Source: Bdellovibrionales bacterium (GTDB lineage: Bacteria > Bdellovibrionota > UBA1018). Taken from it: a DNA stretch of 64,000 nt. Shown here piece by piece: positions 1-64,000 of the stretch. Location: positions 62,001 through 126,000 of the forward strand of contig JAEUWC010000016.1 in assembly GCA_016786465.1 (NCBI GenBank). The letters run 5' to 3'. Below the pieces are notes generated by a model. That model was given only the letters and a program-made list of their open reading frames with translations, did no database searches and was not told the DNA's origin. The position numbers and the translations under genes were made by a program. The first letter of the stretch is position 1, and each line of letters starts with the position of its first letter.

Positions 1-349
1 CAAGATATTCGTAGATCGAATAAACTCCGGCTTTGTAAAAAGGTTTCAAAAAAAGAAATGCGATGATGATCCGACCCAAGACCAAGCCAAAGGCCAGTTG
101 CAAGTAGGTAAAGTTTCTTGAAGCAAAACTTTCTCCGGGGGTCCCCAAAAAAGTGCCCGCACTGGTTTCTGCGGCGATGATCGACGCGATGACTGCCCAA
201 AGTGGCATCTGACGATCGGCCAAACTGAATTCGCTGAGCGTTTCTTTCTTTCCACGCCCCTGGGCTAGGCGCCTGTCTTTTAGACCCACCCAAAGAATCA
301 AGCTGATGTAGCCCAACACGATCAGCCCATCGACCATTGTCCAAATCAT
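1..349 (-). CDS. Sodium:solute symporter family protein, N-terminal part (cut by window edge)
   Basis: Partial gene; only the first 116 codons lie in the window and the rest runs off the left edge. The translation starts MIWTMVDGLIVLGY, gives a first membrane helix at about residues 5-22, a short basic loop, then a second helix containing AETSAGTFLGTP at residues 60-71, the conserved first-transport-helix signature of the SSS (solute:sodium symporter) family. A third hydrophobic stretch follows at about 82-100. The ATG overlaps the uvrC stop codon in an ATGA arrangement, so translation is probably coupled to uvrC. The substrate (sugar, amino acid, organic acid) cannot be told from this fragment. 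Confidence 0.85.
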   Translation of the reverse strand, partial: MIWTMVDGLIVLGYISLILWVGLKDRRLAQGRGKKETLSEFSLADRQMPLWAVIASIIAAETSAGTFLGTPGESFASRNFTYLQLAFGLVLGRIIIAFLFLKPFYKAGVYSIYEYL

Positions 350-2169
350 GATTTCTTCCTTGTTTGGGAAGCCAAGCTTTTCTTTTGCCGAAGAAGTCGG
401 TGGTAGCTGATCGCAAAGCGGTGCGCTTCGTCCCGCACGTGCACTAATAATTTGTAGGCTTCGGTGTGCGGCAAAAGATTCACCGGGTTCTTGCGCCCGG
501 GAATGAAAATACGTTCATGGGACTGTTTGACTTCCGTCGCCTGAAAATCGCTTTCGGTTCTGGCCTTTGCCAACCCGACCACGCCCAATCCCTGAATTCC
601 CAGTTCTTCCAAAATCGCGGTCGCCTGGGATAGCTGGCCTTTTCCGCCATCGACCACGACCAAATCCGGAAGTTCTTCATCGGTGTGGCTAAATCGCCTA
701 GACAGAACTTCGCGCATCGTCGCAAAATCGTTTGCGCCTTCGACGGTTTTGATTTTGTAACGCCGGTAAAGATTCTTGTCCGGAGCCCCATCGATGAAAA
801 CGACCCGCGAAGCGACCGCTTCTTCTCCCTGAATGTTCGAGTTGTCGTAACATTCGATTCGGCGAGGAAGGCGCGTCAGCTGTAGTTTTTCTTGGACTTC
901 TTCCAAGGATTTCGCGCTGTGACCCCCTGCCCTCTTCGCGTTTTGTTCCAGGGCGTGCTGAGCATTGGTCGTTGCTACGCTGATCAGCTGCTTTTCACCG
1001 ATCGTTTCTGGGACTCGAACCTTGATTCCATAGGTTCGCTCTAAAAGTTCAGGGTCCGTGGGTGCTGATGCCAATAGCACTTCATTGGGTCTAGCCAAAG
1101 CAGGGCCACCGGGTTCAAAGCCCAAGCCCGATGCATGGGGCAAATCGGCTTGTCCAGCTGGCAATCCTTGTTCTGCTTCGGCTTGCGCACGGGAATTTTC
1201 GACTTCGGCCGCCTGGTCAGCCGCGGCATAATACTGGGCCAAGAAGTCAAAAAGAAGATCTGCGTCCGACTGCGATGGATCGGTGTTTTGAAGCTGATAG
1301 TGGCGCACGGCGACCATGCGACCACCCCGGATTTGCAACAAGGCCCCATGCGCTTCCAAATCCTTACGTGCCACTGCGGCCACGTCGCGATTTCGATCAC
1401 GACCGGCTTCGTCTGCCATCTGCGTCGCCGTCACGATTTCAAGATTTCGAATTCGATCACGAAGCGTCGCTGCTTCTTCGTATTCTTCCCGATCGGACGC
1501 GTCTTCCATCTGTTCTCGCATTTCGCGAATCAGTCGGTCGGACTTGCCTTCTAGGACATCCATCGCTTCGGCGATGGTGCTTCGATAGTCTTCTTTCGAA
1601 ATCTTGGTCACGCAAGGTGCCGTGCATTTGTCCATTTGGTACAGGATGCAGGGGCGGCTTCGGTGGCGAAAAGTATTGTCCGAGCAATCACGAAGGCGAA
1701 ACGATTCGTTCAGAAGTTCCATCACTTCACGAGCCGCATAAGCGCTGGGAAATGGCCCAAAGTACCTTGCCCCGTCGCGCTTCACGCGACGAATCCATTC
1801 GATCCGTGGAAAAGGGTCGTTCAAATTGATCTTCAAATAGGGGTAAGCCTTGTCGTCTTTCAGTCGAACGTTGAACTTGGGCCGATGCTTTTTGATCAAC
1901 GTGCATTCCAGAATCAACGCTTCGTCTTCCGTTTCCGTCAAAATCACGTCGAAGCGTTCAACCCGACAAACCAGCATTTCAATTCTGGGAATGGGATGAA
2001 CTTCTGGCTGAAAGTAGGTCGTTAGTCGGTTCTTCAAATTTTTTGCTTTGCCGACGTAAAGCACCGTCCCATTTTCATCCTTCATCAAGTAGACGCCAGG
2101 CGACAAGCTTGCCGCTTTTGCAGCTTCAAGCAGCGGGTGTCGATTGGGTTTGGAAGGTGCATTTTCCAT
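346..2169 (-). CDS. uvrC: UvrABC nucleotide excision repair endonuclease subunit C
   Basis: UvrC makes both incisions around a bulky DNA lesion after UvrA/UvrB loading. The 607-residue product has the GIY-YIG nuclease (GVY at 25-27, YVG at 38-40, Arg48, acidic ETEDEALILE at 79-88), four cysteines (162, 174, 182, 186) placed like the reported iron-sulfur site, a UVR motif at about 217-246 for UvrB contact, and the RNase H-like second nuclease with YDNSNIQG, VVVDGGKGQL and RDEAHRFA. Two oddities: a roughly 40-residue Ala/Gly/Pro-rich insertion near 320-365, and a C-terminus that stops soon after RDEAHRFAISYHR, so the usual tandem helix-hairpin-helix domain is absent. The stop overlaps the start of the downstream symporter gene. 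Confidence 0.96.
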   Translation of the reverse strand: MENAPSKPNRHPLLEAAKAASLSPGVYLMKDENGTVLYVGKAKNLKNRLTTYFQPEVHPIPRIEMLVCRVERFDVILTETEDEALILECTLIKKHRPKFNVRLKDDKAYPYLKINLNDPFPRIEWIRRVKRDGARYFGPFPSAYAAREVMELLNESFRLRDCSDNTFRHRSRPCILYQMDKCTAPCVTKISKEDYRSTIAEAMDVLEGKSDRLIREMREQMEDASDREEYEEAATLRDRIRNLEIVTATQMADEAGRDRNRDVAAVARKDLEAHGALLQIRGGRMVAVRHYQLQNTDPSQSDADLLFDFLAQYYAAADQAAEVENSRAQAEAEQGLPAGQADLPHASGLGFEPGGPALARPNEVLLASAPTDPELLERTYGIKVRVPETIGEKQLISVATTNAQHALEQNAKRAGGHSAKSLEEVQEKLQLTRLPRRIECYDNSNIQGEEAVASRVVFIDGAPDKNLYRRYKIKTVEGANDFATMREVLSRRFSHTDEELPDLVVVDGGKGQLSQATAILEELGIQGLGVVGLAKARTESDFQATEVKQSHERIFIPGRKNPVNLLPHTEAYKLLVHVRDEAHRFAISYHRLLRQKKSLASQTRKKS

Positions 2170-2196
2170 GGGCTAGGCTTAGAATTAACCTTCTCT

Positions 2197-2643
2197 ATGA
2201 ACAGCGCAACCAGCATCGTCGGAAAAGACACCCTCGCCTTTTGCAGCAGCTGCCGGATGGATTTGAACCACACCATCGTGGCCATGCAGGGCGATCAGAT
2301 TAAACGCGTTCAATGCCGCACTTGCCGAAAGGAACACGTCTACCGCTCGCCTAAGGGCGTAAACGATCCGAAGATGGCCCCGCCGCCCCGAAAAACGGCC
2401 AGTGGTGCTTCGACTCCTCGGTCGACTCCTGTGGAGGTCGAATGGGCGCGGAAAATGGCCGAAGCTAAGGCTATGACCGCAAAGGTTTACAGCGCCAAGT
2501 CTTCCTTCCAACTCGGTGAGAAGCTCAAACACCCCAGTTTTGGAGAAGGAATCGTGAGCAAGCTCATGCACCCGAATAAGATTGAGGTATTGTTCGAAAT
2601 GGATCTTAAAGTTTTGATTCACGGCGGTCCCCCCGCCTCCTAA
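2197..2643 (+). CDS. Zinc-ribbon protein with C-terminal HPxFGEG Tudor-like module
   Basis: The 148-residue protein is not assignable to a named function. The N-terminal part has a zinc ribbon, CSSC near residues 16-19 and CRTC about 25 residues later. A Pro/Lys-rich linker follows. The C-terminal segment LGEKLKHPSFGEGIV resembles the HP.FGEG.V beta-barrel module at the end of UvrD/PcrA helicases and in CarD-like proteins, which bind RNA polymerase or nucleic acid. I chose the ATG at 2197 because the longer reading frame would overlap uvrC and its extra residues look non-coding. The gene diverges from uvrC with only about 27 bases between starts. A role in transcription or repair is inference. 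Confidence 0.75.
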   Translation: MNSATSIVGKDTLAFCSSCRMDLNHTIVAMQGDQIKRVQCRTCRKEHVYRSPKGVNDPKMAPPPRKTASGASTPRSTPVEVEWARKMAEAKAMTAKVYSAKSSFQLGEKLKHPSFGEGIVSKLMHPNKIEVLFEMDLKVLIHGGPPAS

Positions 2644-2646
2644 GGC

Positions 2647-2670
2647 GCACGAGCAGAAATGTGCTCGTGC
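2647..2670. repeat. Hairpin repeat, copy 1 (GCACGAGCA stem)
   Basis: A perfect 9-bp inverted repeat, GCACGAGCA and TGCTCGTGC, flanks the 6-base loop GAAATG directly after the stop of the zinc-ribbon gene. No T-tract follows, so it is not an obvious intrinsic terminator. A near-identical copy lies at 11447-11469. Confidence 0.7.
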
Positions 2671-2695
2671 CGAAAATGAGATGATCGAGGTGTTT

Positions 2696-3346
2696 ATGAA
2701 AAGAACTGTGTCCTGGTCTTTGATTCTGACTGCTGCTGTCGCCCTGGTGGCATCCGGTTGCGCTTCTTCCCGGAAAAAGACCACGCCTGAACTTTCGAAT
2801 TACGAAGGCAAAAAGGTGGCTTTGGTCGAAGTTGAAGGGGAATCGACCCAGACGGCGATTGTGGAAGTCGCTTTGGTCAATCAACTGATCAAGCGCGGAA
2901 CTTTCATCTTGGTTTCCAAAAAGGAAATCGACCAGGCACGAACCCAAGTGGGCACGGACACTTCGGATTGGAAGGCCTTTGCAAAAGCTGCGGGCGCGGA
3001 CATTGCGCTTCGCGCTAAAGTGATCCAATTCGACGCAGACACACACGAAGGGTATTCTTCCGAAATCGTCGATGACTCGCAGATGGCCGCCGAACGCGGC
3101 GAAGCCCACCGTAAAGTCGAAAAGGTCTTCAAGGTGAAAGCTCTTCGCGGACGTGTCCAAGTCGAATTGCAATTTGCGACTTTGACCGGGGATAACGCCG
3201 GAGATTTACGCTACGCGGTAGCCCAGGCCAACGAAGACGTCCAGGAATCCGCAAATAAGTCGGCGATTCACCTACCACCGAAGCTCAGGTTCTTAGAAAA
3301 ACTGACAAATCAGGCTTTTGCGAAGTTCTTTGATCAGTATAATTAG
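2696..3346 (+). CDS. CsgG-like outer-membrane-type lipoprotein
   Basis: A predicted 216-residue lipoprotein. The N-terminus MKRTVSWSLILTAA..VASGC is a lipoprotein signal with the modified cysteine at about residue 22. The next part, KKVALVEVEGESTQTAIVEVALVNQLIKRGTFILVSKKEIDQ, has the alternating strand and Asn/Gln-rich helix pattern of the CsgG/GNA1162/FlgT-type alpha-beta fold found in curli secretion and envelope proteins. I chose the ATG at 2696 over one at 2681 because GAGG lies five bases upstream of it and the lipoprotein signal then starts correctly. It sits between the zinc-ribbon gene and the ligase-like gene in one direction. The CsgG relation is based on fold pattern only; no export function is shown. 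Confidence 0.7.
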   Translation: MKRTVSWSLILTAAVALVASGCASSRKKTTPELSNYEGKKVALVEVEGESTQTAIVEVALVNQLIKRGTFILVSKKEIDQARTQVGTDTSDWKAFAKAAGADIALRAKVIQFDADTHEGYSSEIVDDSQMAAERGEAHRKVEKVFKVKALRGRVQVELQFATLTGDNAGDLRYAVAQANEDVQESANKSAIHLPPKLRFLEKLTNQAFAKFFDQYN

Positions 3347-3349
3347 GGT

Positions 3350-4867
3350 GTGATCCTATCTCAGCTTCTTGTCGTCAACACCGCGCGCGATCTGTCCAAA
3401 CCCGCTATTCGATTCTTAGGCAAGGACATGACCTATGCCGACTTTCGCACGCGAGTCGCCAAGCTTTCATATCTTCTGATTCACGAAATCGGCTATGGGG
3501 CGCGTGTTGGCTTCATCTGCAGAAATAGCCCAGGCGTCGCCGCTGCTTTTTTTGCTTTGACCAATGCATGCGCAACCATCATTCCGATTGATCCTGACAA
3601 AACGCCTGCTGAAATCGCTGAATGGATTCGCACAACCAAGTGCACTCATATTTTTGTCACCAATGATCTGACGAACCATGTTCGCGAAATGCTGAACACG
3701 GAACGAATCTATCTACCGATTGTTGAAATCGAAAAGAAACAAGGCGGGGAATACGATCCGACTTTCACGCCTGCGCCCGAACACCAACCCAAGGACACGA
3801 ACATTGTCGTGATCTTTCGCAGTCAGGGAATCACGGGCAAACCCAAGTACATCCAGTACAACCACAAGAACCTAGCGGCTGCGATAACTCCGCTGAAACA
3901 AGCTTACAAGTTAGGCCCCAATGACAGGATCATGTCCATTGGCAATTGGGCCCACCCTTTTCAGTTCATCCATGGAATGCTTTTTCCGATCCTTACCGGC
4001 GGCAGCATCGTCGTTGACCACGGCATGGATAACAAAGAATTCCTGCAATACATTCAGGATTCGAAAGTCACCCGCTTGATTGGCTCGCCTCCGCAATTTT
4101 TGAAGCTACTTCTGGCCTGCAGGGCTGAACACAAGGGGATCCCAACGGTCCGATCCGTCTTCGTCGGCCTTGGGGACCTACAACCCGAAGTTCAACGCGC
4201 ATTCGAAACTTTGAAAGTCGCTGTGGCCCATATTTTTGGCCAAGTTGAATCCGGTTGGACCTTGGCAATGGAAGATTACACCGAACACTTTGAAAACCGG
4301 ATCCGCGGCTGTATCGGAAAACCGCTGCAAGGTTTGAAATACAAGATCATGGACGAAAACTTCGACGAAATCGAAGGTTCCGAACGCGTCGGGTACCTGG
4401 CCGTTTCGACCCCGGCGGCGATGACGGGTTACTTGGATCGTGAAAAAGAAACCAAGAACGTACTGCGCGGAAGCTGGGTTTACACGGGCGACTACGCCAA
4501 AATCGAAGGCGAAGAAGAAAACATGCGCCTGTACTTCTTGGGCAGACGCGACGAATTGATCATTGAACAAGGCGTGATCACAGGTGTTGGAGAAATCGAT
4601 TGGGCCCTGAAGGGCCAGATGGGCGTCGAAGACGCCGCTGGATTTGTCCTAAAGGATTCACGCGGCCGCCCCGTCGTGGCCGCTGCAGTCGTCAAAGTTG
4701 AAAAAAGTCCGATTAACGAAAAGGCCGTGATCGATATGTGCGCCTCACGTCTGTCGGGTGACTTGGTTCCGAAGGTCGTCGTCTTCACCGACCATATTCC
4801 ACGGGACGCTGGCGGGAACATCAATCGCATCAAACTTCGCGCGCAATTCTTGGGCGTCGTCGTTTAA
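3350..4867 (+). CDS. AMP-binding (acyl-CoA synthetase superfamily) protein lacking the catalytic lysine
   Basis: This 505-residue protein starts at GTG four bases after the upstream stop. It has the full-length layout of adenylate-forming enzymes: a degenerate phosphate-binding loop FRSQGITGKPKYI near 157-170 (family form TSGTTGxPKG), a GQVES segment in place of YGxTE, the YTGDYAKI motif, the hinge region GRRDELIIEQG and the small C-terminal domain. The C-terminal motif that usually reads PxxxxGKIxRxxLR is IPRDAGGNINRIKLR here, so the lysine that contacts the acyl-adenylate is asparagine. The family fold is clear. Normal ligase activity is doubtful; a binding, scaffold or transfer role is inference. 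Substrate unknown. Confidence 0.85.
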   Translation: MILSQLLVVNTARDLSKPAIRFLGKDMTYADFRTRVAKLSYLLIHEIGYGARVGFICRNSPGVAAAFFALTNACATIIPIDPDKTPAEIAEWIRTTKCTHIFVTNDLTNHVREMLNTERIYLPIVEIEKKQGGEYDPTFTPAPEHQPKDTNIVVIFRSQGITGKPKYIQYNHKNLAAAITPLKQAYKLGPNDRIMSIGNWAHPFQFIHGMLFPILTGGSIVVDHGMDNKEFLQYIQDSKVTRLIGSPPQFLKLLLACRAEHKGIPTVRSVFVGLGDLQPEVQRAFETLKVAVAHIFGQVESGWTLAMEDYTEHFENRIRGCIGKPLQGLKYKIMDENFDEIEGSERVGYLAVSTPAAMTGYLDREKETKNVLRGSWVYTGDYAKIEGEEENMRLYFLGRRDELIIEQGVITGVGEIDWALKGQMGVEDAAGFVLKDSRGRPVVAAAVVKVEKSPINEKAVIDMCASRLSGDLVPKVVVFTDHIPRDAGGNINRIKLRAQFLGVVV

Positions 4868-4895
4868 AAGGTACCTAAAGGTGCCTGCTCCTTTT
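4866..4895. terminator. Possible bidirectional terminator between convergent genes
   Basis: The 44-base gap between two convergent genes contains AGGTACCT (4869-4876) able to pair with AGGTGCCT (4879-4886), flanked by AAAAGG and CCTTTT that extend the stem and give a short T-tract on each strand. The hairpin is modest. Confidence 0.4.
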
Positions 4896-4911
4896 GAAGT
4901 CCGAAAAACGG

Positions 4912-7014
4912 CTAGGCGCCGACTGGCTTCACTTTCATTCGTACATCGATCTTGACGTCTTCCACCGAATCCAGGGGCGCACCACATGCCTGTTGGTGGC
5001 AGACCAGCCATTTCTGAGTTTCCTTCTTCCAATAGGTAAAGGGCGTTGCCTGACCCAAGGATTCAAAAAGTTCACCTGAATCCGGACCAGAAACAGCGAT
5101 CGGCCCCATCACTTCCTGAAGCAGGTGACACAGAAATTCAGACGAACCAAAGGGCCGGCGTAGAATACCGCCAGCTAGCCTTTCCGTATGAAACTGCGTG
5201 CGTTCTCGAAAGCGGGACGCCCGGTCATCTTCCAAGATTTCAGACAATGCGGCTGCCACTTGCAATAGGACTGCGGTTCCCGAAGGAATAGCCTGGTCAT
5301 GAACCGACTTGGGTCGCTGAATCAGTTTTTCATGATCATCGCTGGTAAAGAAAAAACCGCCTTCATCGTCTTCAAATCGGGATAGTGCAGCATCCACCCA
5401 GGCCGCAGAAAGATCCAAAGCCCGCGAACGTGTTTCGGCTGATTTTGAAAAACGTGAAAGATCCAGCGCCGCTTGCGCCATAAATGCGTAGTCATCCAAA
5501 TACCCGTTCAACCGGGGACCTTTTTCCGTCACAATCGCAGGCAGACGCTGGGTTTCAGAAGTTCTTGTCAACTTCACCAAATGATTCAGCACTTCTTCAG
5601 CCCACTGAACAGATTCTTGGCCCAACTTTTTTCGGCCTTGATCCGCCGATCGGGCTAGGCCCATTCCTGCCCAAAGAAGACCGCTGATCAAAAGCCCATT
5701 CCAACCCACCAAGGCCTTGTCGTCGTCCCCGGGACGAACTCGCTGACTTCGTGCCTTGAAAAGCTTTTGGCGAATCCTTTCTAAATCTTCCGAACTTGCG
5801 GAAATTTCGGAAAGCGTCTTGGCCTGATACGGAACCGTCATTCCCCCTTCAAAATTTCCTGTCGAATCCACACCGTAAAACTTCTTGGCCAGGTCTAAGT
5901 CGGGCCCGTTGCCCAAAACGTCTTCCAATTGCTGAGGATTCCAAACAAAGAACTTGCCTTCGTGTCCTTCCGAATCCGCATCTTGTGCGGCCATAAAAAG
6001 ACCAAAGGGCGTTCGCATTTCGCGATCCAAATAGGTTAGTGTTTTCTGAAGCGTCGACTCGAATAGATCGCGGATCTCAGAAGGCAAATCCGAATCCGTA
6101 GCCAAGACTTCTCCGTAAAGCTTCAAAAGAAGCGCGTTATCGTAAAGCATTTTTTCAAAATGTGGCACCGCCCAAAGATCGTCGACCGAATAGCGGTGAA
6201 ATCCTCCGCCAATTTGATCAAAGATTCCTCCGCGTGCCATCTTGGTCAACGCCACCAAAGCCCCTTCCCTAGCCCCTTCCACCGAACTGACCTTCGACAT
6301 TCTCCAAAGAAACTGAAACGTCATCGTATTGGGAAACTTTGGCGCCCCGATCATTCCGCCTTCGACAAAATCCACACCCTGCAAAACGCGAAGACTGACC
6401 GATTCCAGATCTTTCAAAGCGAGCTTGGGTGCCGATCCCACTAGCCCACCCGAATGGCGACTTTGGTCGCGAAGCGCTTCAGTATCGGTCGATTCTAATT
6501 TTTCGATCGCATCCAAAAGTTTGGCCGCGTTTTCATCGACGTTTTCGCGCTGATTCTTGTACGCATCCGCAAGCGCTTTCAAAAGCCTAGGAAATCCTGG
6601 ACGACCATAGCGGTCTTCCGGTGGAAAATAGGTTCCGCCAAAAAAAGGTTTAAGATCCGGGGTCAGGAAAACAGTCAACGGCCATCCGCCCCCTTGGGTC
6701 ATGACTTGAGCCACGTTTTGATAGATCTGATCCAGATCGGGACGTTCTTCTCGATCGACTTTGATGTTCACAAAGTATTCGTTCATCAATTTCGCGGTTT
6801 CTTCGTTCTCAAAACTTTCGTGAGCCATCACGTGGCACCAATGGCAGGCGCTGTAGCCAACACTTAAAAGAATCGGCTTATTTTCGTCTTTGGCCTTCTT
6901 CAAGGCTTCAGGTCCCCACGCATACCAATCCACGGGGTTGTTTTCGTGCTGCTTCAGGTAGGGACTTTGTTCCTTGGAAAGCCGGTTCTTAGAAGGTCCT
7001 GCTTTTTTTACCAT
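4912..7014 (-). CDS. Thioredoxin-fold DUF255 protein (YyaL/SPATA20 family)
   Basis: A 700-residue protein of the family with an N-terminal DsbH-like thioredoxin domain and a C-terminal helical-barrel region like N-acylglucosamine 2-epimerases. The signature [25 protein letters not shown] is at the start, the redox motif SACHWCHVM follows at about 50-58, then [12 protein letters not shown] and [12 protein letters not shown]. No signal peptide, so it is probably cytoplasmic. Family members have no firmly established reaction; a redox or sugar-related role is suggested by domain content. I chose the ATG at 7014 because AGGAG lies eight bases upstream; a GTG at 7035 would include that ribosome site in the coding sequence. 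It follows uvrB by 40 bases and may be cotranscribed with it. Confidence 0.9.
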
Positions 7015-7054
7015 CGTCTTTTCTCCTATCCGCACGCGGGTTGCGAACGGTTGA

Positions 7055-9226
7055 CTAAGCCAGCATCAGGGCCAATGCCCGAATACGTTTCACGCGATCA
7101 CGCAAGTCCGCGGCTTTTTCAAAATTCATCGCCCGTGCCGCTTCTCGCATTTCGTTTTCCATCTTGGAAGCAAACCCCTTCACCTTTTGAAACGACGTGA
7201 AGTATTCACCGGCCAGTTCCCGAATTTGATTTTCAACTTCGACCTGATCAATTTGGTCCAGGCCTGCCATGACGGTGGTTGGTCCAGGTGCCGCACCCGA
7301 ATCCGCCGCCTGCCAGACGCTTCTTCCGTGACCGGATCCAGAACCCGTTCGAAGTGCGCGTTTTGCAAGCGCTGCCTTGTCCTGAATTTTTAACGGTTCC
7401 CCAGTTTCTTCGTCCACCGAAGCGATCGGGGCGGGAATCGCCTTTCGAATTGTCTGTGGCGTAATCCCGTGCTTTAGGTTGAAAGCTTCTTGGATTGCGC
7501 GTCTTCTACTGGTTTCATCCAGGGCCGTTTTCATCGAATCCGTGATTCTATCGGCATACAAGATCACGTGACCATCTGCATTTCTGGCCGCACGGCCAAT
7601 CGTTTGAATCAACGACCTTGCCGATCGTAAGAAGCCTTCCTTGTCGGCATCCAAAATCGCTACCAATGAAACTTCGGGAAGATCCAATCCTTCCCGAAGA
7701 AGATTGATCCCCACCAGAACGTCAAAGGTTCCCAGTCTAAGATCGCGCAGAATTTCAATGCGCTCCAAAGTATCGATGTCCGAGTGCAGGTACTTCACCT
7801 TCACTCCGTTTTCTTGATAAAACTTGGTCAGATCTTCAGCCAATTTCTTGGTCAACGTCGTGACCAGTACGCGATCCCCTTTTTTCACTCGAATCCGAAT
7901 TTCATCCAAAAGATTATCAACCTGGGTCGACGCCCCTCGAACTTCCACAATCGGATCCAAAAGACCCGTGGGTCGAATCACCTGCTCGGCAATTTCGCCT
8001 CCGCTTTTGGTCAGTTCGTATTCGCCGGGTGTGGCCGAAACATAGACGGTCTGATTCAGCGCCGCTTCCCATTCTTCAAAATTCAATGGGCGATTATCTA
8101 GGGCTGAAACCAAACGAAACCCGTGTTCAACCAGATTCATCTTCCGCGCTCGATCACCTCGGTACATCCCGCCGATTTGCGGCACAGTGACGTGACTTTC
8201 GTCCACGATCAGAAGCCAGTCTTTCGGAAAGTAATCGATTAAGGTCGGCGGTGCCTGCCCTGGGTTTCGACCCGTTAAGTGGCGGCTATAGTTTTCGATT
8301 CCTTGGCAGAAACCCAGTTCTTCCATCATTTCCAGATCAAACATCGTGCGCTGTTCAATCCGTTGGGCTTCGACCAGTTTATTTTCCTGCTTGAACTGTT
8401 GAATCCGTTCGCGAAGTTCGACCCGAATCGTTTCGATCGCGCGTTTGCGGTTTTCCAGGGTCGTGACATAGTGACTGGCTGGATAGATCGTGATTCTTGG
8501 GATCTTTTCCATCCGAATGCCGCGCAAGGGATCGATGACCGAAATCTGTTCGACTTCATCGCCGAAAAACTCGACGCGAACGGCGCGTTCTTCTTCATAG
8601 GCCGGGAAGATTTCAACCACGTCACCGCGAACGCGAAAAGTTCCGCGGTGAAAGTCCACGTCGTTTCGCTTGTATTGGATTTCAACCAGCTTTCGAAGCA
8701 TTTCTTGGCGTTTGATTTCCCGTCCCACTTCCAGATACAAAAGCAGGCCTTCGTAGGCTTCTGGGCTACCCAGGCCGTAAATGCACGAAATCGAAGACAC
8801 GATCACAACATCGTTTCTTTCCAAAAGTGAACGGGTTGCCGAATGCCGAAGCTTGTCGATTTCTTCGTTGATCTGAGAATCTTTCTCAATATAGGTGTCC
8901 GTCGCCGGAATATAGGCTTCCGGCTGAAAGTAGTCGTAATAGCTGACAAAGTATTCCACTGCGTTGTTCGGGAAGAATTCCCGAAATTCGCTAAAAAGCT
9001 GCGCAGCCAACGTCTTGTTGTGACAAAGAATCAAGGTCGGCTTATTCACTTGGGCGATCACGTTCGCCATGGTGAACGTCTTGCCGGTGCCGGTTGCTCC
9101 TAGCAAAACCTGAGACTTTCGCCCGCTGGCCAATCCGTCAACCAACGACGCAATCGCCGTGGGCTGATCGCCCGTGGGTTGAAATGGAATTTTCAGATCG
9201 AATTTTCGATCCGTAAAAAGAGGCAT
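7055..9226 (-). CDS. uvrB: UvrABC nucleotide excision repair helicase subunit B
   Basis: UvrB is the DNA-damage-verifying ATPase that receives DNA from UvrA and recruits UvrC. The 723-residue product has Walker A GATGTGKT at 43-50, the beta-hairpin region [12 protein letters not shown] that clamps one DNA strand, the DESH box in [13 protein letters not shown], the helicase motif QTIGRAARN and a C-terminal UVR motif ([21 protein letters not shown]). It is about 50 residues longer than E. coli UvrB; the excess is a Gly/Ser/Ala-rich linker just before the UVR motif. The stop of cysS and this start are about ten bases apart, so cysS-uvrB-DUF255 probably form a transcription unit. uvrC is nearby but separated; uvrA is not in the window. 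Confidence 0.98.
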
Positions 9227-9235
9227 CGATCCTCC

Positions 9236-10756
9236 CTATTTAAATTCCCAAGTCGTTCCACCCGGGCCGTCTTTCAAAATCACACCCCGCGCTTCCAGAT
9301 CTTTTCTGACCCGGTCCGCTTCGGCAAAATTCTTGGCCTTCCTGGCGTCGGCACGGGCCTGAATCGCCGCGCGAATTTCGTCATCGCTAGGCCGATTCAC
9401 GCCACTTTGGCTTAGGCGTTGCGAACGAATCGCAGCCAAGTCTGCCAAAGCTTTTTCGGGCGAAAGTTTTCCAACACCCAAAACTTCGCCAATGTCTTTT
9501 TCCAAAATTTCGATCAACGCTTGCGACCCCAAGATGGCGGCGGGCGTGGCCTGCGCCATGGGTTCTGAAAGGGTCCGATTGAAAGAACGGATCAGATTGA
9601 AAACAGCCCCTAGCGCCCCAGCCGAATTCAAATCGTTTGCAAACGCTTCGTCGATTTCAGTTTTCGTCTTTTGCGCCTCGGCTGCGAATTCTCCCCACAA
9701 ATTTTCAGCACGTAAATCCGGCATCGCCTTTTTGGTCTTGGTGATTTCCAGTGCCTTTGCCTTGGCTTCGTAAATTCGCTGCAAACTGGTCAAAGTGCTT
9801 TCGATGGATTGTTCGCCAAAGTCAATCGGAGCACGGTAATGCAGCGAAAGCAGGAAGTACCGAGTCACTTCCCCGCCGTAGGCCTTCAAAAAATCTCGCG
9901 CCTGAAAAGTATTGCCCAGGCTTTTTGACATCTTTTCGTTGCCGAAATTCAGCATGCCGTGGTGAAGCCAGATTTTGACAAAGGGTGCCTGACCACTTGC
10001 CGCTTCGCTTTGAGCGATTTCGTTTTCGTGATGCGGAAATGTCAGATCCATCCCACCGTGGTGCAGATCAATCTGATCCCCCAGATGCTTGGAAGACATT
10101 GCCGAGCATTCGATGTGCCAACCCGGGCGACCCTTGCCCCATGGGCTATCCCACGAAAGCTGTTCACCTGGCTTGGCAGGCTTCCAAAGTGTGAAGTCCA
10201 AGGGGTTTCGCTTTTGTTCGTTCACTTCCACCCGCATTCCCGCTTGAAGGTCTTCCACTTTCTTATGCGAAAGCTTTCCGTATTCCGGAAAATCCCCAAT
10301 TGAAAAAAAGACTTCTCCGTCTTTCGAAACGTAAGCTTTCTTTTGATCGATGATTCGTTGAATCAGCGTGATGATTTCGGGGATGTGTGTGGTCACGCAG
10401 GGCTTCTGGTGAGGTTCGATCATTCCAGCGACCGAATAATCCAATTCCACTTCACGGATGTACTTTTCGCTGACCGCGCTTGCCGTCGTCTTTTCTTCGT
10501 TCGCGCGCTTTAGGATCTTGTCGTCGACGTCGGTATAATTTCGAACGTAATTCACTTCGTAACCAATTCGCGTCAAATAGCGAAAGACCATGTCGGCGAC
10601 GACGCCGCCACGAAGGTTTCCGATGTGGATCAGGTTATAAACGGTTGGGCCGCAAGAATAGAAACTGACCTTTCCCGGAACCCGAGGGACGAAAACTTCC
10701 TTTTTCCCGGAAAGAGTGTTGGTGAAGCGAATTTCGCGAATTTTGCCGGCGCTCAT
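9236..10756 (-). CDS. cysS: Cysteinyl-tRNA synthetase
   Basis: Charges tRNA-Cys with cysteine in the cytoplasm. The 506-residue product is class I: the zinc-ligand cysteine is in FYSCGPTVYN (Cys35), the ATP motif is HIGN at 44-47 (family HIGH), further zinc ligands lie in WHIECSAMS and FPHHENEIAQSEA, and the second ATP motif is KMSKSLGN. The C-terminal helical domain ends with the typical EADRVRKDLEARGVILKDGPGGTTW. Length is slightly above the 460-residue norm. Transcription probably comes from the carD promoter or one in the 29-base gap, because the genes are closely spaced on the same strand. Confidence 0.98.
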   Translation of the reverse strand: MSAGKIREIRFTNTLSGKKEVFVPRVPGKVSFYSCGPTVYNLIHIGNLRGGVVADMVFRYLTRIGYEVNYVRNYTDVDDKILKRANEEKTTASAVSEKYIREVELDYSVAGMIEPHQKPCVTTHIPEIITLIQRIIDQKKAYVSKDGEVFFSIGDFPEYGKLSHKKVEDLQAGMRVEVNEQKRNPLDFTLWKPAKPGEQLSWDSPWGKGRPGWHIECSAMSSKHLGDQIDLHHGGMDLTFPHHENEIAQSEAASGQAPFVKIWLHHGMLNFGNEKMSKSLGNTFQARDFLKAYGGEVTRYFLLSLHYRAPIDFGEQSIESTLTSLQRIYEAKAKALEITKTKKAMPDLRAENLWGEFAAEAQKTKTEIDEAFANDLNSAGALGAVFNLIRSFNRTLSEPMAQATPAAILGSQALIEILEKDIGEVLGVGKLSPEKALADLAAIRSQRLSQSGVNRPSDDEIRAAIQARADARKAKNFAEADRVRKDLEARGVILKDGPGGTTWEFK

Positions 10757-10784
10757 CTGGGCTCAGGATAACCTGAAACCCGGA

Positions 10785-11267
10785 TTAACTGGCGAAAATG
10801 GTTTGAATTTCTTGCTCGATGACTTCTTCCTTGGCGTTTCGCGCCAAAGAGATTTCTTTCACTAAAAGTTGCTTAGCTTGGTCCAGCATCTTGCGTTCGC
10901 CGAACGAAAGGTCTTTGCTGTGACGAAGAAGGAATAGGTTACGCAGGACTTCTGCGATTTCGTAGACGGAACCCGTCTTAATCTTTTCCATGTATTCACG
11001 ATAACGACGATTCCAGGTCGTTTGGTCAATTTTGACGTCGCGCTTCTTTAAGATTTTATAAACGTTCAGAACTTCTTTTTGAGAAATGATCTCGCGAAGG
11101 CCCACTTGGTCCACGTTGTCCGTGGGAACCATAATGGTCATCTGGTTTTCCACGACTTGAAGTACGTAGAAGCTTTTCTTTTTACCGCCAACTTCACGCT
11201 CATCAATCCGCTTGATGACCGCTACTCCGTGGGCTGGGTAAACTGCACTGTCTCCGACCTTGAACAT
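10785..11267 (-). CDS. carD: CarD/CdnL-family RNA polymerase-binding transcription factor
   Basis: A 160-residue CarD_CdnL_TRCF-family protein. The N-terminal beta-barrel begins MFKVGDSAVYPAHGVAVI, the segment that contacts the RNA polymerase beta subunit, and the C-terminal two-thirds is helical and basic (TTWNRRYREYMEKIKTG), the DNA-contacting part. Members in mycobacteria and myxobacteria stabilise open promoter complexes at rRNA and other housekeeping promoters. GGAGG lies about nine bases before the ATG and a good sigma-70-type promoter is further upstream. The gene heads a run carD-cysS-uvrB-DUF255. The symbol is used for the family; cdnL would be equally apt. Confidence 0.95.
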   Translation of the reverse strand: MFKVGDSAVYPAHGVAVIKRIDEREVGGKKKSFYVLQVVENQMTIMVPTDNVDQVGLREIISQKEVLNVYKILKKRDVKIDQTTWNRRYREYMEKIKTGSVYEIAEVLRNLFLLRHSKDLSFGERKMLDQAKQLLVKEISLARNAKEEVIEQEIQTIFAS

Positions 11268-11307
11268 GCTGAGAGAACCTCCAAAAGGCGCAATTCAGGA
11301 CCGACGA

Positions 11308-11336
11308 AACTTAACATAGGTAGACGGGTGTGTCAA
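11308..11336 (-). promoter_or_regulatory. Sigma-70-type promoter of carD
   Basis: On the minus strand TTGACA (11331-11336) and TAAGTT (11308-11313) are separated by exactly 17 bases. This would start transcription about 30-35 bases before the carD ATG, upstream of its GGAGG ribosome site. Confidence 0.6.
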
Positions 11337-11429
11337 ACATAACGCATCATTTCCTAAAAGATAAGTCGTTGAATTTTAAGGGTTTTTTATTCCGTCCAAA
11401 GTATTTCTAAGAAATCACTTGGCGGGCTA

Positions 11430-11469
11430 CCGGTCGGGGACGACCGGCACGAGCAGAAGTGTGCTCGTG
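11430..11469. repeat. Double hairpin including repeat copy 2 (CACGAGCA stem)
   Basis: Two adjacent inverted repeats: CCGGTCG-GGGA-CGACCGG (11430-11447) and then CACGAGCA-GAAGTG-TGCTCGTG (11448-11469). The second matches the hairpin at 2647-2670 in stem and, but for one base, in loop, so it is a dispersed element rather than a chance palindrome. Confidence 0.7.
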
Positions 11470-11609
11470 ACCCAGATATCAGCAATTCAAGTGCCAGTAC
11501 CGATTCGATCCATCCGGCGCCGGGCCCGGATAAAACGAATCTGGGGCCCAAAACACCTGACCTAGCCGATTAGTCCAGAAACACCTGTCCGAAAGTTCGG
11601 CAGATTGAA

Positions 11610-13349
11610 TCAGTCTGCGAAAGCTTCAAACGGATACTTCCCTAGCTCGTAAGCTTTTGCGGCGATCAGCTTCATCGAATCGTCATCGTTCTTGTCGATG
11701 CTCTTGATATTATTCCGAACCCGACGATTTGAGCGATGAAAGAAGGCCTCGGTCATTGCAAGCTCAAGTTCGCACTTTTCAAGCCCCTTTTCTTCGATCG
11801 CACGGGTCACGCGCGAAAGCAGGCAAGCCATTGCGTAAAAGTCGATCGCGATATCGGCGATTCGCTTTTGGGCAAACTGGCGCAAGAAAATGTTCTTACC
11901 GTGGCGCTGAATCAGGACATCGACCTGGGTGGCGAATTCGGTCGTGTATTCTTCCAAAATCGCCGCAAACTTTTTCAAGGCCGGATGTGCCTTGGTGATA
12001 GTCACGCCCATCAAGTTACGCTTCACGCGACGGATGGCAAAGTCACTGACCGGACCCAAGCCCTTCAATGGATACTTGATCGCTTCTGCTAGCCCCGCCA
12101 GTTCTTGCCCTGGACCCTGCATTCCCGATAGAGCAACGAAGGCTCGAAGAATTTCGTTGGTTCCTTCAAAAATCCGGTTGATGCGTGCATCCCTGAGCCA
12201 GCGCTCGTAGGGGTATTCCTTCATGAAGCCGTTTCCGCCCCAGATCTGTAGATTTTCGTCGACAGTTTCCCAAAGCATTTCGGTTGCAAAAATCTTCGCC
12301 GCCGCGCTTTCTAACGAATAATCAACTGTCTTACGATCGACCAGCGCCGTGGTCATATAAACCATGCTTTCGGCGACATAGCAGTTCATCATCATGCGCC
12401 CAATTTTTTCTTGGACCATTCCGAACTCGCCAATCTTCTTCTTAAACTGAACGCGCTCGTTGGCATGAAGGACAGAAGCTTCGATGGCTTTCTTTGCTCC
12501 GCCCACGCAACCTGCAGCCAACCCCATACGTCCGTGGTTCAACACGCCCATGGCGACTTTGAAACCAGCACCGACGCCGCCGATGATGTTTTCTACCGGT
12601 ACTTTAACGTTGTCGTAATGAATTGCATTGGTCCAAGACGACCGAATCCCCAGCTTGTGTTCAGCCGGGCCAACCGAAACGCCTTCGGCCGGAAGTTCTA
12701 ACGCGAATGCAGTGACTTTTTCTTTCTTTTCACCGTTTTCGACGACTTCGACTTTCGCGAAGACGGTCATGAAATTCGCGATTCCGCCGTTGGTAATCCA
12801 AAGCTTGTTGCCTGAAATCAAATAGTGCTTTCCATCTGGGCTCAAGACCGCTTTTGTCTTGATCGATGCCGCATCCGAGCCGCTTCCGGGTTCCGTTAAG
12901 CAGTAGCACGCAATCAACTGACCGCTGGCTAAACGTGGAAGAAAACGTTTCTTCTGTTCATCGTTTCCAAAAAGAAGCATGGCTTTGTAGCCGATCGACT
13001 GATGCGCGCCCAACGTGACTGCAAGCGCTCCGTCGATTCCCGCCATTTCCTGCATGATCCGCGCGTAACCAATCTGCGGAAGCCCCAATCCACCCAGGTC
13101 TTCGGGAACTGCAATTCCCATCATCCCCAGTTCCGACATGTACGAAATGATTTCTCGAGGCATCTGCCCCTTCTCGTCCCATTCGGAAGATTTCACGTGC
13201 TCCTTCGCGAATTTGTCGATCGAATCCAAAACCATTCGAACCGTGTCGCCCACTTCTGCGGACGCTTTCGGATAGGGAAAAATCAGATCTTCGCGGATTT
13301 CGCCAAAGAACAAGGATTTCATGAAACTGCTGCTGTTTTCTTCGCTCAT
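11610..13349 (-). CDS. Acyl-CoA dehydrogenase, VLCAD/ACAD9-like
   Basis: A 579-residue FAD flavoprotein that oxidises acyl-CoA to the enoyl-CoA in beta-oxidation. Visible marks are GMMGIAVPEDLGGLGLPQIG, the FAD/substrate motif CYCLTEPGSGSDAASIKTKA, LWITNGGIANFMTVFAKV, and IFEGTNEILRAFVALSG near residue 395. In the last, the glutamate before GTN is the usual catalytic base of VLCAD, and the following FVALSG resembles the VLCAD/ACAD9 branch. The extra 180-residue C-terminal helical domain also fits that branch, whereas short-chain members are about 380 residues. No partner ETF or thiolase genes are next to it. It diverges from the gsp operon, and the repeated dyads at 13402-13454 could serve it as operators. 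Confidence 0.93.
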   Translation of the reverse strand: MSEENSSSFMKSLFFGEIREDLIFPYPKASAEVGDTVRMVLDSIDKFAKEHVKSSEWDEKGQMPREIISYMSELGMMGIAVPEDLGGLGLPQIGYARIMQEMAGIDGALAVTLGAHQSIGYKAMLLFGNDEQKKRFLPRLASGQLIACYCLTEPGSGSDAASIKTKAVLSPDGKHYLISGNKLWITNGGIANFMTVFAKVEVVENGEKKEKVTAFALELPAEGVSVGPAEHKLGIRSSWTNAIHYDNVKVPVENIIGGVGAGFKVAMGVLNHGRMGLAAGCVGGAKKAIEASVLHANERVQFKKKIGEFGMVQEKIGRMMMNCYVAESMVYMTTALVDRKTVDYSLESAAAKIFATEMLWETVDENLQIWGGNGFMKEYPYERWLRDARINRIFEGTNEILRAFVALSGMQGPGQELAGLAEAIKYPLKGLGPVSDFAIRRVKRNLMGVTITKAHPALKKFAAILEEYTTEFATQVDVLIQRHGKNIFLRQFAQKRIADIAIDFYAMACLLSRVTRAIEEKGLEKCELELAMTEAFFHRSNRRVRNNIKSIDKNDDDSMKLIAAKAYELGKYPFEAFAD

Positions 13350-13401
13350 AGCGATGATTTTTACGCCGTTAGTCTGAATTCACAAGCAACACTTTCCCAC
13401 A

Positions 13402-13454
13402 TGACATTTTGTCGAAGCCAAGCATGCCAAAAGTAATTCTCTGACAATTTGTCG
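13402..13454. promoter_or_regulatory. Pair of repeated dyads, possible activator-binding sites
   Basis: Two 13-bp near-identical sites, TGACATTTTGTCG at 13402-13414 and TGACAATTTGTCG at 13442-13454, differ at one base. Each contains the dyad GACA-N3-TGTC. They are 40 bp apart, about 145 and 105 bp before the expected start of the sigma-54 promoter, a usual place for enhancer-binding-protein sites. They could instead act on the divergent acyl-CoA dehydrogenase gene. Confidence 0.5.
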
Positions 13455-13524
13455 GGCGCGGCGCGTTGACGGCTGCTCCATCTCGTACACGCGGGCGAGC
13501 GCGTCTTAAAAGGAGAGTCGATTG

Positions 13525-13541
13525 TTGGCACCCATCTTGCT
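13525..13541 (+). promoter_or_regulatory. Sigma-54 (-24/-12) promoter of the gsp operon
   Basis: The sequence TTGGCAC-N5-TTGCT matches the RpoN consensus TGGCAC-N5-TTGC at every core base, with the GG and GC dinucleotides 12 bases apart. Transcription would begin near 13552, about 11 bases before the gspC ATG, giving a very short leader. Confidence 0.75.
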
Positions 13542-13562
13542 TTTTAAAACTTGGACCCTCTC

Positions 13563-14723
13563 ATGGACGACGGCGGAAAAAAGAATTTCATCCAACAGCT
13601 ATTGGAAAAAGTGAAATCCGTAACTCACGGGATTTCTGCAAAGCTTTCGAAACGTCCCAGCGGCGGTGAAGGTGATGCGGTTTCTCGGGGTCCGTCAGCG
13701 ATTCAGAAATTCGGCGAAACACTGTCCAAGTGGCGGATCCGCGAAAAGATCCAGAAAGTCTTGCCCAAAGACTTAGGGGAAAGTCTTCCCGATCGTTTCG
13801 ACCCGATTGCGATTCTGGAATGGCTCAGCCAAGCGTTCCAAGGGGATGCGATCCGCTTTTACGGCAAAGGTTTGACGCTTTTGATCTGCGCCTACCTTCT
13901 GGCCAATATTTCTGCCTTCTTCGTCGAAGGCCTGGTTCCTGATCCTCCTGTCACGCGAATTCAGTCGGCTCCTCAGACGCAGGACGCAAGGCAACGTAGC
14001 CCGGATCGTTATGATGTCATCGTCAGTCGAAACCTTTTCAATAGCGAAGGACGCCTACCGGGCCAGGAAGTTGAAGTCATTCAACCCGCGGAAGATCCGA
14101 ACGCTCCGCCTGAAAAAACATCTCTTCCATTTAACTTGGTCGGAACCTTGATTCTGCGCGACGAACTTCGTTCAATTGCAACAATCGAAGACAAATCGGC
14201 TTCGGCGGTTTTCCCTGTTCGCGTGGAAGATGAAATTCCTTCGAAAGCTCGTATTTTAAAAGTCGAAGCCCGCCGCGTGATTTTCACCAACATCACTTCA
14301 GGCAAAAAAGAATACGTCGAAATGCCGGAAGACGCGTACGCCTCGCGCGCGAAGATTTCGGTTTCGACGCCACAGAAAACTACCGGCATTCAGTCGCTTT
14401 CGCCCACGCATTTCATGGTTTCCCGGGCAACCGTCGACAAATCCCTTCAAGACATCAACAAGGTCCTGACCGAAGCTCGCGCTGTGCCGAATATCGAAAA
14501 CGGTCAGCCAGCCGGCTACAAGATTTTTCAGATCGTGCCGGGAAGTATTTATGACCAGTTGGGCATGAAAAACGGAGACACGATTTGCGGGCTAAATGGC
14601 GACCCCGTGAACGACCCGACCAAGGCTCTTCAACTTTTGAGCGAATTGAAAACCGCGAAGAACTTAGATTTGTGCATTAAACGCGACGGAAGGCGCATGG
14701 ACGTTTCATATGACATCCAATAG
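13563..14723 (+). CDS. gspC: Type II secretion system inner-membrane protein GspC
   Basis: GspC links the inner-membrane platform to the GspD secretin and helps select substrates. The 386-residue product has an unusually long, partly basic cytoplasmic N-terminus of about 100 residues, one membrane helix at about 102-122 (GLTLLICAYLLANISAFFV), the periplasmic HR region (YDVIVSRNLFNSEGRLPG, PFNLVGTLILRDELRSIATIED) that contacts secretin N0, and a C-terminal PDZ domain from about 315 (YKIFQIVPGSIYDQLGMKNGDTICGLNG). The start is ATG 13563; an in-frame TTG at 13551 would lie at or before the predicted transcript start. There is no clear ribosome site. First gene of the secretion operon. Confidence 0.93.
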   Translation: MDDGGKKNFIQQLLEKVKSVTHGISAKLSKRPSGGEGDAVSRGPSAIQKFGETLSKWRIREKIQKVLPKDLGESLPDRFDPIAILEWLSQAFQGDAIRFYGKGLTLLICAYLLANISAFFVEGLVPDPPVTRIQSAPQTQDARQRSPDRYDVIVSRNLFNSEGRLPGQEVEVIQPAEDPNAPPEKTSLPFNLVGTLILRDELRSIATIEDKSASAVFPVRVEDEIPSKARILKVEARRVIFTNITSGKKEYVEMPEDAYASRAKISVSTPQKTTGIQSLSPTHFMVSRATVDKSLQDINKVLTEARAVPNIENGQPAGYKIFQIVPGSIYDQLGMKNGDTICGLNGDPVNDPTKALQLLSELKTAKNLDLCIKRDGRRMDVSYDIQ

Positions 14724-14730
14724 GACCACT

Positions 14731-17409
14731 ATGAAAGAAACTCGGACACACACCTGGATGGATCGCCTAGCGGCTGGAACCGCTTATTTGGGCGTACTGG
14801 CCCTGATCCTTCTTTTGGCACAAAGCCTTTGGAGCAGCGCTTACGGACAAGACGAAGGCGGATTCCGAAGCGGCGGAAAATCCTTCAGTAACCCGTTTGC
14901 ACCTCCGGGCGGCGGCGGCAAAGCCCCTTCGAACTTTTTCGACGATGACGAAGATGAAGATTACGTTCCTCCCCCATCCAACCGTGGAGCAAGCACCGCA
15001 CCACGATCATTTGAAGACGATTTTACCCCAGACAGCGGCAGTGGAAGTGGTAGTCGCGGCGGCGGTGGCGGGGGTCGCGGTCGATCTGACGAAATCAAAG
15101 TCGGCGGCGGACTTCCGGGCGGTGTGATTCAGAAGAACCAACCCGCAGCACTTCGCATCGATGACGAAACAGCCGAAGGAAGCAAAGAAGTCATCACCGA
15201 CTTCAACTTTCCTGATGCCGACATCATGGACATCGCAAAAACCCTGGGAAAACTGACCGGCAAGAACTTCATCTTGGACAAAGATGTCAAAGGCAAGATC
15301 ACGATCATTTCCAATTCACCCATCACCGTGGGCGACGCCTGGAAAGCCTTCTTGACGGCATTGGACATCAACGGTTTCGCACTGATTCCATCCGGAAAAT
15401 ACATTCGGATCGCGCGTCAGCGGGATGCTCGCGATAAGCAGCTGAAGACCTACACGGGCGATTATTCTCCCGACACGGATGCTTTGATCACCCGACTTTT
15501 TTCGCTGAAGTACTTAAGCGCCGAAGAAGTTGCCAGAAACTTCAGAAGCTTCATGCCGGCAAACTCGCGGATCATTCCTTACGAACAGACGAATACCGTC
15601 ATCGTGACCGATACGGGTTCGAATATTTCGAAAATGTCCAAGTTCTTGGAAATCTTGGACGTCGAAGGCTATGACGCCGGCATCGAAGTGGTGCCCGTAA
15701 AGTATGCATCTGCGGTTGAAATTTCAAAATTGATCGACTCGCTTCTCCCCGGAACTCCAGCGGGTCAACCCGGCGGCGGGGGCGGCGCCCCCCGCTTCGG
15801 CGGTGCGGGCGGTAGCCGTTTTGCCGCCCGTCGCACCAAAGAAGGCGGCATCATCAATACCGTCATCGCTGACGAAAGAACGAATACTTTGATCGTTCAC
15901 GCCAACGGAAAAGGTGCGGACCAAGTACGTGAACTGGTTGCGAAACTGGACCAAAAGCTTCCTGCGAACGTGGGCGGTGGAAAAGTTCACGTGGTTTATC
16001 TGCAGTTTGCAGAAGCCGAAGCAGTTGCAAACACCCTGAATGCTTTGACTCAGAATTCAGGGCCTCGAGGCGGCGCTGCAGGCGGTACCGGAACGGGTGT
16101 GAACCCCACCCAGACCACTCTTTTCGAAGGGTCGATCAAGGTCGCTCCTGACAAAAGCACGAACGCTTTGGTCGTCACGGCAAGTCCTGCGGACTTTGTC
16201 ACCGTTCAACGCGTGATCAACCGCCTGGATATTCCGCGCGACCAAGTTTACGCCGAAGTCGTCATTATGGAAGTTTCCGTGGGACGCGATTCGGACTGGA
16301 CGGCAAACGTGATTGCTCCGACCAGTGGCTTGGCTTTGGCACCGAGCGCGGCTGACGTTCAGGCCTTCTATGCTTCACAAGGCTTGAACGCAAAAGGTCT
16401 GACCCTAGGATTCGGAACCGGTGGAAATAAAACTTTCACCGTGGGGGGGCAATCCATCACCGTTCCTAATATTGGTGGTTTGATTCAAGCACTTCAAACC
16501 CATGCCAACGGAAACGTTCTTGCGACCCCGCAGATCTTGACCTTGGACAACACAGAAGCCGAATTCGAATCGGCCGAAAACGTTCCTGTTCCACAACAAA
16601 ACCTGGTTCAAGGTGTCGGACAAAACCTATCCTTTGTCGACAAGCGCGTTTCGCTTTCGATCAAGATTAAGCCACAAATCAACAAGCTTTCCAACTTCGT
16701 GAAAATGGAAGTCACTGCAAAGCTTGCTGACTTCACCAGCCGTCAGTTGCCGGATGAAATCAAAAAGTTCGCGCTTCCTACGCAGGAACGCGTGGCAAAA
16801 ACCCAGGTCGTGGTGGCCGATAAGGACACCGTCGTTTTCGGCGGATTGACCCGTGAAACGGTCACTGAAAACGGATCAAAGGTCCCTATCCTGGGCGACA
16901 TCCCCGTTTTGGGCTGGTTGTTCCGTTCGAAAACTTCGAAAACGAACAAGAACAATCTTCTGATCTTCATTACGCCAACCATTCTGCGTCCGTTTGAAAA
17001 AGTTCGAGCACTGCTGGACAAAAAGTTGGCCGAACGCGACGAATTTTTGGAAACGAATTCAGGTGGAACCGATCCTCATCGCAAACAGCGCGATCGCATG
17101 ATCCGTGGATTGCCAGAAGTCTCGACCTTAATGAACAACGCGCCACCTTCGGTTCAAACGATCGATCGACCTCCGGTTGCTCCTGACATGGATATTTTTG
17201 AACAAGAAGCGACCAAGCCAGAAGGCCAAGGAAGTGGCCAAGGAAGTGGAATGATCAAGGCGCCACCGAGGGAATTTAAAACCGGTGCTGCTCCGATCGA
17301 AGCGCAACCGGTGGCTGAACCTCCTTCAGCGTCTCCAGGGTTTGTCCCTGCTGGTCCAATGGAAGAAGCGCCTGCGCCTCCTCCGCCTGCCCCAGGAGGA
17401 ACCGGCTAA
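14731..17409 (+). CDS. gspD: Type II secretion system secretin GspD
   Basis: Outer-membrane pore of the T2SS. The 892-residue product starts with a signal peptide (MKETRTHTWMDRLAAG..LGVLALILLLA..SAYGQ), then a Gly/Ser/Asp-rich linker, the N0 domain (about 150-230), N1, N2 and N3 domains, and the secretin core ending VPILGDIPVLGWLFRS..NLLIFITPTILRP. Gly-rich insertions interrupt N2 and N3 (GGGGGAPRFGGAGGSRF and GPRGGAAGGTGTG). A Pro/Gly/Glu-rich tail of roughly 130 residues follows the core and may hold a pilotin-binding S region. I chose ATG 14731 because AGGA lies eight bases before it; an upstream ATG at 14710 is inside gspC. No pilotin gene is nearby. Confidence 0.96.
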   Translation: MKETRTHTWMDRLAAGTAYLGVLALILLLAQSLWSSAYGQDEGGFRSGGKSFSNPFAPPGGGGKAPSNFFDDDEDEDYVPPPSNRGASTAPRSFEDDFTPDSGSGSGSRGGGGGGRGRSDEIKVGGGLPGGVIQKNQPAALRIDDETAEGSKEVITDFNFPDADIMDIAKTLGKLTGKNFILDKDVKGKITIISNSPITVGDAWKAFLTALDINGFALIPSGKYIRIARQRDARDKQLKTYTGDYSPDTDALITRLFSLKYLSAEEVARNFRSFMPANSRIIPYEQTNTVIVTDTGSNISKMSKFLEILDVEGYDAGIEVVPVKYASAVEISKLIDSLLPGTPAGQPGGGGGAPRFGGAGGSRFAARRTKEGGIINTVIADERTNTLIVHANGKGADQVRELVAKLDQKLPANVGGGKVHVVYLQFAEAEAVANTLNALTQNSGPRGGAAGGTGTGVNPTQTTLFEGSIKVAPDKSTNALVVTASPADFVTVQRVINRLDIPRDQVYAEVVIMEVSVGRDSDWTANVIAPTSGLALAPSAADVQAFYASQGLNAKGLTLGFGTGGNKTFTVGGQSITVPNIGGLIQALQTHANGNVLATPQILTLDNTEAEFESAENVPVPQQNLVQGVGQNLSFVDKRVSLSIKIKPQINKLSNFVKMEVTAKLADFTSRQLPDEIKKFALPTQERVAKTQVVVADKDTVVFGGLTRETVTENGSKVPILGDIPVLGWLFRSKTSKTNKNNLLIFITPTILRPFEKVRALLDKKLAERDEFLETNSGGTDPHRKQRDRMIRGLPEVSTLMNNAPPSVQTIDRPPVAPDMDIFEQEATKPEGQGSGQGSGMIKAPPREFKTGAAPIEAQPVAEPPSASPGFVPAGPMEEAPAPPPPAPGGTG

Positions 17410-19158
17410 ATGGCGGACGCTCAAACGCCTGCATCACCACAGACTGGACCTAGCGCCGAATCGCTTGCGTTTCAGCCGCTGGGCGAGCTGCTGATCAAGC
17501 ACGCCGGCTTGAAAGCGGAACAGCTGGTTGAAGCGCTTCGTATTCAATCGACCGAAGGCGGGCTGCTTGGAGAAATCCTAGTCCGCAAGAACATGGTCAC
17601 GGCGCCCGAAGTGATGAAAGCGCTTTGCCTGCAGCTTGGAATCCTTTTTGTCGAAGACCTAAAGCCCAACGAAATCGATGCAACCTTAGTCACGGGAATC
17701 CCGATCAACTATTCCAAGACCAAGGAAATCATCCCATTTAGAAAAGAAGAAACCAGTCGTGGTTTCGTTCTTCATGTAGCGGTCACCGACCCCTTTCAAG
17801 AATCCGTAGTCGATGACTTACGGGTTTTGACCGGTCTTGAAATTCGCTTAGCGGTTTCGACGTCGGGCAAGATTCAAGACGCAATTAACCGCGTTTACGA
17901 ACGAAACACCGCGAACTTAGTCGACAAGATCGAAGGCGAATTTGACGAAAACCTGGACCTAGACGGTCCGATGGATATTCTCGAAACCGAAGACGATGCT
18001 CCGGTCATTAAATTCGTGAACTCTCTTCTATTTCGTGCAGTCAAAGAAAAGGCTTCTGATATTCACATTGAACCTTTTGAAAAGGAATTCGTCGTCAGGT
18101 ATCGCGTTGACGGCGTCCTTTACGATGTCATTCGCCAACCCAAGCGCGCACATTCAGCAATCGTTTCCAGGATCAAGGTCATGGGTCAGCTGGACATCGC
18201 GGAAAAACGGATGCCCCAAGATGGCAGGATCAAGATCAAGATTGCCGGCAAAGATATCGATATCCGTCTTTCGACGGTTCCGACCGCGTACGGCGAACGG
18301 GCCGTCATGCGTATTTTGGAACAAACCGGCACCATTCTTAAATTGGAACAGCTGGGTTTTTCACCACGAAGTTGCGACCTGATCGAAAAATTGGTTTTCA
18401 GAAAGTACGGAATCATTCTGGTCACCGGTCCGACCGGTCACGGAAAGTCGACCACCCTTTCTGCCTGCTTGGTGAAGTTAAACAGTCCCGAACGAAACAT
18501 CATGACGGTCGAAGATCCGATCGAATACCAGATTCCCGGTGTGAACCAGGTTCAGGTCAACGCGAAGATCGAACTGACTTTTGCAAGGGCACTTCGTGCC
18601 TTCCTTCGTCAGAACCCAGACGTCATCATGGTCGGCGAAATCCGGGATAAAGAAACGGCCGAAATCGCGATCAACGCATCGCTGACCGGTCACATGGTGC
18701 TTTCCACGCTACACACCAACGATGCGCCTGGATCGGTTACCCGTCTTTTCGATATGGGAATTGAACCGTTCTTGGTGGCTTCATCAGTCCTTGGCGTTGT
18801 TGCTCAGCGCTTGATTCGAAAACTTTGTAACAAATGCAAACAGCCGCATACGCCAACCGACTTTGAAAAAGAACAGATGGGCCTGACGACTATTCCAGCG
18901 GGTTCGACTGTCTTTAAGGCTGTAGGTTGCCCTGCGTGTTCGAACAGCGGTTACGCGGGACGAACCGTGATTTCAGAACTGATGGAAATTACGGATGCCA
19001 TCCGCGGCCTGATCGTTAAACAAACCGATAGCGGCGTCATCAAAAAGCAAGCCATCGCAGACGGAATGGTCACCCTGCGCGAAGACGGAATCCGAAAAGT
19101 TCTTTCCGGGGTCACGTCGATCGAAGAACTGGCTAGGGCGACCCACGCGGAGAACTAA
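17410..19158 (+). CDS. gspE: Type II secretion system assembly ATPase GspE
   Basis: Hexameric cytoplasmic ATPase that drives pseudopilus growth. The 582-residue product has the N-terminal GspE/PilB domain that docks on GspL (about 10-150), the core with Walker A GPTGHGKSTT near 340-349, the Asp box VEDPIEYQIPGVNQVQVN, Walker B DVIMVGEIRDKETAEIA and the His box TGHMVLSTLHTND. The C-terminal zinc module has CNKC (about 473-476) and CPAC (about 508-511). Length is a little above the usual 500. Its ATG follows the gspD stop with no gap, indicating coupled translation. Confidence 0.97.
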   Translation: MADAQTPASPQTGPSAESLAFQPLGELLIKHAGLKAEQLVEALRIQSTEGGLLGEILVRKNMVTAPEVMKALCLQLGILFVEDLKPNEIDATLVTGIPINYSKTKEIIPFRKEETSRGFVLHVAVTDPFQESVVDDLRVLTGLEIRLAVSTSGKIQDAINRVYERNTANLVDKIEGEFDENLDLDGPMDILETEDDAPVIKFVNSLLFRAVKEKASDIHIEPFEKEFVVRYRVDGVLYDVIRQPKRAHSAIVSRIKVMGQLDIAEKRMPQDGRIKIKIAGKDIDIRLSTVPTAYGERAVMRILEQTGTILKLEQLGFSPRSCDLIEKLVFRKYGIILVTGPTGHGKSTTLSACLVKLNSPERNIMTVEDPIEYQIPGVNQVQVNAKIELTFARALRAFLRQNPDVIMVGEIRDKETAEIAINASLTGHMVLSTLHTNDAPGSVTRLFDMGIEPFLVASSVLGVVAQRLIRKLCNKCKQPHTPTDFEKEQMGLTTIPAGSTVFKAVGCPACSNSGYAGRTVISELMEITDAIRGLIVKQTDSGVIKKQAIADGMVTLREDGIRKVLSGVTSIEELARATHAEN

Positions 19159-20381
19159 TGGCACCGATCTACGATTACAAAGCCATTTCTACCGCAGGGA
19201 AAGCGTCCAAAGGTTTGGTCGAAGCTGAAAACCAGAAAGCCGCGCGCCAGAAACTGAAAAAACAGGGCCTGATGGTGACCGATATTTCAGAACGCACGCT
19301 TGCCAAGCAAGCAGCACAAGGAAGTTCGGTTCCTTTCATGAGCGGAAAAGCGAGCGGCAAGGACATCGCCATGATGACCCGTCAGTTGGCCAGCTTGATC
19401 AAGGCGAATATTCCGCTAGTCGACGCGCTATCGGCCATGATGGATCAGGCAGAAGTTCCTTCGCTGAAAGTCACGCTTTCCCAAGTTCGTCAGGACGTGA
19501 ACGAAGGTTCTTCATTGGCCAAGTCGTTGGCCAAGCACCCTAAGGTTTTTGACGGGATCTTTATCAACATGGTGGAAGCCGGCGAAAGTTCGGGAACTTT
19601 GGGGCTGGTCTTATTGAAACTGGCTGACATGAAAGAAGCGCAAATGCGCCTGAAGTCCAAGATCACCAGCGGAATGATGTACCCCGCATTGATGATGGGC
19701 GTGGCCGTGATTTTGATGATCGGCATTTTCGCCTTCGTCATTCCGCAAATGACCAAGATTTTCCAGTCCATGAACAAACCGATGCCGCCGATTACCCTTT
19801 TCTTGATGGGCGTCAGCGATATTCTGCTGACCTACTGGTATGTTTTCTTGGGTGCGTTTGTGGCTGCGGTCGTCACATTTCAGCGTTTCTTGGCAAGCCC
19901 CGAAGGAAAAGCGAAGTGGGATGCCTTTACTTTAAAGACTCCGATATTTGGACCTTTGATTCGCATGGTCGCAGTGACGCGCTTTTCCAGCACGATGGCC
20001 ACCCTTTTAGGAAGCGGCGTCCCCATTTTGACTGCGATGAACATCGCCAAAAACTTGGTCGCCAACGGGCCCATATCGAAAGCGATTCAGAATGCGCGGG
20101 AAAATATCACGGAAGGTCAATCGATCGCTGACCCGCTTCGTCGAAGCGGAGAGTTTCCGCCCATGGTCATTCATATGATCGCGATCGGCGAAAAAACGGG
20201 CGAACTTCCTGATATGCTGAAGAACGTCGCAGACACCTACGAGGAGCAGGTCAACACCAAGATCGAAGGCATGACTTCGCTTTTGGAACCCCTGATGATC
20301 ATCGGAATGGGCGGTATGGTCGGATTCATCGTCCTTTCAGTGATGATCCCGCTTCTGGACATGAGCAATTTGAAAAAGTAA
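19158..20381 (+). CDS. gspF: Type II secretion system inner-membrane platform protein GspF
   Basis: The 407-residue polytopic platform protein that works with GspE, GspL and GspM. It begins with the family N-terminus MAPIYDYKAISTAGKASKGLVEAENQKAARQKLKKQGL, has two repeated cytoplasmic GspF domains (about 70-195 and 270-395, the second with RFSSTMATLLGSGVPILTAM and MIAIGEKTGELPDMLKNVADTYEEQV) and three membrane helices, at about 170-195, 215-240 and 378-400. Length matches the family. The ATG shares one base with the gspE stop (TAATG). Confidence 0.97.
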   Translation: MAPIYDYKAISTAGKASKGLVEAENQKAARQKLKKQGLMVTDISERTLAKQAAQGSSVPFMSGKASGKDIAMMTRQLASLIKANIPLVDALSAMMDQAEVPSLKVTLSQVRQDVNEGSSLAKSLAKHPKVFDGIFINMVEAGESSGTLGLVLLKLADMKEAQMRLKSKITSGMMYPALMMGVAVILMIGIFAFVIPQMTKIFQSMNKPMPPITLFLMGVSDILLTYWYVFLGAFVAAVVTFQRFLASPEGKAKWDAFTLKTPIFGPLIRMVAVTRFSSTMATLLGSGVPILTAMNIAKNLVANGPISKAIQNARENITEGQSIADPLRRSGEFPPMVIHMIAIGEKTGELPDMLKNVADTYEEQVNTKIEGMTSLLEPLMIIGMGGMVGFIVLSVMIPLLDMSNLKK

Positions 20382-20416
20382 CCCAAGTGAACCATCGAAC
20401 GAGGAGAAAGCAGAAA

Positions 20417-20848
20417 ATGAAAACCATGAATGAAAAAGGCTTTACGCTGACGGAACTTTTGATCGTCATCGCGATTATCGGAATCATCGGAACTTTTGTT
20501 GGATCGAACATCATCGGAAACTTCAACAAGGCAAAAGTGGATTCAACCAAGATTCAAATGCGCAACATCGGCAACGCGCTGAAAGACTATTACCGCGACT
20601 GCGGACGTTTCCCTTTGACCAATCAAGGATTGGAAGCATTGATTCAGCCTCAGTCGGACTGCAAAAACTACAACCCAAGTGGCTACCTGGGCGAAAATCT
20701 TAAAAAAGTTCCTGAAGACGGATTCGGCGGGCCGTTCATGTATTCAAGTGACAACGGCGTGAAGTACGAAATTCGATCCCTGGGCCAGGACAAGCAAGAA
20801 GGTGGAGATGGACTTGCCAAGGACATTTCTTCAAACGACCTGGACTAA
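20417..20848 (+). CDS. gspG: Type II secretion system major pseudopilin GspG
   Basis: Main subunit of the periplasmic pseudopilus. The 143-residue precursor MKTMNEKG/FTLTELLIVIAIIG has a prepilin-peptidase site after Gly8, phenylalanine at +1 and glutamate at +5. The C-terminal part shows the GspG signature YYRDCGRFPLTNQGLEALIQ and the calcium-loop region DGFGGPFMYSSDNGVKYEIRSLGQDKQEGGDG. I chose ATG 20417 because AGGAG is ten bases upstream; an in-frame GTG at 20387 would add an unlikely leader. No prepilin peptidase gene is in the window, so cleavage must rely on one encoded elsewhere. Confidence 0.97.
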   Translation: MKTMNEKGFTLTELLIVIAIIGIIGTFVGSNIIGNFNKAKVDSTKIQMRNIGNALKDYYRDCGRFPLTNQGLEALIQPQSDCKNYNPSGYLGENLKKVPEDGFGGPFMYSSDNGVKYEIRSLGQDKQEGGDGLAKDISSNDLD

Positions 20849-20852
20849 TCCT

Positions 20853-21473
20853 TTGGAAAACTCAACGAGCGTGAGTTCCGATAAGGGATTCACGCTCGTT
20901 GAGATTCTAGTGGTCGTCGCGTTGATCGGATTCCTGTCCGCGATGATTCTTCCCAATATTTCGGGATTCAACCGCGTGTCGCTGAATTCAGCTGCGCGGG
21001 AAATGTCCTCGATCATTCGCGAAGCATACAATGCGGCGACCATCACCGGTCGTGTTCATCGGATGGCCTACGATCTGAAATCAGGTGAATACTGGGCGGA
21101 ATCGGGCCCAGCCATGGCGCTTCTGGATTCGGAAGATTCCAAAGAAAAAGAAGAACGCCGCAAACGTTTCACAAAGAAAGAAGTTCAAGCAACATCCAGC
21201 TTTTCGATGGACAGCACCATAACCCGCAGCAAGAAAAGCTTACCTCGCGGCGTCAAGTTTGAAGACATCATCACCGAGCAAGGTCCCGAACCCGTTAAGG
21301 AAGGAAAGGCTTTCACCCACTTCTTCCCGCACGGACTTTCAGAATTTACTTTGATCCACATCGTGGATCCTTCGGACAATCATTTTACGTTGGAAATCAC
21401 TCCAACCGTCGGCAAAACCCGACTTTTCCAAAGACGAGTTGAAAAAGATGAACTGGCGACCGCTTCGCAGTGA
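20853..21473 (+). CDS. gspH: Type II secretion system minor pseudopilin GspH
   Basis: Minor pseudopilin with the cleavage and helix motif DKG/FTLVEILVVVALIGFLSAMILP. About 206 residues from the TTG at 20853; a GTG at 20871 would leave a more typical six-residue leader. An open frame also extends back to an ATG at 20802 inside gspG, which I reject because it would give an implausible leader. Downstream is a variable, charged periplasmic domain with a KKSLPRGVKFEDII stretch typical of GspH. The start zone lies in a perfect 14-bp inverted repeat, so start choice and translation may depend on RNA folding. The end overlaps gspI by 26 bases. Confidence 0.88.
   Translation: MENSTSVSSDKGFTLVEILVVVALIGFLSAMILPNISGFNRVSLNSAAREMSSIIREAYNAATITGRVHRMAYDLKSGEYWAESGPAMALLDSEDSKEKEERRKRFTKKEVQATSSFSMDSTITRSKKSLPRGVKFEDIITEQGPEPVKEGKAFTHFFPHGLSEFTLIHIVDPSDNHFTLEITPTVGKTRLFQRRVEKDELATASQ
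20861..20903 (+). promoter_or_regulatory. Perfect 14-bp inverted repeat spanning the gspH start region
   Basis: CTCAACGAGCGTGA (20861-20874) and TCACGCTCGTTGAG (20890-20903) are exact reverse complements around a 15-base loop. The left arm holds the candidate GTG start and the right arm codes for the prepilin cleavage segment. In the mRNA this would be a very stable hairpin. Confidence 0.75.
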
Positions 21474-22014
21474 AAATGGGTTCACACTGCTTGAAGTGAT
21501 GATCGCACTGGCGATCGTCTTGATCTGCTTTACTGCGATCTTGGGAATCCAAGGAAATAGCATCAATTCGTCAATCCGCACGCGTCAAAACCATACGGTT
21601 GCAATGTTGCTCAAACAGATCGTCACGAAGACCGAATTTGAACTGGAAGGAAAAACCTTCCAGGAAATCGGCACGGAAAAGTCCGGGGCTTTCGATGAAC
21701 CTTTCCAAGATTACAGCTGGAAGCGCGAAATCAAGAAAGTCGCTTTTCCTAATCTAACTTCCCTTTCTAGTTCGGCAACGGGCGCAGACGGATCCGGTGG
21801 CGGCAGTGGGGGTGGGTCATCCGCTGGCGGCAATAATATCGCCGAAATGCTTGGGCAGATCATCACCAAGTTTTTGAAAACGGCGCTTCGCCAAGTGGAA
21901 ATCACGGTCAGCTGGAAGCGGGGATCTGGAACACTGAGCGAATCCGTCACAATTTATTGGGTGGACTACAACGCCCAATTCAATCTTTCGCCCGGAGGAT
22001 CGGCGGATGATTAA
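21448..22014 (+). CDS. gspI: Type II secretion system minor pseudopilin GspI
   Basis: Minor pseudopilin that nucleates the pseudopilus tip with GspJ and GspK. The 188-residue precursor MNWRPLRSENG/FTLLEVMIALAIVLICFTAIL has glycine before the cut and glutamate at +5. A Gly/Ser-rich insert (DGSGGGSGGGSSAGG) at about 110-125 makes it longer than the usual 120-130 residues. I chose ATG 21448; a TTG three codons upstream is also in frame. The start lies inside gspH and the end overlaps gspJ by eight bases. Confidence 0.9.
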   Translation: MNWRPLRSENGFTLLEVMIALAIVLICFTAILGIQGNSINSSIRTRQNHTVAMLLKQIVTKTEFELEGKTFQEIGTEKSGAFDEPFQDYSWKREIKKVAFPNLTSLSSSATGADGSGGGSGGGSSAGGNNIAEMLGQIITKFLKTALRQVEITVSWKRGSGTLSESVTIYWVDYNAQFNLSPGGSADD

Positions 22015-22834
22015 GGCCGTGAAGATCCTGAAGGACAACCGCGGATTTACGCTGATCGAAGTCTTGATTTCGATCGCGATCTTGGTCTTCATCAGCCTTT
22101 TTCTTTATCAAGTCACGACTTCGACTTTCAATCTTCGCGAATCGCTGATCGAAGAAGGCGATTTCTTCAGCGGAATTCGCTTAGCCATGAACGTGGTTGA
22201 TCGCGATGTTTCCCAAATCTACACTCCCATTTTGATGATTCCAAACGACCCAGCAGCGTCGGGGCTTTTGTCGGGTGCCGTCCTGACCCAAAACCAAATG
22301 GCTGCCATTCAAGGAAGTGGGAAGGGCACTACGGCAACCAAGTTTTACCTGGAAGTCGTGAATTCCGTCGGTATCCGACCCACCCGCTTTCAGGGCAATG
22401 ACAAGTCCATGAGCTTTGTGTCGTTGTCCAACGTTCGAATCTATAAAGAATCGAAAGAAAGCGAATTTGCCCGAATTTCTTACGATATCATTGATGACAA
22501 GTCCCCGGATGCGATTCCAGGAACCCGAATCCTAAGAAAGTCAGTTAACGTCAGCGCTTTTGACGATGAAGAAGGTTCGCTGAATGCCAAAGACAAACTT
22601 TGGAAATTCTATTCCCTTTTGCCAGGCATTAAGGAAATCAACTTTAAGTATTATCGACATGACAAAAAGCAGTGGTTCAGCACTTGGGATTCCGACAGCC
22701 AGGAAACCAAGTACCTTTTGCCGGACATGATCGAAATGAAGATCAAGGCTACGGCGGGTGATCGCCTGAACTTTGATGGCGCATTCTATTTCAAGACGGA
22801 GATCCCCCACCATGGGCTTTCGCCGACTTCTTGA
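22007..22834 (+). CDS. gspJ: Type II secretion system minor pseudopilin GspJ
   Basis: Minor pseudopilin of the tip complex. The 275-residue precursor MIKAVKILKDNRG/FTLIEVLISIAILVFISLFLY carries the cleavage site and the glutamate at +5. The periplasmic domain contains LLPGIKEINFKYYRHDKKQWFSTWDSD and a closing DMIEMKIKA strand, as in GspJ where a Trp/Tyr-rich sheet packs on GspI. GGAGG lies about 12 bases before the ATG, and the gene starts inside the end of gspI. It overlaps gspK by 23 bases. Confidence 0.92.
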   Translation: MIKAVKILKDNRGFTLIEVLISIAILVFISLFLYQVTTSTFNLRESLIEEGDFFSGIRLAMNVVDRDVSQIYTPILMIPNDPAASGLLSGAVLTQNQMAAIQGSGKGTTATKFYLEVVNSVGIRPTRFQGNDKSMSFVSLSNVRIYKESKESEFARISYDIIDDKSPDAIPGTRILRKSVNVSAFDDEEGSLNAKDKLWKFYSLLPGIKEINFKYYRHDKKQWFSTWDSDSQETKYLLPDMIEMKIKATAGDRLNFDGAFYFKTEIPHHGLSPTS

Positions 22835-24197
22835 TCGAATCTTACGCCCGCTTCAGTCGGAATCCGAAAGCGGTATCGCGCTTTTCATGGTCATCTCTTC
22901 GACTGCGCTATTGACGATTTTGGTGACCGAGTTTGTTTACGTCGCACAGATGAACGCACGAATCGCCGACGACGGTTTGGACCAAATCAAAGCCCACTAC
23001 CTGGCCAAAAACGGATTGAAGCTTTCGCTGCTGCGTCTAAAGGCCTATCAGAATGTTAAAGGTGTGATGGGCGGACTAGCTGGGGGTGGCGCCAGTGCCG
23101 CCGGAGCCGTTCCAAAAGGATTGATCGAGAAAATCTGGAGCTTCCCTTTCATCTATCCGATTCCGTCTTTGCCTGGGATGAACCTGACGGATCGCGAAGC
23201 CCTGGACAAGTTTCAGAAGACTTCGACCCTGGAAGGAAATTATGTCGCAACGATCGAATCGGATTCAAACAAGACCAATTTGAACATGATTCTGGCGCCG
23301 TTTGTTGCAAGCCCTAGCCCGTCACCATCCGGCAGCACCCCACCCGCGCCCGGAATCACCGCAAGCCCCAGCCCTTCCCCATCCCCGTTTGACCCGACCC
23401 AGGCCCGTCAGGCCTTGAAGGAAACCTTCGAACGGATTCTTCAAAACAAAAAGGAAACCGACCCCGATTTCGGCGACGAATATCGGGGATTCAATTTGGA
23501 TGACCTAATGGACCAGATTTACGCGTGGGCAGATCGTTCTTATGCGATCCGAAATCTTGCCGGTCGCGAATCCGTTCCCCCAAAGCAGGCCCCGTTTTAT
23601 TCTTTAAATGAACTTCACATGGTTCACATGATGGACGACACCCTTTTTGATCTTTTTGCGCCCGCCCTGACGGCGTCCAAGACCAGCGGCATCAACGTGA
23701 ACACGATGAAAGACACCGTCCTTCGCGCCTTGATCAACCCGATTTCAGAAGAAGAATCCAAGGCCTTTTTTAAGTATCGGGATGACCCCCAAGAAGATCA
23801 CCTTTTTAAAACCGAAGCTGACTTCTGGAACTACGCCCAAGGCGCCTTTGCGCTTTTTCGGGGCGATCAGGCCGAAGTGGCTCGGTACAAAGGCAACCTG
23901 GCCAACCGAAATATTTTCATCATCACCGACGAAGAAAACTTCAAGATTGTGGTCAAAGCGACCGTCGGATCAGCCACGAAGACCTGGGAAGTTTGGGTAA
24001 CTACACTGAAGCCCCCCAACGCAAATACCCAGGGCGGTGTCGGACAATCCGGGCAGGCGAATCAGCAGGCGTCTGGATCACAGACGGCTATTTCGGGATT
24101 GCCAGGAGCGCCCGGGATTCCACCTGCGGGCAATCTTTTGAACCAATTAATCAACACGTCCACTGGCCTTCAGATCACATTCATGAGACTTTTATAA
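22812..24197 (+). CDS. gspK: Type II secretion system minor pseudopilin GspK
   Basis: Large minor pseudopilin that caps the pseudopilus. The 461-residue precursor has SESG/IALFMVISSTALLTILVTEF; the absence of glutamate at +5 is normal for GspK and agrees with its tip position. The body includes AHYLAKNGLKLSLLRLKAY, a Pro/Ser-rich low-complexity insert (about 165-195), the DLMDQIYAWAD segment and the SAM-like helical region with INVNTMKDTVLRAL. I chose ATG 22812 because GGAG lies about ten bases upstream; the open frame reaches back to 22773 within gspJ. Confidence 0.92.
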   Translation: MGFRRLLDRILRPLQSESESGIALFMVISSTALLTILVTEFVYVAQMNARIADDGLDQIKAHYLAKNGLKLSLLRLKAYQNVKGVMGGLAGGGASAAGAVPKGLIEKIWSFPFIYPIPSLPGMNLTDREALDKFQKTSTLEGNYVATIESDSNKTNLNMILAPFVASPSPSPSGSTPPAPGITASPSPSPSPFDPTQARQALKETFERILQNKKETDPDFGDEYRGFNLDDLMDQIYAWADRSYAIRNLAGRESVPPKQAPFYSLNELHMVHMMDDTLFDLFAPALTASKTSGINVNTMKDTVLRALINPISEEESKAFFKYRDDPQEDHLFKTEADFWNYAQGAFALFRGDQAEVARYKGNLANRNIFIITDEENFKIVVKATVGSATKTWEVWVTTLKPPNANTQGGVGQSGQANQQASGSQTAISGLPGAPGIPPAGNLLNQLINTSTGLQITFMRLL

Positions 24198-24198
24198 T

Positions 24199-25869
24199 AT
24201 GAGAATTCTGGGCATTGATGTCGGCAAATCGAAGATCAAGGCGGTGGAAATTGACACCGTTTTCGGCCGATACGAAGTGCATGAATACCATGAACGCAAA
24301 CTTGGCGAAGGCGACGCTCAGGCTGCGATCCAGGAACTTCTTCTTTCACTTCCTAAAAAACCGGACCGTGTGGTCACTGCCCTTCCCACTTCACAGACCA
24401 CTTTTCGCAACATCTTGCTTCCGACCAAGGACCGAAAAGCCATTCAGGCCGGCTTGGCATTTGAATTGGAAGACGAATTGCCCTTTGATTCAGAAAACCT
24501 GGTTTATGATGCAGTCACTTTAAGCCAGTCTTCGGCTGGTACCCACCTGCATGTTTCCAGCACTTTGTCGGCGCGCGTGGAAGACCACATCAAAACCTAC
24601 GCGACCTATGGAATTGATCCAGACCTTTCCACCAGTGAAGGTTGGGCCTTTCGTTCACTTTTTAGCCGAATCTTAAGCCCCGATCTTCAGAACCAACCTG
24701 TGCTTTGCATCCACATTGGCCATGAAAAAACTTTGATCTATGTTCAGTGGCGGGGCATGCCCGTGGTTTGCCGCGAAATCCGCTGGGGTGGAACGGATCT
24801 GACCCTGGCGATCTGTAAGCGCTATGGAATTCCCATGGACCAGGCTGAAAAAGCAAAGCTGGATCATGGCTTTGTTTTGCCTGAATCGCAGTTTGCCCAA
24901 GCCAGCCAAGAACAAAAAGACTTCAGCATTTGCTTGATGGAACCCCTTCAAGCTTTGATCCGTGAAATCCGTCAGGCTGAATTGGCTGCCAAAGCTTCGA
25001 CCAATGAAACCATTCACCGTGCCTACCTTTCAGGTGGAACATCGCTCCTTCCGGGATTGATCAAAAGAATTGGTGAAGACCTGAAACTGACGACACAGCC
25101 GCTGCTTTCGCTGACGTCCCTTTCTCATGTCGGAGTAACTTATTCCGAACAGACCGACGCTGAATTCGCACTGGCAGCTGGGATCGCACTTTCGGCAGTC
25201 GCAGGTAAGAACTTTCCGATTCTGAACCTTCGCAAAGGCGGACTTTCGAAGATTTCCGAAAACCAAGGTAATTCCTTAGCCAAGTTCAAAGGCCCGCTTC
25301 TTTCTTTATCCGCGGTCATGACTTGTTTCTTCTTCAGTCTGGCGTTCGAAAGCGTTCTTTACAGAAACAAGATCACGGACGTGAACACACAGCTTGAAAA
25401 AAGCATCCGCAATTTTTTTGGGTCAGTTTCAACATCGGCAATGAGAAACTATCTGGCCAGCCCGTCTTCATTAAAAAAACAGATCAATTCGGAATTAGGG
25501 AAGAATCGGGAAATGACCCGGCTTTTGTCTCCGAATACCCGGTCGCCGATTGAATTTCTTCGGGACCTTTCGACTTCGATCCCAAAAGATATGGTCGTCG
25601 ATGTGACCCAGTTCCAGCTGGGTGCCGCCGCAATCAACGCAAACCCCGGAAAAGTTCCCGCGTTTAACCCCACCGAAGACCACACCGTTTCTGTCACGGT
25701 CTTGGTATCCAGCCCGCAAATGTTGGAACGCGTGACGGCATTGATGGATCAAAAAGTTGCGAGCATGAGCAAGACGGCCCCGGAAGATGCGGCAAGTCCG
25801 TTTGGTGGTCCGAAAAAGTTGAAGGTCGTTTATTCCGGAAAGACCAAGGAGGATGCGTATGGCAAGTGA
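24199..25869 (+). CDS. gspL: Type II secretion system GspL, PilM-like actin fold joined to PilN-like part
   Basis: Inner-membrane platform protein that anchors GspE. The 556-residue product begins MRILGIDVGKSKIKAVEID, the actin-like phosphate-loop segment of PilM/GspL, continues through a full actin-like ATPase fold (LSGGTSLLPGLIKRIGEDL, AGIALSAVAG) to about residue 360, then has one membrane helix near 368-388 and a periplasmic coiled-coil plus ferredoxin-like domain (PIEFLRDLSTSIPKDMVVDVTQFQL). It is some 150 residues longer than classical GspL and looks like PilM and PilN combined in one chain. The stop overlaps gspM by 11 bases. Confidence 0.9.
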   Translation: MRILGIDVGKSKIKAVEIDTVFGRYEVHEYHERKLGEGDAQAAIQELLLSLPKKPDRVVTALPTSQTTFRNILLPTKDRKAIQAGLAFELEDELPFDSENLVYDAVTLSQSSAGTHLHVSSTLSARVEDHIKTYATYGIDPDLSTSEGWAFRSLFSRILSPDLQNQPVLCIHIGHEKTLIYVQWRGMPVVCREIRWGGTDLTLAICKRYGIPMDQAEKAKLDHGFVLPESQFAQASQEQKDFSICLMEPLQALIREIRQAELAAKASTNETIHRAYLSGGTSLLPGLIKRIGEDLKLTTQPLLSLTSLSHVGVTYSEQTDAEFALAAGIALSAVAGKNFPILNLRKGGLSKISENQGNSLAKFKGPLLSLSAVMTCFFFSLAFESVLYRNKITDVNTQLEKSIRNFFGSVSTSAMRNYLASPSSLKKQINSELGKNREMTRLLSPNTRSPIEFLRDLSTSIPKDMVVDVTQFQLGAAAINANPGKVPAFNPTEDHTVSVTVLVSSPQMLERVTALMDQKVASMSKTAPEDAASPFGGPKKLKVVYSGKTKEDAYGK

Positions 25870-26479
25870 ACCGTCCGCTTTTTCAAAATGGTTGGGCCAG
25901 GTAGGCGAAAAACTAAACGAACAAGTTTGGTTTCAGCAACTGAAAGCCAAATGGGACGAACTGGACCCACAAAGCAAACAGGCAATACAGTACGGCGGAA
26001 TGGGCCTGATGGGTCTGGGTGCGTTCTACTTGGTCATTTCCACCGCCTGGCAAGTCCGCGAACTGAGAAACGACCTGACCGAAAAAACCGAGCTTCTGGG
26101 TCTGCTTCAATCCTCCGTCGACGAAATGAAGCGGCTAAAGGACATTACAGCTGCTGCTGGCCAAGACGCCGGCAGTGGAAGCTGGTCTGAACATGTGGAT
26201 TCCGTCGCCAGAAGCGCCGGCATGGACAAAACCAATGTCACCGTGGCTCCAGAAAAGCCGGTCGTAGCGGCTGCGGGAACTACTTCGGACGGATCGAAAG
26301 AATCTCTGATTGAAGTCAGTTTCAAGAAAATCGATATTCGGAAGCTCACTCGATTTGCTTTCAATTTGGAAAATGGGAATCGTCCCGCAAAAATTCGTGC
26401 ACTGACGGTGAATACGGGCGGAACACCCGATGGTTACATCGACGCCTCGGTCACTTTTTCGGGTTTCACACTGAAATAA
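25859..26479 (+). CDS. gspM: Type II secretion system GspM
   Basis: Inner-membrane platform protein partnering GspL. The 206-residue product has a cytoplasmic N-terminus, one membrane helix at about 45-65 (YGGMGLMGLGAFYLVISTAW), a coiled coil (VRELRNDLTEKTELLGLLQSSVDEMKRL) and a small periplasmic ferredoxin-like domain with IEVSFKKIDIRKLTRFAFNLENG. Position directly after gspL supports the call more than sequence, since GspM is poorly conserved. I chose ATG 25859 because the AAGGAGG ribosome site ends six bases before it; the ATG at 25853 touches that site. Confidence 0.88.
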   Translation: MASEPSAFSKWLGQVGEKLNEQVWFQQLKAKWDELDPQSKQAIQYGGMGLMGLGAFYLVISTAWQVRELRNDLTEKTELLGLLQSSVDEMKRLKDITAAAGQDAGSGSWSEHVDSVARSAGMDKTNVTVAPEKPVVAAAGTTSDGSKESLIEVSFKKIDIRKLTRFAFNLENGNRPAKIRALTVNTGGTPDGYIDASVTFSGFTLK

Positions 26480-26480
26480 A

Positions 26481-27461
26481 ATGGCAGAACTGACTTCAAC
26501 CGAAACCACTGGGGTCATTATTGAAGAAGCTCCTAAAAAGAGCCGCCTTTCAGGGTTCCTTTGGGCCGGTTTCTTTTTTGTCTGCCTTTTTCTTTTCACC
26601 CTGATCAAAATTCCGGAAAGCCGAATTAAGAATTACATCCAGGGGATGATCGCCAGTCAGTTGAACCCTCGAGGAATCACCTTGGTCGCTCAATCTTCGG
26701 AACTGAGCTTTATATTTGGACTGGGCTACAAGATGAAGGGGGTTTCGCTTCGCCTACCCCCACCCGAACCCGAAATCCGAATTGATTCGATCGAAGTTTC
26801 TCCGTCTCTGTTTTCGGCGCTAACCGGAAAGCTCGGGGGCGACGTCAAGATCGAAGCCGGCGATGGGTCCATGAAAGCCAAGTTCCTGGCCAAGGGGCTT
26901 TTCCCTGCGGATCCCACCGGAAAGATCGATGCGTCCACTTCGTTTCGATTCAAAAACTTCAATCTGGGGCGCTTGGGTATTTTGGGCGCATTAACGGGAT
27001 TCAAGGCCGGCGCGACGTTGGAAGGCGAAGGCGCACTGTCTGGAAATCTTTCTGACCCTTCCAGCTTTGACGGTTTTGTGAAGCTGGGTCTGACCAAGGT
27101 TCAAATTGATTCGCAAGCGATCCCTACCCCGATCGGTTCAACTTCGATTCCTGCGCTTCGCATGGGCCAAGGCACAATTGACGTGAAGTTTGAAAAAGGC
27201 CGGGCCATGATTCAACAGTTTCAACTGGGTAAGGCGGGATCGGCCGATGACCTAGCGGCGTCGGTTTCAGGAGACCTTGCCTTGGGCAAAAGGTGGGATA
27301 GCAGCAATATCACGGCCAAGGTGGTTTTTTCAGTCGCAGAACCCATTGCCAAGCAGTTCAGCCTGGACGCCTTGCTGAAAGAAGCAAAGAAGCCCGATGG
27401 ATCGTTTAGCTATCAACTGAGCGGTGCGATTCTTCGCCCCGTGATGACCCCACAACCCTAA
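26481..27461 (+). CDS. gspN: Type II secretion system GspN-like protein
   Basis: A 326-residue membrane-anchored protein. One helix lies at about 25-45 (FLWAGFFFVCLFLFTLIKIP), then a periplasmic domain rich in beta-strands and glycine (FIFGLGYKMKGVSLRLPPPEPEIRIDSIEVSPSLFSAL, FDGFVKLGLTKVQIDSQAIP, ALRMGQGTIDVKFEKG). The GYKMKGV/IRIDSIEVSPSL pattern resembles GspN and AsmA-like folds. GspN is optional in T2SS and its role is poorly defined. Its place two bases after gspM and before the ATP-grasp gene puts it firmly in the operon. Confidence 0.85.
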   Translation: MAELTSTETTGVIIEEAPKKSRLSGFLWAGFFFVCLFLFTLIKIPESRIKNYIQGMIASQLNPRGITLVAQSSELSFIFGLGYKMKGVSLRLPPPEPEIRIDSIEVSPSLFSALTGKLGGDVKIEAGDGSMKAKFLAKGLFPADPTGKIDASTSFRFKNFNLGRLGILGALTGFKAGATLEGEGALSGNLSDPSSFDGFVKLGLTKVQIDSQAIPTPIGSTSIPALRMGQGTIDVKFEKGRAMIQQFQLGKAGSADDLAASVSGDLALGKRWDSSNITAKVVFSVAEPIAKQFSLDALLKEAKKPDGSFSYQLSGAILRPVMTPQP

Positions 27462-28450
27462 TGGCGAAAAAGACGACCCCGAAACTGAAGGTCCTTTGGA
27501 TCACGGATAAGTGGGCATCTTTAGATCACCCTCGCGACACCAGTCTTCGCCTGATGGAAGAATCCTTGAAAATGGGATGGCAGTGTTGGTGGTGTTCTTC
27601 CGCTGATCTTTCGCTTCAAAATGACGGAATCAAAGTTCGTGTTCGAGCGCGTGCCGATCAGGTGAAATCCGTTTCGGAAGACCGATCCGCAAGTTCGTTC
27701 CAATGGGGAGATTCTCAAGTTTTCGAAATCGCACAGTTTGATCAAGTTCATCTGCGCATCGATCCGCCGGTCGACCATCGCTACATTCACTTAGTCCAGC
27801 TTTTGAACTTTGGCCTAACCGGAAAGCATCAACGGAAACTGGTGAACCCGGCCATGGCCCTTTTGACTTTGAATGAAAAGATGACGCCCTTCTTGGACCC
27901 CAAGATCGCCCCGCAGGCCATGGTCGCTTGCGATTGGGAAAATCTTTTGAAGCAGGGACAGATTTTTCAGACTGCCGTTTCTAAACCCCTTCATCAGGCA
28001 CAGTCCAAAGGGGTTGAAAAAGTGTCCTTCAAAGAATTGAACGACCTGGACGCTTCAAGAAAAGAACTGGGTTTTTTGTCCAACCAGTTTTCGGAACTGA
28101 TCATGCTGCAGCAGTTCCTTCCTGGGATCACTGCGGGTGAAACCCGGATTTGGTTTGTGGACGGAAAAGTGCTCGCGACGGTTCGAAAGATTCCGCAGGC
28201 TGGCGAATTCAAGATCGATATGGACCGTGGGTCAACTGTCCAGGCCCATACGCTGACAAAAGAAGAAAAGAAGCAGATCCCTAAGATTCAGAAAATCCTG
28301 AACGCCAACCAGGTTCGATTGGCAGCAATCGACCTGATTGATGGGCGCGTTTCAGATTTCAACGTGACGTCGCCAGGACTGATCGTTCAAATGGAAAAGG
28401 TGCTTGGAAGGAACCTGGCCATTGAAGTTCTTCGTGGCCTTGCGGGTTAA
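27461..28450 (+). CDS. GshB-like ATP-grasp protein coupled to the T2SS operon
   Basis: A 329-residue protein resembling glutathione synthetase in layout: KVLWITDKWASLDHPRDTSLRLMEE near the start, VHLRIDPPVDHRYIHLVQLL, LVNPAMALLTLNEKM, then an ATP-grasp part with TAVSKPLHQAQSKG, LQQFLPGITAGETRIWFVDGKVLATVRKIPQAGEFKIDMDRGS and the end IDGRVSDFNVTSPG. The Gly-rich lid loop expected after SKPL is missing, so catalysis may differ from GshB. No gshA is in the window. The ATG shares one base with the gspN stop (TAATG), so it is translated with the secretion genes. Peptide-ligase-type chemistry is inference from the fold; its link to secretion is unknown. Confidence 0.75.
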   Translation: MAKKTTPKLKVLWITDKWASLDHPRDTSLRLMEESLKMGWQCWWCSSADLSLQNDGIKVRVRARADQVKSVSEDRSASSFQWGDSQVFEIAQFDQVHLRIDPPVDHRYIHLVQLLNFGLTGKHQRKLVNPAMALLTLNEKMTPFLDPKIAPQAMVACDWENLLKQGQIFQTAVSKPLHQAQSKGVEKVSFKELNDLDASRKELGFLSNQFSELIMLQQFLPGITAGETRIWFVDGKVLATVRKIPQAGEFKIDMDRGSTVQAHTLTKEEKKQIPKIQKILNANQVRLAAIDLIDGRVSDFNVTSPGLIVQMEKVLGRNLAIEVLRGLAG

Positions 28451-28475
28451 GCCCCTGCCCGGTCAAGGTCTTGCC

Positions 28476-28991
28476 TTAGCCGAAAAGTTCTTGAATCGGC
28501 TGCCGCGAAAGTTCCAAAAGGTCTTGCGCCGCTTTTTTTAAGGCCGTTAGGTCGGTCGACGTCGAAACCGAAGCGTGAACCCTTGGGCTTACGCCGGTTG
28601 TCGCGCCGACAGCGTCGGAAGAAGCATTTGTTTCGGCCCTGGCTGCTTTCCTAGGCGATTCCAAAGCCGTGTCGCTCATTGAATCCAATGCGGATTGAAT
28701 GGCGTCTGGAAGCTTCTTTTCCTTCTTTAATTCCTTGATTCGGCGGCGCGCGCCTTCAATCGAAAATTTTTCAGAATAAAGAAGATGGTGGATCAAGGAC
28801 AAAAGTTCGACATCAATGCGCTTGTACACGCGATGTCCTGAAGCCGCCTTGCCCGGCTGAATGATAGGGAATTCCTGTTCCCAATAGCGAAGCACATAGG
28901 GCTTTACGTCCAGGATGTCGGCGACGTCACCGATCCGGAAAAAAAGACGATCTGGTATGACTTTGGTTTTTGGTGCCCGATCCATGGTCAT
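28476..28991 (-). CDS. MerR-family transcriptional regulator
   Basis: A 171-residue DNA-binding protein. The MerR winged helix is at about 17-90: FFRIGDVADILDVKPYVLRYWEQEFPIIQPGKAASGHRVYKRIDVELL, the version found downstream of ihfA in many proteobacteria. A short helix RRRIKELKKEKKL follows, then an Ala/Ser/Thr-rich linker and a C-terminal helix. No metal-binding cysteines are seen, so it is not a metal sensor of the MerR/ZntR type. GGAGG is six bases before the ATG. Probably cotranscribed with ihfA, 64 bases upstream. Targets unknown. Confidence 0.9.
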   Translation of the reverse strand: MTMDRAPKTKVIPDRLFFRIGDVADILDVKPYVLRYWEQEFPIIQPGKAASGHRVYKRIDVELLSLIHHLLYSEKFSIEGARRRIKELKKEKKLPDAIQSALDSMSDTALESPRKAARAETNASSDAVGATTGVSPRVHASVSTSTDLTALKKAAQDLLELSRQPIQELFG

Positions 28992-29017
28992 TTGCGGCCT
29001 CCGGCCTTAATTCTTCG

Positions 29018-29035
29018 GCCGGCTCCGCCAGCCCC
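29018..29035. repeat. Short GGC(C)GGC-TCC-GCC(A)GCC hairpin
   Basis: Imperfect hairpin between ihfA and the MerR gene. It closely resembles a hairpin in the rplT-rpmI gap (33511-33530), suggesting a recurrent element in this operon. Confidence 0.45.
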
Positions 29036-29055
29036 ACTGGCCTCGCGGCCGTTCT

Positions 29056-29412
29056 TTAATTCTCGTCGTCTTCGTCATCAGCCGATCCGCGACGACGAAT
29101 TGAATCGGGCTGAATGGGTTTGCCTTCTAAAGCCGAATTCACTTCTGAACGAAGGACCTGGCTTGGGCGAAACGTAAGAACTCTTCTCGCTGAAATTTCA
29201 ATGCTCTGACCGGTCTGAGGATTGCGACCGACGCGTGATCTTTTCTCGCGAACAACGAAATTTCCGAATCCGGAAATTTTGATCTTCTGCGATTGAGCCA
29301 AGGTATTTTTCAATTCATCAAAGACCAATTCGACTAAATCTGCGGCTTCCTTTTTTGAAAATCCGACCTTGGTGTAGAGCGCTTCGACGATATCGGCCTT
29401 TGTCATTGCCAT
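29056..29412 (-). CDS. ihfA: Integration host factor alpha subunit
   Basis: HU/IHF-family DNA-bending protein of 118 residues. MTKADIVEALYTKVGFSKKEAADLVELVFDELKN is the dimerising helical part, KIKISGFGNFVVREKRSRVGRNPQTGQSIEISARRVLTFRPSQVLR holds the beta-arm with the intercalating proline in RNPQTG. The position after pheT is the classical place for ihfA (himA) and separates it from HU. An acidic tail of about 20 residues (RRRGSADDEDDEN) extends beyond the usual end. The start is ATG 29412 or, two codons in, 29406. IHF often assists sigma-54 promoters, which matters given the RpoN site before gspC. Confidence 0.95.
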   Translation of the reverse strand: MAMTKADIVEALYTKVGFSKKEAADLVELVFDELKNTLAQSQKIKISGFGNFVVREKRSRVGRNPQTGQSIEISARRVLTFRPSQVLRSEVNSALEGKPIQPDSIRRRGSADDEDDEN

Positions 29413-29496
29413 GGAAAGAATCCCCTTATCTTGAGTCTTGGGTTTTGAACCCCAGCTGTTTCTATTGACTCATTTTTCAGAGGGACTGTCTAGACT

Positions 29497-32001
29497 CTAA
29501 CCCCTTAATTCTGCACCGATTTCCCGTTTCCACGCGTCAACGATCTGACGAGACGCTGCTTCCGTTTCTTCTTCCTTTAGGCTTCGGCCTTCTTCGGAAA
29601 AAGTAACGCGAACCGCCAAGCTGACCTTTCCGGCTGCGACCTGGCTTCCGCGGTAAACGTCAAACACCCGAACGGCCTTGGCCAGGGGTTTTCCAGCCTT
29701 AAGGGCGACTGAAACCATCTTTTCGGCCGTGACCGAGTCGTCCAAAAGAACGGCGAAGTCGCGTTCCATCGGTGGGAATTCAGACCAAGACTTATAGGCC
29801 CGTGGTTCAGTCGCTGGCTTGCCAATCCCCTGGATGGCTTCCCAGTCCAGTTCGGCAATCCATACCGGGTTACGGAATTTTAAAGCGCGTTCCAGTTTGG
29901 GATGCAACATTCCGGCGACACCTGCAGCGCGATTGCCTGCGACCACTTCGACGGCCTGACCTGGGTGAAGCAGTCCCGCGTACGCGCCTGCTGCCCCCGG
30001 GGCCGATTTATAGGGCTGCAAGCGAATCGCCTTCCCACCAAAGGTTTCAAAAACCTGTTCCAGCACAGCTTTCAGATCAAAGAAATCGACTGCCGCTTGA
30101 TCGGCCTTCAAAGCGCCCGTTCCACGCGGCCCAATCATCACCAGGCTGACCTTCCATTTTTCGACCACGGTCGTCTGCATTTCTGATTTGGATTCGATTT
30201 TTTCGGTCGCCGAAAAAGTGGGGCGAATTTCAAAAAGTCGAATCGCCTGCGGATCCGCGCTGAAATGGTGACGTTGATTGTTCAACGCATTCTTGATCAG
30301 CCCCGGAATCAAAGACGGCACCATGACTTCGTGTTCTTCAGAAAGCGGATTCAGGACAGAAACCGAAGAACTCATTCCAAATTCTTTAAGCCATGCGCGG
30401 CTGGTGAAGCCCAAGTTCACGGCTTCGTAAAAACCCGCGTCCATCAGCATGTCCTTCATTTTTTCTAAGGCCGCCAATGGCGATTGCGAAAGATTCTGCG
30501 GCTTGGGCGTCGATGTCAGTGCGGGAATCGTGGCCGGAATTTTGTCGTATCCAATGGATCGGGCCACTTCTTCCGTCAGGTCTTCTGGAATGGAAAGGTC
30601 CAAGCGATACGAAGGAACCGCGACTTTCCACTGGGCCCCCGCTTCAGTCACTTCACACTGGCATTGTTTCAGTGCGGCTTTTAATTCCGCATCCGAAAGT
30701 TTTGTTCCCAAATAGTCATTCAAGAACGCTTTCGAAACCGACAAGACTTTCTGGCGCGAAGCACGTGAAGCCAATGCGCGCGACGGAAGCCGGGCATCCA
30801 CAATCCCAACAACCTTTCCGCCCGCAAGTTCGGTGACCAACGCTGTCAGGCGCGAAATCGCAAAATCAATTCCTTCGGGATCGATTCCCCGCTCAAAACG
30901 ATGTGAAGCTTCCGTTCTTTTTTGATGAGCAGTCGCACACTTGCGAACCGTCGATGCGTGAAATTCCGCGCATTCCAAGAAAATCTTCGTCGTGCCATCG
31001 CTGACTTCCGAATTTCCTCCGCCCATGACACCGGCCAGACCAATCGTCTTTTTGCCGTCAAAGATCGTCAATTCTCCGCCCTTTAAAGTCACTTCGGTTG
31101 CATCCAAAAGCGGAATTTTTTCGCCAGCCTGACCCTGCCGAACACCGATCACCGCACCTTCGATGCGATCGGCATCGTATGCGTGAACGGGATGACCTAG
31201 TTCAAACATCAGAAGATTGGTCGCATCGACCACGTTATTGATCGAACGCGATCCAATGGCTTCCAGGCGCTTCACAACCCAAGCAGGCGATGGTCCGATT
31301 TTCACGCCTTCCATCGAAACGCCCAAAAACTGTGGCGCTAGATCGCCGGCTTCTAACTTGATTTGGATTGGGCTTTTTGCAAAAGGTTTTGAAAAATCCA
31401 AGGCCGCAGCCTGACCCGCTTTGGGTTGAACGCCCAGCGCGCCCGCGACTTCGCGAGCCAATCCATAGTGACCCAAGCAATCGCCACGGTTCGCGGTCAA
31501 TTTCAAAGTCAGAATCGTATCGTCGCGGCCCAAAATTTTTGCCAAAGGCTGACCTAGCGCCGTCGATGGCGGCAAGATCAGGATTCCTTCGGATTCTTTG
31601 GCAAGTCCCAGTTCCGATTCCGAACAAAGCATTCCGTTTGAAGTCACGCCGCGGATTTTTCCCTGCGCAATCTTCATTCCGTTGGGCAGTTCAGCGCCGA
31701 CTTGTGCCAGGCAAACCTTGTCGCCTTCTTTCATGTTTTGGGCGCCACAGACGATTTCCAACGGATCGCCGGATCCCAGCGTAACGGTGCAAAGACTTAA
31801 GCGATCGGCCTGAGGGTGCTTTTCTTTTTTTAGAATCTGAACCGAAACGACTTTTTCAAAGCCTTTGTCCAGTCGATCGACCGCTTCGACTTCCAATCCG
31901 CGGGCGGTTAAAAGATCCGCCAAAGCTTGCGGACCCTTACCCGATTTTTCCAACGAACTGAGATCAACAAGTTCAGCTAGCCATTGATAGGAAACTCGCA
32001 T
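29497..32001 (-). CDS. pheT: Phenylalanyl-tRNA synthetase beta subunit
   Basis: Large subunit of the (alpha-beta)2 synthetase. The 834-residue product has the N-terminal segment MRVSYQWLAELVDLSSL, the tRNA-binding OB domain (about 40-155, LEIVCGAQNMKEGDKVCLAQVGAELPNG), the editing B3/B4 region with SRSINNVVDATNLLMFELGHPVHAYD, the B5 domain near 420-490 (PSYRLDLSIPEDLTEEVARSIGYDKIP), the catalytic-like core and the C-terminal anticodon-binding FDX-ACB domain (SWSEFPPMERDFAVLLDD to the end). Length is slightly above the usual 795. It follows pheS by 18 bases. Confidence 0.97.
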   Translation of the reverse strand: MRVSYQWLAELVDLSSLEKSGKGPQALADLLTARGLEVEAVDRLDKGFEKVVSVQILKKEKHPQADRLSLCTVTLGSGDPLEIVCGAQNMKEGDKVCLAQVGAELPNGMKIAQGKIRGVTSNGMLCSESELGLAKESEGILILPPSTALGQPLAKILGRDDTILTLKLTANRGDCLGHYGLAREVAGALGVQPKAGQAAALDFSKPFAKSPIQIKLEAGDLAPQFLGVSMEGVKIGPSPAWVVKRLEAIGSRSINNVVDATNLLMFELGHPVHAYDADRIEGAVIGVRQGQAGEKIPLLDATEVTLKGGELTIFDGKKTIGLAGVMGGGNSEVSDGTTKIFLECAEFHASTVRKCATAHQKRTEASHRFERGIDPEGIDFAISRLTALVTELAGGKVVGIVDARLPSRALASRASRQKVLSVSKAFLNDYLGTKLSDAELKAALKQCQCEVTEAGAQWKVAVPSYRLDLSIPEDLTEEVARSIGYDKIPATIPALTSTPKPQNLSQSPLAALEKMKDMLMDAGFYEAVNLGFTSRAWLKEFGMSSSVSVLNPLSEEHEVMVPSLIPGLIKNALNNQRHHFSADPQAIRLFEIRPTFSATEKIESKSEMQTTVVEKWKVSLVMIGPRGTGALKADQAAVDFFDLKAVLEQVFETFGGKAIRLQPYKSAPGAAGAYAGLLHPGQAVEVVAGNRAAGVAGMLHPKLERALKFRNPVWIAELDWEAIQGIGKPATEPRAYKSWSEFPPMERDFAVLLDDSVTAEKMVSVALKAGKPLAKAVRVFDVYRGSQVAAGKVSLAVRVTFSEEGRSLKEEETEAASRQIVDAWKREIGAELRG

Positions 32002-32019
32002 CGTTATTCCGCCTAAAAA

Positions 32020-33012
32020 TTAGAACTGTTTCAAAAAGCGAACGTCACCTTGGTACATCAGGCGCAGGTCATCAATTCCGTGAAGAAGCATCGCGATTCG
32101 TTCGATGCCCATGCCAAACGCAAACCCTTGCGCTTCACCTGCTGGGTACCCCGCCATTTCGAAAAGTCGGGGATGAACCATTCCGGCACCCAGAACTTCC
32201 AGCCAGCGGTCTTTCCCCCAGCTGACGTCGACTTCCGCACCGGGTTCAACGAATGGAAAGAAACTAGGTCGCAGACGAATCTTGGTGCTGGAACCGAACA
32301 TTTCTTTGGCGAAAAATTCTAGGACGCCGACCAAGTCGGACATCGAAACTTTCTTATCCACCCAAAGACCTTCGATCTGGTGAAACATCGGGCTGTGTGT
32401 CGCATCGCTGTCACAGCGATAAACCGCGCCCGGACATAGAATTCGAACAGGCCACTTTTGATTGCGCATGGCGCGCATTTGGATCGCGCTGGTGTGGGTG
32501 CGAAGGACCACGCCGGGGCCCATAAAAAATGTGTCCTGCATATCGCGTGCAGGGTGATCCTTGGGAATATTGACGGCTTCGAAATTCAGAAATTCCGTTT
32601 CCACTTCAGGGCCCGTGGCGATGTCAAAACCCAGGCGACCCAAGGTTTGAATAATTCGGCGAGTGGTTTGAGTGATTGGATGAAGCGCGCCCTTATGAAG
32701 CCCACGAGAAGGCAAACTGATGTCGATTCGTTCTGAAGCCAGACGGGTTTCCAACGCCTGGTCTTCTAGTCCGCCTTTTTTCTTCTCTAAGGCTTCTTCG
32801 ATCTTTCGTTTCCAATCGTTTGCGGCCGCACCGATTTTTGGGCGGTCTTCAGCGCTGGCCGAACCCAAGCCTTTTAAGACTTCAGACAGCGCGCCTTTCT
32901 TTCCTAGGACACTGACCCGAACCAATTCCAGTGTGGCCAAGTCTGATGCGCCTTCAATTTGTTCCAGGGCTTTTGCGCCGATGCCGTCCAATTGGCTAAA
33001 AAGATTGCTCAT
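32020..33012 (-). CDS. pheS: Phenylalanyl-tRNA synthetase alpha subunit
   Basis: Catalytic class II subunit, 330 residues. The N-terminal coiled coil (about 1-90) is followed by motif 1 (GFDIATGPEVETEFLNFEAVNIPKDHPARDMQDTFF), motif 2 (LRTHTSAIQMRAM..PVRILCPGAVYRCDSDATHSPMFHQIEGLWVD) and motif 3 (AQGFAFGMGIERIAMLLHG). All expected residues for ATP and phenylalanine binding appear present. Start ATG 33012 has a weak AAGGTG ribosome site about ten bases upstream. The terminator between rplT and this gene suggests regulated readthrough or a separate promoter. Confidence 0.98.
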   Translation of the reverse strand: MSNLFSQLDGIGAKALEQIEGASDLATLELVRVSVLGKKGALSEVLKGLGSASAEDRPKIGAAANDWKRKIEEALEKKKGGLEDQALETRLASERIDISLPSRGLHKGALHPITQTTRRIIQTLGRLGFDIATGPEVETEFLNFEAVNIPKDHPARDMQDTFFMGPGVVLRTHTSAIQMRAMRNQKWPVRILCPGAVYRCDSDATHSPMFHQIEGLWVDKKVSMSDLVGVLEFFAKEMFGSSTKIRLRPSFFPFVEPGAEVDVSWGKDRWLEVLGAGMVHPRLFEMAGYPAGEAQGFAFGMGIERIAMLLHGIDDLRLMYQGDVRFLKQF

Positions 33013-33046
33013 TTCCCGTTCACCTTAACTGACGCCTGCGTGGCGT

Positions 33047-33090
33047 AAAAACAAAAAAAGCGGGCCACCCAAACTGGGTAGCCCGCTTTT
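33047..33090 (-). terminator. Strong intrinsic terminator between rplT and pheS
   Basis: On the minus strand the stem AAAAGCGGGC (one mismatch) TACCCA-type inner stem closes over a 3-base loop, and TTTTTTTGTTTTT follows immediately. The outer 10-bp and inner 5-bp pairings are perfect. It sits where E. coli has the pheST attenuator, but only about 23 bases separate it from the rplT stop, leaving no room for a Phe-rich leader peptide. Confidence 0.9.
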
Positions 33091-33113
33091 GATCGATTGT
33101 TTGGGACTTCTGC

Positions 33114-33476
33114 TTATTGAGCAGGAGCCAAAGACTTCACTTGCGAAACCAGAGCCGAAAAACCTTTTGGGTCTGCGATCGCGATATCAGCCAAGACTTT
33201 GCGGTCTAGGTTGATTTGAGCTTTCTTGAAAGCTGCGATCAGGCGCGAATAGCTGATGTCGTTTGCAACAGCGGCTGCGTTGATTCGGGTGATGAACAAG
33301 CCGCGGAAGTCACGCTTCTTTGCGCGGCGATCGCGATAAGCATAGATCATCGCGCGATCGACGGCTTCCGACGTACGCTTGAACTTGTTTTTCAGTCCAA
33401 ACACGAATCCAGAGGCTTTTTTCAGTACTTTATTATGACGACGGCGGCGTTTAAAACCGCGTTTTGCGCGTGGCAT
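33114..33476 (-). CDS. rplT: 50S ribosomal protein L20
   Basis: A 120-residue large-subunit assembly protein. The basic N-terminal tail MPRAKRGFKRRRRHNKVLKKASGFV and the globular part with YAYRDRRAKKRDFRGLFITRINAA and SRLIAAFKKAQINLDRKVLADIAI are standard, and the length is normal. GGGAG lies before the ATG. In other bacteria L20 represses its own operon by binding the mRNA; whether that holds here is not visible. It is the last gene before the terminator at 33047-33090. Confidence 0.98.
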   Translation of the reverse strand: MPRAKRGFKRRRRHNKVLKKASGFVFGLKNKFKRTSEAVDRAMIYAYRDRRAKKRDFRGLFITRINAAAVANDISYSRLIAAFKKAQINLDRKVLADIAIADPKGFSALVSQVKSLAPAQ

Positions 33477-33510
33477 TTTTTACTACTCCCTATTTTCTTT
33501 CTATTCTCGG

Positions 33511-33530
33511 GCCGGCTTCGCCTGCCCTGG
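33511..33530. repeat. Short GGGC-C-GGC-TTC-GCC-T-GCCC hairpin
   Basis: Interrupted inverted repeat in the rpmI-rplT gap, upstream of the rplT ribosome site. It resembles the hairpin at 29018-29035 in sequence and shape. Confidence 0.45.
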
Positions 33531-33540
33531 TCACAAATTT

Positions 33541-33738
33541 TTAGTTTCCGTAAGGCAGGCAACGATGAACGTGCCGGCGATCGCCTTCGAAAAGATATCC
33601 GCCAGCGCGAAGCTTCAACTTACGCTTGGACGATTTATTGCTCAAAATGTGGCGCTTGTTTGCGCGCTTGAATTTGATTTTGCCGGTGGCCGAAAACTTG
33701 AAACGTTTTGCAGCCGCTTTTTTCGACTTCATTTTCAT
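33541..33738 (-). CDS. rpmI: 50S ribosomal protein L35
   Basis: A 65-residue basic protein with the L35 pattern KSKKAAAKRFKFSATGKIKFKRANKRHILSNKSSKRKLKLR and the end CLPYGN (E. coli CLPYA). AGGA lies eight bases before the ATG at 33738; an in-frame ATG at 33732 is too far from it. It sits between infC and rplT as in most bacteria. Confidence 0.97.
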   Translation of the reverse strand: MKMKSKKAAAKRFKFSATGKIKFKRANKRHILSNKSSKRKLKLRAGGYLFEGDRRHVHRCLPYGN

Positions 33739-33768
33739 ATGCGTTTTCCTAATTGTAAAAGAGTCGAC

Positions 33769-33798
33769 AACCTACTCGAAGACGAGCAAGCGAGTCAA
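33769..33798 (-). promoter_or_regulatory. Possible promoter before rpmI
   Basis: In the 120-base infC-rpmI gap the minus strand carries TTGACT (33793-33798) and TAGGTT (33769-33774), 18 bases apart. The -10 match is only partial. It would allow rpmI-rplT expression independent of infC. Confidence 0.35.
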
Positions 33799-33836
33799 CG
33801 AATAACCCAGGAATTTTGGGGTTCTGCGTCTAGAAA

Positions 33837-33853
33837 CTGACCAAAAAGGTCAG
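33837..33853 (-). other. Hairpin just after the infC stop
   Basis: A perfect 6-bp stem (CTGACC/GGTCAG) with a 5-base loop begins five bases behind the infC stop codon. No T-tract follows, so it may act as an RNA end protector or pause site rather than a terminator. Confidence 0.4.
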
Positions 33854-33858
33854 AATAT

Positions 33859-34557
33859 TTAGCCGCTCGATCCGTCGTCCTTGGGGGGCGCTTTCGGCGT
33901 AATAATCACCTTAGGCGGAGCAATCGGTGCTGAACCCTTTTTAGCGCCGCCTGCGGGGGCCGGAGCCAAAACCATGATCAGCTTCTTGCCTTCCAGTTTT
34001 GGGTAGGCTTCCACCACTCCTACGTCTTTCAGTTCGTCCATCAGACGCTGCATGATTTTCTTGCCGGATTCCACGTACGCAATTTCGCGACCGCGGAACA
34101 TGATGGTGATTTTGGCCTTATCGCCTTCTTCTAAGAACGTGCGAATATTACGGAATTTGTATTCCAGATCGTGTTCTTCGGTCTGCGGACGAAGCTGAAC
34201 TTCTTTGACCTTGATCACGGTCTGCTTCTTCTTGGCCGCGTGTTCTTTCTTTTTCTTTTCGTACTTAAATTTACCGTAATCGCAGATTTTGCAGACCGGC
34301 GGGCTGGCGTTCGGGCTGACTTCCATCAAATCCAAGCCGCGATCCTTGGCCATTTGCAAAGCTTGGTGGGTCGGGACAACACCGACCTGGCCGCCATTTT
34401 CGTCAATCAGACGAACTTGGGGCACACGGATTCGTTCATTGATCCTGTGTTCATCTTTGCTGGGAGGGTTGAAGGTTCCGCGTGGGCGGGGGCGTGGAAA
34501 AGAAGGTCCGCCTGATGGAGGACCTGATGGATTCGAAGGACCGGAAGGAAATGCCAT
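33859..34557 (-). CDS. infC: Translation initiation factor IF-3 with terminal extensions
   Basis: IF-3 binds the 30S subunit and checks start-codon pairing. The 232-residue product has the two IF-3 domains: N-terminal INERIRVPQVRLIDENGGQVGVVPTHQALQMAKDRGLDLMEVSPNASPPVCKICDYGKFKYEKKKK and C-terminal KEVQLRPQTEEHDLEYKFRNIRTFLEEGDKAKITIMFRGRE. Beyond the usual 170-180 residues it has about 38 Pro/Gly/Ser-rich residues at the front and about 40 Pro/Lys/Ala-rich at the back. The annotated start is ATG, not the AUU used by E. coli. A shorter start near INERIR with a rare codon cannot be excluded. Confidence 0.95.
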   Translation of the reverse strand: MAFPSGPSNPSGPPSGGPSFPRPRPRGTFNPPSKDEHRINERIRVPQVRLIDENGGQVGVVPTHQALQMAKDRGLDLMEVSPNASPPVCKICDYGKFKYEKKKKEHAAKKKQTVIKVKEVQLRPQTEEHDLEYKFRNIRTFLEEGDKAKITIMFRGREIAYVESGKKIMQRLMDELKDVGVVEAYPKLEGKKLIMVLAPAPAGGAKKGSAPIAPPKVIITPKAPPKDDGSSG

Positions 34558-34657
34558 GCGTTCTTGGGTTTTCTTAACCTTTCATTTGGGTTTCTGGGAT
34601 CAGAGAGACCATCTCGCCGACCCGGTTACTGCGGGGCCCACCAGGGGCCCAGGATCT

Positions 34658-35077
34658 TTATTTTGTCTTTTTCTTAGCCCCTTGGCTAGTGCGGCTTTTG
34701 GATTTCTTGGGCGAAGTTTTCGCCTTCTTGCCTTTAACCGCAGCTGGTTCACCGTCGACCTTGATTTCGACGCGAACCTTTTTCAAACGGCTGATCAACG
34801 AGTTGATTTCGCTGCGCTGGGTCTGGACAAAATCGCGCAATTTTTGAATTTCACCCGGAATCTGTGCCTGAAGCTTTTCGACTTCTTTTCGCTCGTTTTC
34901 CAGGAATTTTTTGATCTTCGAAGCATCGGCGCGCAGAAGTTTTTCAACTTCCTTGCTTTGACGTGTAGCCAGCTTTCGCGCTTCTTCGATCAAGCCTTTT
35001 TTGTCCGTAATCAAAGTCTTCAGTTTGCCTTGAACGGTCTTGATGCGCGCGACGATTTTCTTCAGATCTGGATTCAC
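34658..35077 (-). CDS. Lysine-rich coiled-coil protein, function unknown
   Basis: A 139-residue protein without a recognised family. The first 110 residues are almost wholly helical with heptad spacing (MNPDLKKIVARIKTVQGKLKTLI...EVEKLLRADASKIKKFLENERKEVEKLQAQ), pointing to a coiled coil, and the last 30 are Lys/Ser/Thr/Ala-rich (KGKKAKTSPKKSKSRTSQGAKKKTK), resembling nucleic-acid-binding tails. No signal peptide or membrane helix. It starts at GTG overlapping the nadE stop (GTGA), so it is coupled to nadE, and it precedes infC by 100 bases. A nucleoid or RNA-associated role is speculation. Confidence 0.75.
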   Translation of the reverse strand: MNPDLKKIVARIKTVQGKLKTLITDKKGLIEEARKLATRQSKEVEKLLRADASKIKKFLENERKEVEKLQAQIPGEIQKLRDFVQTQRSEINSLISRLKKVRVEIKVDGEPAAVKGKKAKTSPKKSKSRTSQGAKKKTK

Positions 35078-36771
35078 GTTTCAATCTCCTTAGCGACCGG
35101 CATCCGCCGGCCCATTCCGAATGCTTTTTGCGAAACCTTCAACACAGGGGGTGCCTGGCGTCGCTTGTACTCGTTGATTTCAACCAACCTCAGGGTTTTC
35201 TTGATCCCGTCCGTCGGCTTCCCCAATCGCTTGAATTCAGACTCGATTTCTGCCTGGGGCAGACGTTTTTCTAAGTAAAGCTGCAGGGTCAAGTCAAGGA
35301 ATTCATACGGGGGAAGGCTATCCTGGTCCGTTTGGTTGGGGCGAAGTTCGGCCGAAGGGGCCCGGGTCAGGATCCGTTCTGGGATCAGAGGCTGCCCAGT
35401 TCGCTTGGCAGTACGGTTCAGGTAGTCGCAAAGCCCGTAGACCTGGGTCTTGTAAAGGTCCCCAATGGGGGCCAAAGCCCCGCACATATCGCCGTAAAGC
35501 GTGCAGTAGCCTGTCGCCAGTTCAGATTTGTTCCCGGTGGTCAAAACCAGGGCCCCGTAGTGATTCGATAGGGTCATCAGAATATTGCCCCGAAGGCGCG
35601 ATTGCATGTTTTCCTGGGCCAGATCGGCAAGCTTCCCCCGGCCTTCGGACCATTCCCGAAGGGCCTGCGAAAACAGAAACTTGATGGGACGGACTTCAAA
35701 GCGAAGGCGAAAGTCGCGGGCTAGGGTTTCGGCGTCTTCCAGCGAAATACTGGCTGAATACTGACTGGGCATGGCAACGGCCAGGACGTTTTCTGGCCCC
35801 AAGGCTTCAGCTGCCAGAACGGCAATCAGGGCGCTATCCACGCCACCGCTTAAACCCAAAAGCGCTCGAGAAAATCCTGTTTTTCGGAAGTAATCACGAA
35901 TGCCGACCACTAACCCATTTTTCAAATCACGCCATTCAGCGTCGGCATCGGTTTCTTTTTCTTGCGCCTGGAACTGGGTTTCGCCTTTCCAGGCTTTTGC
36001 CGCAAAGTCGTATTCAAAAACGCCAAAGCCTTCAGCAAAAACGGGAAGTCGATGGGTCAGTTTTCCATCGGCGCCGACGACAAAGCTTGCCCCATCAAAA
36101 AGAATTTCATCATTCGCGCCCCACTGGTTCACGTACGCCAAAGGTGCTTTCAATTTCTTGGCCACCTGTCCGTGTACCATTTCGCGCCTTGCACGTTTCC
36201 CCTTTTCATAGGGGCTAGACGAAACGGAAAGCGCCAAATCGACGCCCATTTTTTGAAAATCATCGACGGGATCGCGCGCGTAAATTCGCCCCAATTCTTC
36301 GTCTTCTGCCCAGAAGTCTTCGCAGATCCCCAGTGCGATTTTCTTTCCGTCGCAGTTCCACACGGAAACTTCTTTCGACGGTTCAAAGTATCGGGATTCA
36401 TCGAAAATATCGTAGGTCGGAAGAAGCGATTTGGACTGGGTGAAAACTTGCTTTCCCTTTTCAAAGACGACTGCAGAATTCAGGGCTTTTTTGCCGGTTT
36501 CTTTGGGATTTTTTAAAATGGCGCCGACCACTAGCGCGCAGGACTTTCCAGACGTCAGAGCCGCCAACTTTTCAAGCGCAGCTTCGGTGCGGGTAAACGT
36601 TTCGGGTCGTTCAACCAGGTCGTGCGGAGGATAGCCGTTTAGGCAAAGTTCAGGGGTCAAAAGCAAACGGGCCTGTGAATCACAGGCCCGTTCATAGGCT
36701 TTTTTGACCAGCTCAAAATTGCGATCCAAAGATCCAACCGTCGGGTTCAGCTGTGCGATGGCAATACGCAT
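35074..36771 (-). CDS. nadE: Glutamine-dependent NAD+ synthetase
   Basis: Last step of NAD synthesis: amidates nicotinate adenine dinucleotide using ATP and glutamine-derived ammonia. The 565-residue product joins an N-terminal nitrilase-type glutaminase (Glu41 in TPELCLNGYPPHD, lysine near 114 in SKSLLPTYDIFD, cysteine near 149 in GICEDFW) to the synthetase domain with the pyrophosphatase loop LSGGVDSALIAVL near 305-317 and TTGNKSELATGYCTLYGDMCG. It is the long, glutamine-using form. With nadA at 44920 the window carries two NAD biosynthesis genes, though not together. It lies 33 bases after ndk. Confidence 0.97.
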   Translation of the reverse strand: MRIAIAQLNPTVGSLDRNFELVKKAYERACDSQARLLLTPELCLNGYPPHDLVERPETFTRTEAALEKLAALTSGKSCALVVGAILKNPKETGKKALNSAVVFEKGKQVFTQSKSLLPTYDIFDESRYFEPSKEVSVWNCDGKKIALGICEDFWAEDEELGRIYARDPVDDFQKMGVDLALSVSSSPYEKGKRARREMVHGQVAKKLKAPLAYVNQWGANDEILFDGASFVVGADGKLTHRLPVFAEGFGVFEYDFAAKAWKGETQFQAQEKETDADAEWRDLKNGLVVGIRDYFRKTGFSRALLGLSGGVDSALIAVLAAEALGPENVLAVAMPSQYSASISLEDAETLARDFRLRFEVRPIKFLFSQALREWSEGRGKLADLAQENMQSRLRGNILMTLSNHYGALVLTTGNKSELATGYCTLYGDMCGALAPIGDLYKTQVYGLCDYLNRTAKRTGQPLIPERILTRAPSAELRPNQTDQDSLPPYEFLDLTLQLYLEKRLPQAEIESEFKRLGKPTDGIKKTLRLVEINEYKRRQAPPVLKVSQKAFGMGRRMPVAKEIET

Positions 36772-36804
36772 AGGCTTAAGATGCCCGCCCGGAAGTCACG
36801 TGGA

Positions 36805-37233
36805 TCAATAGCGCTTCTGAAGATCAGTCTTGTCGAAGAAGTAAGCGATTTCGCGCTCGGCCGACTTCACAGAATCCGATCCATGAACCGCGTTGGCTTC
36901 GATGCTGTCAGCGAAGTCTTTACGGATGGTTCCTGGGGCTGCTTTTGCAGGGTCGGTGGCGCCCATGATTTCACGGTTGGCCAAAACTGCGTTTTCGCCT
37001 TCCAAGACCATCAACATGACCGGTCCGCTGGTCATGAAGTTGACCAAGCTGTTGAAGAAGGGGCGATCTTTGTGTTCGATGTAGAAACCTTCCGCTTTTT
37101 CGCGAGAAAGCTTCGTGAAACGGGCAGCTGCGATGCGCAGGCCCTTCTTTTCGAAACGAGTCATGATTTCACCCATGCAGTTCTTTTCGACTGCGTTAGG
37201 CTTGATGATGGAAAAAGTTCTTTCGGTTGCCAT
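36805..37233 (-). CDS. ndk: Nucleoside diphosphate kinase
   Basis: Balances nucleoside triphosphate pools by phosphate transfer through a histidine. The 142-residue product has [18 protein letters not shown], the binding loop [31 protein letters not shown] with the phospho-histidine near residue 115, and REIAYFF. Length is normal. An AAGGAG ribosome site precedes the ATG. It follows sucD, fitting the use of GTP or ATP formed by succinyl-CoA synthetase. Confidence 0.98.
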
Positions 37234-37265
37234 TTTTATTACTCCTTATTTGTCGCTTAGTTAGC

Positions 37266-38135
37266 TTATTTCATGGCCGAAGCCAAGGTCGTTCCCAAGT
37301 CAGCCGGGCTGCGGGCGATTTTCGCGCCTGCCGCCTGAAGGGCCTGAAATTTTTCTTCGGCAGTCCCTTTTCCGCCCGAAATGATGGCGCCGGCGTGGCC
37401 CATGCGTTTTCCAGCCGGAGCCGTAGCCCCGCCGATGAATCCGATGATCGGCTTCTTGAATTCTCGCTTGATGAAGTCTGCGGCTTCTTCTTCTGCTGTA
37501 CCGCCAATTTCTCCGATCATGATCACGCCGTGCGTGTCGCGATCCCCTTGGAAGGCTTCCAAGACATCGATGAAATTCGTCCCGTTGATCGGGTCGCCGC
37601 CAATACCCACGCAGGTGCTTTGGCCAATTCCCAATTTTGTCAGCTGATGGACCGCTTCGTAAGTCAACGTCCCAGAACGGGACACCACACCGATGTTGCC
37701 GACTTTGTGAATATGGCCCGGCATGATTCCGATTTTGCACTGTCCTGGGGTGATGATTCCTGGGCAGTTGGGTCCGATCAGGCGGGACTTCGTCGTCTTT
37801 AAGTACCGTTTGGTCGCTAGCATGTCGCGAACTGGGATGCCTTCGGTGATGCAAGTGATCAGTTCGATTCCTGCGTCAGCGGCTTCGCAAATCGCGTCCG
37901 CTGCGCCAGCCGGTGGCACAAAAATCATCGTCGCGTTCGCGCCGGTTTTTGCGACCGCTTCGGCGACCGAATCAAAAACAGGGAACCCTTCATGAGTCTG
38001 ACCGCCGCGACCCGGGGTGACCCCACCGACGACGTTCGTTCCGTAGGCTTTGCATCCCAGAGCATGGAAGCTTCCCTGCGAACCGGTGATGCCTTGAACT
38101 AGTAATTTCGTATTCTTATCGACCCAGATGGCCAT
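37266..38135 (-). CDS. sucD: Succinyl-CoA synthetase alpha subunit
   Basis: CoA-binding subunit of the TCA-cycle enzyme that makes ATP or GTP from succinyl-CoA. The 289-residue product has the N-terminal CoA-binding fold ([35 protein letters not shown]), [34 protein letters not shown], and the phospho-histidine region [20 protein letters not shown] with histidine near 247. It follows sucC by four bases and precedes ndk. Confidence 0.98.
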
Positions 38136-38139
38136 TTCG

Positions 38140-39327
38140 TTACCCTTTCGCTGCCGCGACGACTTTTTTAGCTGCGTCGGTCAATCCGTCTGCTGGAGTA
38201 ATTTTCAATCCTGAATTGGCCAGGATTTCCTTTCCTTTTTCGACGTTCGTTCCTTCGAGGCGAACCACCAAGGGCACTTTCAATGAAAGTTCCTTAGCCG
38301 CTGCGATTACCCCTTCTGCGATCACGTCGCACTTCATGATTCCTCCGAAGATGTTCACCAAGATGGCTTTCACTTTCGGATCTTTCAGAATGATCTTGAA
38401 GGCGTTCGAAACTTTTTCTTTGTTTGCGCCACCGCCCACATCCAAGAAGTTCGCCGGTTCACCGCCGTGAAGCTTGATGATGTCCATGGTCGCCATCGCC
38501 AAGCCCGCACCGTTGACCAAGCAACCGATATTGCCGTCCAAAGCGATGTAAGCCAGTTCGTATTTCGACGCTTCGACGTCTTGCGCGTTTTCTTCCAAAA
38601 GATCCCGCATTTCGACGGTCTTCGGGTGACGGAACAAGGCGTTTTCGTCGAAATTGAACTTTGCATCCAGCGCGGCCAAGTTGCCTTGGCTTGTGATGAT
38701 CAAAGGATTGATTTCAACCTGCGAGCAATCTTCTTCGATGAAGCACTTGTACAGATTTCCGAAAAATCCGACCGCTTCCTTGGTCTGTTCGGGCGTGAAG
38801 CCCAGAGCCTTTGAAAGCTTGCGTGCGTGAAAAGGCATGAAACCGGTGATCGGATCGATCGCGACTTTCACGATTTTTTCAGGGTGTTTGTGCGCGACTT
38901 CTTCGATTTCGACGCCGCCTTCGGTCGAAGCCATCATGACGACTTTCGAAACCGCGCGGTCAATCACGATGCCCAAGTACAGTTCGCGAGCAATGTCGGA
39001 TGCCTGTTCGATCCAGATCTTGTGGACCTTTTTTCCTTCGGCCCCGGTCTGTGGAGTAACCAAAACCTTGCCCATGATTTCTTTCGTCAGACTTCCCGCT
39101 TCGTCCACCGATTTGGCCAGCTTCACACCACCCGCTTTTCCGCGGCCGCCTGCGTGAATCTGGGCCTTAACGACGAACATCTTGGTGCCAGTCGCTTTTT
39201 GCAGATCGGATGCGGCTTCTTTTGCTTTCGCGGCAATGTCGCCGCCTTCTTCAATCAAGCGGCCCTGCGAAACGCGGACGCCGTACTTACCTAGGATCTG
39301 TTTGGCTTGGTACTCGTGAACGTTCAT
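38140..39327 (-). CDS. sucC: Succinyl-CoA synthetase beta subunit
   Basis: ATP-grasp subunit binding nucleotide and succinate, 395 residues. Features are [39 protein letters not shown], the metal-site segment [19 protein letters not shown], and [30 protein letters not shown] chose ATG 39327 because GGAGGG is six bases upstream and it matches the family N-terminus; the open frame continues to 39465 but those extra 46 residues are mdh sequence read out of frame. Confidence 0.98.
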
Positions 39328-39346
39328 TGCAACCCTCCGGGTCTTA

Positions 39347-40333
39347 TTACAGCATCGACGCGACAGCTGCGCGTTCTTCTTCCAATTCAGCCAAGGTCTT
39401 GCCGATCTTTTCTTTCGTAAAAGCGTCGATTTCCAAGCCTTGAACGATTTTGTATTCACCGGCATCGGTGGTGCACGGATAGCCGAAGATCACGCCTTCA
39501 GGGATTCCGTAGCTTCCGTCCGATGGAACGCCCATGGTGACCCATTCGCCTTTAGATCCCAACCACCAGTCGTGCATGTGGTCGATGGCGGCGTTCGCTG
39601 CCGAAGCGGCTGAAGAAAGTCCGCGCGCTTCGATGATCGCTGCGCCACGCTTTCCCACCGTTGGAATGAAGACGTCTTTGGTCCAGGCCTGGTCGTTGAC
39701 CAGTTCCGTGACCGATTTGCCGTCCGCGGTTGCGAAACGGAAATCGGGAACCATCGTTGGGCTGTGGTTGCCCCAAACGGCCATTTTCTTGAAACCTGCA
39801 ACCGGCTTTCGAGTTTTCAAAGACAACTGCCCGATTGCGCGGTTGTGGTCTAGTCGAAGCATGGCGGTGAAGTTCTTCGCCTTCACGCGTCCGTACTTCA
39901 TCGCGGTTTTCATCGCGATATACGCGTTGGTGTTGCAAGGGTTTCCGACGACCAAGACCTTGACGTCTGGGCTGGCATGTTTGCCAATGGCTTCGCCTTG
40001 CACCGTGAAGATCTTGCCGTTTTCAGTCAATAGATCCTTACGTTCCATTCCTGGGCCGCGAGGGCGCGCGCCGACCAAAAGGACGACGTCCGCGTCTTTG
40101 AAAGCGACGTTTGGGTCTTCAGCTGCGACCATACCGACTAAGGTCGGAAACGCGCAGTCTTCCAATTCCATCATCACGCCTTTCAGCGCTTTCTGGGCCT
40201 GTGGCAATTCCAGCATCTGCAAAATGACGGGTTGGTCCTTGCCCAGCATGGCACCGCTGGCAATGCGGAAAAGAAGTGCGTATCCAATTTGTCCGGCTGC
40301 GCCGGTCACTGCAACTCGTACGGGTTTCTTCAT
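39347..40333 (-). CDS. mdh: Malate dehydrogenase
   Basis: NAD-dependent malate/oxaloacetate oxidoreductase, 328 residues. The dinucleotide fold starts [23 protein letters not shown], the substrate loop has [14 protein letters not shown] with its arginines, [13 protein letters not shown] follows, [11 protein letters not shown] and the catalytic histidine in [12 protein letters not shown] are present. The form is the cytosolic/bacterial 325-residue type like that of Thermus, not the mitochondrial-type E. coli enzyme. It lies ten bases after icd and 20 before sucC. Confidence 0.97.
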
Positions 40334-40343
40334 TTTATCCTTT

Positions 40344-41681
40344 CTACATATGTTTGATGATTTGTTGGCCGAATTCAGAACACTTGATTTCTTCGACGCC
40401 AGCGGCGCCTTCTTGTTTCATCAAGCGGGCAAAATCGTAAGTCACTTTCTTGCCGGCGATCGCGCCGTCCATTCCTTTGATGATCAGGTCGGCCGCTTCG
40501 GTCCAGCCCATATAACGAAGCATCATTTCACCCGACAAAATCACCGAACCCGGATTCACTTTGTCCAAATCCGCGTACTTTGGCGCCGTTCCGTGCGTCG
40601 CTTCGAATACCGCGTGCCCGGTGACGTAGTTGATGTTTCCGCCTGGAGCAATCCCGATGCCGCCCACTTGCGCAGCCAAAGCATCAGAAAGGTAGTCGCC
40701 GTTTAGGTTCAAAGTCGCGATGACGTCGAATTCATCCGGACGGGTCAGGACTTGTTGCAAAGTGATGTCGGCGATCGAATCCTTCACCAAGATCTTGCCA
40801 GATTTCAGCTGTTCCTTTTGTTCGGCGTTGGCAGCGTCTTCGCCCTTGGCCTTCTTGGTTTTTTCCCAAGTATCCCAGCTGTAGATTTTCGAACCAAAAT
40901 CACGTTCGGTCATTTCGTAGCCCCATTTACGGAAGGCGCCTTCGGTGAACTTCATGATGTTGCCCTTGTGAACCAAGGTCAGCGATTTGCGCTTATTGGC
41001 AATGCAGTATTCAATCGCCGCTTTGACCAGGCGTTCAGTTCCTTCTTTCGAAACGGGCTTAAAGCCGATTCCGCTGGTGCCAGGAAAACGGATTTTTCCG
41101 TAATCTTTGGGGAAGGTTTCTTTCAAGAAATCTAAAACCTTTTTGGCTTCCGGCGATCCGGATTCGAATTCGATGCCGGCATAAATGTCTTCACAGTTTT
41201 CGCGGAAGATCACCATGTCGACTTTTTCTGGATGCTTCACGGGCGATGGAACGCCTTTGAACCAGCGCACGGGGCGAAGGCAAACATAAAGATCCAACAT
41301 TTGGCGAAGCGCCACGTTCAACGAACGAATTCCGCCGCCCACTGGCGTGGTCAACGGTCCCTTGATTGAAACCAAGTAATGTCGAAGCGCGGTCAAAGTG
41401 TCTTCAGGCAACCAGTCGTTGTACTTTTTGAAAGATTTTTCGCCGGCGAAAACTTCCAGCCATTCGATCTTGCGTTTACCGCCGTACGCTTTTTCGACGG
41501 CAGCGTCGAAAACAGCGACCGAAGACTTCCAAATGTCTTTACCGGTTCCGTCGCCTTCGATGAAGGGGATGATCGGATTGTTCGGGACAGTCAATTTCCC
41601 GTTTTGAATGGTGATTCTTTCACCGCGTGAGGGTGCCTGTAGGTTTTTAAAAGTAGGTGTATTCGTCATAGTGAAGTGCAT
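40344..41681 (-). CDS. icd: NADP-dependent isocitrate dehydrogenase
   Basis: Converts isocitrate to 2-oxoglutarate in the TCA cycle. The 445-residue product is the E. coli-like dimeric type: [40 protein letters not shown] (with the serine that AceK phosphorylates in E. coli), [64 protein letters not shown] and the NADP region [24 protein letters not shown] 41681 is used; a second ATG four codons on is possible, with neither having a strong ribosome site. First of the icd-mdh-sucC-sucD-ndk set. Confidence 0.97.
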
Positions 41682-41740
41682 GGACTGTAGACTTTCCCAG
41701 GCAAAATCGAAAGTCGGAAATCAGGCGTTTCGCAGGACGA

Positions 41741-42427
41741 TTAACTCGCTGCGAAAATTCTAACGTCGCCTTCGACCTGGCGTCCTTCCATCTTTCGGGT
41801 GGCTACACGCTCTAGACCCGACGAATCATGGGTAATCCAAAGCAATGGAACTGGGTTTTCACGGTGCAGTTCGACGACCCAATCCTGCATTTCGCGCTGA
41901 AGCCCCGCATCCAGAGCCGAAAAAGGCTCGTCGAGCAAAACCAGCTTGGGGTGAATCAACCAGGTCCTAGAAAGTGCGATGCGCTGCCGTTCTCCCCCAG
42001 AAAGAGAATCCGTCGACTGTTCGGCCTGATTCTTTAAGCCGATCCTTGCCAAGGCTGCTTCGGCCCGCGCCCGTCTTTCTTCGGCCCCTACCCCCTGTAA
42101 ACGCAAAGCATATTCAAGATTTTCTCGAACATTCAGATGCGGAAAAAGTGCGGCGTCTTGAAACAAAAAGCCGACCTTGCGCTGATGAATCGGAAGCAGA
42201 TCCCAACCGGGTTCCAAAAGAATCCTACCCGACTGAACGGGAATGAAGCCCGCGATGGCCCGAAAAAGCGTCGACTTCCCAAACCCGCTGGGCGCCTGAA
42301 TGGCCAGGCGATCGCCGGGGGCGACCTGAAAATCAGCGCGAATCACAATTTTCTTTGACCCAGTCAGCGCTTGCTTGGGTCTTGAAATTTCAATCTGAAC
42401 TTTCTCGACAATCAACGTAGAGCTCAT
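41741..42427 (-). CDS. thiQ: ABC transporter ATPase, thiamine-type
   Basis: Cytoplasmic ATPase of a thiamine uptake system. The 228-residue product has Walker A APSGFGKST near 44-52, the Q-loop GFLFQDAALFPHL, the signature LSGGERQRIALSRT and Walker B LVLLDEPFSALDAG followed by a switch histidine (LLWITHDSSG). The short length fits ThiQ. The family name rests chiefly on its neighbours ThiP and ThiB, as ATPases of this class look alike. It starts three bases after the permease stop. Confidence 0.85.
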   Translation of the reverse strand: MSSTLIVEKVQIEISRPKQALTGSKKIVIRADFQVAPGDRLAIQAPSGFGKSTLFRAIAGFIPVQSGRILLEPGWDLLPIHQRKVGFLFQDAALFPHLNVRENLEYALRLQGVGAEERRARAEAALARIGLKNQAEQSTDSLSGGERQRIALSRTWLIHPKLVLLDEPFSALDAGLQREMQDWVVELHRENPVPLLWITHDSSGLERVATRKMEGRQVEGDVRIFAAS

Positions 42428-42430
42428 GAT

Positions 42431-43921
42431 TTAGTTCCGATCCTTTCGCGCATTTCTGACCCAAAGAAAAGAAGCGGTCGCACCCAAAATCGCCAAAAGC
42501 GCTGAAAGCGCCTGGGCTTCATCAAATCGGTAATTTCCTGCCAAACGCGAAACCCAAAGCGAAACGGGAACTGGGTCGGACTGGAAGAACCAGGTGGAAA
42601 GCGAAGTTTCTCCCCAAGAAAAAGCGGCCGCTACTGCCAAGATCGAAAGGACCGGAGCCCTAAGCCGTGGCCATTCCACGTCCCACCAGGCCGTCCAAGC
42701 CGATGCCCCCAATGACCGAGCCGTCCAGATTAGCTTTGGATCTTTGGCCTGAACCCAAGGCTGCAAAAATCGATACGCCAAGGGAAAGTATAAAAACCCC
42801 TGCGCGATCCCAACCGACCAAGGTCCAGAAAGTTCCAGTCCCGCTTCGGTCCAGCTCATGGCCAAAAACATCGGTGAAACACCACTGGCCACCCAAAGCG
42901 TCGACATAAAGAACGGATCTTTTGCGAAAAAACCCAGCACCAGAAAAAATGCGCAAACTGCGGCCGACAAAATCGAAATCCCGAAGCTGACAGCCATGCT
43001 TTGCGAAATATTTTTCGCAAGCCCCGGATCGATCCCGGTCGACTGGAAAGCCTTCCCCACCCAGACCAAAACGGGAAGCCAAGAAAAAACGAAAAAACCT
43101 GTGACCGCGGTTCTGAAGTTTCGAAAGATCGAAGGCGCGGATCCTTCTGCGGAAAAATCACTGGGTCGCGACGTTCCTTGCTTTTCGGCCAGGTTCTTTG
43201 AAATCCGGCTGAAGATCCCAAAACAAAGCAAAACCAAAATCCCCTGCCAAAGTGCGATCGCCATCGATCCCGAACGGTCCATCACGCCCAGACGCATCTT
43301 CCAAGCCAGCGCCGTTTCCAATGTTTCAACCGGCGCGCCGCCGCCAACCAGCGCCACGATCGTGAAACTAGCCAGGCAAAGTAAGAAGACCTGTAAAAAG
43401 GATTGAAGCAAAGTCATTCGGATTCTGGGAATCGCCCAATAGCGAAAAAGTCGGTACGGTCCAGAACCCATCAATATAGCAGCCTGCCGTTCACTGGGCG
43501 GCAAACCCGCGACCGCATCCGTGATGGAAAGAATGACCCAAGATGTGTTCACCCAAGCATGAACCCAGACGACTGCCGACCACTGGTAGGCATACTGACT
43601 TCCCAACCAGCTTAGCCCCGCCATTGCTGAAACCGTGGGTGCCATTAAAAACCCCATCTGAAAAATAAAACGGGTGAATCGACCCACCGAAACCGACGAT
43701 TTGGGATCAGCGACAAATGGAAAAGAAAGAACAAGCCCCGCGCCCAGTGCAATCGCGGAACTAGCCAGGGCTTGCGCCAAGGATTTCAAAACCAGTGACA
43801 ATACGGTTGGGTCCACCAGCGCCAAAAGACTTGCGCCTGGTGATGCAAACCCCAAAAAAACCATCTTGCCCAGCGGATAGCCCCAAAGGACCAACGCCAA
43901 AAGCAAGGTCACGAACTTCAT
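42431..43921 (-). CDS. thiP: ABC transporter permease, fused two-domain, thiamine-type
   Basis: A 496-residue inner-membrane protein with about 12 predicted helices in two similar permease halves, each with an EAA-type loop (for example MGSGPYRLFRYWAIPRIRMTLLQSFLQV in the first half and ARSLGASAWTAWWDVEWPRLRAPVL in the second). Such fused permeases occur in ThiP and in FbpB-type iron transporters; the ThiB-like binding protein next door favours thiamine. The ATG overlaps the thiB stop (ATGA). Confidence 0.85.
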   Translation of the reverse strand: MKFVTLLLALVLWGYPLGKMVFLGFASPGASLLALVDPTVLSLVLKSLAQALASSAIALGAGLVLSFPFVADPKSSVSVGRFTRFIFQMGFLMAPTVSAMAGLSWLGSQYAYQWSAVVWVHAWVNTSWVILSITDAVAGLPPSERQAAILMGSGPYRLFRYWAIPRIRMTLLQSFLQVFLLCLASFTIVALVGGGAPVETLETALAWKMRLGVMDRSGSMAIALWQGILVLLCFGIFSRISKNLAEKQGTSRPSDFSAEGSAPSIFRNFRTAVTGFFVFSWLPVLVWVGKAFQSTGIDPGLAKNISQSMAVSFGISILSAAVCAFFLVLGFFAKDPFFMSTLWVASGVSPMFLAMSWTEAGLELSGPWSVGIAQGFLYFPLAYRFLQPWVQAKDPKLIWTARSLGASAWTAWWDVEWPRLRAPVLSILAVAAAFSWGETSLSTWFFQSDPVPVSLWVSRLAGNYRFDEAQALSALLAILGATASFLWVRNARKDRN

Positions 43922-44853
43922 CGAATCGCTTCTTCCCAGATTTTCAAAAGGCGGATCAAATCCAGCCGCGTGTCTTCAAGGTTGTCCAATGGCTTGGGTT
44001 GAACCAGGTTTGAAAAACTTTCTGGAAGCGTGATGTCGCGTTTGATCGGAAACATCCAGTTGCGCTTGGGAATTTCCGCCTGAATTTCTGCGCTGATCAG
44101 CATCTGGATCAAGGCCTGGGCTTTGGGGCTGTCTTTCAAAACCGCCGCGTATTCAACTTGAACGGGTGCGCCTTCATCCAAATAGACCGGAAAATATTTT
44201 TCGCCGGCAGGTCCGTCTTTTTCGCGGTGGTAGGCAACTGATGAAAGATAAGTCCAAACCATGGGCGCCTGATTTTTTTTGAAAAGAGAATATGAAGCCG
44301 ACCATCCCGGCGTCAGTGCCAAAACATTCGTTCGAATCTTTTTCAAGAAAGCGCGAAGCTGCTGCGAGTCCGTGATTTTCCGGCTCAGAAAAAGAAGGTG
44401 AATCAGCCCCGGCGTCGAGCCCCTGGGATCCTGTAGCAAAAGTTGGCGCTGATAAGGTTCGGTAGTCAGATCCAAAATGCGTTTAGGAATCGGCAGCTTT
44501 CTTTTTTCAAATTCTTCCCGATTACCCACCCAAACCATGGGCGACTGGTCGTAAGCGGTGGCTTTCTGCCCGTGAAGTTTTGCGCGGACCAGACCCAGAT
44601 TGCTTTGATCCAATCCAATAACGGCATCGGCATCCGTCCGACTGCTTTGAAGCCGGGCTAAAAGTTGACCTCCGTCCCCCACCGACTGTGCGACCAATTC
44701 ACAGTTTTCCTTCTTTTGAAAAGCGGATTTCAAAACCGGGAAAAGGCCATCCTTTGCGACCAGGCTATCGTAAACCAGGACTTTGACCTGACATGGGCCT
44801 GCCTGTGCCGAAACCGGAAGTGCCGTCAAAACCCAAAGAATGGAAGGGATCAT
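43918..44853 (-). CDS. thiB: Thiamine-binding periplasmic protein
   Basis: Exported solute-binding protein of 311 residues with a signal peptide MIPSILWVLTALPVSAQA. The pattern closely follows ThiB: VKVLVYDSLVAKDGLFPVLKSAFQKKENCELVAQSVGDGGQLLARLQ, DADAVIGLDQSNL, QLLLQDPRGSTPGLIHLLFL, LTPGWSASYSLFKK, WTYLSSVAYHREKDG and IPKRNWMFPIKRDITLPESF. In E. coli ThiB the matching regions bind thiamine, thiamine phosphate and diphosphate. No TPP riboswitch consensus was found in the 66 bases to nadA. First gene of the thiBPQ unit. Confidence 0.9.
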   Translation of the reverse strand: MIPSILWVLTALPVSAQAGPCQVKVLVYDSLVAKDGLFPVLKSAFQKKENCELVAQSVGDGGQLLARLQSSRTDADAVIGLDQSNLGLVRAKLHGQKATAYDQSPMVWVGNREEFEKRKLPIPKRILDLTTEPYQRQLLLQDPRGSTPGLIHLLFLSRKITDSQQLRAFLKKIRTNVLALTPGWSASYSLFKKNQAPMVWTYLSSVAYHREKDGPAGEKYFPVYLDEGAPVQVEYAAVLKDSPKAQALIQMLISAEIQAEIPKRNWMFPIKRDITLPESFSNLVQPKPLDNLEDTRLDLIRLLKIWEEAIR

Positions 44854-44919
44854 AGGGCTTTAACTTGCCACAGAAAACTGGCCATAGAAAACCCCAAAGA
44901 AAAACTGTATTGATCCGTT

Positions 44920-45867
44920 ATGCCCCCCCGTAAGTCCGAAGATCTTTTTGCCGAATTGGACCGCCTTAAAAAGGAAAAGAACGCGGTGATTCTTGCGCAC
45001 TATTACCAGAACCCCGACATTCAAGATGTCGCGGACTTCGTGGGCGACAGCCTAGAACTTGCGCGTGCAGCGCAGCGATCCAAGGCCAAGACCATTCTTT
45101 TTGCGGGCGTGCATTTCATGGCCGAAGGCGCAAAGATCCTGAATCCCGAAGCAAAAGTCCTGATGCCGGATCTTCGCGCGGGATGTTCACTGTCGGACAG
45201 TTGCCCGCCCGATGCATTTGCAAAACTTCGCGAGAAGCACCCAGATCATTTTGTCGTCAGTTACATCAATTGTTCGGCGGCCATCAAAGCCCAGTCGGAT
45301 GTGATCTGTACTTCTTCAAACGCCGTAAAGATCGTGGATCGGGTCAAGAAAGAATTCGGATCGGACCAAAAGATCCTTTTTGCGCCTGACCGAAACCTGG
45401 GCGCCTATGTTTCAAAAATGACCGGCCAACCCATGATGCTTTGGCAGGGCACCTGCATCGTTCACGAAACCTTTAGCCAAAGAAAGATCATCGAACTTCA
45501 GACCCAGCACCCGGATGCTGAACTGATTGCGCATCCCGAATGCGAAAAGGAAATTCTGGAAAAAGCCGAATTCATCGGAAGCACGTCGGCACTTTTGAAG
45601 TACGCCGTCGAAAGCTCGAAGAAAAAGTTCATCGTCGCGACCGAAGAAGGAATCCTTCACCAGATGAAGAAGAAGGCGCCGGAAAAAGAATTCATCCCAG
45701 CACCACCGAACAAGAACTGCGCCTGCAACGAATGCCCTTTCATGAAGTTGAACACCTTAGAAAAAATCGTTGCGGCTTTACGCGACGAAACGCCTGAAAT
45801 TCAAATGTCCGAAGACCTTCGTCAACGCGCCTTGAAACCCCTTCAGCGCATGCTGGATTGGTCGTAG
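44920..45867 (+). CDS. nadA: Quinolinate synthase A
   Basis: Makes quinolinate from iminoaspartate and dihydroxyacetone phosphate, using a [4Fe-4S] cluster. The 315-residue product has [68 protein letters not shown], a GTCIVHE cysteine and [17 protein letters not shown], which together supply the cluster cysteines. Length is typical of the shorter NadA group. nadB and nadC are not in the window. It diverges from thiB with 66 bases between starts and leads the nadA-flavin reductase-MOSC run. Confidence 0.98.
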
Positions 45868-45873
45868 GTCGTC

Positions 45874-46506
45874 ATGAAATCTTTTTTGATTTCCGAAATG
45901 AAGGCTGGATCGATCTACCATCTGATGATTTCGGCTGTGGTCCCGCGACCCATCGCCTGGGTATCAACCATTAGCCCCGAAGGAAAAGGTAACCTAGCGC
46001 CCTTTAGTTACTTCAACGCTGTTTCAAGCGATCCTGCGACGTTGGTGTTTTCGTGTGCCATCAAGCCCGACGGCAATCCAAAAGACACTTTGATCAATAT
46101 TTTGAAAACCAAACAGTTTGTCGTGAATGTGGCCAATGTCGATCTTTTGGCCCAAGTGAATCAGACTTCAGCTGAATACCCGTATGGGGTCAATGAACTT
46201 GAAAAAGTCGGGCTAACCCCGGTTGCGTCGACGTTAGTGAAACCCAGTCGCGTGAAAGAAGCGCCTGTTCAAATCGAATGCGAACTTTACGACACGCTGA
46301 AAGTCGGCGAAGGACAACCCGGAAGTTCAACCCTGGTTGTTGGAAAGATTCTGGCCATTCACGTGGATCCAAAAATTCTAGACCCCAAGGACCCCAAGGG
46401 AATGTCGATTGACGAAATCGCGTTAAACCCTTTGACCCGTCTAGGGGGCCAAAAGTACGGGACACTTGGCAAAGTCATTGAATCCCAAAGGCCGGGAAAA
46501 CCATGA
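45874..46506 (+). CDS. Flavin-reductase-like FMN-binding split-barrel protein
   Basis: A 210-residue protein of the flavin-reductase-like domain family. It contains VVPRPIAWVSTISPEGKGNLAPFSYFNAVSSDPATLVFSCA, the FMN-contact region of the split barrel, and DTLINILKTKQFVVNVAN. Members reduce flavin for partner oxygenases or bind FMN with other roles; which applies here is unknown. It starts six bases after the nadA stop and ends in an ATGA overlap with the MOSC gene, so the three are probably cotranscribed. Confidence 0.9.
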   Translation: MKSFLISEMKAGSIYHLMISAVVPRPIAWVSTISPEGKGNLAPFSYFNAVSSDPATLVFSCAIKPDGNPKDTLINILKTKQFVVNVANVDLLAQVNQTSAEYPYGVNELEKVGLTPVASTLVKPSRVKEAPVQIECELYDTLKVGEGQPGSSTLVVGKILAIHVDPKILDPKDPKGMSIDEIALNPLTRLGGQKYGTLGKVIESQRPGKP

Positions 46507-47138
46507 AGGTCGTTTCGATCAATGTGGGTCGACCCAAAAAAATTCTTTTTCAGGGAAAAGAAATTCTGACTGCCATTGAAAAGAAGCCCGTCGACGGACC
46601 GCTGGAACTTCAAACGCTGAACTTTCGCGGCGACGAACAGGCGGATCTGACCGTTCACGGGGGTCAGGACAAAGCAGTCTACGCGATGTCGACTGAATGT
46701 TACGCCTGGTGGAAATCCCCTCAAGGTGGCCACGACGTCGGGCTTGGAACCCTGGGGGAAAACTTGTCCGTTGAAGGTCTTTTCGAAGATCAAATCTTCA
46801 TCGGCGACGTTTTCAAATTGGGGTCAGCCGAAATCCAGGTGACCCAACCCAGATTGCCTTGCGTGAAATTGAACGCGATTCTTCAGGATTCCCTTGCGGG
46901 AAAGAAAATGATGCAGTCGCAGATGCCGGGGGTCTATTTTCGCGTCTTGAAGCCAGGCCAAGTTCGAACCGATGACGCGATGGCCTTGGTCGGCCAAGAA
47001 TCGACTCGAATAACGGTTCTGACGCTTTTTAATCACCTGATGCGAAAAAACTTCAGCCGCGAAGAAGCCAGCGAATACTTAAAAATTCGCAGCCTGAACG
47101 CCAGGCTGAAGCAAAAATTTCAAGAAGCCCTTAGCTGA
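46503..47138 (+). CDS. MOSC-domain protein, YiiM-like
   Basis: A 211-residue molybdenum-cofactor-sulfurase C-terminal (MOSC) domain protein with a C-terminal 3-helix bundle. LNFRGDEQADLTVHGGQDKAVYAMSTECYAWW and GTLGENLSVEGLFEDQIFIGDVF are family marks, and the conserved cysteine is in QPRLPCVKLNAIL. YiiM in E. coli reduces N-hydroxylated base analogues using a molybdenum cofactor. The flavin protein next to it could be an electron donor, which is inference. The tail overlaps the opposite-strand gene by eight bases. Confidence 0.92.
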   Translation: MKVVSINVGRPKKILFQGKEILTAIEKKPVDGPLELQTLNFRGDEQADLTVHGGQDKAVYAMSTECYAWWKSPQGGHDVGLGTLGENLSVEGLFEDQIFIGDVFKLGSAEIQVTQPRLPCVKLNAILQDSLAGKKMMQSQMPGVYFRVLKPGQVRTDDAMALVGQESTRITVLTLFNHLMRKNFSREEASEYLKIRSLNARLKQKFQEALS

Positions 47139-47619
47139 CTGGAATAATTTTACCTTTGACGATCGGCTTATTCGGGTCGCGCGCGGGCTGTCCTCCGGCT
47201 TCGCCATCACGACGAGGTCCACGCGGCTTTCCGTCGCGTCCTCCGCGCCCGCCTTTACCGCCCTTGCCGCGACCTTTTCCGTCTCGACCGCCGCGTCCTT
47301 CACGGGCTTCTGGCGCAGCCTTCTGAGGCTGAGCAAAAAATTCCGTCACAAAATGCCAGGTTTCTTTCTGAACGGCTCCGGAAGGAACTTTCTCGCCTTC
47401 CTTGAATTCGTGAACCAGAACACGTTTCAAGCCATCGAACTTGCCGTTGACGACTTCAATGGCGAAAAGAAACCACTTCAGCTTGTCGCCTTCATACTTG
47501 AACGCTTCTCCCATGCCGGCATTCAATTCGTCGGCGGTTTTGCCGGCTGTTGCCAATTCTTGAAGTTTCGCAAAGCCGTTTTTCAGTTGTGGGGCTACAA
47601 ATTCTGTCAGTGTTCTCAT
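47131..47619 (-). CDS. Hypothetical protein with RGG-like Gly/Arg tail
   Basis: A 162-residue protein of unknown function. The first 100 residues form an alpha/beta domain (FAPQLKNGFAKLQELATAGKTADELN-type helices, KLKWFLFAIEVVNGKFDGLKRVLVHEF), and residues 110-145 are a low-complexity Gly/Arg/Lys run (GRGGRDGKGRGKGGKGGRGG) like RGG RNA-binding tails. It ends KGKIIPVS. No signal peptide. The gene lies 18 bases behind the dioxygenase-like gene and may be cotranscribed. Its stop overlaps the convergent MOSC gene. Confidence 0.75.
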   Translation of the reverse strand: MRTLTEFVAPQLKNGFAKLQELATAGKTADELNAGMGEAFKYEGDKLKWFLFAIEVVNGKFDGLKRVLVHEFKEGEKVPSGAVQKETWHFVTEFFAQPQKAAPEAREGRGGRDGKGRGKGGKGGRGGRDGKPRGPRRDGEAGGQPARDPNKPIVKGKIIPVS

Positions 47620-47637
47620 TTTGTTTTCTCGGGTTGA

Positions 47638-48795
47638 TTATCTACCTTGGTCCTGCCTCCAGCTCATCGCGTACTCTTGGTACTCGACTCGCGCGGCGGC
47701 ATCGGTTGGGTAAAGTGGATTTCGGGTATCGACCATTACGGCGATTTCCTGGGTTTCAGTCTTGTCGGCGGCGTTCTTTTCCGCGTTCGGGTGCGGTCCA
47801 TGGTGAATCCCGTACGGATGCCAAGTGACGGAACCTTCAGAAATGCCTTCTCGCGAAAAGAAGTTCCCTGCGTGGTAGAAAAGCACTTCGTCAAAGTCGA
47901 TGTTGCGATGGTAGAACGGAACCTTCATGGCCCCTTTTTCGCTTTCTAAAGGCCGTGGCAAGAAACTGCAGATCACAAAATTTCGCGCAACGAAGGTGGT
48001 GTGCACACTAGGCGGTAAATGGTAGCGCGGCGAAACGATGGGGCGGATGTCATCCACGTGAATCGCCCAAGGCGCCAGATCCCCTTTCCAGCCGGCAGCG
48101 TTCATCGGGTTCCAGGGGTAGAAGACCTTGGTCCACTGTCCGTCGCGCTGAATTCGAAGTTCGTATTCGCCTTGCGCGTTTGCACCCGATTTTCTTTCAG
48201 CAGCAGGCAATACGGGCGTTCTCATGACCATGGGATCAAATTGTGCGTGGCGCCCCAGCATCCCCCGTTCGGGAAGTTCAAATTCTCCACCTAAGGATTC
48301 GATGGTGAAGTGGACGTTCGGGTCTTTGGCATTGGGGATTTCAAAGCGATACGTGGTTCCGCGAGGGATCACTAGGTAATCACCTTTTTTAAAGGACAGG
48401 TCGCCGTAATCCGTTTCAAGCGTTCCAGATCCTTGGTGAACAAAGCGAATTTCGTCACCGTCTGCGTTGCGCGCGAAAGTTTGCATCGACTTAGAAAGCT
48501 TGGCGATTCCCAAGCGGCAGTCGTTGTTCTTTAGAAAAATTTCAGGCTGACCTTCGGCCAGTCCTTCCAATCGAGATGCGTAGTACGCGTGCGGCCTAAG
48601 CGGACCTTCCAGGCGCTTCCAGCCCGTCGGTGGGTGGCGATGATAAAGATGACTTGCACGACCAAAGAACCCGCGGCGTCCGTGTTCTTCTTCATAAAGT
48701 CCATCGGGAACCCCGACGTGTGGTTGGCTGGCATGCGTTCCCTGGGACCATCCGAATCCGGATGAGTAGCCCGACTGCCCCGAGTTTTTCGACAT
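47638..48795 (-). CDS. Homogentisate 1,2-dioxygenase-like cupin
   Basis: A 385-residue protein of the homogentisate 1,2-dioxygenase superfamily, the ring-opening step of tyrosine breakdown. It has the family opening SGYSSGFG, FARNADGDEIRFVHQGSGTLETDYGDLSFKKGDYLVIPRGTTYRFE, SVHTTFVARNFVICSFLPRP and the metal-site region FYHRNIDFDEVLFYHAGNF with WHPYGIHHGPHP. The H-x-E spacing differs from human HGD (HRNxDxDE here), so this is the divergent bacterial branch and the substrate is not certain. I chose ATG 48795, which matches the family start; the frame extends to 48852. No other tyrosine-catabolic gene is nearby. Confidence 0.8.
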   Translation of the reverse strand: MSKNSGQSGYSSGFGWSQGTHASQPHVGVPDGLYEEEHGRRGFFGRASHLYHRHPPTGWKRLEGPLRPHAYYASRLEGLAEGQPEIFLKNNDCRLGIAKLSKSMQTFARNADGDEIRFVHQGSGTLETDYGDLSFKKGDYLVIPRGTTYRFEIPNAKDPNVHFTIESLGGEFELPERGMLGRHAQFDPMVMRTPVLPAAERKSGANAQGEYELRIQRDGQWTKVFYPWNPMNAAGWKGDLAPWAIHVDDIRPIVSPRYHLPPSVHTTFVARNFVICSFLPRPLESEKGAMKVPFYHRNIDFDEVLFYHAGNFFSREGISEGSVTWHPYGIHHGPHPNAEKNAADKTETQEIAVMVDTRNPLYPTDAAARVEYQEYAMSWRQDQGR

Positions 48796-48851
48796 TCCTG
48801 TGTCATCGCAAAGAGCTAGGCCGCATGCAAGGGACTTTCGGGTTTGACGCA

Positions 48852-49073
48852 TGTCGGAAGTCTTTCGATACCCGTTTCCGACTCGCTCTGTGCAGTTGTC
48901 GGATCTGTGTCGGAATTTGCGGACGGGCGCTCAACCACGGTGCTGCCCGGTGCAGCGCGCACAACGCCCCCACGTTAACCGGCCCCAGGTGAAACCCGAC
49001 AGACTTCCGACAGCTGCACAGGATGCCGACAACACGGGATGCCCACCAAATTCCGACAGACTTCCGACAGCTG
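48852..49073. repeat. Inverted array of TGTCGG repeat units between divergent genes
   Basis: The 298-base gap before the persulfide-dioxygenase-like gene holds four copies of a unit built on TGTCGG-N5-TGTCGG: two read on the plus strand (starting 48852 and 48897) and two on the minus strand (ending 49069 and 49012). The 12-mer AGACTTCCGACA occurs at 49001 and 49058, and inverted at 48852-48863. A 21-base segment recurs exactly at 48996-49016 and 49053-49073. The two halves also share CTGTGCAG-x-TGTCGGA, forming a large imperfect inverted repeat centred near 48955. Half-sites repeat every 11 bases. Confidence 0.7.
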
Positions 49074-49093
49074 ACCCTCTATCCTCAAAAATC

Positions 49094-49825
49094 ATGGCCC
49101 TACCTCTACCCCTACCCTTTCAAGGGAACGAAGCCCTAGGACTGGTCCGCGAAAACCAGCCGATTGCGCAGTTTTTGGTCGGCGACACTCGAAACTTGAT
49201 TTACCTGATTTTGGATTGGGAAAGCCGCCAAGCCGCCTTGGTGGACAACCACCCGGACCTGGCCGAAGTCACAGCTGCACTTGCGAAGTACGGGTTTTCC
49301 CTAAAATGGATTCTTCAAACACATACCCACTGGGACCACGTCGGCGGCTTACCCTCTCTCTTCGAAGAATTTCCGGACGCTCGCCTTCTGCTTCATGAAA
49401 AAGAAATCTGGCGCCTTCAAAAATCAAAAGATCGAGCGCTTGCTATGAAAGCAGTCGACCGAAGCCGATGCATCCGCGACCAAGAAAGACTTCATTTGGG
49501 GCAAACCGATCTACTTTGTCACCACGTTCCAGGGCATTCGGCAGGTTCCATCAGCTTCGAAGTGAGTCCGCCGCAGGGGGGCTCGCGATTCTTACTGACT
49601 GGCGATACTCTATTTATTCAAGACTGCGGGCGAACCGACCTGGAAACTGGGTCGGTGGCAGAAATGTTCGCTAGCCTGCAAAGATACAAGACGCTGGACC
49701 CTTCCCTGATCGTTCTACCTGGACACCAGTACCGTCCACCGGTAGCTGCGGTCTTGGAATCAGAATGGAAAACCAGCCCACCCTTTCAAGTGGCTAGTGT
49801 TGAAGAATTGGAAAGGCTTCCTTAG
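49094..49825 (+). CDS. ETHE1-like metallo-beta-lactamase-fold hydrolase (persulfide dioxygenase type)
   Basis: A 243-residue metallo-beta-lactamase-fold protein. The metal motif is THTHWDHVGG, further ligands are in GHSAGSISFE and the signature TGDTLFIQDCGRTDLETGS, closely like ETHE1/persulfide dioxygenases, with a last histidine in LPGHQY. Those enzymes oxidise glutathione persulfide in sulfide detoxification; glyoxalase II is a less likely alternative. I chose ATG 49094; the open frame reaches back through the repeat array to 48851 but that part lacks similarity. It ends directly at the start of the CysZ-like gene. Confidence 0.88.
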   Translation: MALPLPLPFQGNEALGLVRENQPIAQFLVGDTRNLIYLILDWESRQAALVDNHPDLAEVTAALAKYGFSLKWILQTHTHWDHVGGLPSLFEEFPDARLLLHEKEIWRLQKSKDRALAMKAVDRSRCIRDQERLHLGQTDLLCHHVPGHSAGSISFEVSPPQGGSRFLLTGDTLFIQDCGRTDLETGSVAEMFASLQRYKTLDPSLIVLPGHQYRPPVAAVLESEWKTSPPFQVASVEELERLP

Positions 49826-50581
49826 ATGGCAACGCGAGTTTCTAGAATTGAATCCCTGATCTTTGGCCTTTCGATGCCGCTTCATGCTTTGAAACTGATT
49901 CTGAAGAAACCCAAGCTGATCATCTGGAGCATGATCCCGTTGGCCATCACGCTTTTCGTTTACTTCAAGTTCATTGCCGGTGCCCAAGACGCAGTGACCG
50001 CCGGAATGAACGCCAAAATGACGGAATGGGGTTTTGGACCTGACAGTAGCCTGGGCGTCGCCGCTGCTTGGGTGGGAAAGATTTTAATCCTGGTTCTAAG
50101 CGTCCTGACCTTTACTTTTGTTTCGACGCTGATTGCGTCGCCATTCAACGACTTTTTGGCCGAATCGACTGAAGCCTTCGCCAACCCACCGCTTCCGCCC
50201 ATTCCCGGATTTTCGTTTCAAGCAAAACTGCGCTTGGTGATTTTGGATTTAGCTAAAACAGTTGCGGCAACGATTGCGACGCTTTTGGCGTTGGTGATTT
50301 CGTGGGTTCCGTTCTTGAACCTGGTCAGTTTCACCCTGGCAGCGCTTTTAGTTTGTTTCCAATACACCAGCTACCCTCAAACCCGCCGTGGCATCACTTT
50401 GGCTTCGGGTTTAGGATTTCTTTGGCGCCATTTTTACGTTTGCCTGGGATTTGGAATCATTCTTTCCGGGCTTTTTGCGATTCCACTGCTTTCCAGTTTT
50501 GCGCTTCCTTTGGCCGTGGTCGGAGGAACTCTTTTGGTGGCACGGGCTCCCGGAAACGAAAACCTACCGGCGCTGCGTTAG
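49826..50581 (+). CDS. EI24/CysZ-like membrane protein
   Basis: A 251-residue polytopic protein with about five or six hydrophobic helices (for example LIIWSMIPLAITLFVYFKFIAG, ILILVLSVLTFTFVSTLIASPFNDFLAE, VSFTLAALLVCFQYTSYP, GFGIILSGLFAIPLLSSFALPLAVV). The IASPFNDFLAE and P-Q-TRRG elements fit the EI24 family, which includes the sulfate transporter CysZ. Its ATG touches the upstream stop, so it is cotranscribed with the persulfide-dioxygenase-like gene, which would fit sulfur handling, though that is inference. It overlaps the opposite-strand STAS-like gene by four bases. Confidence 0.85.
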   Translation: MATRVSRIESLIFGLSMPLHALKLILKKPKLIIWSMIPLAITLFVYFKFIAGAQDAVTAGMNAKMTEWGFGPDSSLGVAAAWVGKILILVLSVLTFTFVSTLIASPFNDFLAESTEAFANPPLPPIPGFSFQAKLRLVILDLAKTVAATIATLLALVISWVPFLNLVSFTLAALLVCFQYTSYPQTRRGITLASGLGFLWRHFYVCLGFGIILSGLFAIPLLSSFALPLAVVGGTLLVARAPGNENLPALR

Positions 50582-51060
50582 GGTTTTTGGATCCAGTTCA
50601 TAAACTGAAAAAATTGCGACGGATCGTCATCGAATTCGGTATCGGCGCCGCATTTTCCGCACTTGGATTTCGGAGGGTTGGCTTGAATTGCCGGAATGTC
50701 AGTCAGCTTTCCGACCAGAAGCTGTTCGGCTGAACAGCCCGTGCAATTGTAGGGCAACAAGATACTGACCAGTTTTCCGCCGCAAAGCAGGTGTTTCAGG
50801 ATGTTCAACTGATCCACCAGGGTCGGCGGAAGATGATAGAAAAAAACCTGAGCCCCTGACCCAGTCAGCTTCTTGAAAGTTTGAATCCAACCCTTAATCC
50901 CTACTGAATTGCAGCGACGGATGCCTCCGCAGTCGACGTGAATTTCTTTTTCGCCGCCTTCGCCAATGGCTGCAAAGTCCGATTCATTTTCAACATCACC
51001 CACCGGTGCGTACTTCATCGAACCCGGATGTGGACCCGGAGCCTTGGTCATTTTGATCAT
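50578..51060 (-). CDS. STAS-like protein with two CxxC zinc-type motifs
   Basis: A 160-residue protein. Its centre looks like an anti-sigma-factor-antagonist (STAS) fold: EIHVDCGGIRRCNSVGIKGWIQTFKKL, where NSVGI occupies the site of the phosphorylatable serine in D-S-x-G motifs, then GAQVFFYHLPPTLVDQLNIL and VSILLPYNCTGC. It adds CTGC and CGKC pairs that could hold a zinc ion. I chose ATG 51060, after a GGAA stretch; an in-frame TTG at 51105 is possible. It diverges from a SpoIIE phosphatase gene, the usual partner type of STAS proteins. Confidence 0.7.
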   Translation of the reverse strand: MIKMTKAPGPHPGSMKYAPVGDVENESDFAAIGEGGEKEIHVDCGGIRRCNSVGIKGWIQTFKKLTGSGAQVFFYHLPPTLVDQLNILKHLLCGGKLVSILLPYNCTGCSAEQLLVGKLTDIPAIQANPPKSKCGKCGADTEFDDDPSQFFQFMNWIQKP

Positions 51061-51123
51061 GGTTCCATTTTCCAACCTATCGGAAAGACTTGTCAATACC
51101 GTCAATCGGTTTACTGTTAGACA

Positions 51124-52968
51124 GTGACGGACGATACGTTTCGCCCACCTTCGATCAAGATTTCTCTTGGCGCCAAACTGCTGGCTGCACTGACTTTGCT
51201 GATCGGTTTCAGTATCACTTTTTTGGGCGTGACCGCTTCACGACTTTTCGTCGAAGACAAAGAACGAGCCGTCTTCGGAAACCAAATCACCGAAGCCCTT
51301 TTTGCAGGCCGGGAACTGAACGTACGACTAAAATCTGCAATCGATCTTCTTCGTTCAGTAGCTGTTTCAAATCCGACTGAAGCCAAACGAATTATTTCCA
51401 ACCAAGACCTTTTGGATTTTGCAGAAGTATTTCAGCTGAATCCGTCGGCCACGGGTTCCGGAGACTTGGTACTGCGATTTCAGGCTCACAAAGGCGACAC
51501 TGCGGAACCCACTTTGCAAACTCAGGTCGCCGGCATCTTGCCCCAGCTATTAGCAAGCCAATACCTTTTTCGAAACCTGACCACTAAGCCTGCCGAACCC
51601 AAGGTCGGCGTCTTTCTTGCGCCAGAATCCAAGCAACCCGGTCCGCGGATCATCATCGTCGGAACCCTATCGATGAAGGCTTATTTGGAAGGTCTTCAGA
51701 ATTCTCCGAATGAATTCGCCATTACCGACGACGCCGGCCTAACGGTCCTGGATTCCGATTTTGGCCGCAACTTGATCCAAGGAAATTTATCGAAGGACCC
51801 CGCATTCCTTTTTTCCAAAGAAAGTCCCGTGCAGTCGGGATCCAAGAAAACTTCGGCGGACGACCAAGCACAGCTAGTCAGCTATTACCGCACAGATCTA
51901 GGACTGGTGGTCCTGGTCAAAGCCCAATACACCAAGATGGTTCAAGCGGTCTTTTCGCTGATCGAAAAGATCACGCTATTCGGATTGGGCCTTCTGGCGG
52001 CACTGGCTTTGACGGGAACCCTTCTTTTTAAAAGAATCACCGCACCGATTCGTGAACTTTTCATGGCCACCCAAACGGTTGCCGAAGGAAATTTCGATGT
52101 TCAGATCCGTTCTAAAAGCAAAGATGAAATCGGCGCGCTGGCCAAGGCCTTTGTCTATATGGCCGCTAGGATTCAAAAACTGATTTTGGACGTCGTCGAA
52201 AAATCGCGAATCGATCAAGAACTGAAGATCGCGGTCACGGTTCAAAAGAAGCTTTTACCCCTGCCCCGAGTTTCGGATTCGCAATTGGCTGCGACGGCCT
52301 ATTATCGTTCGGCCAGCGAATGCGGCGGCGACTGGTGGGGGCACCTGTCATTTCCTGGAAAAACGGTTCTTTGTATTGCGGACGCTACCGGACACGGCGT
52401 CAGCGCCGCACTGATTACGGCGTCGGCCAGGTCCGCCTTGGCACTTTTTGAAAAGTTCGCAACCAAGCAGCCTGAACTGATTCATCCGCTGACGATTTTG
52501 GATTTTGCCAACAAGGCGATTCATTCTTCTTCCCAAGGCGAAATCTTGATGACCTATTTCGTCGCCGTGATCGATCACACGACCCGAAAAATTCATGCGG
52601 CGTCAGCAGGTCATAATCCTCAGTACTTGATTTTGAAAACCGACGGCGGCCAGTACGACATTCAAACCTTGGGCGCGGCAGGTTCTCGTCTTGGAGAAAT
52701 CGCAGATCTAGACGTGAATCAGATTCAAGTGCAAACGGTCGACTACACTGCCGGAAGTCAGCTTTTCCTGTATACGGATGGAATCTTGGACGGAACTGAC
52801 GCCAACGATAAGCCCTATGGTCGAAAGGGCTTAAAAAAGGCTCTGCAAATGTCCCAAGGCCAAAGCATCGACACCGTCTTGCAGATGGTTTCGAAAGACT
52901 TTCTTTTGTACGTAGGGCCGAAGCCATTGGGTGACGACGTGACCTTTGTGGTCGGAGAACTGAGATAG
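51124..52968 (+). CDS. Membrane-bound SpoIIE-type PP2C phosphatase with HAMP domain
   Basis: A 614-residue signalling phosphatase. One helix near 17-40 and another near 285-305 flank a periplasmic sensor domain of about 240 residues. After the second helix are a HAMP domain (about 305-360, FKRITAPIRELFMATQTVAEGNFDVQIRSKSKDEIGALAKAF), a linker and a SpoIIE/PPM catalytic domain (about 390-612) with SASECGGDWWG, CIADATGHGVSAALITASAR, AGHNPQYL, LFLYTDGILDG and GDDVTFVV, which supply the metal-binding aspartates. It starts at GTG. Such proteins dephosphorylate STAS proteins; the divergent STAS-like gene is a natural candidate target. Stimulus unknown. Confidence 0.95.
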   Translation: MTDDTFRPPSIKISLGAKLLAALTLLIGFSITFLGVTASRLFVEDKERAVFGNQITEALFAGRELNVRLKSAIDLLRSVAVSNPTEAKRIISNQDLLDFAEVFQLNPSATGSGDLVLRFQAHKGDTAEPTLQTQVAGILPQLLASQYLFRNLTTKPAEPKVGVFLAPESKQPGPRIIIVGTLSMKAYLEGLQNSPNEFAITDDAGLTVLDSDFGRNLIQGNLSKDPAFLFSKESPVQSGSKKTSADDQAQLVSYYRTDLGLVVLVKAQYTKMVQAVFSLIEKITLFGLGLLAALALTGTLLFKRITAPIRELFMATQTVAEGNFDVQIRSKSKDEIGALAKAFVYMAARIQKLILDVVEKSRIDQELKIAVTVQKKLLPLPRVSDSQLAATAYYRSASECGGDWWGHLSFPGKTVLCIADATGHGVSAALITASARSALALFEKFATKQPELIHPLTILDFANKAIHSSSQGEILMTYFVAVIDHTTRKIHAASAGHNPQYLILKTDGGQYDIQTLGAAGSRLGEIADLDVNQIQVQTVDYTAGSQLFLYTDGILDGTDANDKPYGRKGLKKALQMSQGQSIDTVLQMVSKDFLLYVGPKPLGDDVTFVVGELR

Positions 52969-53000
52969 CTACCTTAAGGGAAGTTTCTTTCAAGCAGCCC

Positions 53001-54437
53001 TTGTCCGAGCGGATCGTGATCGGCCTAGCGATCCTGATCGCTTTATTGGTGCTGACCTTAAGTCAGATGTCCGGAGCCGTCCGTTACTACCTTTTTGGAA
53101 CGGGACTTGACGAAGCGTCGACCAAAACAGTGGGCGTGGTTCTTTCCACACAAGGCACCTGTGAAAGAAAGTCCAAGAACAGCATGGAATTCATGTCGAT
53201 AAAGAACGGAGACCCCGTTTACGCCCAAGACACCATCGTCACTGCATCCAAGTCGGGGTGTTCCATATCTGTGGTCGGTGATCGAACCATTATTATGGGC
53301 GAAAGTTCCTTGGTTACCCTGTCTTTTCAACTGGGTCTAATGGGGCTTTTTTTGAACCTTCCTGACCTTTTTGAAACCAAGTCAAATTCAGTCACGATCG
53401 TGCAATCGGATCAGGCCGCCATCGACGCGTTGAAAGCTGTCAAAAACCGCGCGAAGGAACCCGTTGCTGCCGCCAAGCCTGAAGCTCAGGCAAAGAAGTA
53501 CATTCTTCCTGCCGTCCAAGAAGTGGCGATCGATTCGCCCAAGGAAGTTCGAATTCAGCAACCCGGACCTGGGCAAAAGATTGTCGCGACATTCGCACAA
53601 GCCTTCAAAAATGAAATCGAAGTTCCATTTTCTGCAGTGATTACCCAGAAGGACCCCAAAGCCGCACCGATGACGGGGCCTTCGGGATACAGCGTTCAGT
53701 GGTCGGAAGACGGACAAAGCCAAGCCATGAAAGTCGCTTCCGATGAAAAGAAAGGCACGATTCGTTCCAAGATCGTCGTGAAAAAACCCGGGCAGTACGT
53801 GTTTCAGGTCGTGGATTCTGCGGGCCAGGTTGTGAAGTCCCAAGGGTTTGAAGTCGGTCATCGCGTTAAAGGAATTGACCTAAAGCCCATTCCATCTGCT
53901 TTGAAACCCAAGATCGTTTGGTCATCCAAGATTCCTCCGCCCTATACGGTGGTGCTTTCCAACCCAAAAGAAGGGTTAAAGAAAATAACCGTTCAGAAGC
54001 CCGAACTTCAGTTGGGCGAAATCAGCGCGGAATACGAATACACGGCGCAGATTCTGGCCATCACCCCGGACGGATTTCAGTACGAATCCGAAACCCGGAA
54101 GTTTGGAATGGCTTACACGCCACCTGAAATTCATGACCCCAAAGAAGGCGAAAAGATCACTGCGCCACGGGGTAAGAAGATCACCATCACCTGGAATAAG
54201 ACCGTCGGTGCGGTTTCCTACACTTTGGATGTCGCAGGTGACGTGGGCTTCACCAAAACGATCGCCCAGATTGAAAGTCCCGTGAATTTTTCGAAACTTC
54301 GCTTCTTAAATACCGGCGAATATTTTGCGCGAATTCACGTGAAGACCCGCTTTGGGAAAACCTATATTGGACCAGTACGCAAGTTCCACGTTACGATCAA
54401 AGCGCCTGAAAAAGGAAGCGACGAAGCCGTTTACTGA
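53001..54437 (+). CDS. FecR-like protein with fibronectin-type repeats
   Basis: A 478-residue membrane-anchored protein starting at TTG. One helix at about 5-25 (IVIGLAILIALLVLTLSQM) anchors it. Next is a FecR-like periplasmic segment (TVGVVLSTQGTCERKSKNSMEFMSIKNGDPVYAQDTIVTASKSGCSISVVGDRTIIMGESSLVTLSFQ). The remainder comprises beta-rich repeats (PKEVRIQQPGPGQKI, PEIHDPKEGEKITAPRGKKITITWN, VGAVSYTLDVAG) similar to Ig/fibronectin domains. FecR proteins often relay signals to sigma factors, but no ECF sigma factor is present here. It lies 32 bases downstream of the phosphatase and probably shares its transcript. Confidence 0.8.
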   Translation: MSERIVIGLAILIALLVLTLSQMSGAVRYYLFGTGLDEASTKTVGVVLSTQGTCERKSKNSMEFMSIKNGDPVYAQDTIVTASKSGCSISVVGDRTIIMGESSLVTLSFQLGLMGLFLNLPDLFETKSNSVTIVQSDQAAIDALKAVKNRAKEPVAAAKPEAQAKKYILPAVQEVAIDSPKEVRIQQPGPGQKIVATFAQAFKNEIEVPFSAVITQKDPKAAPMTGPSGYSVQWSEDGQSQAMKVASDEKKGTIRSKIVVKKPGQYVFQVVDSAGQVVKSQGFEVGHRVKGIDLKPIPSALKPKIVWSSKIPPPYTVVLSNPKEGLKKITVQKPELQLGEISAEYEYTAQILAITPDGFQYESETRKFGMAYTPPEIHDPKEGEKITAPRGKKITITWNKTVGAVSYTLDVAGDVGFTKTIAQIESPVNFSKLRFLNTGEYFARIHVKTRFGKTYIGPVRKFHVTIKAPEKGSDEAVY

Positions 54438-54443
54438 TTCCCG

Positions 54444-56705
54444 CTAGGGATGCAAAAGGTGCTGAGACAGCAAGTAAGCCGTCGTATAGATCGACATCAT
54501 TGGATTTGCCCCAACCGAACTTGGGAAAATACTGGCGTCCCCCACATAAAGTGATTCGGTACCCCAAACCTGGAACTGTGGATTAACGACGGAAGTCGCT
54601 GGGTCCTTGCCCATCTTGTTGGAACCCATGATGTGCCCCGAAAGCATCAAGGTCGTCGCCGGGTCCAGTTTCAAGTTCTTTTCTAAAGTCTGGACGTCCG
54701 TTTCTGACTTGATGATCGGCGGGTTCATATAATTTTCGATCGTATTGACCACGACTTCAGATGCACCTGCCGCAAGTAGAATCCGTGCTGCTGCCGCGAT
54801 CCCTTTTTTCATCCGCGCGCGGTCAGATTCACTGAGCTCGTAAAGAATGCTGACATCGTCTTTGCCCTTCTTAAAGACAAAGCGGTTGTCGTATCTGGGC
54901 TTGTCGATCAATACTACCCCGGCCCCGGTCAACTTTCGAAAATCCTTGACCCAGCCTAATACGTCTTCAGGAGTACCGGGAACCATCATGGCAATCTTGT
55001 CCACAGGAAAGACGCTCGTTTCTAGTGCGTAATCGTCTAGCGGTTGCTTGTAATCGACCGTCAGCTGATCACCCACGTAGACCGACGATTTGGTTCCTAG
55101 ATAGTGGTCTTGAATGGTTGGAAACTTCGCAATCAAAGGTAGAACTGGATGAACGACGAAGCCTTTACCGATGTTTTCATTCTTGATTCCCGAATTTTCC
55201 AAAAGAAAACTGCTGCCTACGGTGCCGGACGCCAGAATGATGTTCTTTGCGTAAATCTTGTAGCGTTTCTTTTTCTTAAAGCCAAAACCATAAAGATCTG
55301 TGACCGATGAAGGATCCAGATGCGCGGTTCCTTCAGGCCGATGCACTTCGAATTCGACACCGATGGCTTTGGATTTTTTGAAAAGAATTTCTTTTGCGGC
55401 GACATTGACCAGAAGCGATACCGGTGACCCCGTCGATGCCTGATCCACAACCGATGGCAAAAGAAAGACTTCAGCTGCCGATCTTTTATCGGTTGCGCGG
55501 TCCTTGTGTTGGGCCATTTTCATTTCGGAATCAGAAAGTGTCGTCAGCCGGACCATCGACGGTACCCGTCCCAGGGCCTTGGCCCCATCCCAAAGCTTTC
55601 GATTGTTTTCGTTAATTTCCGAAGCCGCCACCGTTCGAACGCCGATCTTCTGGGTCACATACTGGTTGGCTGCCAGTAGGGCCTTTTCGTCAAAAAGCTT
55701 GGGTGAAACCAGTCCCTGGTCGCGCCATTCTCGAAAATGATTCAAGACCGACGGGTCGGAAACGGGGAAAGAAATGTCGTAGTTCAGCGTGCTGCCGCCG
55801 CCACTGATTTCAGCCATGCCCAGGATAATGTCACCTACGGAATTGGGCATTACTCCGCCGTTTCTCAAGAATTGGTTGGCATCGCGAAAATTGGTGCGCG
55901 TGGGGTGAACAAACGGACCCTTTTCCAAGACGGCGACTTTTTTTCCGGCGCGATACAGCTCATGCGCCAGAATCGAACCAGAAATTCCCGATCCTACGAT
56001 CAAATAGTCCAGTTCACCTTCGACCCGCTTCTTTTTGTGATCGACGCTTAAATGCGTCTTCAGCGAAAGACCTTCCAGCGCGCCGACCTTGGTAGAAACA
56101 TTGGCCGGAGGCGGAAAGTTCGTAGCGCCCGCAAGGTCCAGCGCAAACTGTCCACGATAAATTGCGCCGCTATAAAATGCCTTCAGGGTCATCGGAATCC
56201 GGCGATGCATCGAAAGGTCGGCGGTCGCCATCAAATCCAAAAGCTTTCTTCGTTCGGAAAGGCTTAGGTCACTGAATGCAGTAAAGATTCTTCTTTTGTT
56301 TGGACTGGAACGCAGAAATTCTTTCAGTCCCTGGGATGCTTCCTTCAGATCTCGAAACTTGGGTGTCTTTTCCACCTGTTTGAAAATCGCGTAATAAACC
56401 TTGCTGCCTGCAGCCCCCAATAGAAACTCCAATCGGGCCAAAAGCTGGAACGCCAGCTTGATTTCCTTAACTCGGACAATTTCGGACCAGGACCATTCCA
56501 GCCCTTCCTTCAGGGCATCGAAGTATTTCGGATCGTTCTTCAAGGTGTCTGGAAGGTAGACCTCGTAAAGCGAAGTGTGAACCCGGCGGATCAGTTCCCG
56601 ATCTTTGGACATTTCCTGGTTCAAGAAGTCCTGAAACTGACTTCCAAAGGCCACTTGCGAGTAAAGAAACAAGGCGACGAACGCGAAAGGTTTCATAGTC
56701 TTCAT
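54444..56705 (-). CDS. Exported GMC-family FAD oxidoreductase
   Basis: A 753-residue glucose-methanol-choline oxidoreductase with a Sec-type signal peptide (MKTMKPFAFVALFLYSQVAFGS). A helical N-terminal extension of about 200 residues precedes the FAD fold YLIVGSGISGSILAHELYRAGKKVAVLEKG; AEISGGGSTLNYD follows and the C-terminal catalytic region is LSGHIMGSNKMGKDPATSVV..LYVGDASIFPSSVGANPMMSI. Length and the N-terminal helices recall long-chain alcohol oxidases. No twin-arginine motif is seen, so FAD would have to be inserted after export. The gene ends seven bases from the convergent FecR-like gene. Substrate unknown. Confidence 0.9.
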   Translation of the reverse strand: MKTMKPFAFVALFLYSQVAFGSQFQDFLNQEMSKDRELIRRVHTSLYEVYLPDTLKNDPKYFDALKEGLEWSWSEIVRVKEIKLAFQLLARLEFLLGAAGSKVYYAIFKQVEKTPKFRDLKEASQGLKEFLRSSPNKRRIFTAFSDLSLSERRKLLDLMATADLSMHRRIPMTLKAFYSGAIYRGQFALDLAGATNFPPPANVSTKVGALEGLSLKTHLSVDHKKKRVEGELDYLIVGSGISGSILAHELYRAGKKVAVLEKGPFVHPTRTNFRDANQFLRNGGVMPNSVGDIILGMAEISGGGSTLNYDISFPVSDPSVLNHFREWRDQGLVSPKLFDEKALLAANQYVTQKIGVRTVAASEINENNRKLWDGAKALGRVPSMVRLTTLSDSEMKMAQHKDRATDKRSAAEVFLLPSVVDQASTGSPVSLLVNVAAKEILFKKSKAIGVEFEVHRPEGTAHLDPSSVTDLYGFGFKKKKRYKIYAKNIILASGTVGSSFLLENSGIKNENIGKGFVVHPVLPLIAKFPTIQDHYLGTKSSVYVGDQLTVDYKQPLDDYALETSVFPVDKIAMMVPGTPEDVLGWVKDFRKLTGAGVVLIDKPRYDNRFVFKKGKDDVSILYELSESDRARMKKGIAAAARILLAAGASEVVVNTIENYMNPPIIKSETDVQTLEKNLKLDPATTLMLSGHIMGSNKMGKDPATSVVNPQFQVWGTESLYVGDASIFPSSVGANPMMSIYTTAYLLSQHLLHP

Positions 56706-56804
56706 TTTATTCCGATTTGGCGCCCTCTGCAGTCGGCAAATCTTGCCTGTTTAGTCCTCAGTCCATTCCTCCGAAGAAGTTATTGAGGAAAGAAAGGACA
56801 AAGG

Positions 56805-57524
56805 ATGTCTTTCGAGAAACCCGGTATTCTTGGCGGTTTTGTTTACGGCACGGCAGCCCTACTGGCCTCCTGGATGCTTTCAGGATGTCGCTTAGGCAAT
56901 TATTCTAGCCAACCCATTGATAAGGATCCGACTGGCTACTACCAGATCAACGCTGGATCTTTAGGCTTCAGCACCAACGTTCGCGACGGCGCTTTCGCCG
57001 CCGCCGTCACGGAAATCCCGCTAGAAGTGTCAGAAGCGATGGCCAACCCCACGATCCTTCAGGTTCAGGACATGAGCAGCGGTCTATCGGTCATGGGCAG
57101 CGTGGATCGCGCCTACCAAGTTCAATTGGGGAACGATGACACGATTTGGTCGATTCGGTCTCAGGACTTTGGCCCTTTTTGGACCGACGCGAACTGCACG
57201 CTGATGAAGTCTTTGGAAATTGACGGTTCCATCACCCGGTTCACGACACAGCAAAACGGTCCAAGTGGTTTGCCGCTTTCAGGAAAAATGAAAGCCAAGT
57301 TCACCGTAATCAATTCCTTGCAGGGCAGTTGTGCGCAGACAATGGCCGACGTCCAAAGCTGCTACGCGGATCAGGATCTTTGCGGCGGCGCAAATGCCAC
57401 CGAAAATCAGGATTACCACGAATCCATTCGAAGCTACTTTGCGCCGTGGATTAACAGCGGATCCATCAGTGACAGCGAACTTCACAACGTTCGCAGTTTT
57501 TCTTTCGAAGCTATTTACGACTAG
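56805..57524 (+). CDS. Predicted lipoprotein, function unknown
   Basis: A 239-residue protein with a lipoprotein signal: MSFEKPGILGGFVYGTAALLASWMLSGC, lipid-modified cysteine at about 28. The mature part is mixed strand-rich (YYQINAGSLGFSTNVRDGAFAAAVTEIPLEV, MSSGLSVMGSVDRAYQVQLG) with five further cysteines, among them in ANCTLMKSL, QGSCAQTM, VQSCYADQDLCGGA, which may form disulfides. No known family recognised. It diverges from the GMC oxidoreductase, with 99 bases between starts. The end overlaps the convergent pentapeptide gene by 14 bases. Confidence 0.8.
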   Translation: MSFEKPGILGGFVYGTAALLASWMLSGCRLGNYSSQPIDKDPTGYYQINAGSLGFSTNVRDGAFAAAVTEIPLEVSEAMANPTILQVQDMSSGLSVMGSVDRAYQVQLGNDDTIWSIRSQDFGPFWTDANCTLMKSLEIDGSITRFTTQQNGPSGLPLSGKMKAKFTVINSLQGSCAQTMADVQSCYADQDLCGGANATENQDYHESIRSYFAPWINSGSISDSELHNVRSFSFEAIYD

Positions 57525-57912
57525 GAACGAAAACCATTCCGCGCTTTTCGGCTTCTTTGGCAGGAAAAGGAAGAACCGTGCGTTCATTGTAAACGGCGCC
57601 TTCTAAGCGTGCGCCCTTCACATTGGTCAAAAGCATTTTTGCGCCGATCAGGTTTGCCTTGCGTAAGTCAGCGTTTGAAAGATCCGCGCGCGAAAGATTG
57701 GCACCTGAAAGATCCGAACCCGCCAGGTTCTGACCTTTTAATTCTTCACCCCAAAGATCGCCGCAGGATCCTTTGAAGCCTTGTCGCATTCCAGAAAGGC
57801 CCTGGCCATTCAGGCAAAGTCCCTTCGAAGGTTGGTACTTATAAGGTTGGGTCTCGACTGCGTTTGCCGCAAAATTCAAAGTCCCCAAAATAACGATTAG
57901 AAAAGTATTCAT
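57511..57912 (-). CDS. Exported pentapeptide-repeat protein
   Basis: A 133-residue protein with a signal peptide (MNTFLIVILGTLNFAANA) and a pentapeptide-repeat stretch at about 57-100: LKGQNLAGSDLSGANLSRADLSNADLRKANLIGAKML, in the A(D/N)LxX pattern that folds as a quadrilateral beta-helix. Two cysteines lie in the mature part (GLCLNG and GSCGDLW). Function of exported pentapeptide proteins is usually unknown. Adjacent genes on the minus side do not share its direction. Confidence 0.9.
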   Translation of the reverse strand: MNTFLIVILGTLNFAANAVETQPYKYQPSKGLCLNGQGLSGMRQGFKGSCGDLWGEELKGQNLAGSDLSGANLSRADLSNADLRKANLIGAKMLLTNVKGARLEGAVYNERTVLPFPAKEAEKRGMVFVPSRK

Positions 57913-58101
57913 AGTCTCGCGTCCTTCTCACCCCAACATGAAGCAAGGGATGGGCCAGGGCCTGCAGTCATTATAAGGGTTCTGAGCCCCAGTGCGCCTA
58001 ACAGAAGCTTCACACGTGTCTAAAGCTTAGACGGCGCTAACCAAAAAAACCCTTTAGTTTCAATAGATTCGATTGGCTTTGCGCTTGCTTCTAGTATCGA
58101 C
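57913..58101. other. Divergent intergenic region with palindromes
   Basis: 189 bases between divergent genes. It contains the dyad GTCTAA-AGC-TTAGAC (58018-58032) and the overlapping ACACGTGT palindrome just before it; either could be an operator. A TTGGCT/TATCGA pair 16 bases apart lies before the plus-strand gene, but it would leave almost no leader. No coding potential seen. Confidence 0.45.
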
Positions 58102-59163
58102 ATGGAGACGAGGACCTCATTGGTTTACGCATTTTTGTGCGCAACTGGATTTACTGCCCCCCTGACCTTCGCCCAGGTACCCTCGCGCTTGATTCAGCGC
58201 GACCCCGTCCCTGCCATTGAAGAACAGCTTAAAAAAATTCCCGGAGCACCGGCAAAGCTCGACCCAAACGAACCGCTTCGCTTTCAATTGGATTCTGAAC
58301 GTGTGATGGTGATTCGTAACCGAATCAACCCTCTGAAGATTCTGAAATCCAAGATCAAGATGGAAGGAACCTCGTGCAGCGAAGCCGCTGCTCTGGTTTC
58401 AGTGACCTGCACCGCATTCGTGCCCGTTCAATTCACCGCCGTTGGCCTTTTCTGGGAAAAACACCCTGACCCAAATAGACAGGGGAAACCGGTTCAAATA
58501 TCGGCAAAACCGAAAACGGGAGACAGCTTTGAAGTGCCCGCATCGGCCACCTACCTGGTCACGTCCGAATATCAAGCATATCGGGAACTGGGAACGGATC
58601 CGGTCTTTTCTCAAAAGTCTGGATTTAAGTGTTCATCGCTGGATTGGTTTCAGGAAAATTCGATTGATGACAACGGCGCAAAAAAGATGCTGATCTATCG
58701 ATGGGACTGGGAAAGAAACGAAAGCAATCCAGAAACCTACGTGAATGAAAACCGTTCCGAATCTGCGGCGATTGAAGTGGTGCTTGAAAAACAAGGCGAA
58801 CAGATCGTGGTTTCTGAACTTGCTGCGCTTGGACGGGAAGGAGCATTGAATGATTCACCGATGCCCACGGCCCCAGGCGAGCTTTTTACCTGGGTGATCA
58901 AAAGACCCGGAAAAGAATCCTGTTCCATCAAGTGGGGGGTCAACCAACCGGATCCTGACCTTTTTCAGATTCTTGAACTGCGAGCCGGCATCGAAGGCGT
59001 CAACGCTTTAAATGGATCAAAACCTTCTGATCCGCTTTCGCTGAAACAGCTGAAAGGTCTTCCGTTTTTGACCACCCGGCTGCTTGGCCGACTAGTGGAA
59101 ATGGATCCCGAGGAACTTAAGAAGTTCCGATCCGGTGAGGAGTTCCAAATTGAATACAAGTAG
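58102..59163 (+). CDS. Exported protein of unknown function (first gene of cytochrome-like operon)
   Basis: A 353-residue protein with a likely signal peptide (METRTSLVYAFLCATGFTAPLTFAQ). No family recognised. Five cysteines in the mature part (GTSCSEAAALVSVTCTAF, GFKCSSLDWF, ESCSIKWG) could pair or bind a cofactor. The chain is mixed strand/coil with no membrane helix beyond the signal. It heads a plus-strand chain in which every following start overlaps or nearly touches the previous stop, so it is likely to act with the CXXCH and DUF1501 proteins. An alternative TTG start at 58120, preceded by GAGGACC, would shorten the n-region. Confidence 0.75.
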   Translation: METRTSLVYAFLCATGFTAPLTFAQVPSRLIQRDPVPAIEEQLKKIPGAPAKLDPNEPLRFQLDSERVMVIRNRINPLKILKSKIKMEGTSCSEAAALVSVTCTAFVPVQFTAVGLFWEKHPDPNRQGKPVQISAKPKTGDSFEVPASATYLVTSEYQAYRELGTDPVFSQKSGFKCSSLDWFQENSIDDNGAKKMLIYRWDWERNESNPETYVNENRSESAAIEVVLEKQGEQIVVSELAALGREGALNDSPMPTAPGELFTWVIKRPGKESCSIKWGVNQPDPDLFQILELRAGIEGVNALNGSKPSDPLSLKQLKGLPFLTTRLLGRLVEMDPEELKKFRSGEEFQIEYK

Positions 59164-60751
59164 GATTCTTGCCGCGACAGTTTCGATCATTTTGACCCTA
59201 AGTCCGCCTGACGCCCGGGCATCGGAATCCACAACTCTTTCCGATGCAGCTCGGTTAAGGAAACTCAGTCTATCCGTTCGAGGAACCTTGCCAGCGACTG
59301 AAGATTTTAAGGAACTCGAGGCAGCGCAAAAGGCAGGGACTTCAGAAGAATTCTTTCGTTCAAAGGCTCGCGCTTATTCGCGTTCGGAATACGCATTCGA
59401 ACGCTTGACCTACCGGCTTAGGGCACTTTTTCGTCTTCGGCACTCTGAGTATCTGGGCGACCAACAGATGAAGCTGATTCTTGCTTACCGCGAAGGTAAA
59501 CTGAAAAATGAAGGCTACACAAAGCTGATCACGATTGGCGAAGATCAGGGAATCGTCGTACCTAGCGTGGATGAAATTCGATTCACCGAAAAAGACACTG
59601 CGAACACCCTATTTCTTGATGTCGCTCGAGGAGCCAAATCCTGGGACGCCATTTTTAATTCAAGGTCATTTCGCTTTGCTGCTGGCCTTTATACCAGCGA
59701 AGAAAACTTTTTCGCTGCGGTCAACCCGCTGATCCCGGTCGGCACGACCTCGATCCTGCGCCGAAATAAAGACTTTCTTTATAACGGCAGTCGCGAATCC
59801 TCGAGTTACGGAAAACAGTTGCGCGAGTTCGTTTTTCATCCAAACGATCCGCGTTTTGCCGGAATCTTTACGACACCACGATTCACGGGACGCTTTAGTA
59901 CGACGTTCTTGAACCAAAACCGAGGACGCGCATCCCAACTTTTCCGAACCGGGCTTTGCGATTCGATGACGCCCGTTGTGGTCGTCGATAACGCCCAAAC
60001 CGAAGAAGTCCTAGCCTTGGCGAAACCCAAGGCAGAAAGCAGCAACAACGACCTTGTGAACAATGCGCACGCTGCAATTGAAAAGAAGCACGGATCGGAT
60101 CCACAGTGCGTCGCCTGCCACTACAAGCTCGACCCGGCAGGAAAAACTTTTCAAAACAATACGATTGCAGCTTCGGTTTCTGCTTCACCCGGCGCACTGG
60201 TCTATAAAGACCAGTCTGGAAATTTAATTCATTTGAATGCGCGCGGAATCGGCGATTTGGCCGACCATATGGTCAAGCGACCCGAGTACGCCCAGTGCCA
60301 GGTCACCCACCTGTGGAACTGGTACATCGGTACGGATTTCCCGCTCACTGAGTCTGTCTTGAATGAATTAGTCACCACTTTTGATCAAGTTGGCCGCAAG
60401 GCACCCGAAATGGTTCAATACCTGGTTTCACGTCCCGAGTTTCGCCAAATTCAGGTGAAAAGCGCAGTCGATCAAGACCCGTTGATGATCGCGCGAACCG
60501 AAGTGAAAGACATTCTTAAACAATGCTCGGACTGCCACGATAACGTAGGAAACCCGGTTCCACGCTTTCATGAATTTCCGTTGTCGGAAAACCCGGAAGA
60601 ACACCGTTCTTGGGTCCAGAAAATTGCAAAGGCAACCCAGGTCGACGATGCCGGAAATTCGTACATGCCCCCGGATTGGTCGGGATGGAAACCTAGCGCG
60701 CAAGAACGAAAGAAAATTGAGAACTGGATCCAGCAGGAGCTTTCAAGATGA
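59150..60751 (+). CDS. Exported two-CXXCH protein with DUF1588-like motif
   Basis: A 533-residue exported protein starting at TTG 59150, which has AGGAG seven bases upstream; a GTG at 59135 lacks such a site. The signal peptide is MNTSRILAATVSIILTLSPPDARAS. Two c-type heme motifs are present: CVACH at about 319-323, in CVACHYKLDPAGKTFQN, the CxxCHxxLDPxG form of planctomycete-type DUF1588 proteins, and CSDCH at about 459-463, in a C-terminal cytochrome-like segment ending NSYMPPDWSGWKPSAQERKKIENWIQ. Heme attachment is inferred from motif and export. Overlaps the previous gene by 14 bases and the next by an ATGA. Confidence 0.82.
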   Translation: MNTSRILAATVSIILTLSPPDARASESTTLSDAARLRKLSLSVRGTLPATEDFKELEAAQKAGTSEEFFRSKARAYSRSEYAFERLTYRLRALFRLRHSEYLGDQQMKLILAYREGKLKNEGYTKLITIGEDQGIVVPSVDEIRFTEKDTANTLFLDVARGAKSWDAIFNSRSFRFAAGLYTSEENFFAAVNPLIPVGTTSILRRNKDFLYNGSRESSSYGKQLREFVFHPNDPRFAGIFTTPRFTGRFSTTFLNQNRGRASQLFRTGLCDSMTPVVVVDNAQTEEVLALAKPKAESSNNDLVNNAHAAIEKKHGSDPQCVACHYKLDPAGKTFQNNTIAASVSASPGALVYKDQSGNLIHLNARGIGDLADHMVKRPEYAQCQVTHLWNWYIGTDFPLTESVLNELVTTFDQVGRKAPEMVQYLVSRPEFRQIQVKSAVDQDPLMIARTEVKDILKQCSDCHDNVGNPVPRFHEFPLSENPEEHRSWVQKIAKATQVDDAGNSYMPPDWSGWKPSAQERKKIENWIQQELSR

Positions 60752-61314
60752 TCCGAAAAATCATGGCACCCGTTGCAATCATTTTTCTGTCAACAATCGC
60801 CGCGGCTCAGGAAAAGGCGACATTTGGCAACACCCATCAAAAGATTCTGACGGGTGAAGAAATCCTACAAATCGTGAATGACCGAATCCCAACGGATTCA
60901 AGCTATTTCGGCCAGTTTTGTTCCGATCTGAAAAAGATCGGGCTGACCAGTCCCATCACCGGGAAACCGGATACCCTGCAACCTTCGCCTATTTTCATTC
61001 AGCAGATTGAAGGCTGCCTGAAAGAAAGAATGCATTACCTGACTGGCCCAATCACACAAATTCCGCGACCGACGGGTGGAACCTTGGACGCCTACAGAGC
61101 CTGGCCACAATTGACCCCTGATGAAAAGACCATGATGGTCCGTTACCTTCGCGAATTCTGGATCGGCCCATCGGTCGTTTCTGACCCAAAGGCCTTTGAC
61201 CAAAGAATCGTTAAAATCATGGATCGGCAAAGATCCGCTTCGTCTGAAAGTTACGGTCACATCCGCAGGGTTACGTCCGAAATCATGAAAACCAGAGAGT
61301 TCTTGGTGTACTGA
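60748..61314 (+). CDS. Exported protein of unknown function in cytochrome-like operon
   Basis: A 188-residue protein with a signal peptide (MIRKIMAPVAIIFLSTIAAAQ). The mature part is mostly helical (ILTGEEILQIVNDRIPTD, IFIQQIEGCLKERMHYLTG, LTPDEKTMMVRYLREFWIGPS, IVKIMDRQRSASSESYGHIRRVTSEIMK) with two cysteines. No known family. It is coupled to the genes on both sides (ATGA before, TGATG after), which argues for a stoichiometric partner of the CXXCH and DUF1501 proteins. Confidence 0.75.
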   Translation: MIRKIMAPVAIIFLSTIAAAQEKATFGNTHQKILTGEEILQIVNDRIPTDSSYFGQFCSDLKKIGLTSPITGKPDTLQPSPIFIQQIEGCLKERMHYLTGPITQIPRPTGGTLDAYRAWPQLTPDEKTMMVRYLREFWIGPSVVSDPKAFDQRIVKIMDRQRSASSESYGHIRRVTSEIMKTREFLVY

Positions 61315-62666
61315 TGAAACGTCGCGAATTCGTTGTTCAGATGGGAAAAAGCCTAAGCCTGGTGGTTGCTTCAAAAGCAATCTTGACCCAAGCGGCCTGG
61401 GCGAAATCAAAAAACTTACTGAGCGCGGCAGCCCGACGAATGCAGCTAAATGCTTGGTCAAGCCGGCATCTTTCCCATTTTAGTTTAGCCAATGAAGCGC
61501 AAGGACCAGGACACTTTCTGGTTCTATATGAGCTGGGCGAAGGCGCAGATACCTTGGCGGGTTTAGATCCTAGGATTCACCAGAAGGGCGAAGACGAAAA
61601 AGATTTCTTCATTCCCTATCGTTCTGAAGAAAGAATTCGGTTTGGAGAATCATTCTTGGGACCCGCGGCTTCCCCTTTGATGCCCCACCTTGCTGACATC
61701 GGCGTGGTCAACGGGATCATGATGTATCGCGACGTGGGACACGAAAGCCTTTCAAACTTTTTGGCCAGCGGAAACCCCAGCGGAATGAATCCCCGCATGA
61801 GTTCCGCGCTGAGTTTCTGCGAACACCGGGGCCATGGTGGCGTGATGGTCAACGGAACCAGTGATCCAAGTCCATCCCCAGTTCAGCAGACCAGCTTGTT
61901 TGATTTAAGTAACGGGTCGCTGATTCAGGACTACCAGCAGATCAAGGATTCAATCTTGGAAGAAGACGGATCATCGAACGACTACTTTTCGGAATTAGTG
62001 AAAAAGCTGGGTGTCGTCGCTAGCGCCGCCGATCAGATGAGCCGAATCAAATCCCAGATTGACGCCCAGAATCCCGGAATTCGATCCGAACATGCTTGGC
62101 TTGCCGCCGCTTTCGCTTCAGGCTTTTCGATGCAAGCTAACTTACTACCCAATTCGGACGCTCCGACTTTGGATTCGCATTCCAACTATGAAGCCGATCA
62201 CGCAACCGCCCAAGTCGCGTCTTGGCAGTACCTTGCTGACATCATGACTTTGTTTAAAAAAGTCCCCTACGGAAGCGGCAGCCTTTTTGATCACACCACC
62301 TTCATGGCTTACAACGAATTTTCCAGAACGCCCTACCTGAATGCGGCAGCAGGAAAAGACCATAACCCGCTGACGAACTCGGTGCTATTGGCAGGCAAGG
62401 GCGTCCAAGGCGGCGTGGTCGTGGGTGAAAGTCAGATCATCACCCGCGGAAAAAGTGTGGTGAACGAAGCCCTTCACATTGCCAAGCCCTTTGACTTTGA
62501 ATCGCAGTCGGCCGTTGCGGCTGCGGGCAAAGGCCAAAAATTCATTGATCCGACGAACGTCGCCGCGACGATCGCTCAGATCTTTAAAAATTCGTTAGCT
62601 CCGGGGTCTTTCTTCGAACCGGTGGCGGCGAGTGTCCCTTACTTGAAAAAGATCTTAAAATCCTAG
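61314..62666 (+). CDS. DUF1501-family protein with twin-arginine-like signal
   Basis: A 450-residue protein related to DUF1501, a family in the alkaline-phosphatase/sulfatase-like fold. The N-terminus MKRREFVVQMGKSLSLVVASKAILTQAAWAKS has an RRxF motif for probable Tat export. The family mark EFSRTPYLNAAAGKDHNPLTNSVLLAGKGVQGG is near 336-365 (planctomycete form SEFGRTPxxNxxxGRDHxP); TTFMAYNEF precedes it. In planctomycetes DUF1501 genes usually neighbour DUF1553/DUF1549 cytochrome-type genes, paralleling the CXXCH gene here. The reaction is unknown. Confidence 0.87.
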   Translation: MKRREFVVQMGKSLSLVVASKAILTQAAWAKSKNLLSAAARRMQLNAWSSRHLSHFSLANEAQGPGHFLVLYELGEGADTLAGLDPRIHQKGEDEKDFFIPYRSEERIRFGESFLGPAASPLMPHLADIGVVNGIMMYRDVGHESLSNFLASGNPSGMNPRMSSALSFCEHRGHGGVMVNGTSDPSPSPVQQTSLFDLSNGSLIQDYQQIKDSILEEDGSSNDYFSELVKKLGVVASAADQMSRIKSQIDAQNPGIRSEHAWLAAAFASGFSMQANLLPNSDAPTLDSHSNYEADHATAQVASWQYLADIMTLFKKVPYGSGSLFDHTTFMAYNEFSRTPYLNAAAGKDHNPLTNSVLLAGKGVQGGVVVGESQIITRGKSVVNEALHIAKPFDFESQSAVAAAGKGQKFIDPTNVAATIAQIFKNSLAPGSFFEPVAASVPYLKKILKS

Positions 62667-62674
62667 GAGCAAAT

Positions 62675-62965
62675 ATGAAGAAAGTTTTGATCGTAGCCTT
62701 GATGACATTGACCCCTGCCGCAGCTTGGGCGCAATCGCCCGATCCTCTTCCGACGATCAACGAGTATTCTTGCGATTGTACGGATGCAACCGGTGAATCG
62801 TCTTCATTGGGAAGTGTGCAGATTCAAGTCGATGGCCATTCATCTGAATCCGACATCGAAGCTTCAGGCGACCGCGCTTGCAAGCAAAAGTACGGCGCCG
62901 ACAGCCTGAATGAAGTCAAAGTAAAAACCGGCACCTGTTCTCAGTCGTTGGTCGACGAAGAATAA
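62675..62965 (+). CDS. Small secreted four-cysteine protein
   Basis: A 96-residue precursor with a clear signal peptide (MKKVLIVALMTLTPAAAWAQ) and a mature chain of about 76 residues with four cysteines (YSCDCTD, DRACKQKY, TGTCSQS), which could form two disulfides. No family recognised. It starts eight bases after the DUF1501 gene with GGAG upstream, so it is the last gene of the five-gene operon. Its last 25 bases overlap the convergent transporter gene. Confidence 0.8.
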   Translation: MKKVLIVALMTLTPAAAWAQSPDPLPTINEYSCDCTDATGESSSLGSVQIQVDGHSSESDIEASGDRACKQKYGADSLNEVKVKTGTCSQSLVDEE

Positions 62966-64000
62966 GCCGCGCGATAATTCCAGAACGGACGCAGCCAGAT
63001 CGTCAAACCTACGATTACGGCAACGGATACTAGCGCACCCATTCCGAAAGTGGTTCGGATCCCGTACGTGCCTGACATCGCTCCCAAAAGCGTGCCCCCC
63101 AGAAGGGGGCCTGACATGTAGCTGGCCATTTCGACGGCAGCTAAGCGGGATCGAATCCGATCCGGAATGGTTTCGTTCCAAATTCGGCTTCGGAAAATTC
63201 CAGACACCATGTCGTATCCGCCAGCGACGGCCAAAAAGAAAAGGGCTGAAAATACAGAATCGACCTGGGCCATGATGCCGATTGCGACCGACCAGCCGAT
63301 GGCACCAATCACCACCGCGCGTCCGTGAAACCTTGCCCGCGAAGCCCAGCCACTGAAAATACTGACACACATCGCGCCAAACCCCGTGGCAGCGTAGTAC
63401 CAGCCCAGAACTTTTTCGCTGGAAGCCCCCGCCCAAGTCGCCGGAAGCGTGAAGATCCCGTTCTTGGCCATTTCGGGAAAAAGAGCATGCGGGAATGTGA
63501 AAATCATCGAAGCGATATCGACCAAGTAAGATCCCAATAAAACGCGATCTTTCCTGGCATAGTGAAAACCTTCGATCCATTCCGAAATCTTTGGGCGGCC
63601 AACCGAAGCGCCTTCTGCGCGAAAACTTCCCTGCACCCGAAAAAGAAAGAAAAGGCCGATGACAAAACTTGCAGCGTCAATCAGATAGCTGACTGACAGT
63701 CCAAAGGTGGCCAGGATCACACCCGCAATAGCCGGACCGATCAAAAGCGCGACTGTCCCCCTAAGCCCATTCCAAGAAGCAACGGCCCCTAGAAGATCTT
63801 TGGGAACCAGGCGGGGCATCAGCGCATCAAAAGCCGGACGATGCATTCCGTCAAACCATCCGGAAGCTGCCGCCAATGCTAAAACCCAGGAAACCCCCAT
63901 GCGGTTTTCAGCGACGAAATAAAGTCCAAGCGAAATCAAACCCAAACATCCTTCCATCCAAAGAAGGTAGCGCCTGCGGTCCACCCGATCCGCGATCGGT
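62941..64000 (-). CDS. MFS transporter, N-terminal end cut by window
   Basis: Partial major-facilitator transporter; the N-terminus lies beyond the right edge, and the visible part begins in the loop after helix 2 with PIADRVDRRRYLLW, matching the MFS motif A (G.lADR..RR). About nine or ten helices follow, with the second-half copy of the loop (GWASRARFHGRAVVIG) near the middle. The arrangement GWFDGMHRPAFDALMPRLVPKDLLGAVASWNGLRG and SRIWNETIPDRIRSRLAAVEMASYMSGPLLGG is characteristic of the EntS-like MFS_3 group of exporters. Substrate unknown. Confidence 0.9.
   Translation of the reverse strand, partial: PIADRVDRRRYLLWMEGCLGLISLGLYFVAENRMGVSWVLALAAASGWFDGMHRPAFDALMPRLVPKDLLGAVASWNGLRGTVALLIGPAIAGVILATFGLSVSYLIDAASFVIGLFFLFRVQGSFRAEGASVGRPKISEWIEGFHYARKDRVLLGSYLVDIASMIFTFPHALFPEMAKNGIFTLPATWAGASSEKVLGWYYAATGFGAMCVSIFSGWASRARFHGRAVVIGAIGWSVAIGIMAQVDSVFSALFFLAVAGGYDMVSGIFRSRIWNETIPDRIRSRLAAVEMASYMSGPLLGGTLLGAMSGTYGIRTTFGMGALVSVAVIVGLTIWLRPFWNYRAAYSSSTND

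Follow-up and report, generated by a model that had tools for sequence, protein, structure and literature searches.

The DUF1501 domain is catalogued without a known function. The same has been said of the PSCyt/DUF1588 proteins (PMC5615132), although these are widespread. Gene context links the PSCyt genes of Planctomycetes and Verrucomicrobia to carbohydrate use, and in Verrucomicrobia these genes are found near sulfatases, and some of the PSCyt genes carry carbohydrate-binding modules (PMC5615132). Operons that pair DUF1800 with DUF1501 have been reported in Proteobacteria (PMC5122149). We found no literature on these families in Bdellovibrio.

In this study, we describe a related operon in a Bdellovibrionales bacterium, located in a 64,000-nucleotide stretch (the window, meaning the whole stretch analysed) of a 3.63 Mb draft genome. 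As in the PSCyt2/PSCyt3 systems of Planctomycetes and Verrucomicrobia, a putative c-heme protein of DUF1549/DUF1588-like type is encoded beside a partner gene; however, the partner genes are unknown there (PMC5615132), whereas the partner in the window operon is a DUF1501 gene. Furthermore, the window heme protein (g2) has a C-terminal cytochrome c domain and no N-terminal PSCyt1, and the operon adds two conserved exported subunits, g1 and g3. As in the DUF1800-DUF1501 operons of Proteobacteria, a Tat-signal DUF1501 protein is coupled to a second protein in the operon (PMC5122149), but g2 has no DUF1800 match and carries two heme motifs, and no chitin synthase is encoded nearby. Because the domain order differs and two extra conserved subunits are present, the window operon is a phylum-level variant of the known PSCyt/DUF1800-DUF1501 pairing. 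The first-pass annotation of this DNA had regarded DUF1588-like/DUF1501 pairs as mainly planctomycete, a view contradicted by the proteobacterial operons (PMC5122149) and by related pairs elsewhere in the phylum.

The conserved four-gene unit

Five plus-strand ORFs were found at 58102-62965, exactly where the first-pass annotation had placed them and with the same overlaps. Taken from the ORF list, g1 (58102..59163) encodes an exported protein of 353 aa unassigned to a family, g3 (60748..61314) a small exported protein of 188 aa without a family, and g5 (62675..62965) an exported four-Cys peptide of 96 aa that adjoins the conserved unit. Based on Pfam matches and conservation, g2 (59150..60751, TTG start) encodes a putative di-heme c-type cytochrome and g4 (61314..62666) a Tat-signal DUF1501 protein of 450 aa, for which an AlphaFold2 (AF2) model predicts an alkaline-phosphatase-superfamily fold. 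In the window, g1 and g2 overlap by 14 nt, g2 and g3 by 4 nt (ATGA), and g3 and g4 by 1 nt (TGATG), while g5 starts 8 nt 3' of the end of g4. Judged by eye, each of the five N-termini resembles an export signal, as had been proposed, and that of g4 is of the twin-arginine type. Among the window proteins, g2 and g4 have Pfam matches and g1, g3, and g5 have none; NCBIfam contributes no further match for g1-g5. No promoter or terminator signal beyond chance level was found at the operon.

We searched for g4 in 55 genomes of the order and then in 369 genomes of the phylum, and the neighbourhoods of the matches were fetched and their ORFs clustered. At an E-value of 1e-10, g4 matches were found in 36 of the 369 genomes, i.e. 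about 10%. All four genes g1-g4 are present in 23 loci according to per-gene profile searches, the profiles being trained partly on the same loci, yet L049, L066, and L068, which are outside the g1 alignment, are g1-positive. The order g1-g2-g3-g4 on one strand is kept in 22 of these 23 loci, including the window, and in the single exception, L051, g1 is placed after g4. The four-gene loci span eight families (f1, f9, f11, f14, f16, f18, f20, and f22), a count that takes in the split-contig genome G255. Across loci the g1/g2 and g2/g3 junctions are mostly 4-nt overlaps, and g4 follows within about 20 nt. The g1 profile detected 24 of the 369 genomes, every one of which is also g4-positive, and two weak matches (L066 and L068) bring the total to 26. 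Where g1 lies on a separate contig from g4, g2 directly adjoins it, and no g1 away from the operon's g2 was found in the 369 genomes. In the genome of L072, a second g1 is followed by a 261-aa g2 frame (L114:100-1829, minus strand), perhaps a broken or shortened copy.

The arrangement is thus beyond chance, since order and strand are kept in 22 loci of several families with a recurring short overlap. The five-gene operon first proposed stands as far as g1-g4 are concerned, which hold together in relatives, and the same is true of the five-gene order that was to be sought in other genomes; g5 drops out, as no homologue of it was found in the 369 phylum genomes. By ORF clustering, the GMC oxidoreductase and pentapeptide genes that flank the operon here are likewise not kept beside it in other loci. 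With g5 lacking a homologue in the phylum genomes and the flanking genes not conserved, the conserved unit is the four genes g1-g4. The patchy spread, with about a tenth of the phylum genomes positive, points to an accessory rather than a core role. Named records matching g4 in a search with a single peptide pattern, so that relatives in other phyla are possible, are metagenome-assembled genomes labelled Bdellovibrionales, Bdellovibrionaceae, Pseudobdellovibrionaceae, Oligoflexia, or, less specifically, Deltaproteobacteria/Proteobacteria, and on this basis we take the phylum to be Bdellovibrionota.

The g4 tree is incongruent with the families: on supported branches, three or more changes are required for f11, and one f16 copy of g4 sits inside the f11 copies. 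The nearest relatives of that f16 copy are identical for g1, g2, g3, and g4. Pairwise divergence correlates for every gene pair of g1-g4 (Spearman 0.52-0.80), and none of 2000 permutations gave values as high. The four genes share one history, and the operon has probably been transferred between families in some cases. No plasmid with a detectable g4 relative was found. Taken together, the gene order, the overlapping junctions, the correlated divergence, and the occurrence of g1 only with g2 strongly support the earlier suggestion of an undescribed periplasmic system.

Predicted features of the four products

The g2 protein comprises a DUF1549-like N-terminal part, a DUF1588 heme region, and a C-terminal mono-heme cytochrome c domain. 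Its heme motifs, CVACH and CSDCH, are at C320-x-x-C-H324 and C459-x-x-C-H463. Both CXXCH motifs, together with C270, C383, and M506, are invariant in all 17 g2 homologues, and H314, a possible distal ligand of the first heme, is found in 16 of them. The description of g2 as a DUF1588-like protein with two CXXCH motifs is borne out for the motifs and less so for the family, the window g2 scoring 26.4 bits against DUF1588/PSCyt3 (PF07627) where the curated cut-off is 27. The DUF1588 model nevertheless matches 17 of 17 aligned homologues at E-values up to 1 (best 1e-10), and L089 exceeds the cut-off with 31 bits. The window g2 C-terminus scores 21.4 bits against PF00034 (cut-off 21.3), and the cbb3-type cytochrome c model matches all 17 homologues at E-values up to 1. 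Among the same 17, DUF1549 (PSCyt2) is found in 12 and PSCyt1 in two (best E-value 0.1), and PSD1 is not among the matched families listed; the window g2 has neither PSCyt1 nor PSD1. The planctomycete architecture, PSCyt1 and PSD1 with PSCyt2, is thus not that of g2. DUF1800 was matched in one of the 17 at an E-value of 0.06 only, and g2 and g4 do not form a DUF1800-DUF1501 pair.

With conserved CXXCH motifs and a conserved candidate axial ligand, g2 has the features of a c-type cytochrome. Since the CXXCH motifs and M506 are invariant and cytochrome models match, the C-terminal heme is probably His/Met ligated, with M506 as the axial ligand. Conservation of the motifs suggests that heme would be attached covalently to g2; the same genome encodes a cytochrome c assembly protein (PF01578), the sole maturation gene found.

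The g4 protein belongs to DUF1501 (PF07394), scoring 50.2 bits where the cut-off is 27, and the model matches 18 of 18 aligned homologues. The protein begins with MKRREFVVQ, a start whose twin Arg is found in every relative in which the N-terminus is present. In Foldseek and VIA searches, the AF2 model of g4, built from 23 sequences (pLDDT 82), matched the alkaline phosphatase superfamily, the closest being nucleotide pyrophosphatase/phosphodiesterases and sulfatases. The best match, to a nucleotide pyrophosphatase/phosphodiesterase (7mw8), covers the core fold (Z 17.1, 240 aligned residues, rmsd 3.3), and g4 is thus predicted to have the fold of this superfamily. PDB sequence searches with g2, g3, and g4 gave nothing useful. 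Eight residues, D79, H143, D287, H289, H296, R338, D349, and H350, are invariant in all 23 g4 sequences, and the Asp and His residues among them are, from sequence alignment and secondary structure, candidate metal ligands. H292 is found in 21 of the 23, with Tyr in the window; T81 and S152 are Ser or Thr in 91% of the sequences, position 81 being Leu in the window. The region between D79 and D287 lacks a strictly invariant Ser, Thr, or Cys in the 23 sequences. The start of the helix at 143 has D/N/E140, G142, and H143 in the family, and by analogy with the superfamily this is the candidate nucleophile site, a placement drawn from sequence alignment and secondary structure. Like the members of the superfamily (NPP, sulfatases, LtaS, and EptA), g4 would combine the predicted fold with invariant Asp/His of the metal-binding type. 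It differs from them in its identity of only about 10%, in the candidate nucleophile site lacking a strictly invariant Ser/Thr/Cys, and in the adjoining cytochrome gene.

In g1, the alignment shows C92, W118, and C274 to be invariant and C103 and C177 nearly so, and this conservation of cysteines suggests disulfides. The AF2 model of g1 is beta-rich with a moderate pLDDT of 69, and no fold match was obtained with Foldseek (best E-value 0.07) or VIA (best Z 3.5). No convincing Pfam family was found across 18 g1 homologues; a weak CopC sequence match (E-value 0.012) involves the N-terminal part of the profile and is partly signal peptide. The g3 homologues match no Pfam family, and profile comparison did not detect homology of g3 to g2. 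However, L049, L052, and several other relatives encode a single protein in which g3 is fused to the C-terminus of g2. The longest such fusion seen is a frame of 925 aa (L113:202-4075, minus strand), which directly adjoins g1.

A candidate redox complex and its alternatives

The best explanation we can offer, and one we hold tentatively, is that g1-g4 are translationally coupled in one operon and that their products form a periplasmic complex catalysing a redox reaction. In this scenario, g4 would be exported folded via Tat with its metal already bound and would serve as the metal- and substrate-holding subunit. Electrons would be drawn from g4 by g2 through two hemes, the C-terminal one His/Met ligated, and handed to the soluble c-cytochrome pool. 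The g3 protein would be a structural subunit of g2, and g1 a beta-rich subunit, stabilised by disulfides, for binding or as a scaffold. As to the substrate, we can only guess at a carbohydrate or an ester set free from prey or detritus. This redox complex is supported by the order and strand that 22 loci share, their junctions being mostly 4-nt overlaps, by the restriction of g1 to g4-positive genomes and to the company of g2, and by the g2-g3 fusions and the correlated divergence of the four genes. Further support comes from the invariant CXXCH motifs and M506, with the cytochrome model matches and the assembly protein in the genome, from the invariant twin Arg of g4 and its superfamily fold (Z 17.1), and from the Verrucomicrobia PSCyt genes, which are located near sulfatases and some of which carry carbohydrate-binding modules (PMC5615132). 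Against it stand the departures of the window g4 at near-invariant positions (L81 and Y292), the patchy distribution, and the lack of a fold match for g1.

The fold of g4 also allows a more conventional, though unlikely, alternative in which g4 is an ordinary hydrolase of the phosphodiesterase or sulfatase kind and g2 then oxidises the released substrate, in successive steps rather than at one redox site. The closest folds are indeed nucleotide pyrophosphatase/phosphodiesterases and sulfatases, and the invariant Asp and His residues resemble the two-metal-binding set of that superfamily; the region after the first Asp, however, lacks a strictly invariant Ser, Thr, or Cys, and D/N/E140, G142, and H143 occupy the helix start instead, at the candidate nucleophile site. 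The lack of a strictly invariant nucleophile would suit an envelope structural or assembly/secretion module, with heme serving sensing or stability and g4 retaining an enzyme fold that is catalytically dead and serves binding. Two subunits without homology to enzymes and the patchy distribution are in keeping with such a module, but the strict invariance of the g2 heme motifs and of the g4 Asp/His set suggests working cofactors, and we consider it quite unlikely.

A gene tree incongruent with the families, with an f16 copy within the f11 copies, and the same nearest neighbours in all four genes might also be expected if the operon were mobile or selfish cargo, e.g. for defence, without a housekeeping role. 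This we regard as very improbable: all products look exported, a survey of the flanks, by ORF clustering only, revealed no mobile-element genes in common, and a defence role was rejected, as none of the five proteins matches PADLOC models.

Returning to the redox complex, a more specific form of it would be a phylum-level periplasmic complex of four proteins. In it, a DUF1501 protein with an alkaline-phosphatase fold would not be a hydrolase but would bear metal for redox work or hold the substrate, electrically connected to a di-heme cytochrome, and two new protein families would be obligate partners; we think this form rather unlikely. If g4 were indeed a non-hydrolytic alkaline-phosphatase fold coupled to hemes, it would represent a new use of a much-studied enzyme fold. 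Found in genomes of the phylum that are complete or nearly so, this compact and coupled version with four genes delimits a set of components and offers a tractable unit for learning the roles of the PSCyt/DUF1588 and DUF1501 families.

Neighbouring genes and related loci

Two proteins that look exported are encoded near the operon on the opposite strand: a 753-aa GMC-type oxidoreductase, extended by a long additional N-terminal part, at 54444-56705 (minus strand), and, immediately upstream of the operon, a 133-aa pentapeptide-repeat protein at 57511-57912 (minus strand). At 51124-54437 (plus strand) we noted by eye a sensor-like protein whose C-terminus resembles SpoIIE/PP2C; the next gene there encodes an exported protein that is FecR-like.

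A second locus type, seen in L081, L083, L085, L086, L087, and L115, lacks g1 and encodes a larger cytochrome-like protein (~650 aa) together with a small one of ~200 aa and a DUF1501 protein. Simpler DUF1588-like/DUF1501-like loci in the same phylum are L086, L087, L115, and L117, and no plasmid with a relative of the L117 DUF1501 protein was found. Distant pairs of a partner and a DUF1501-like protein in family f9, at L116:7167-10302 (minus strand) and L117:5493-8579 (plus strand), keep the Gly-His and Asp-x-His motifs.
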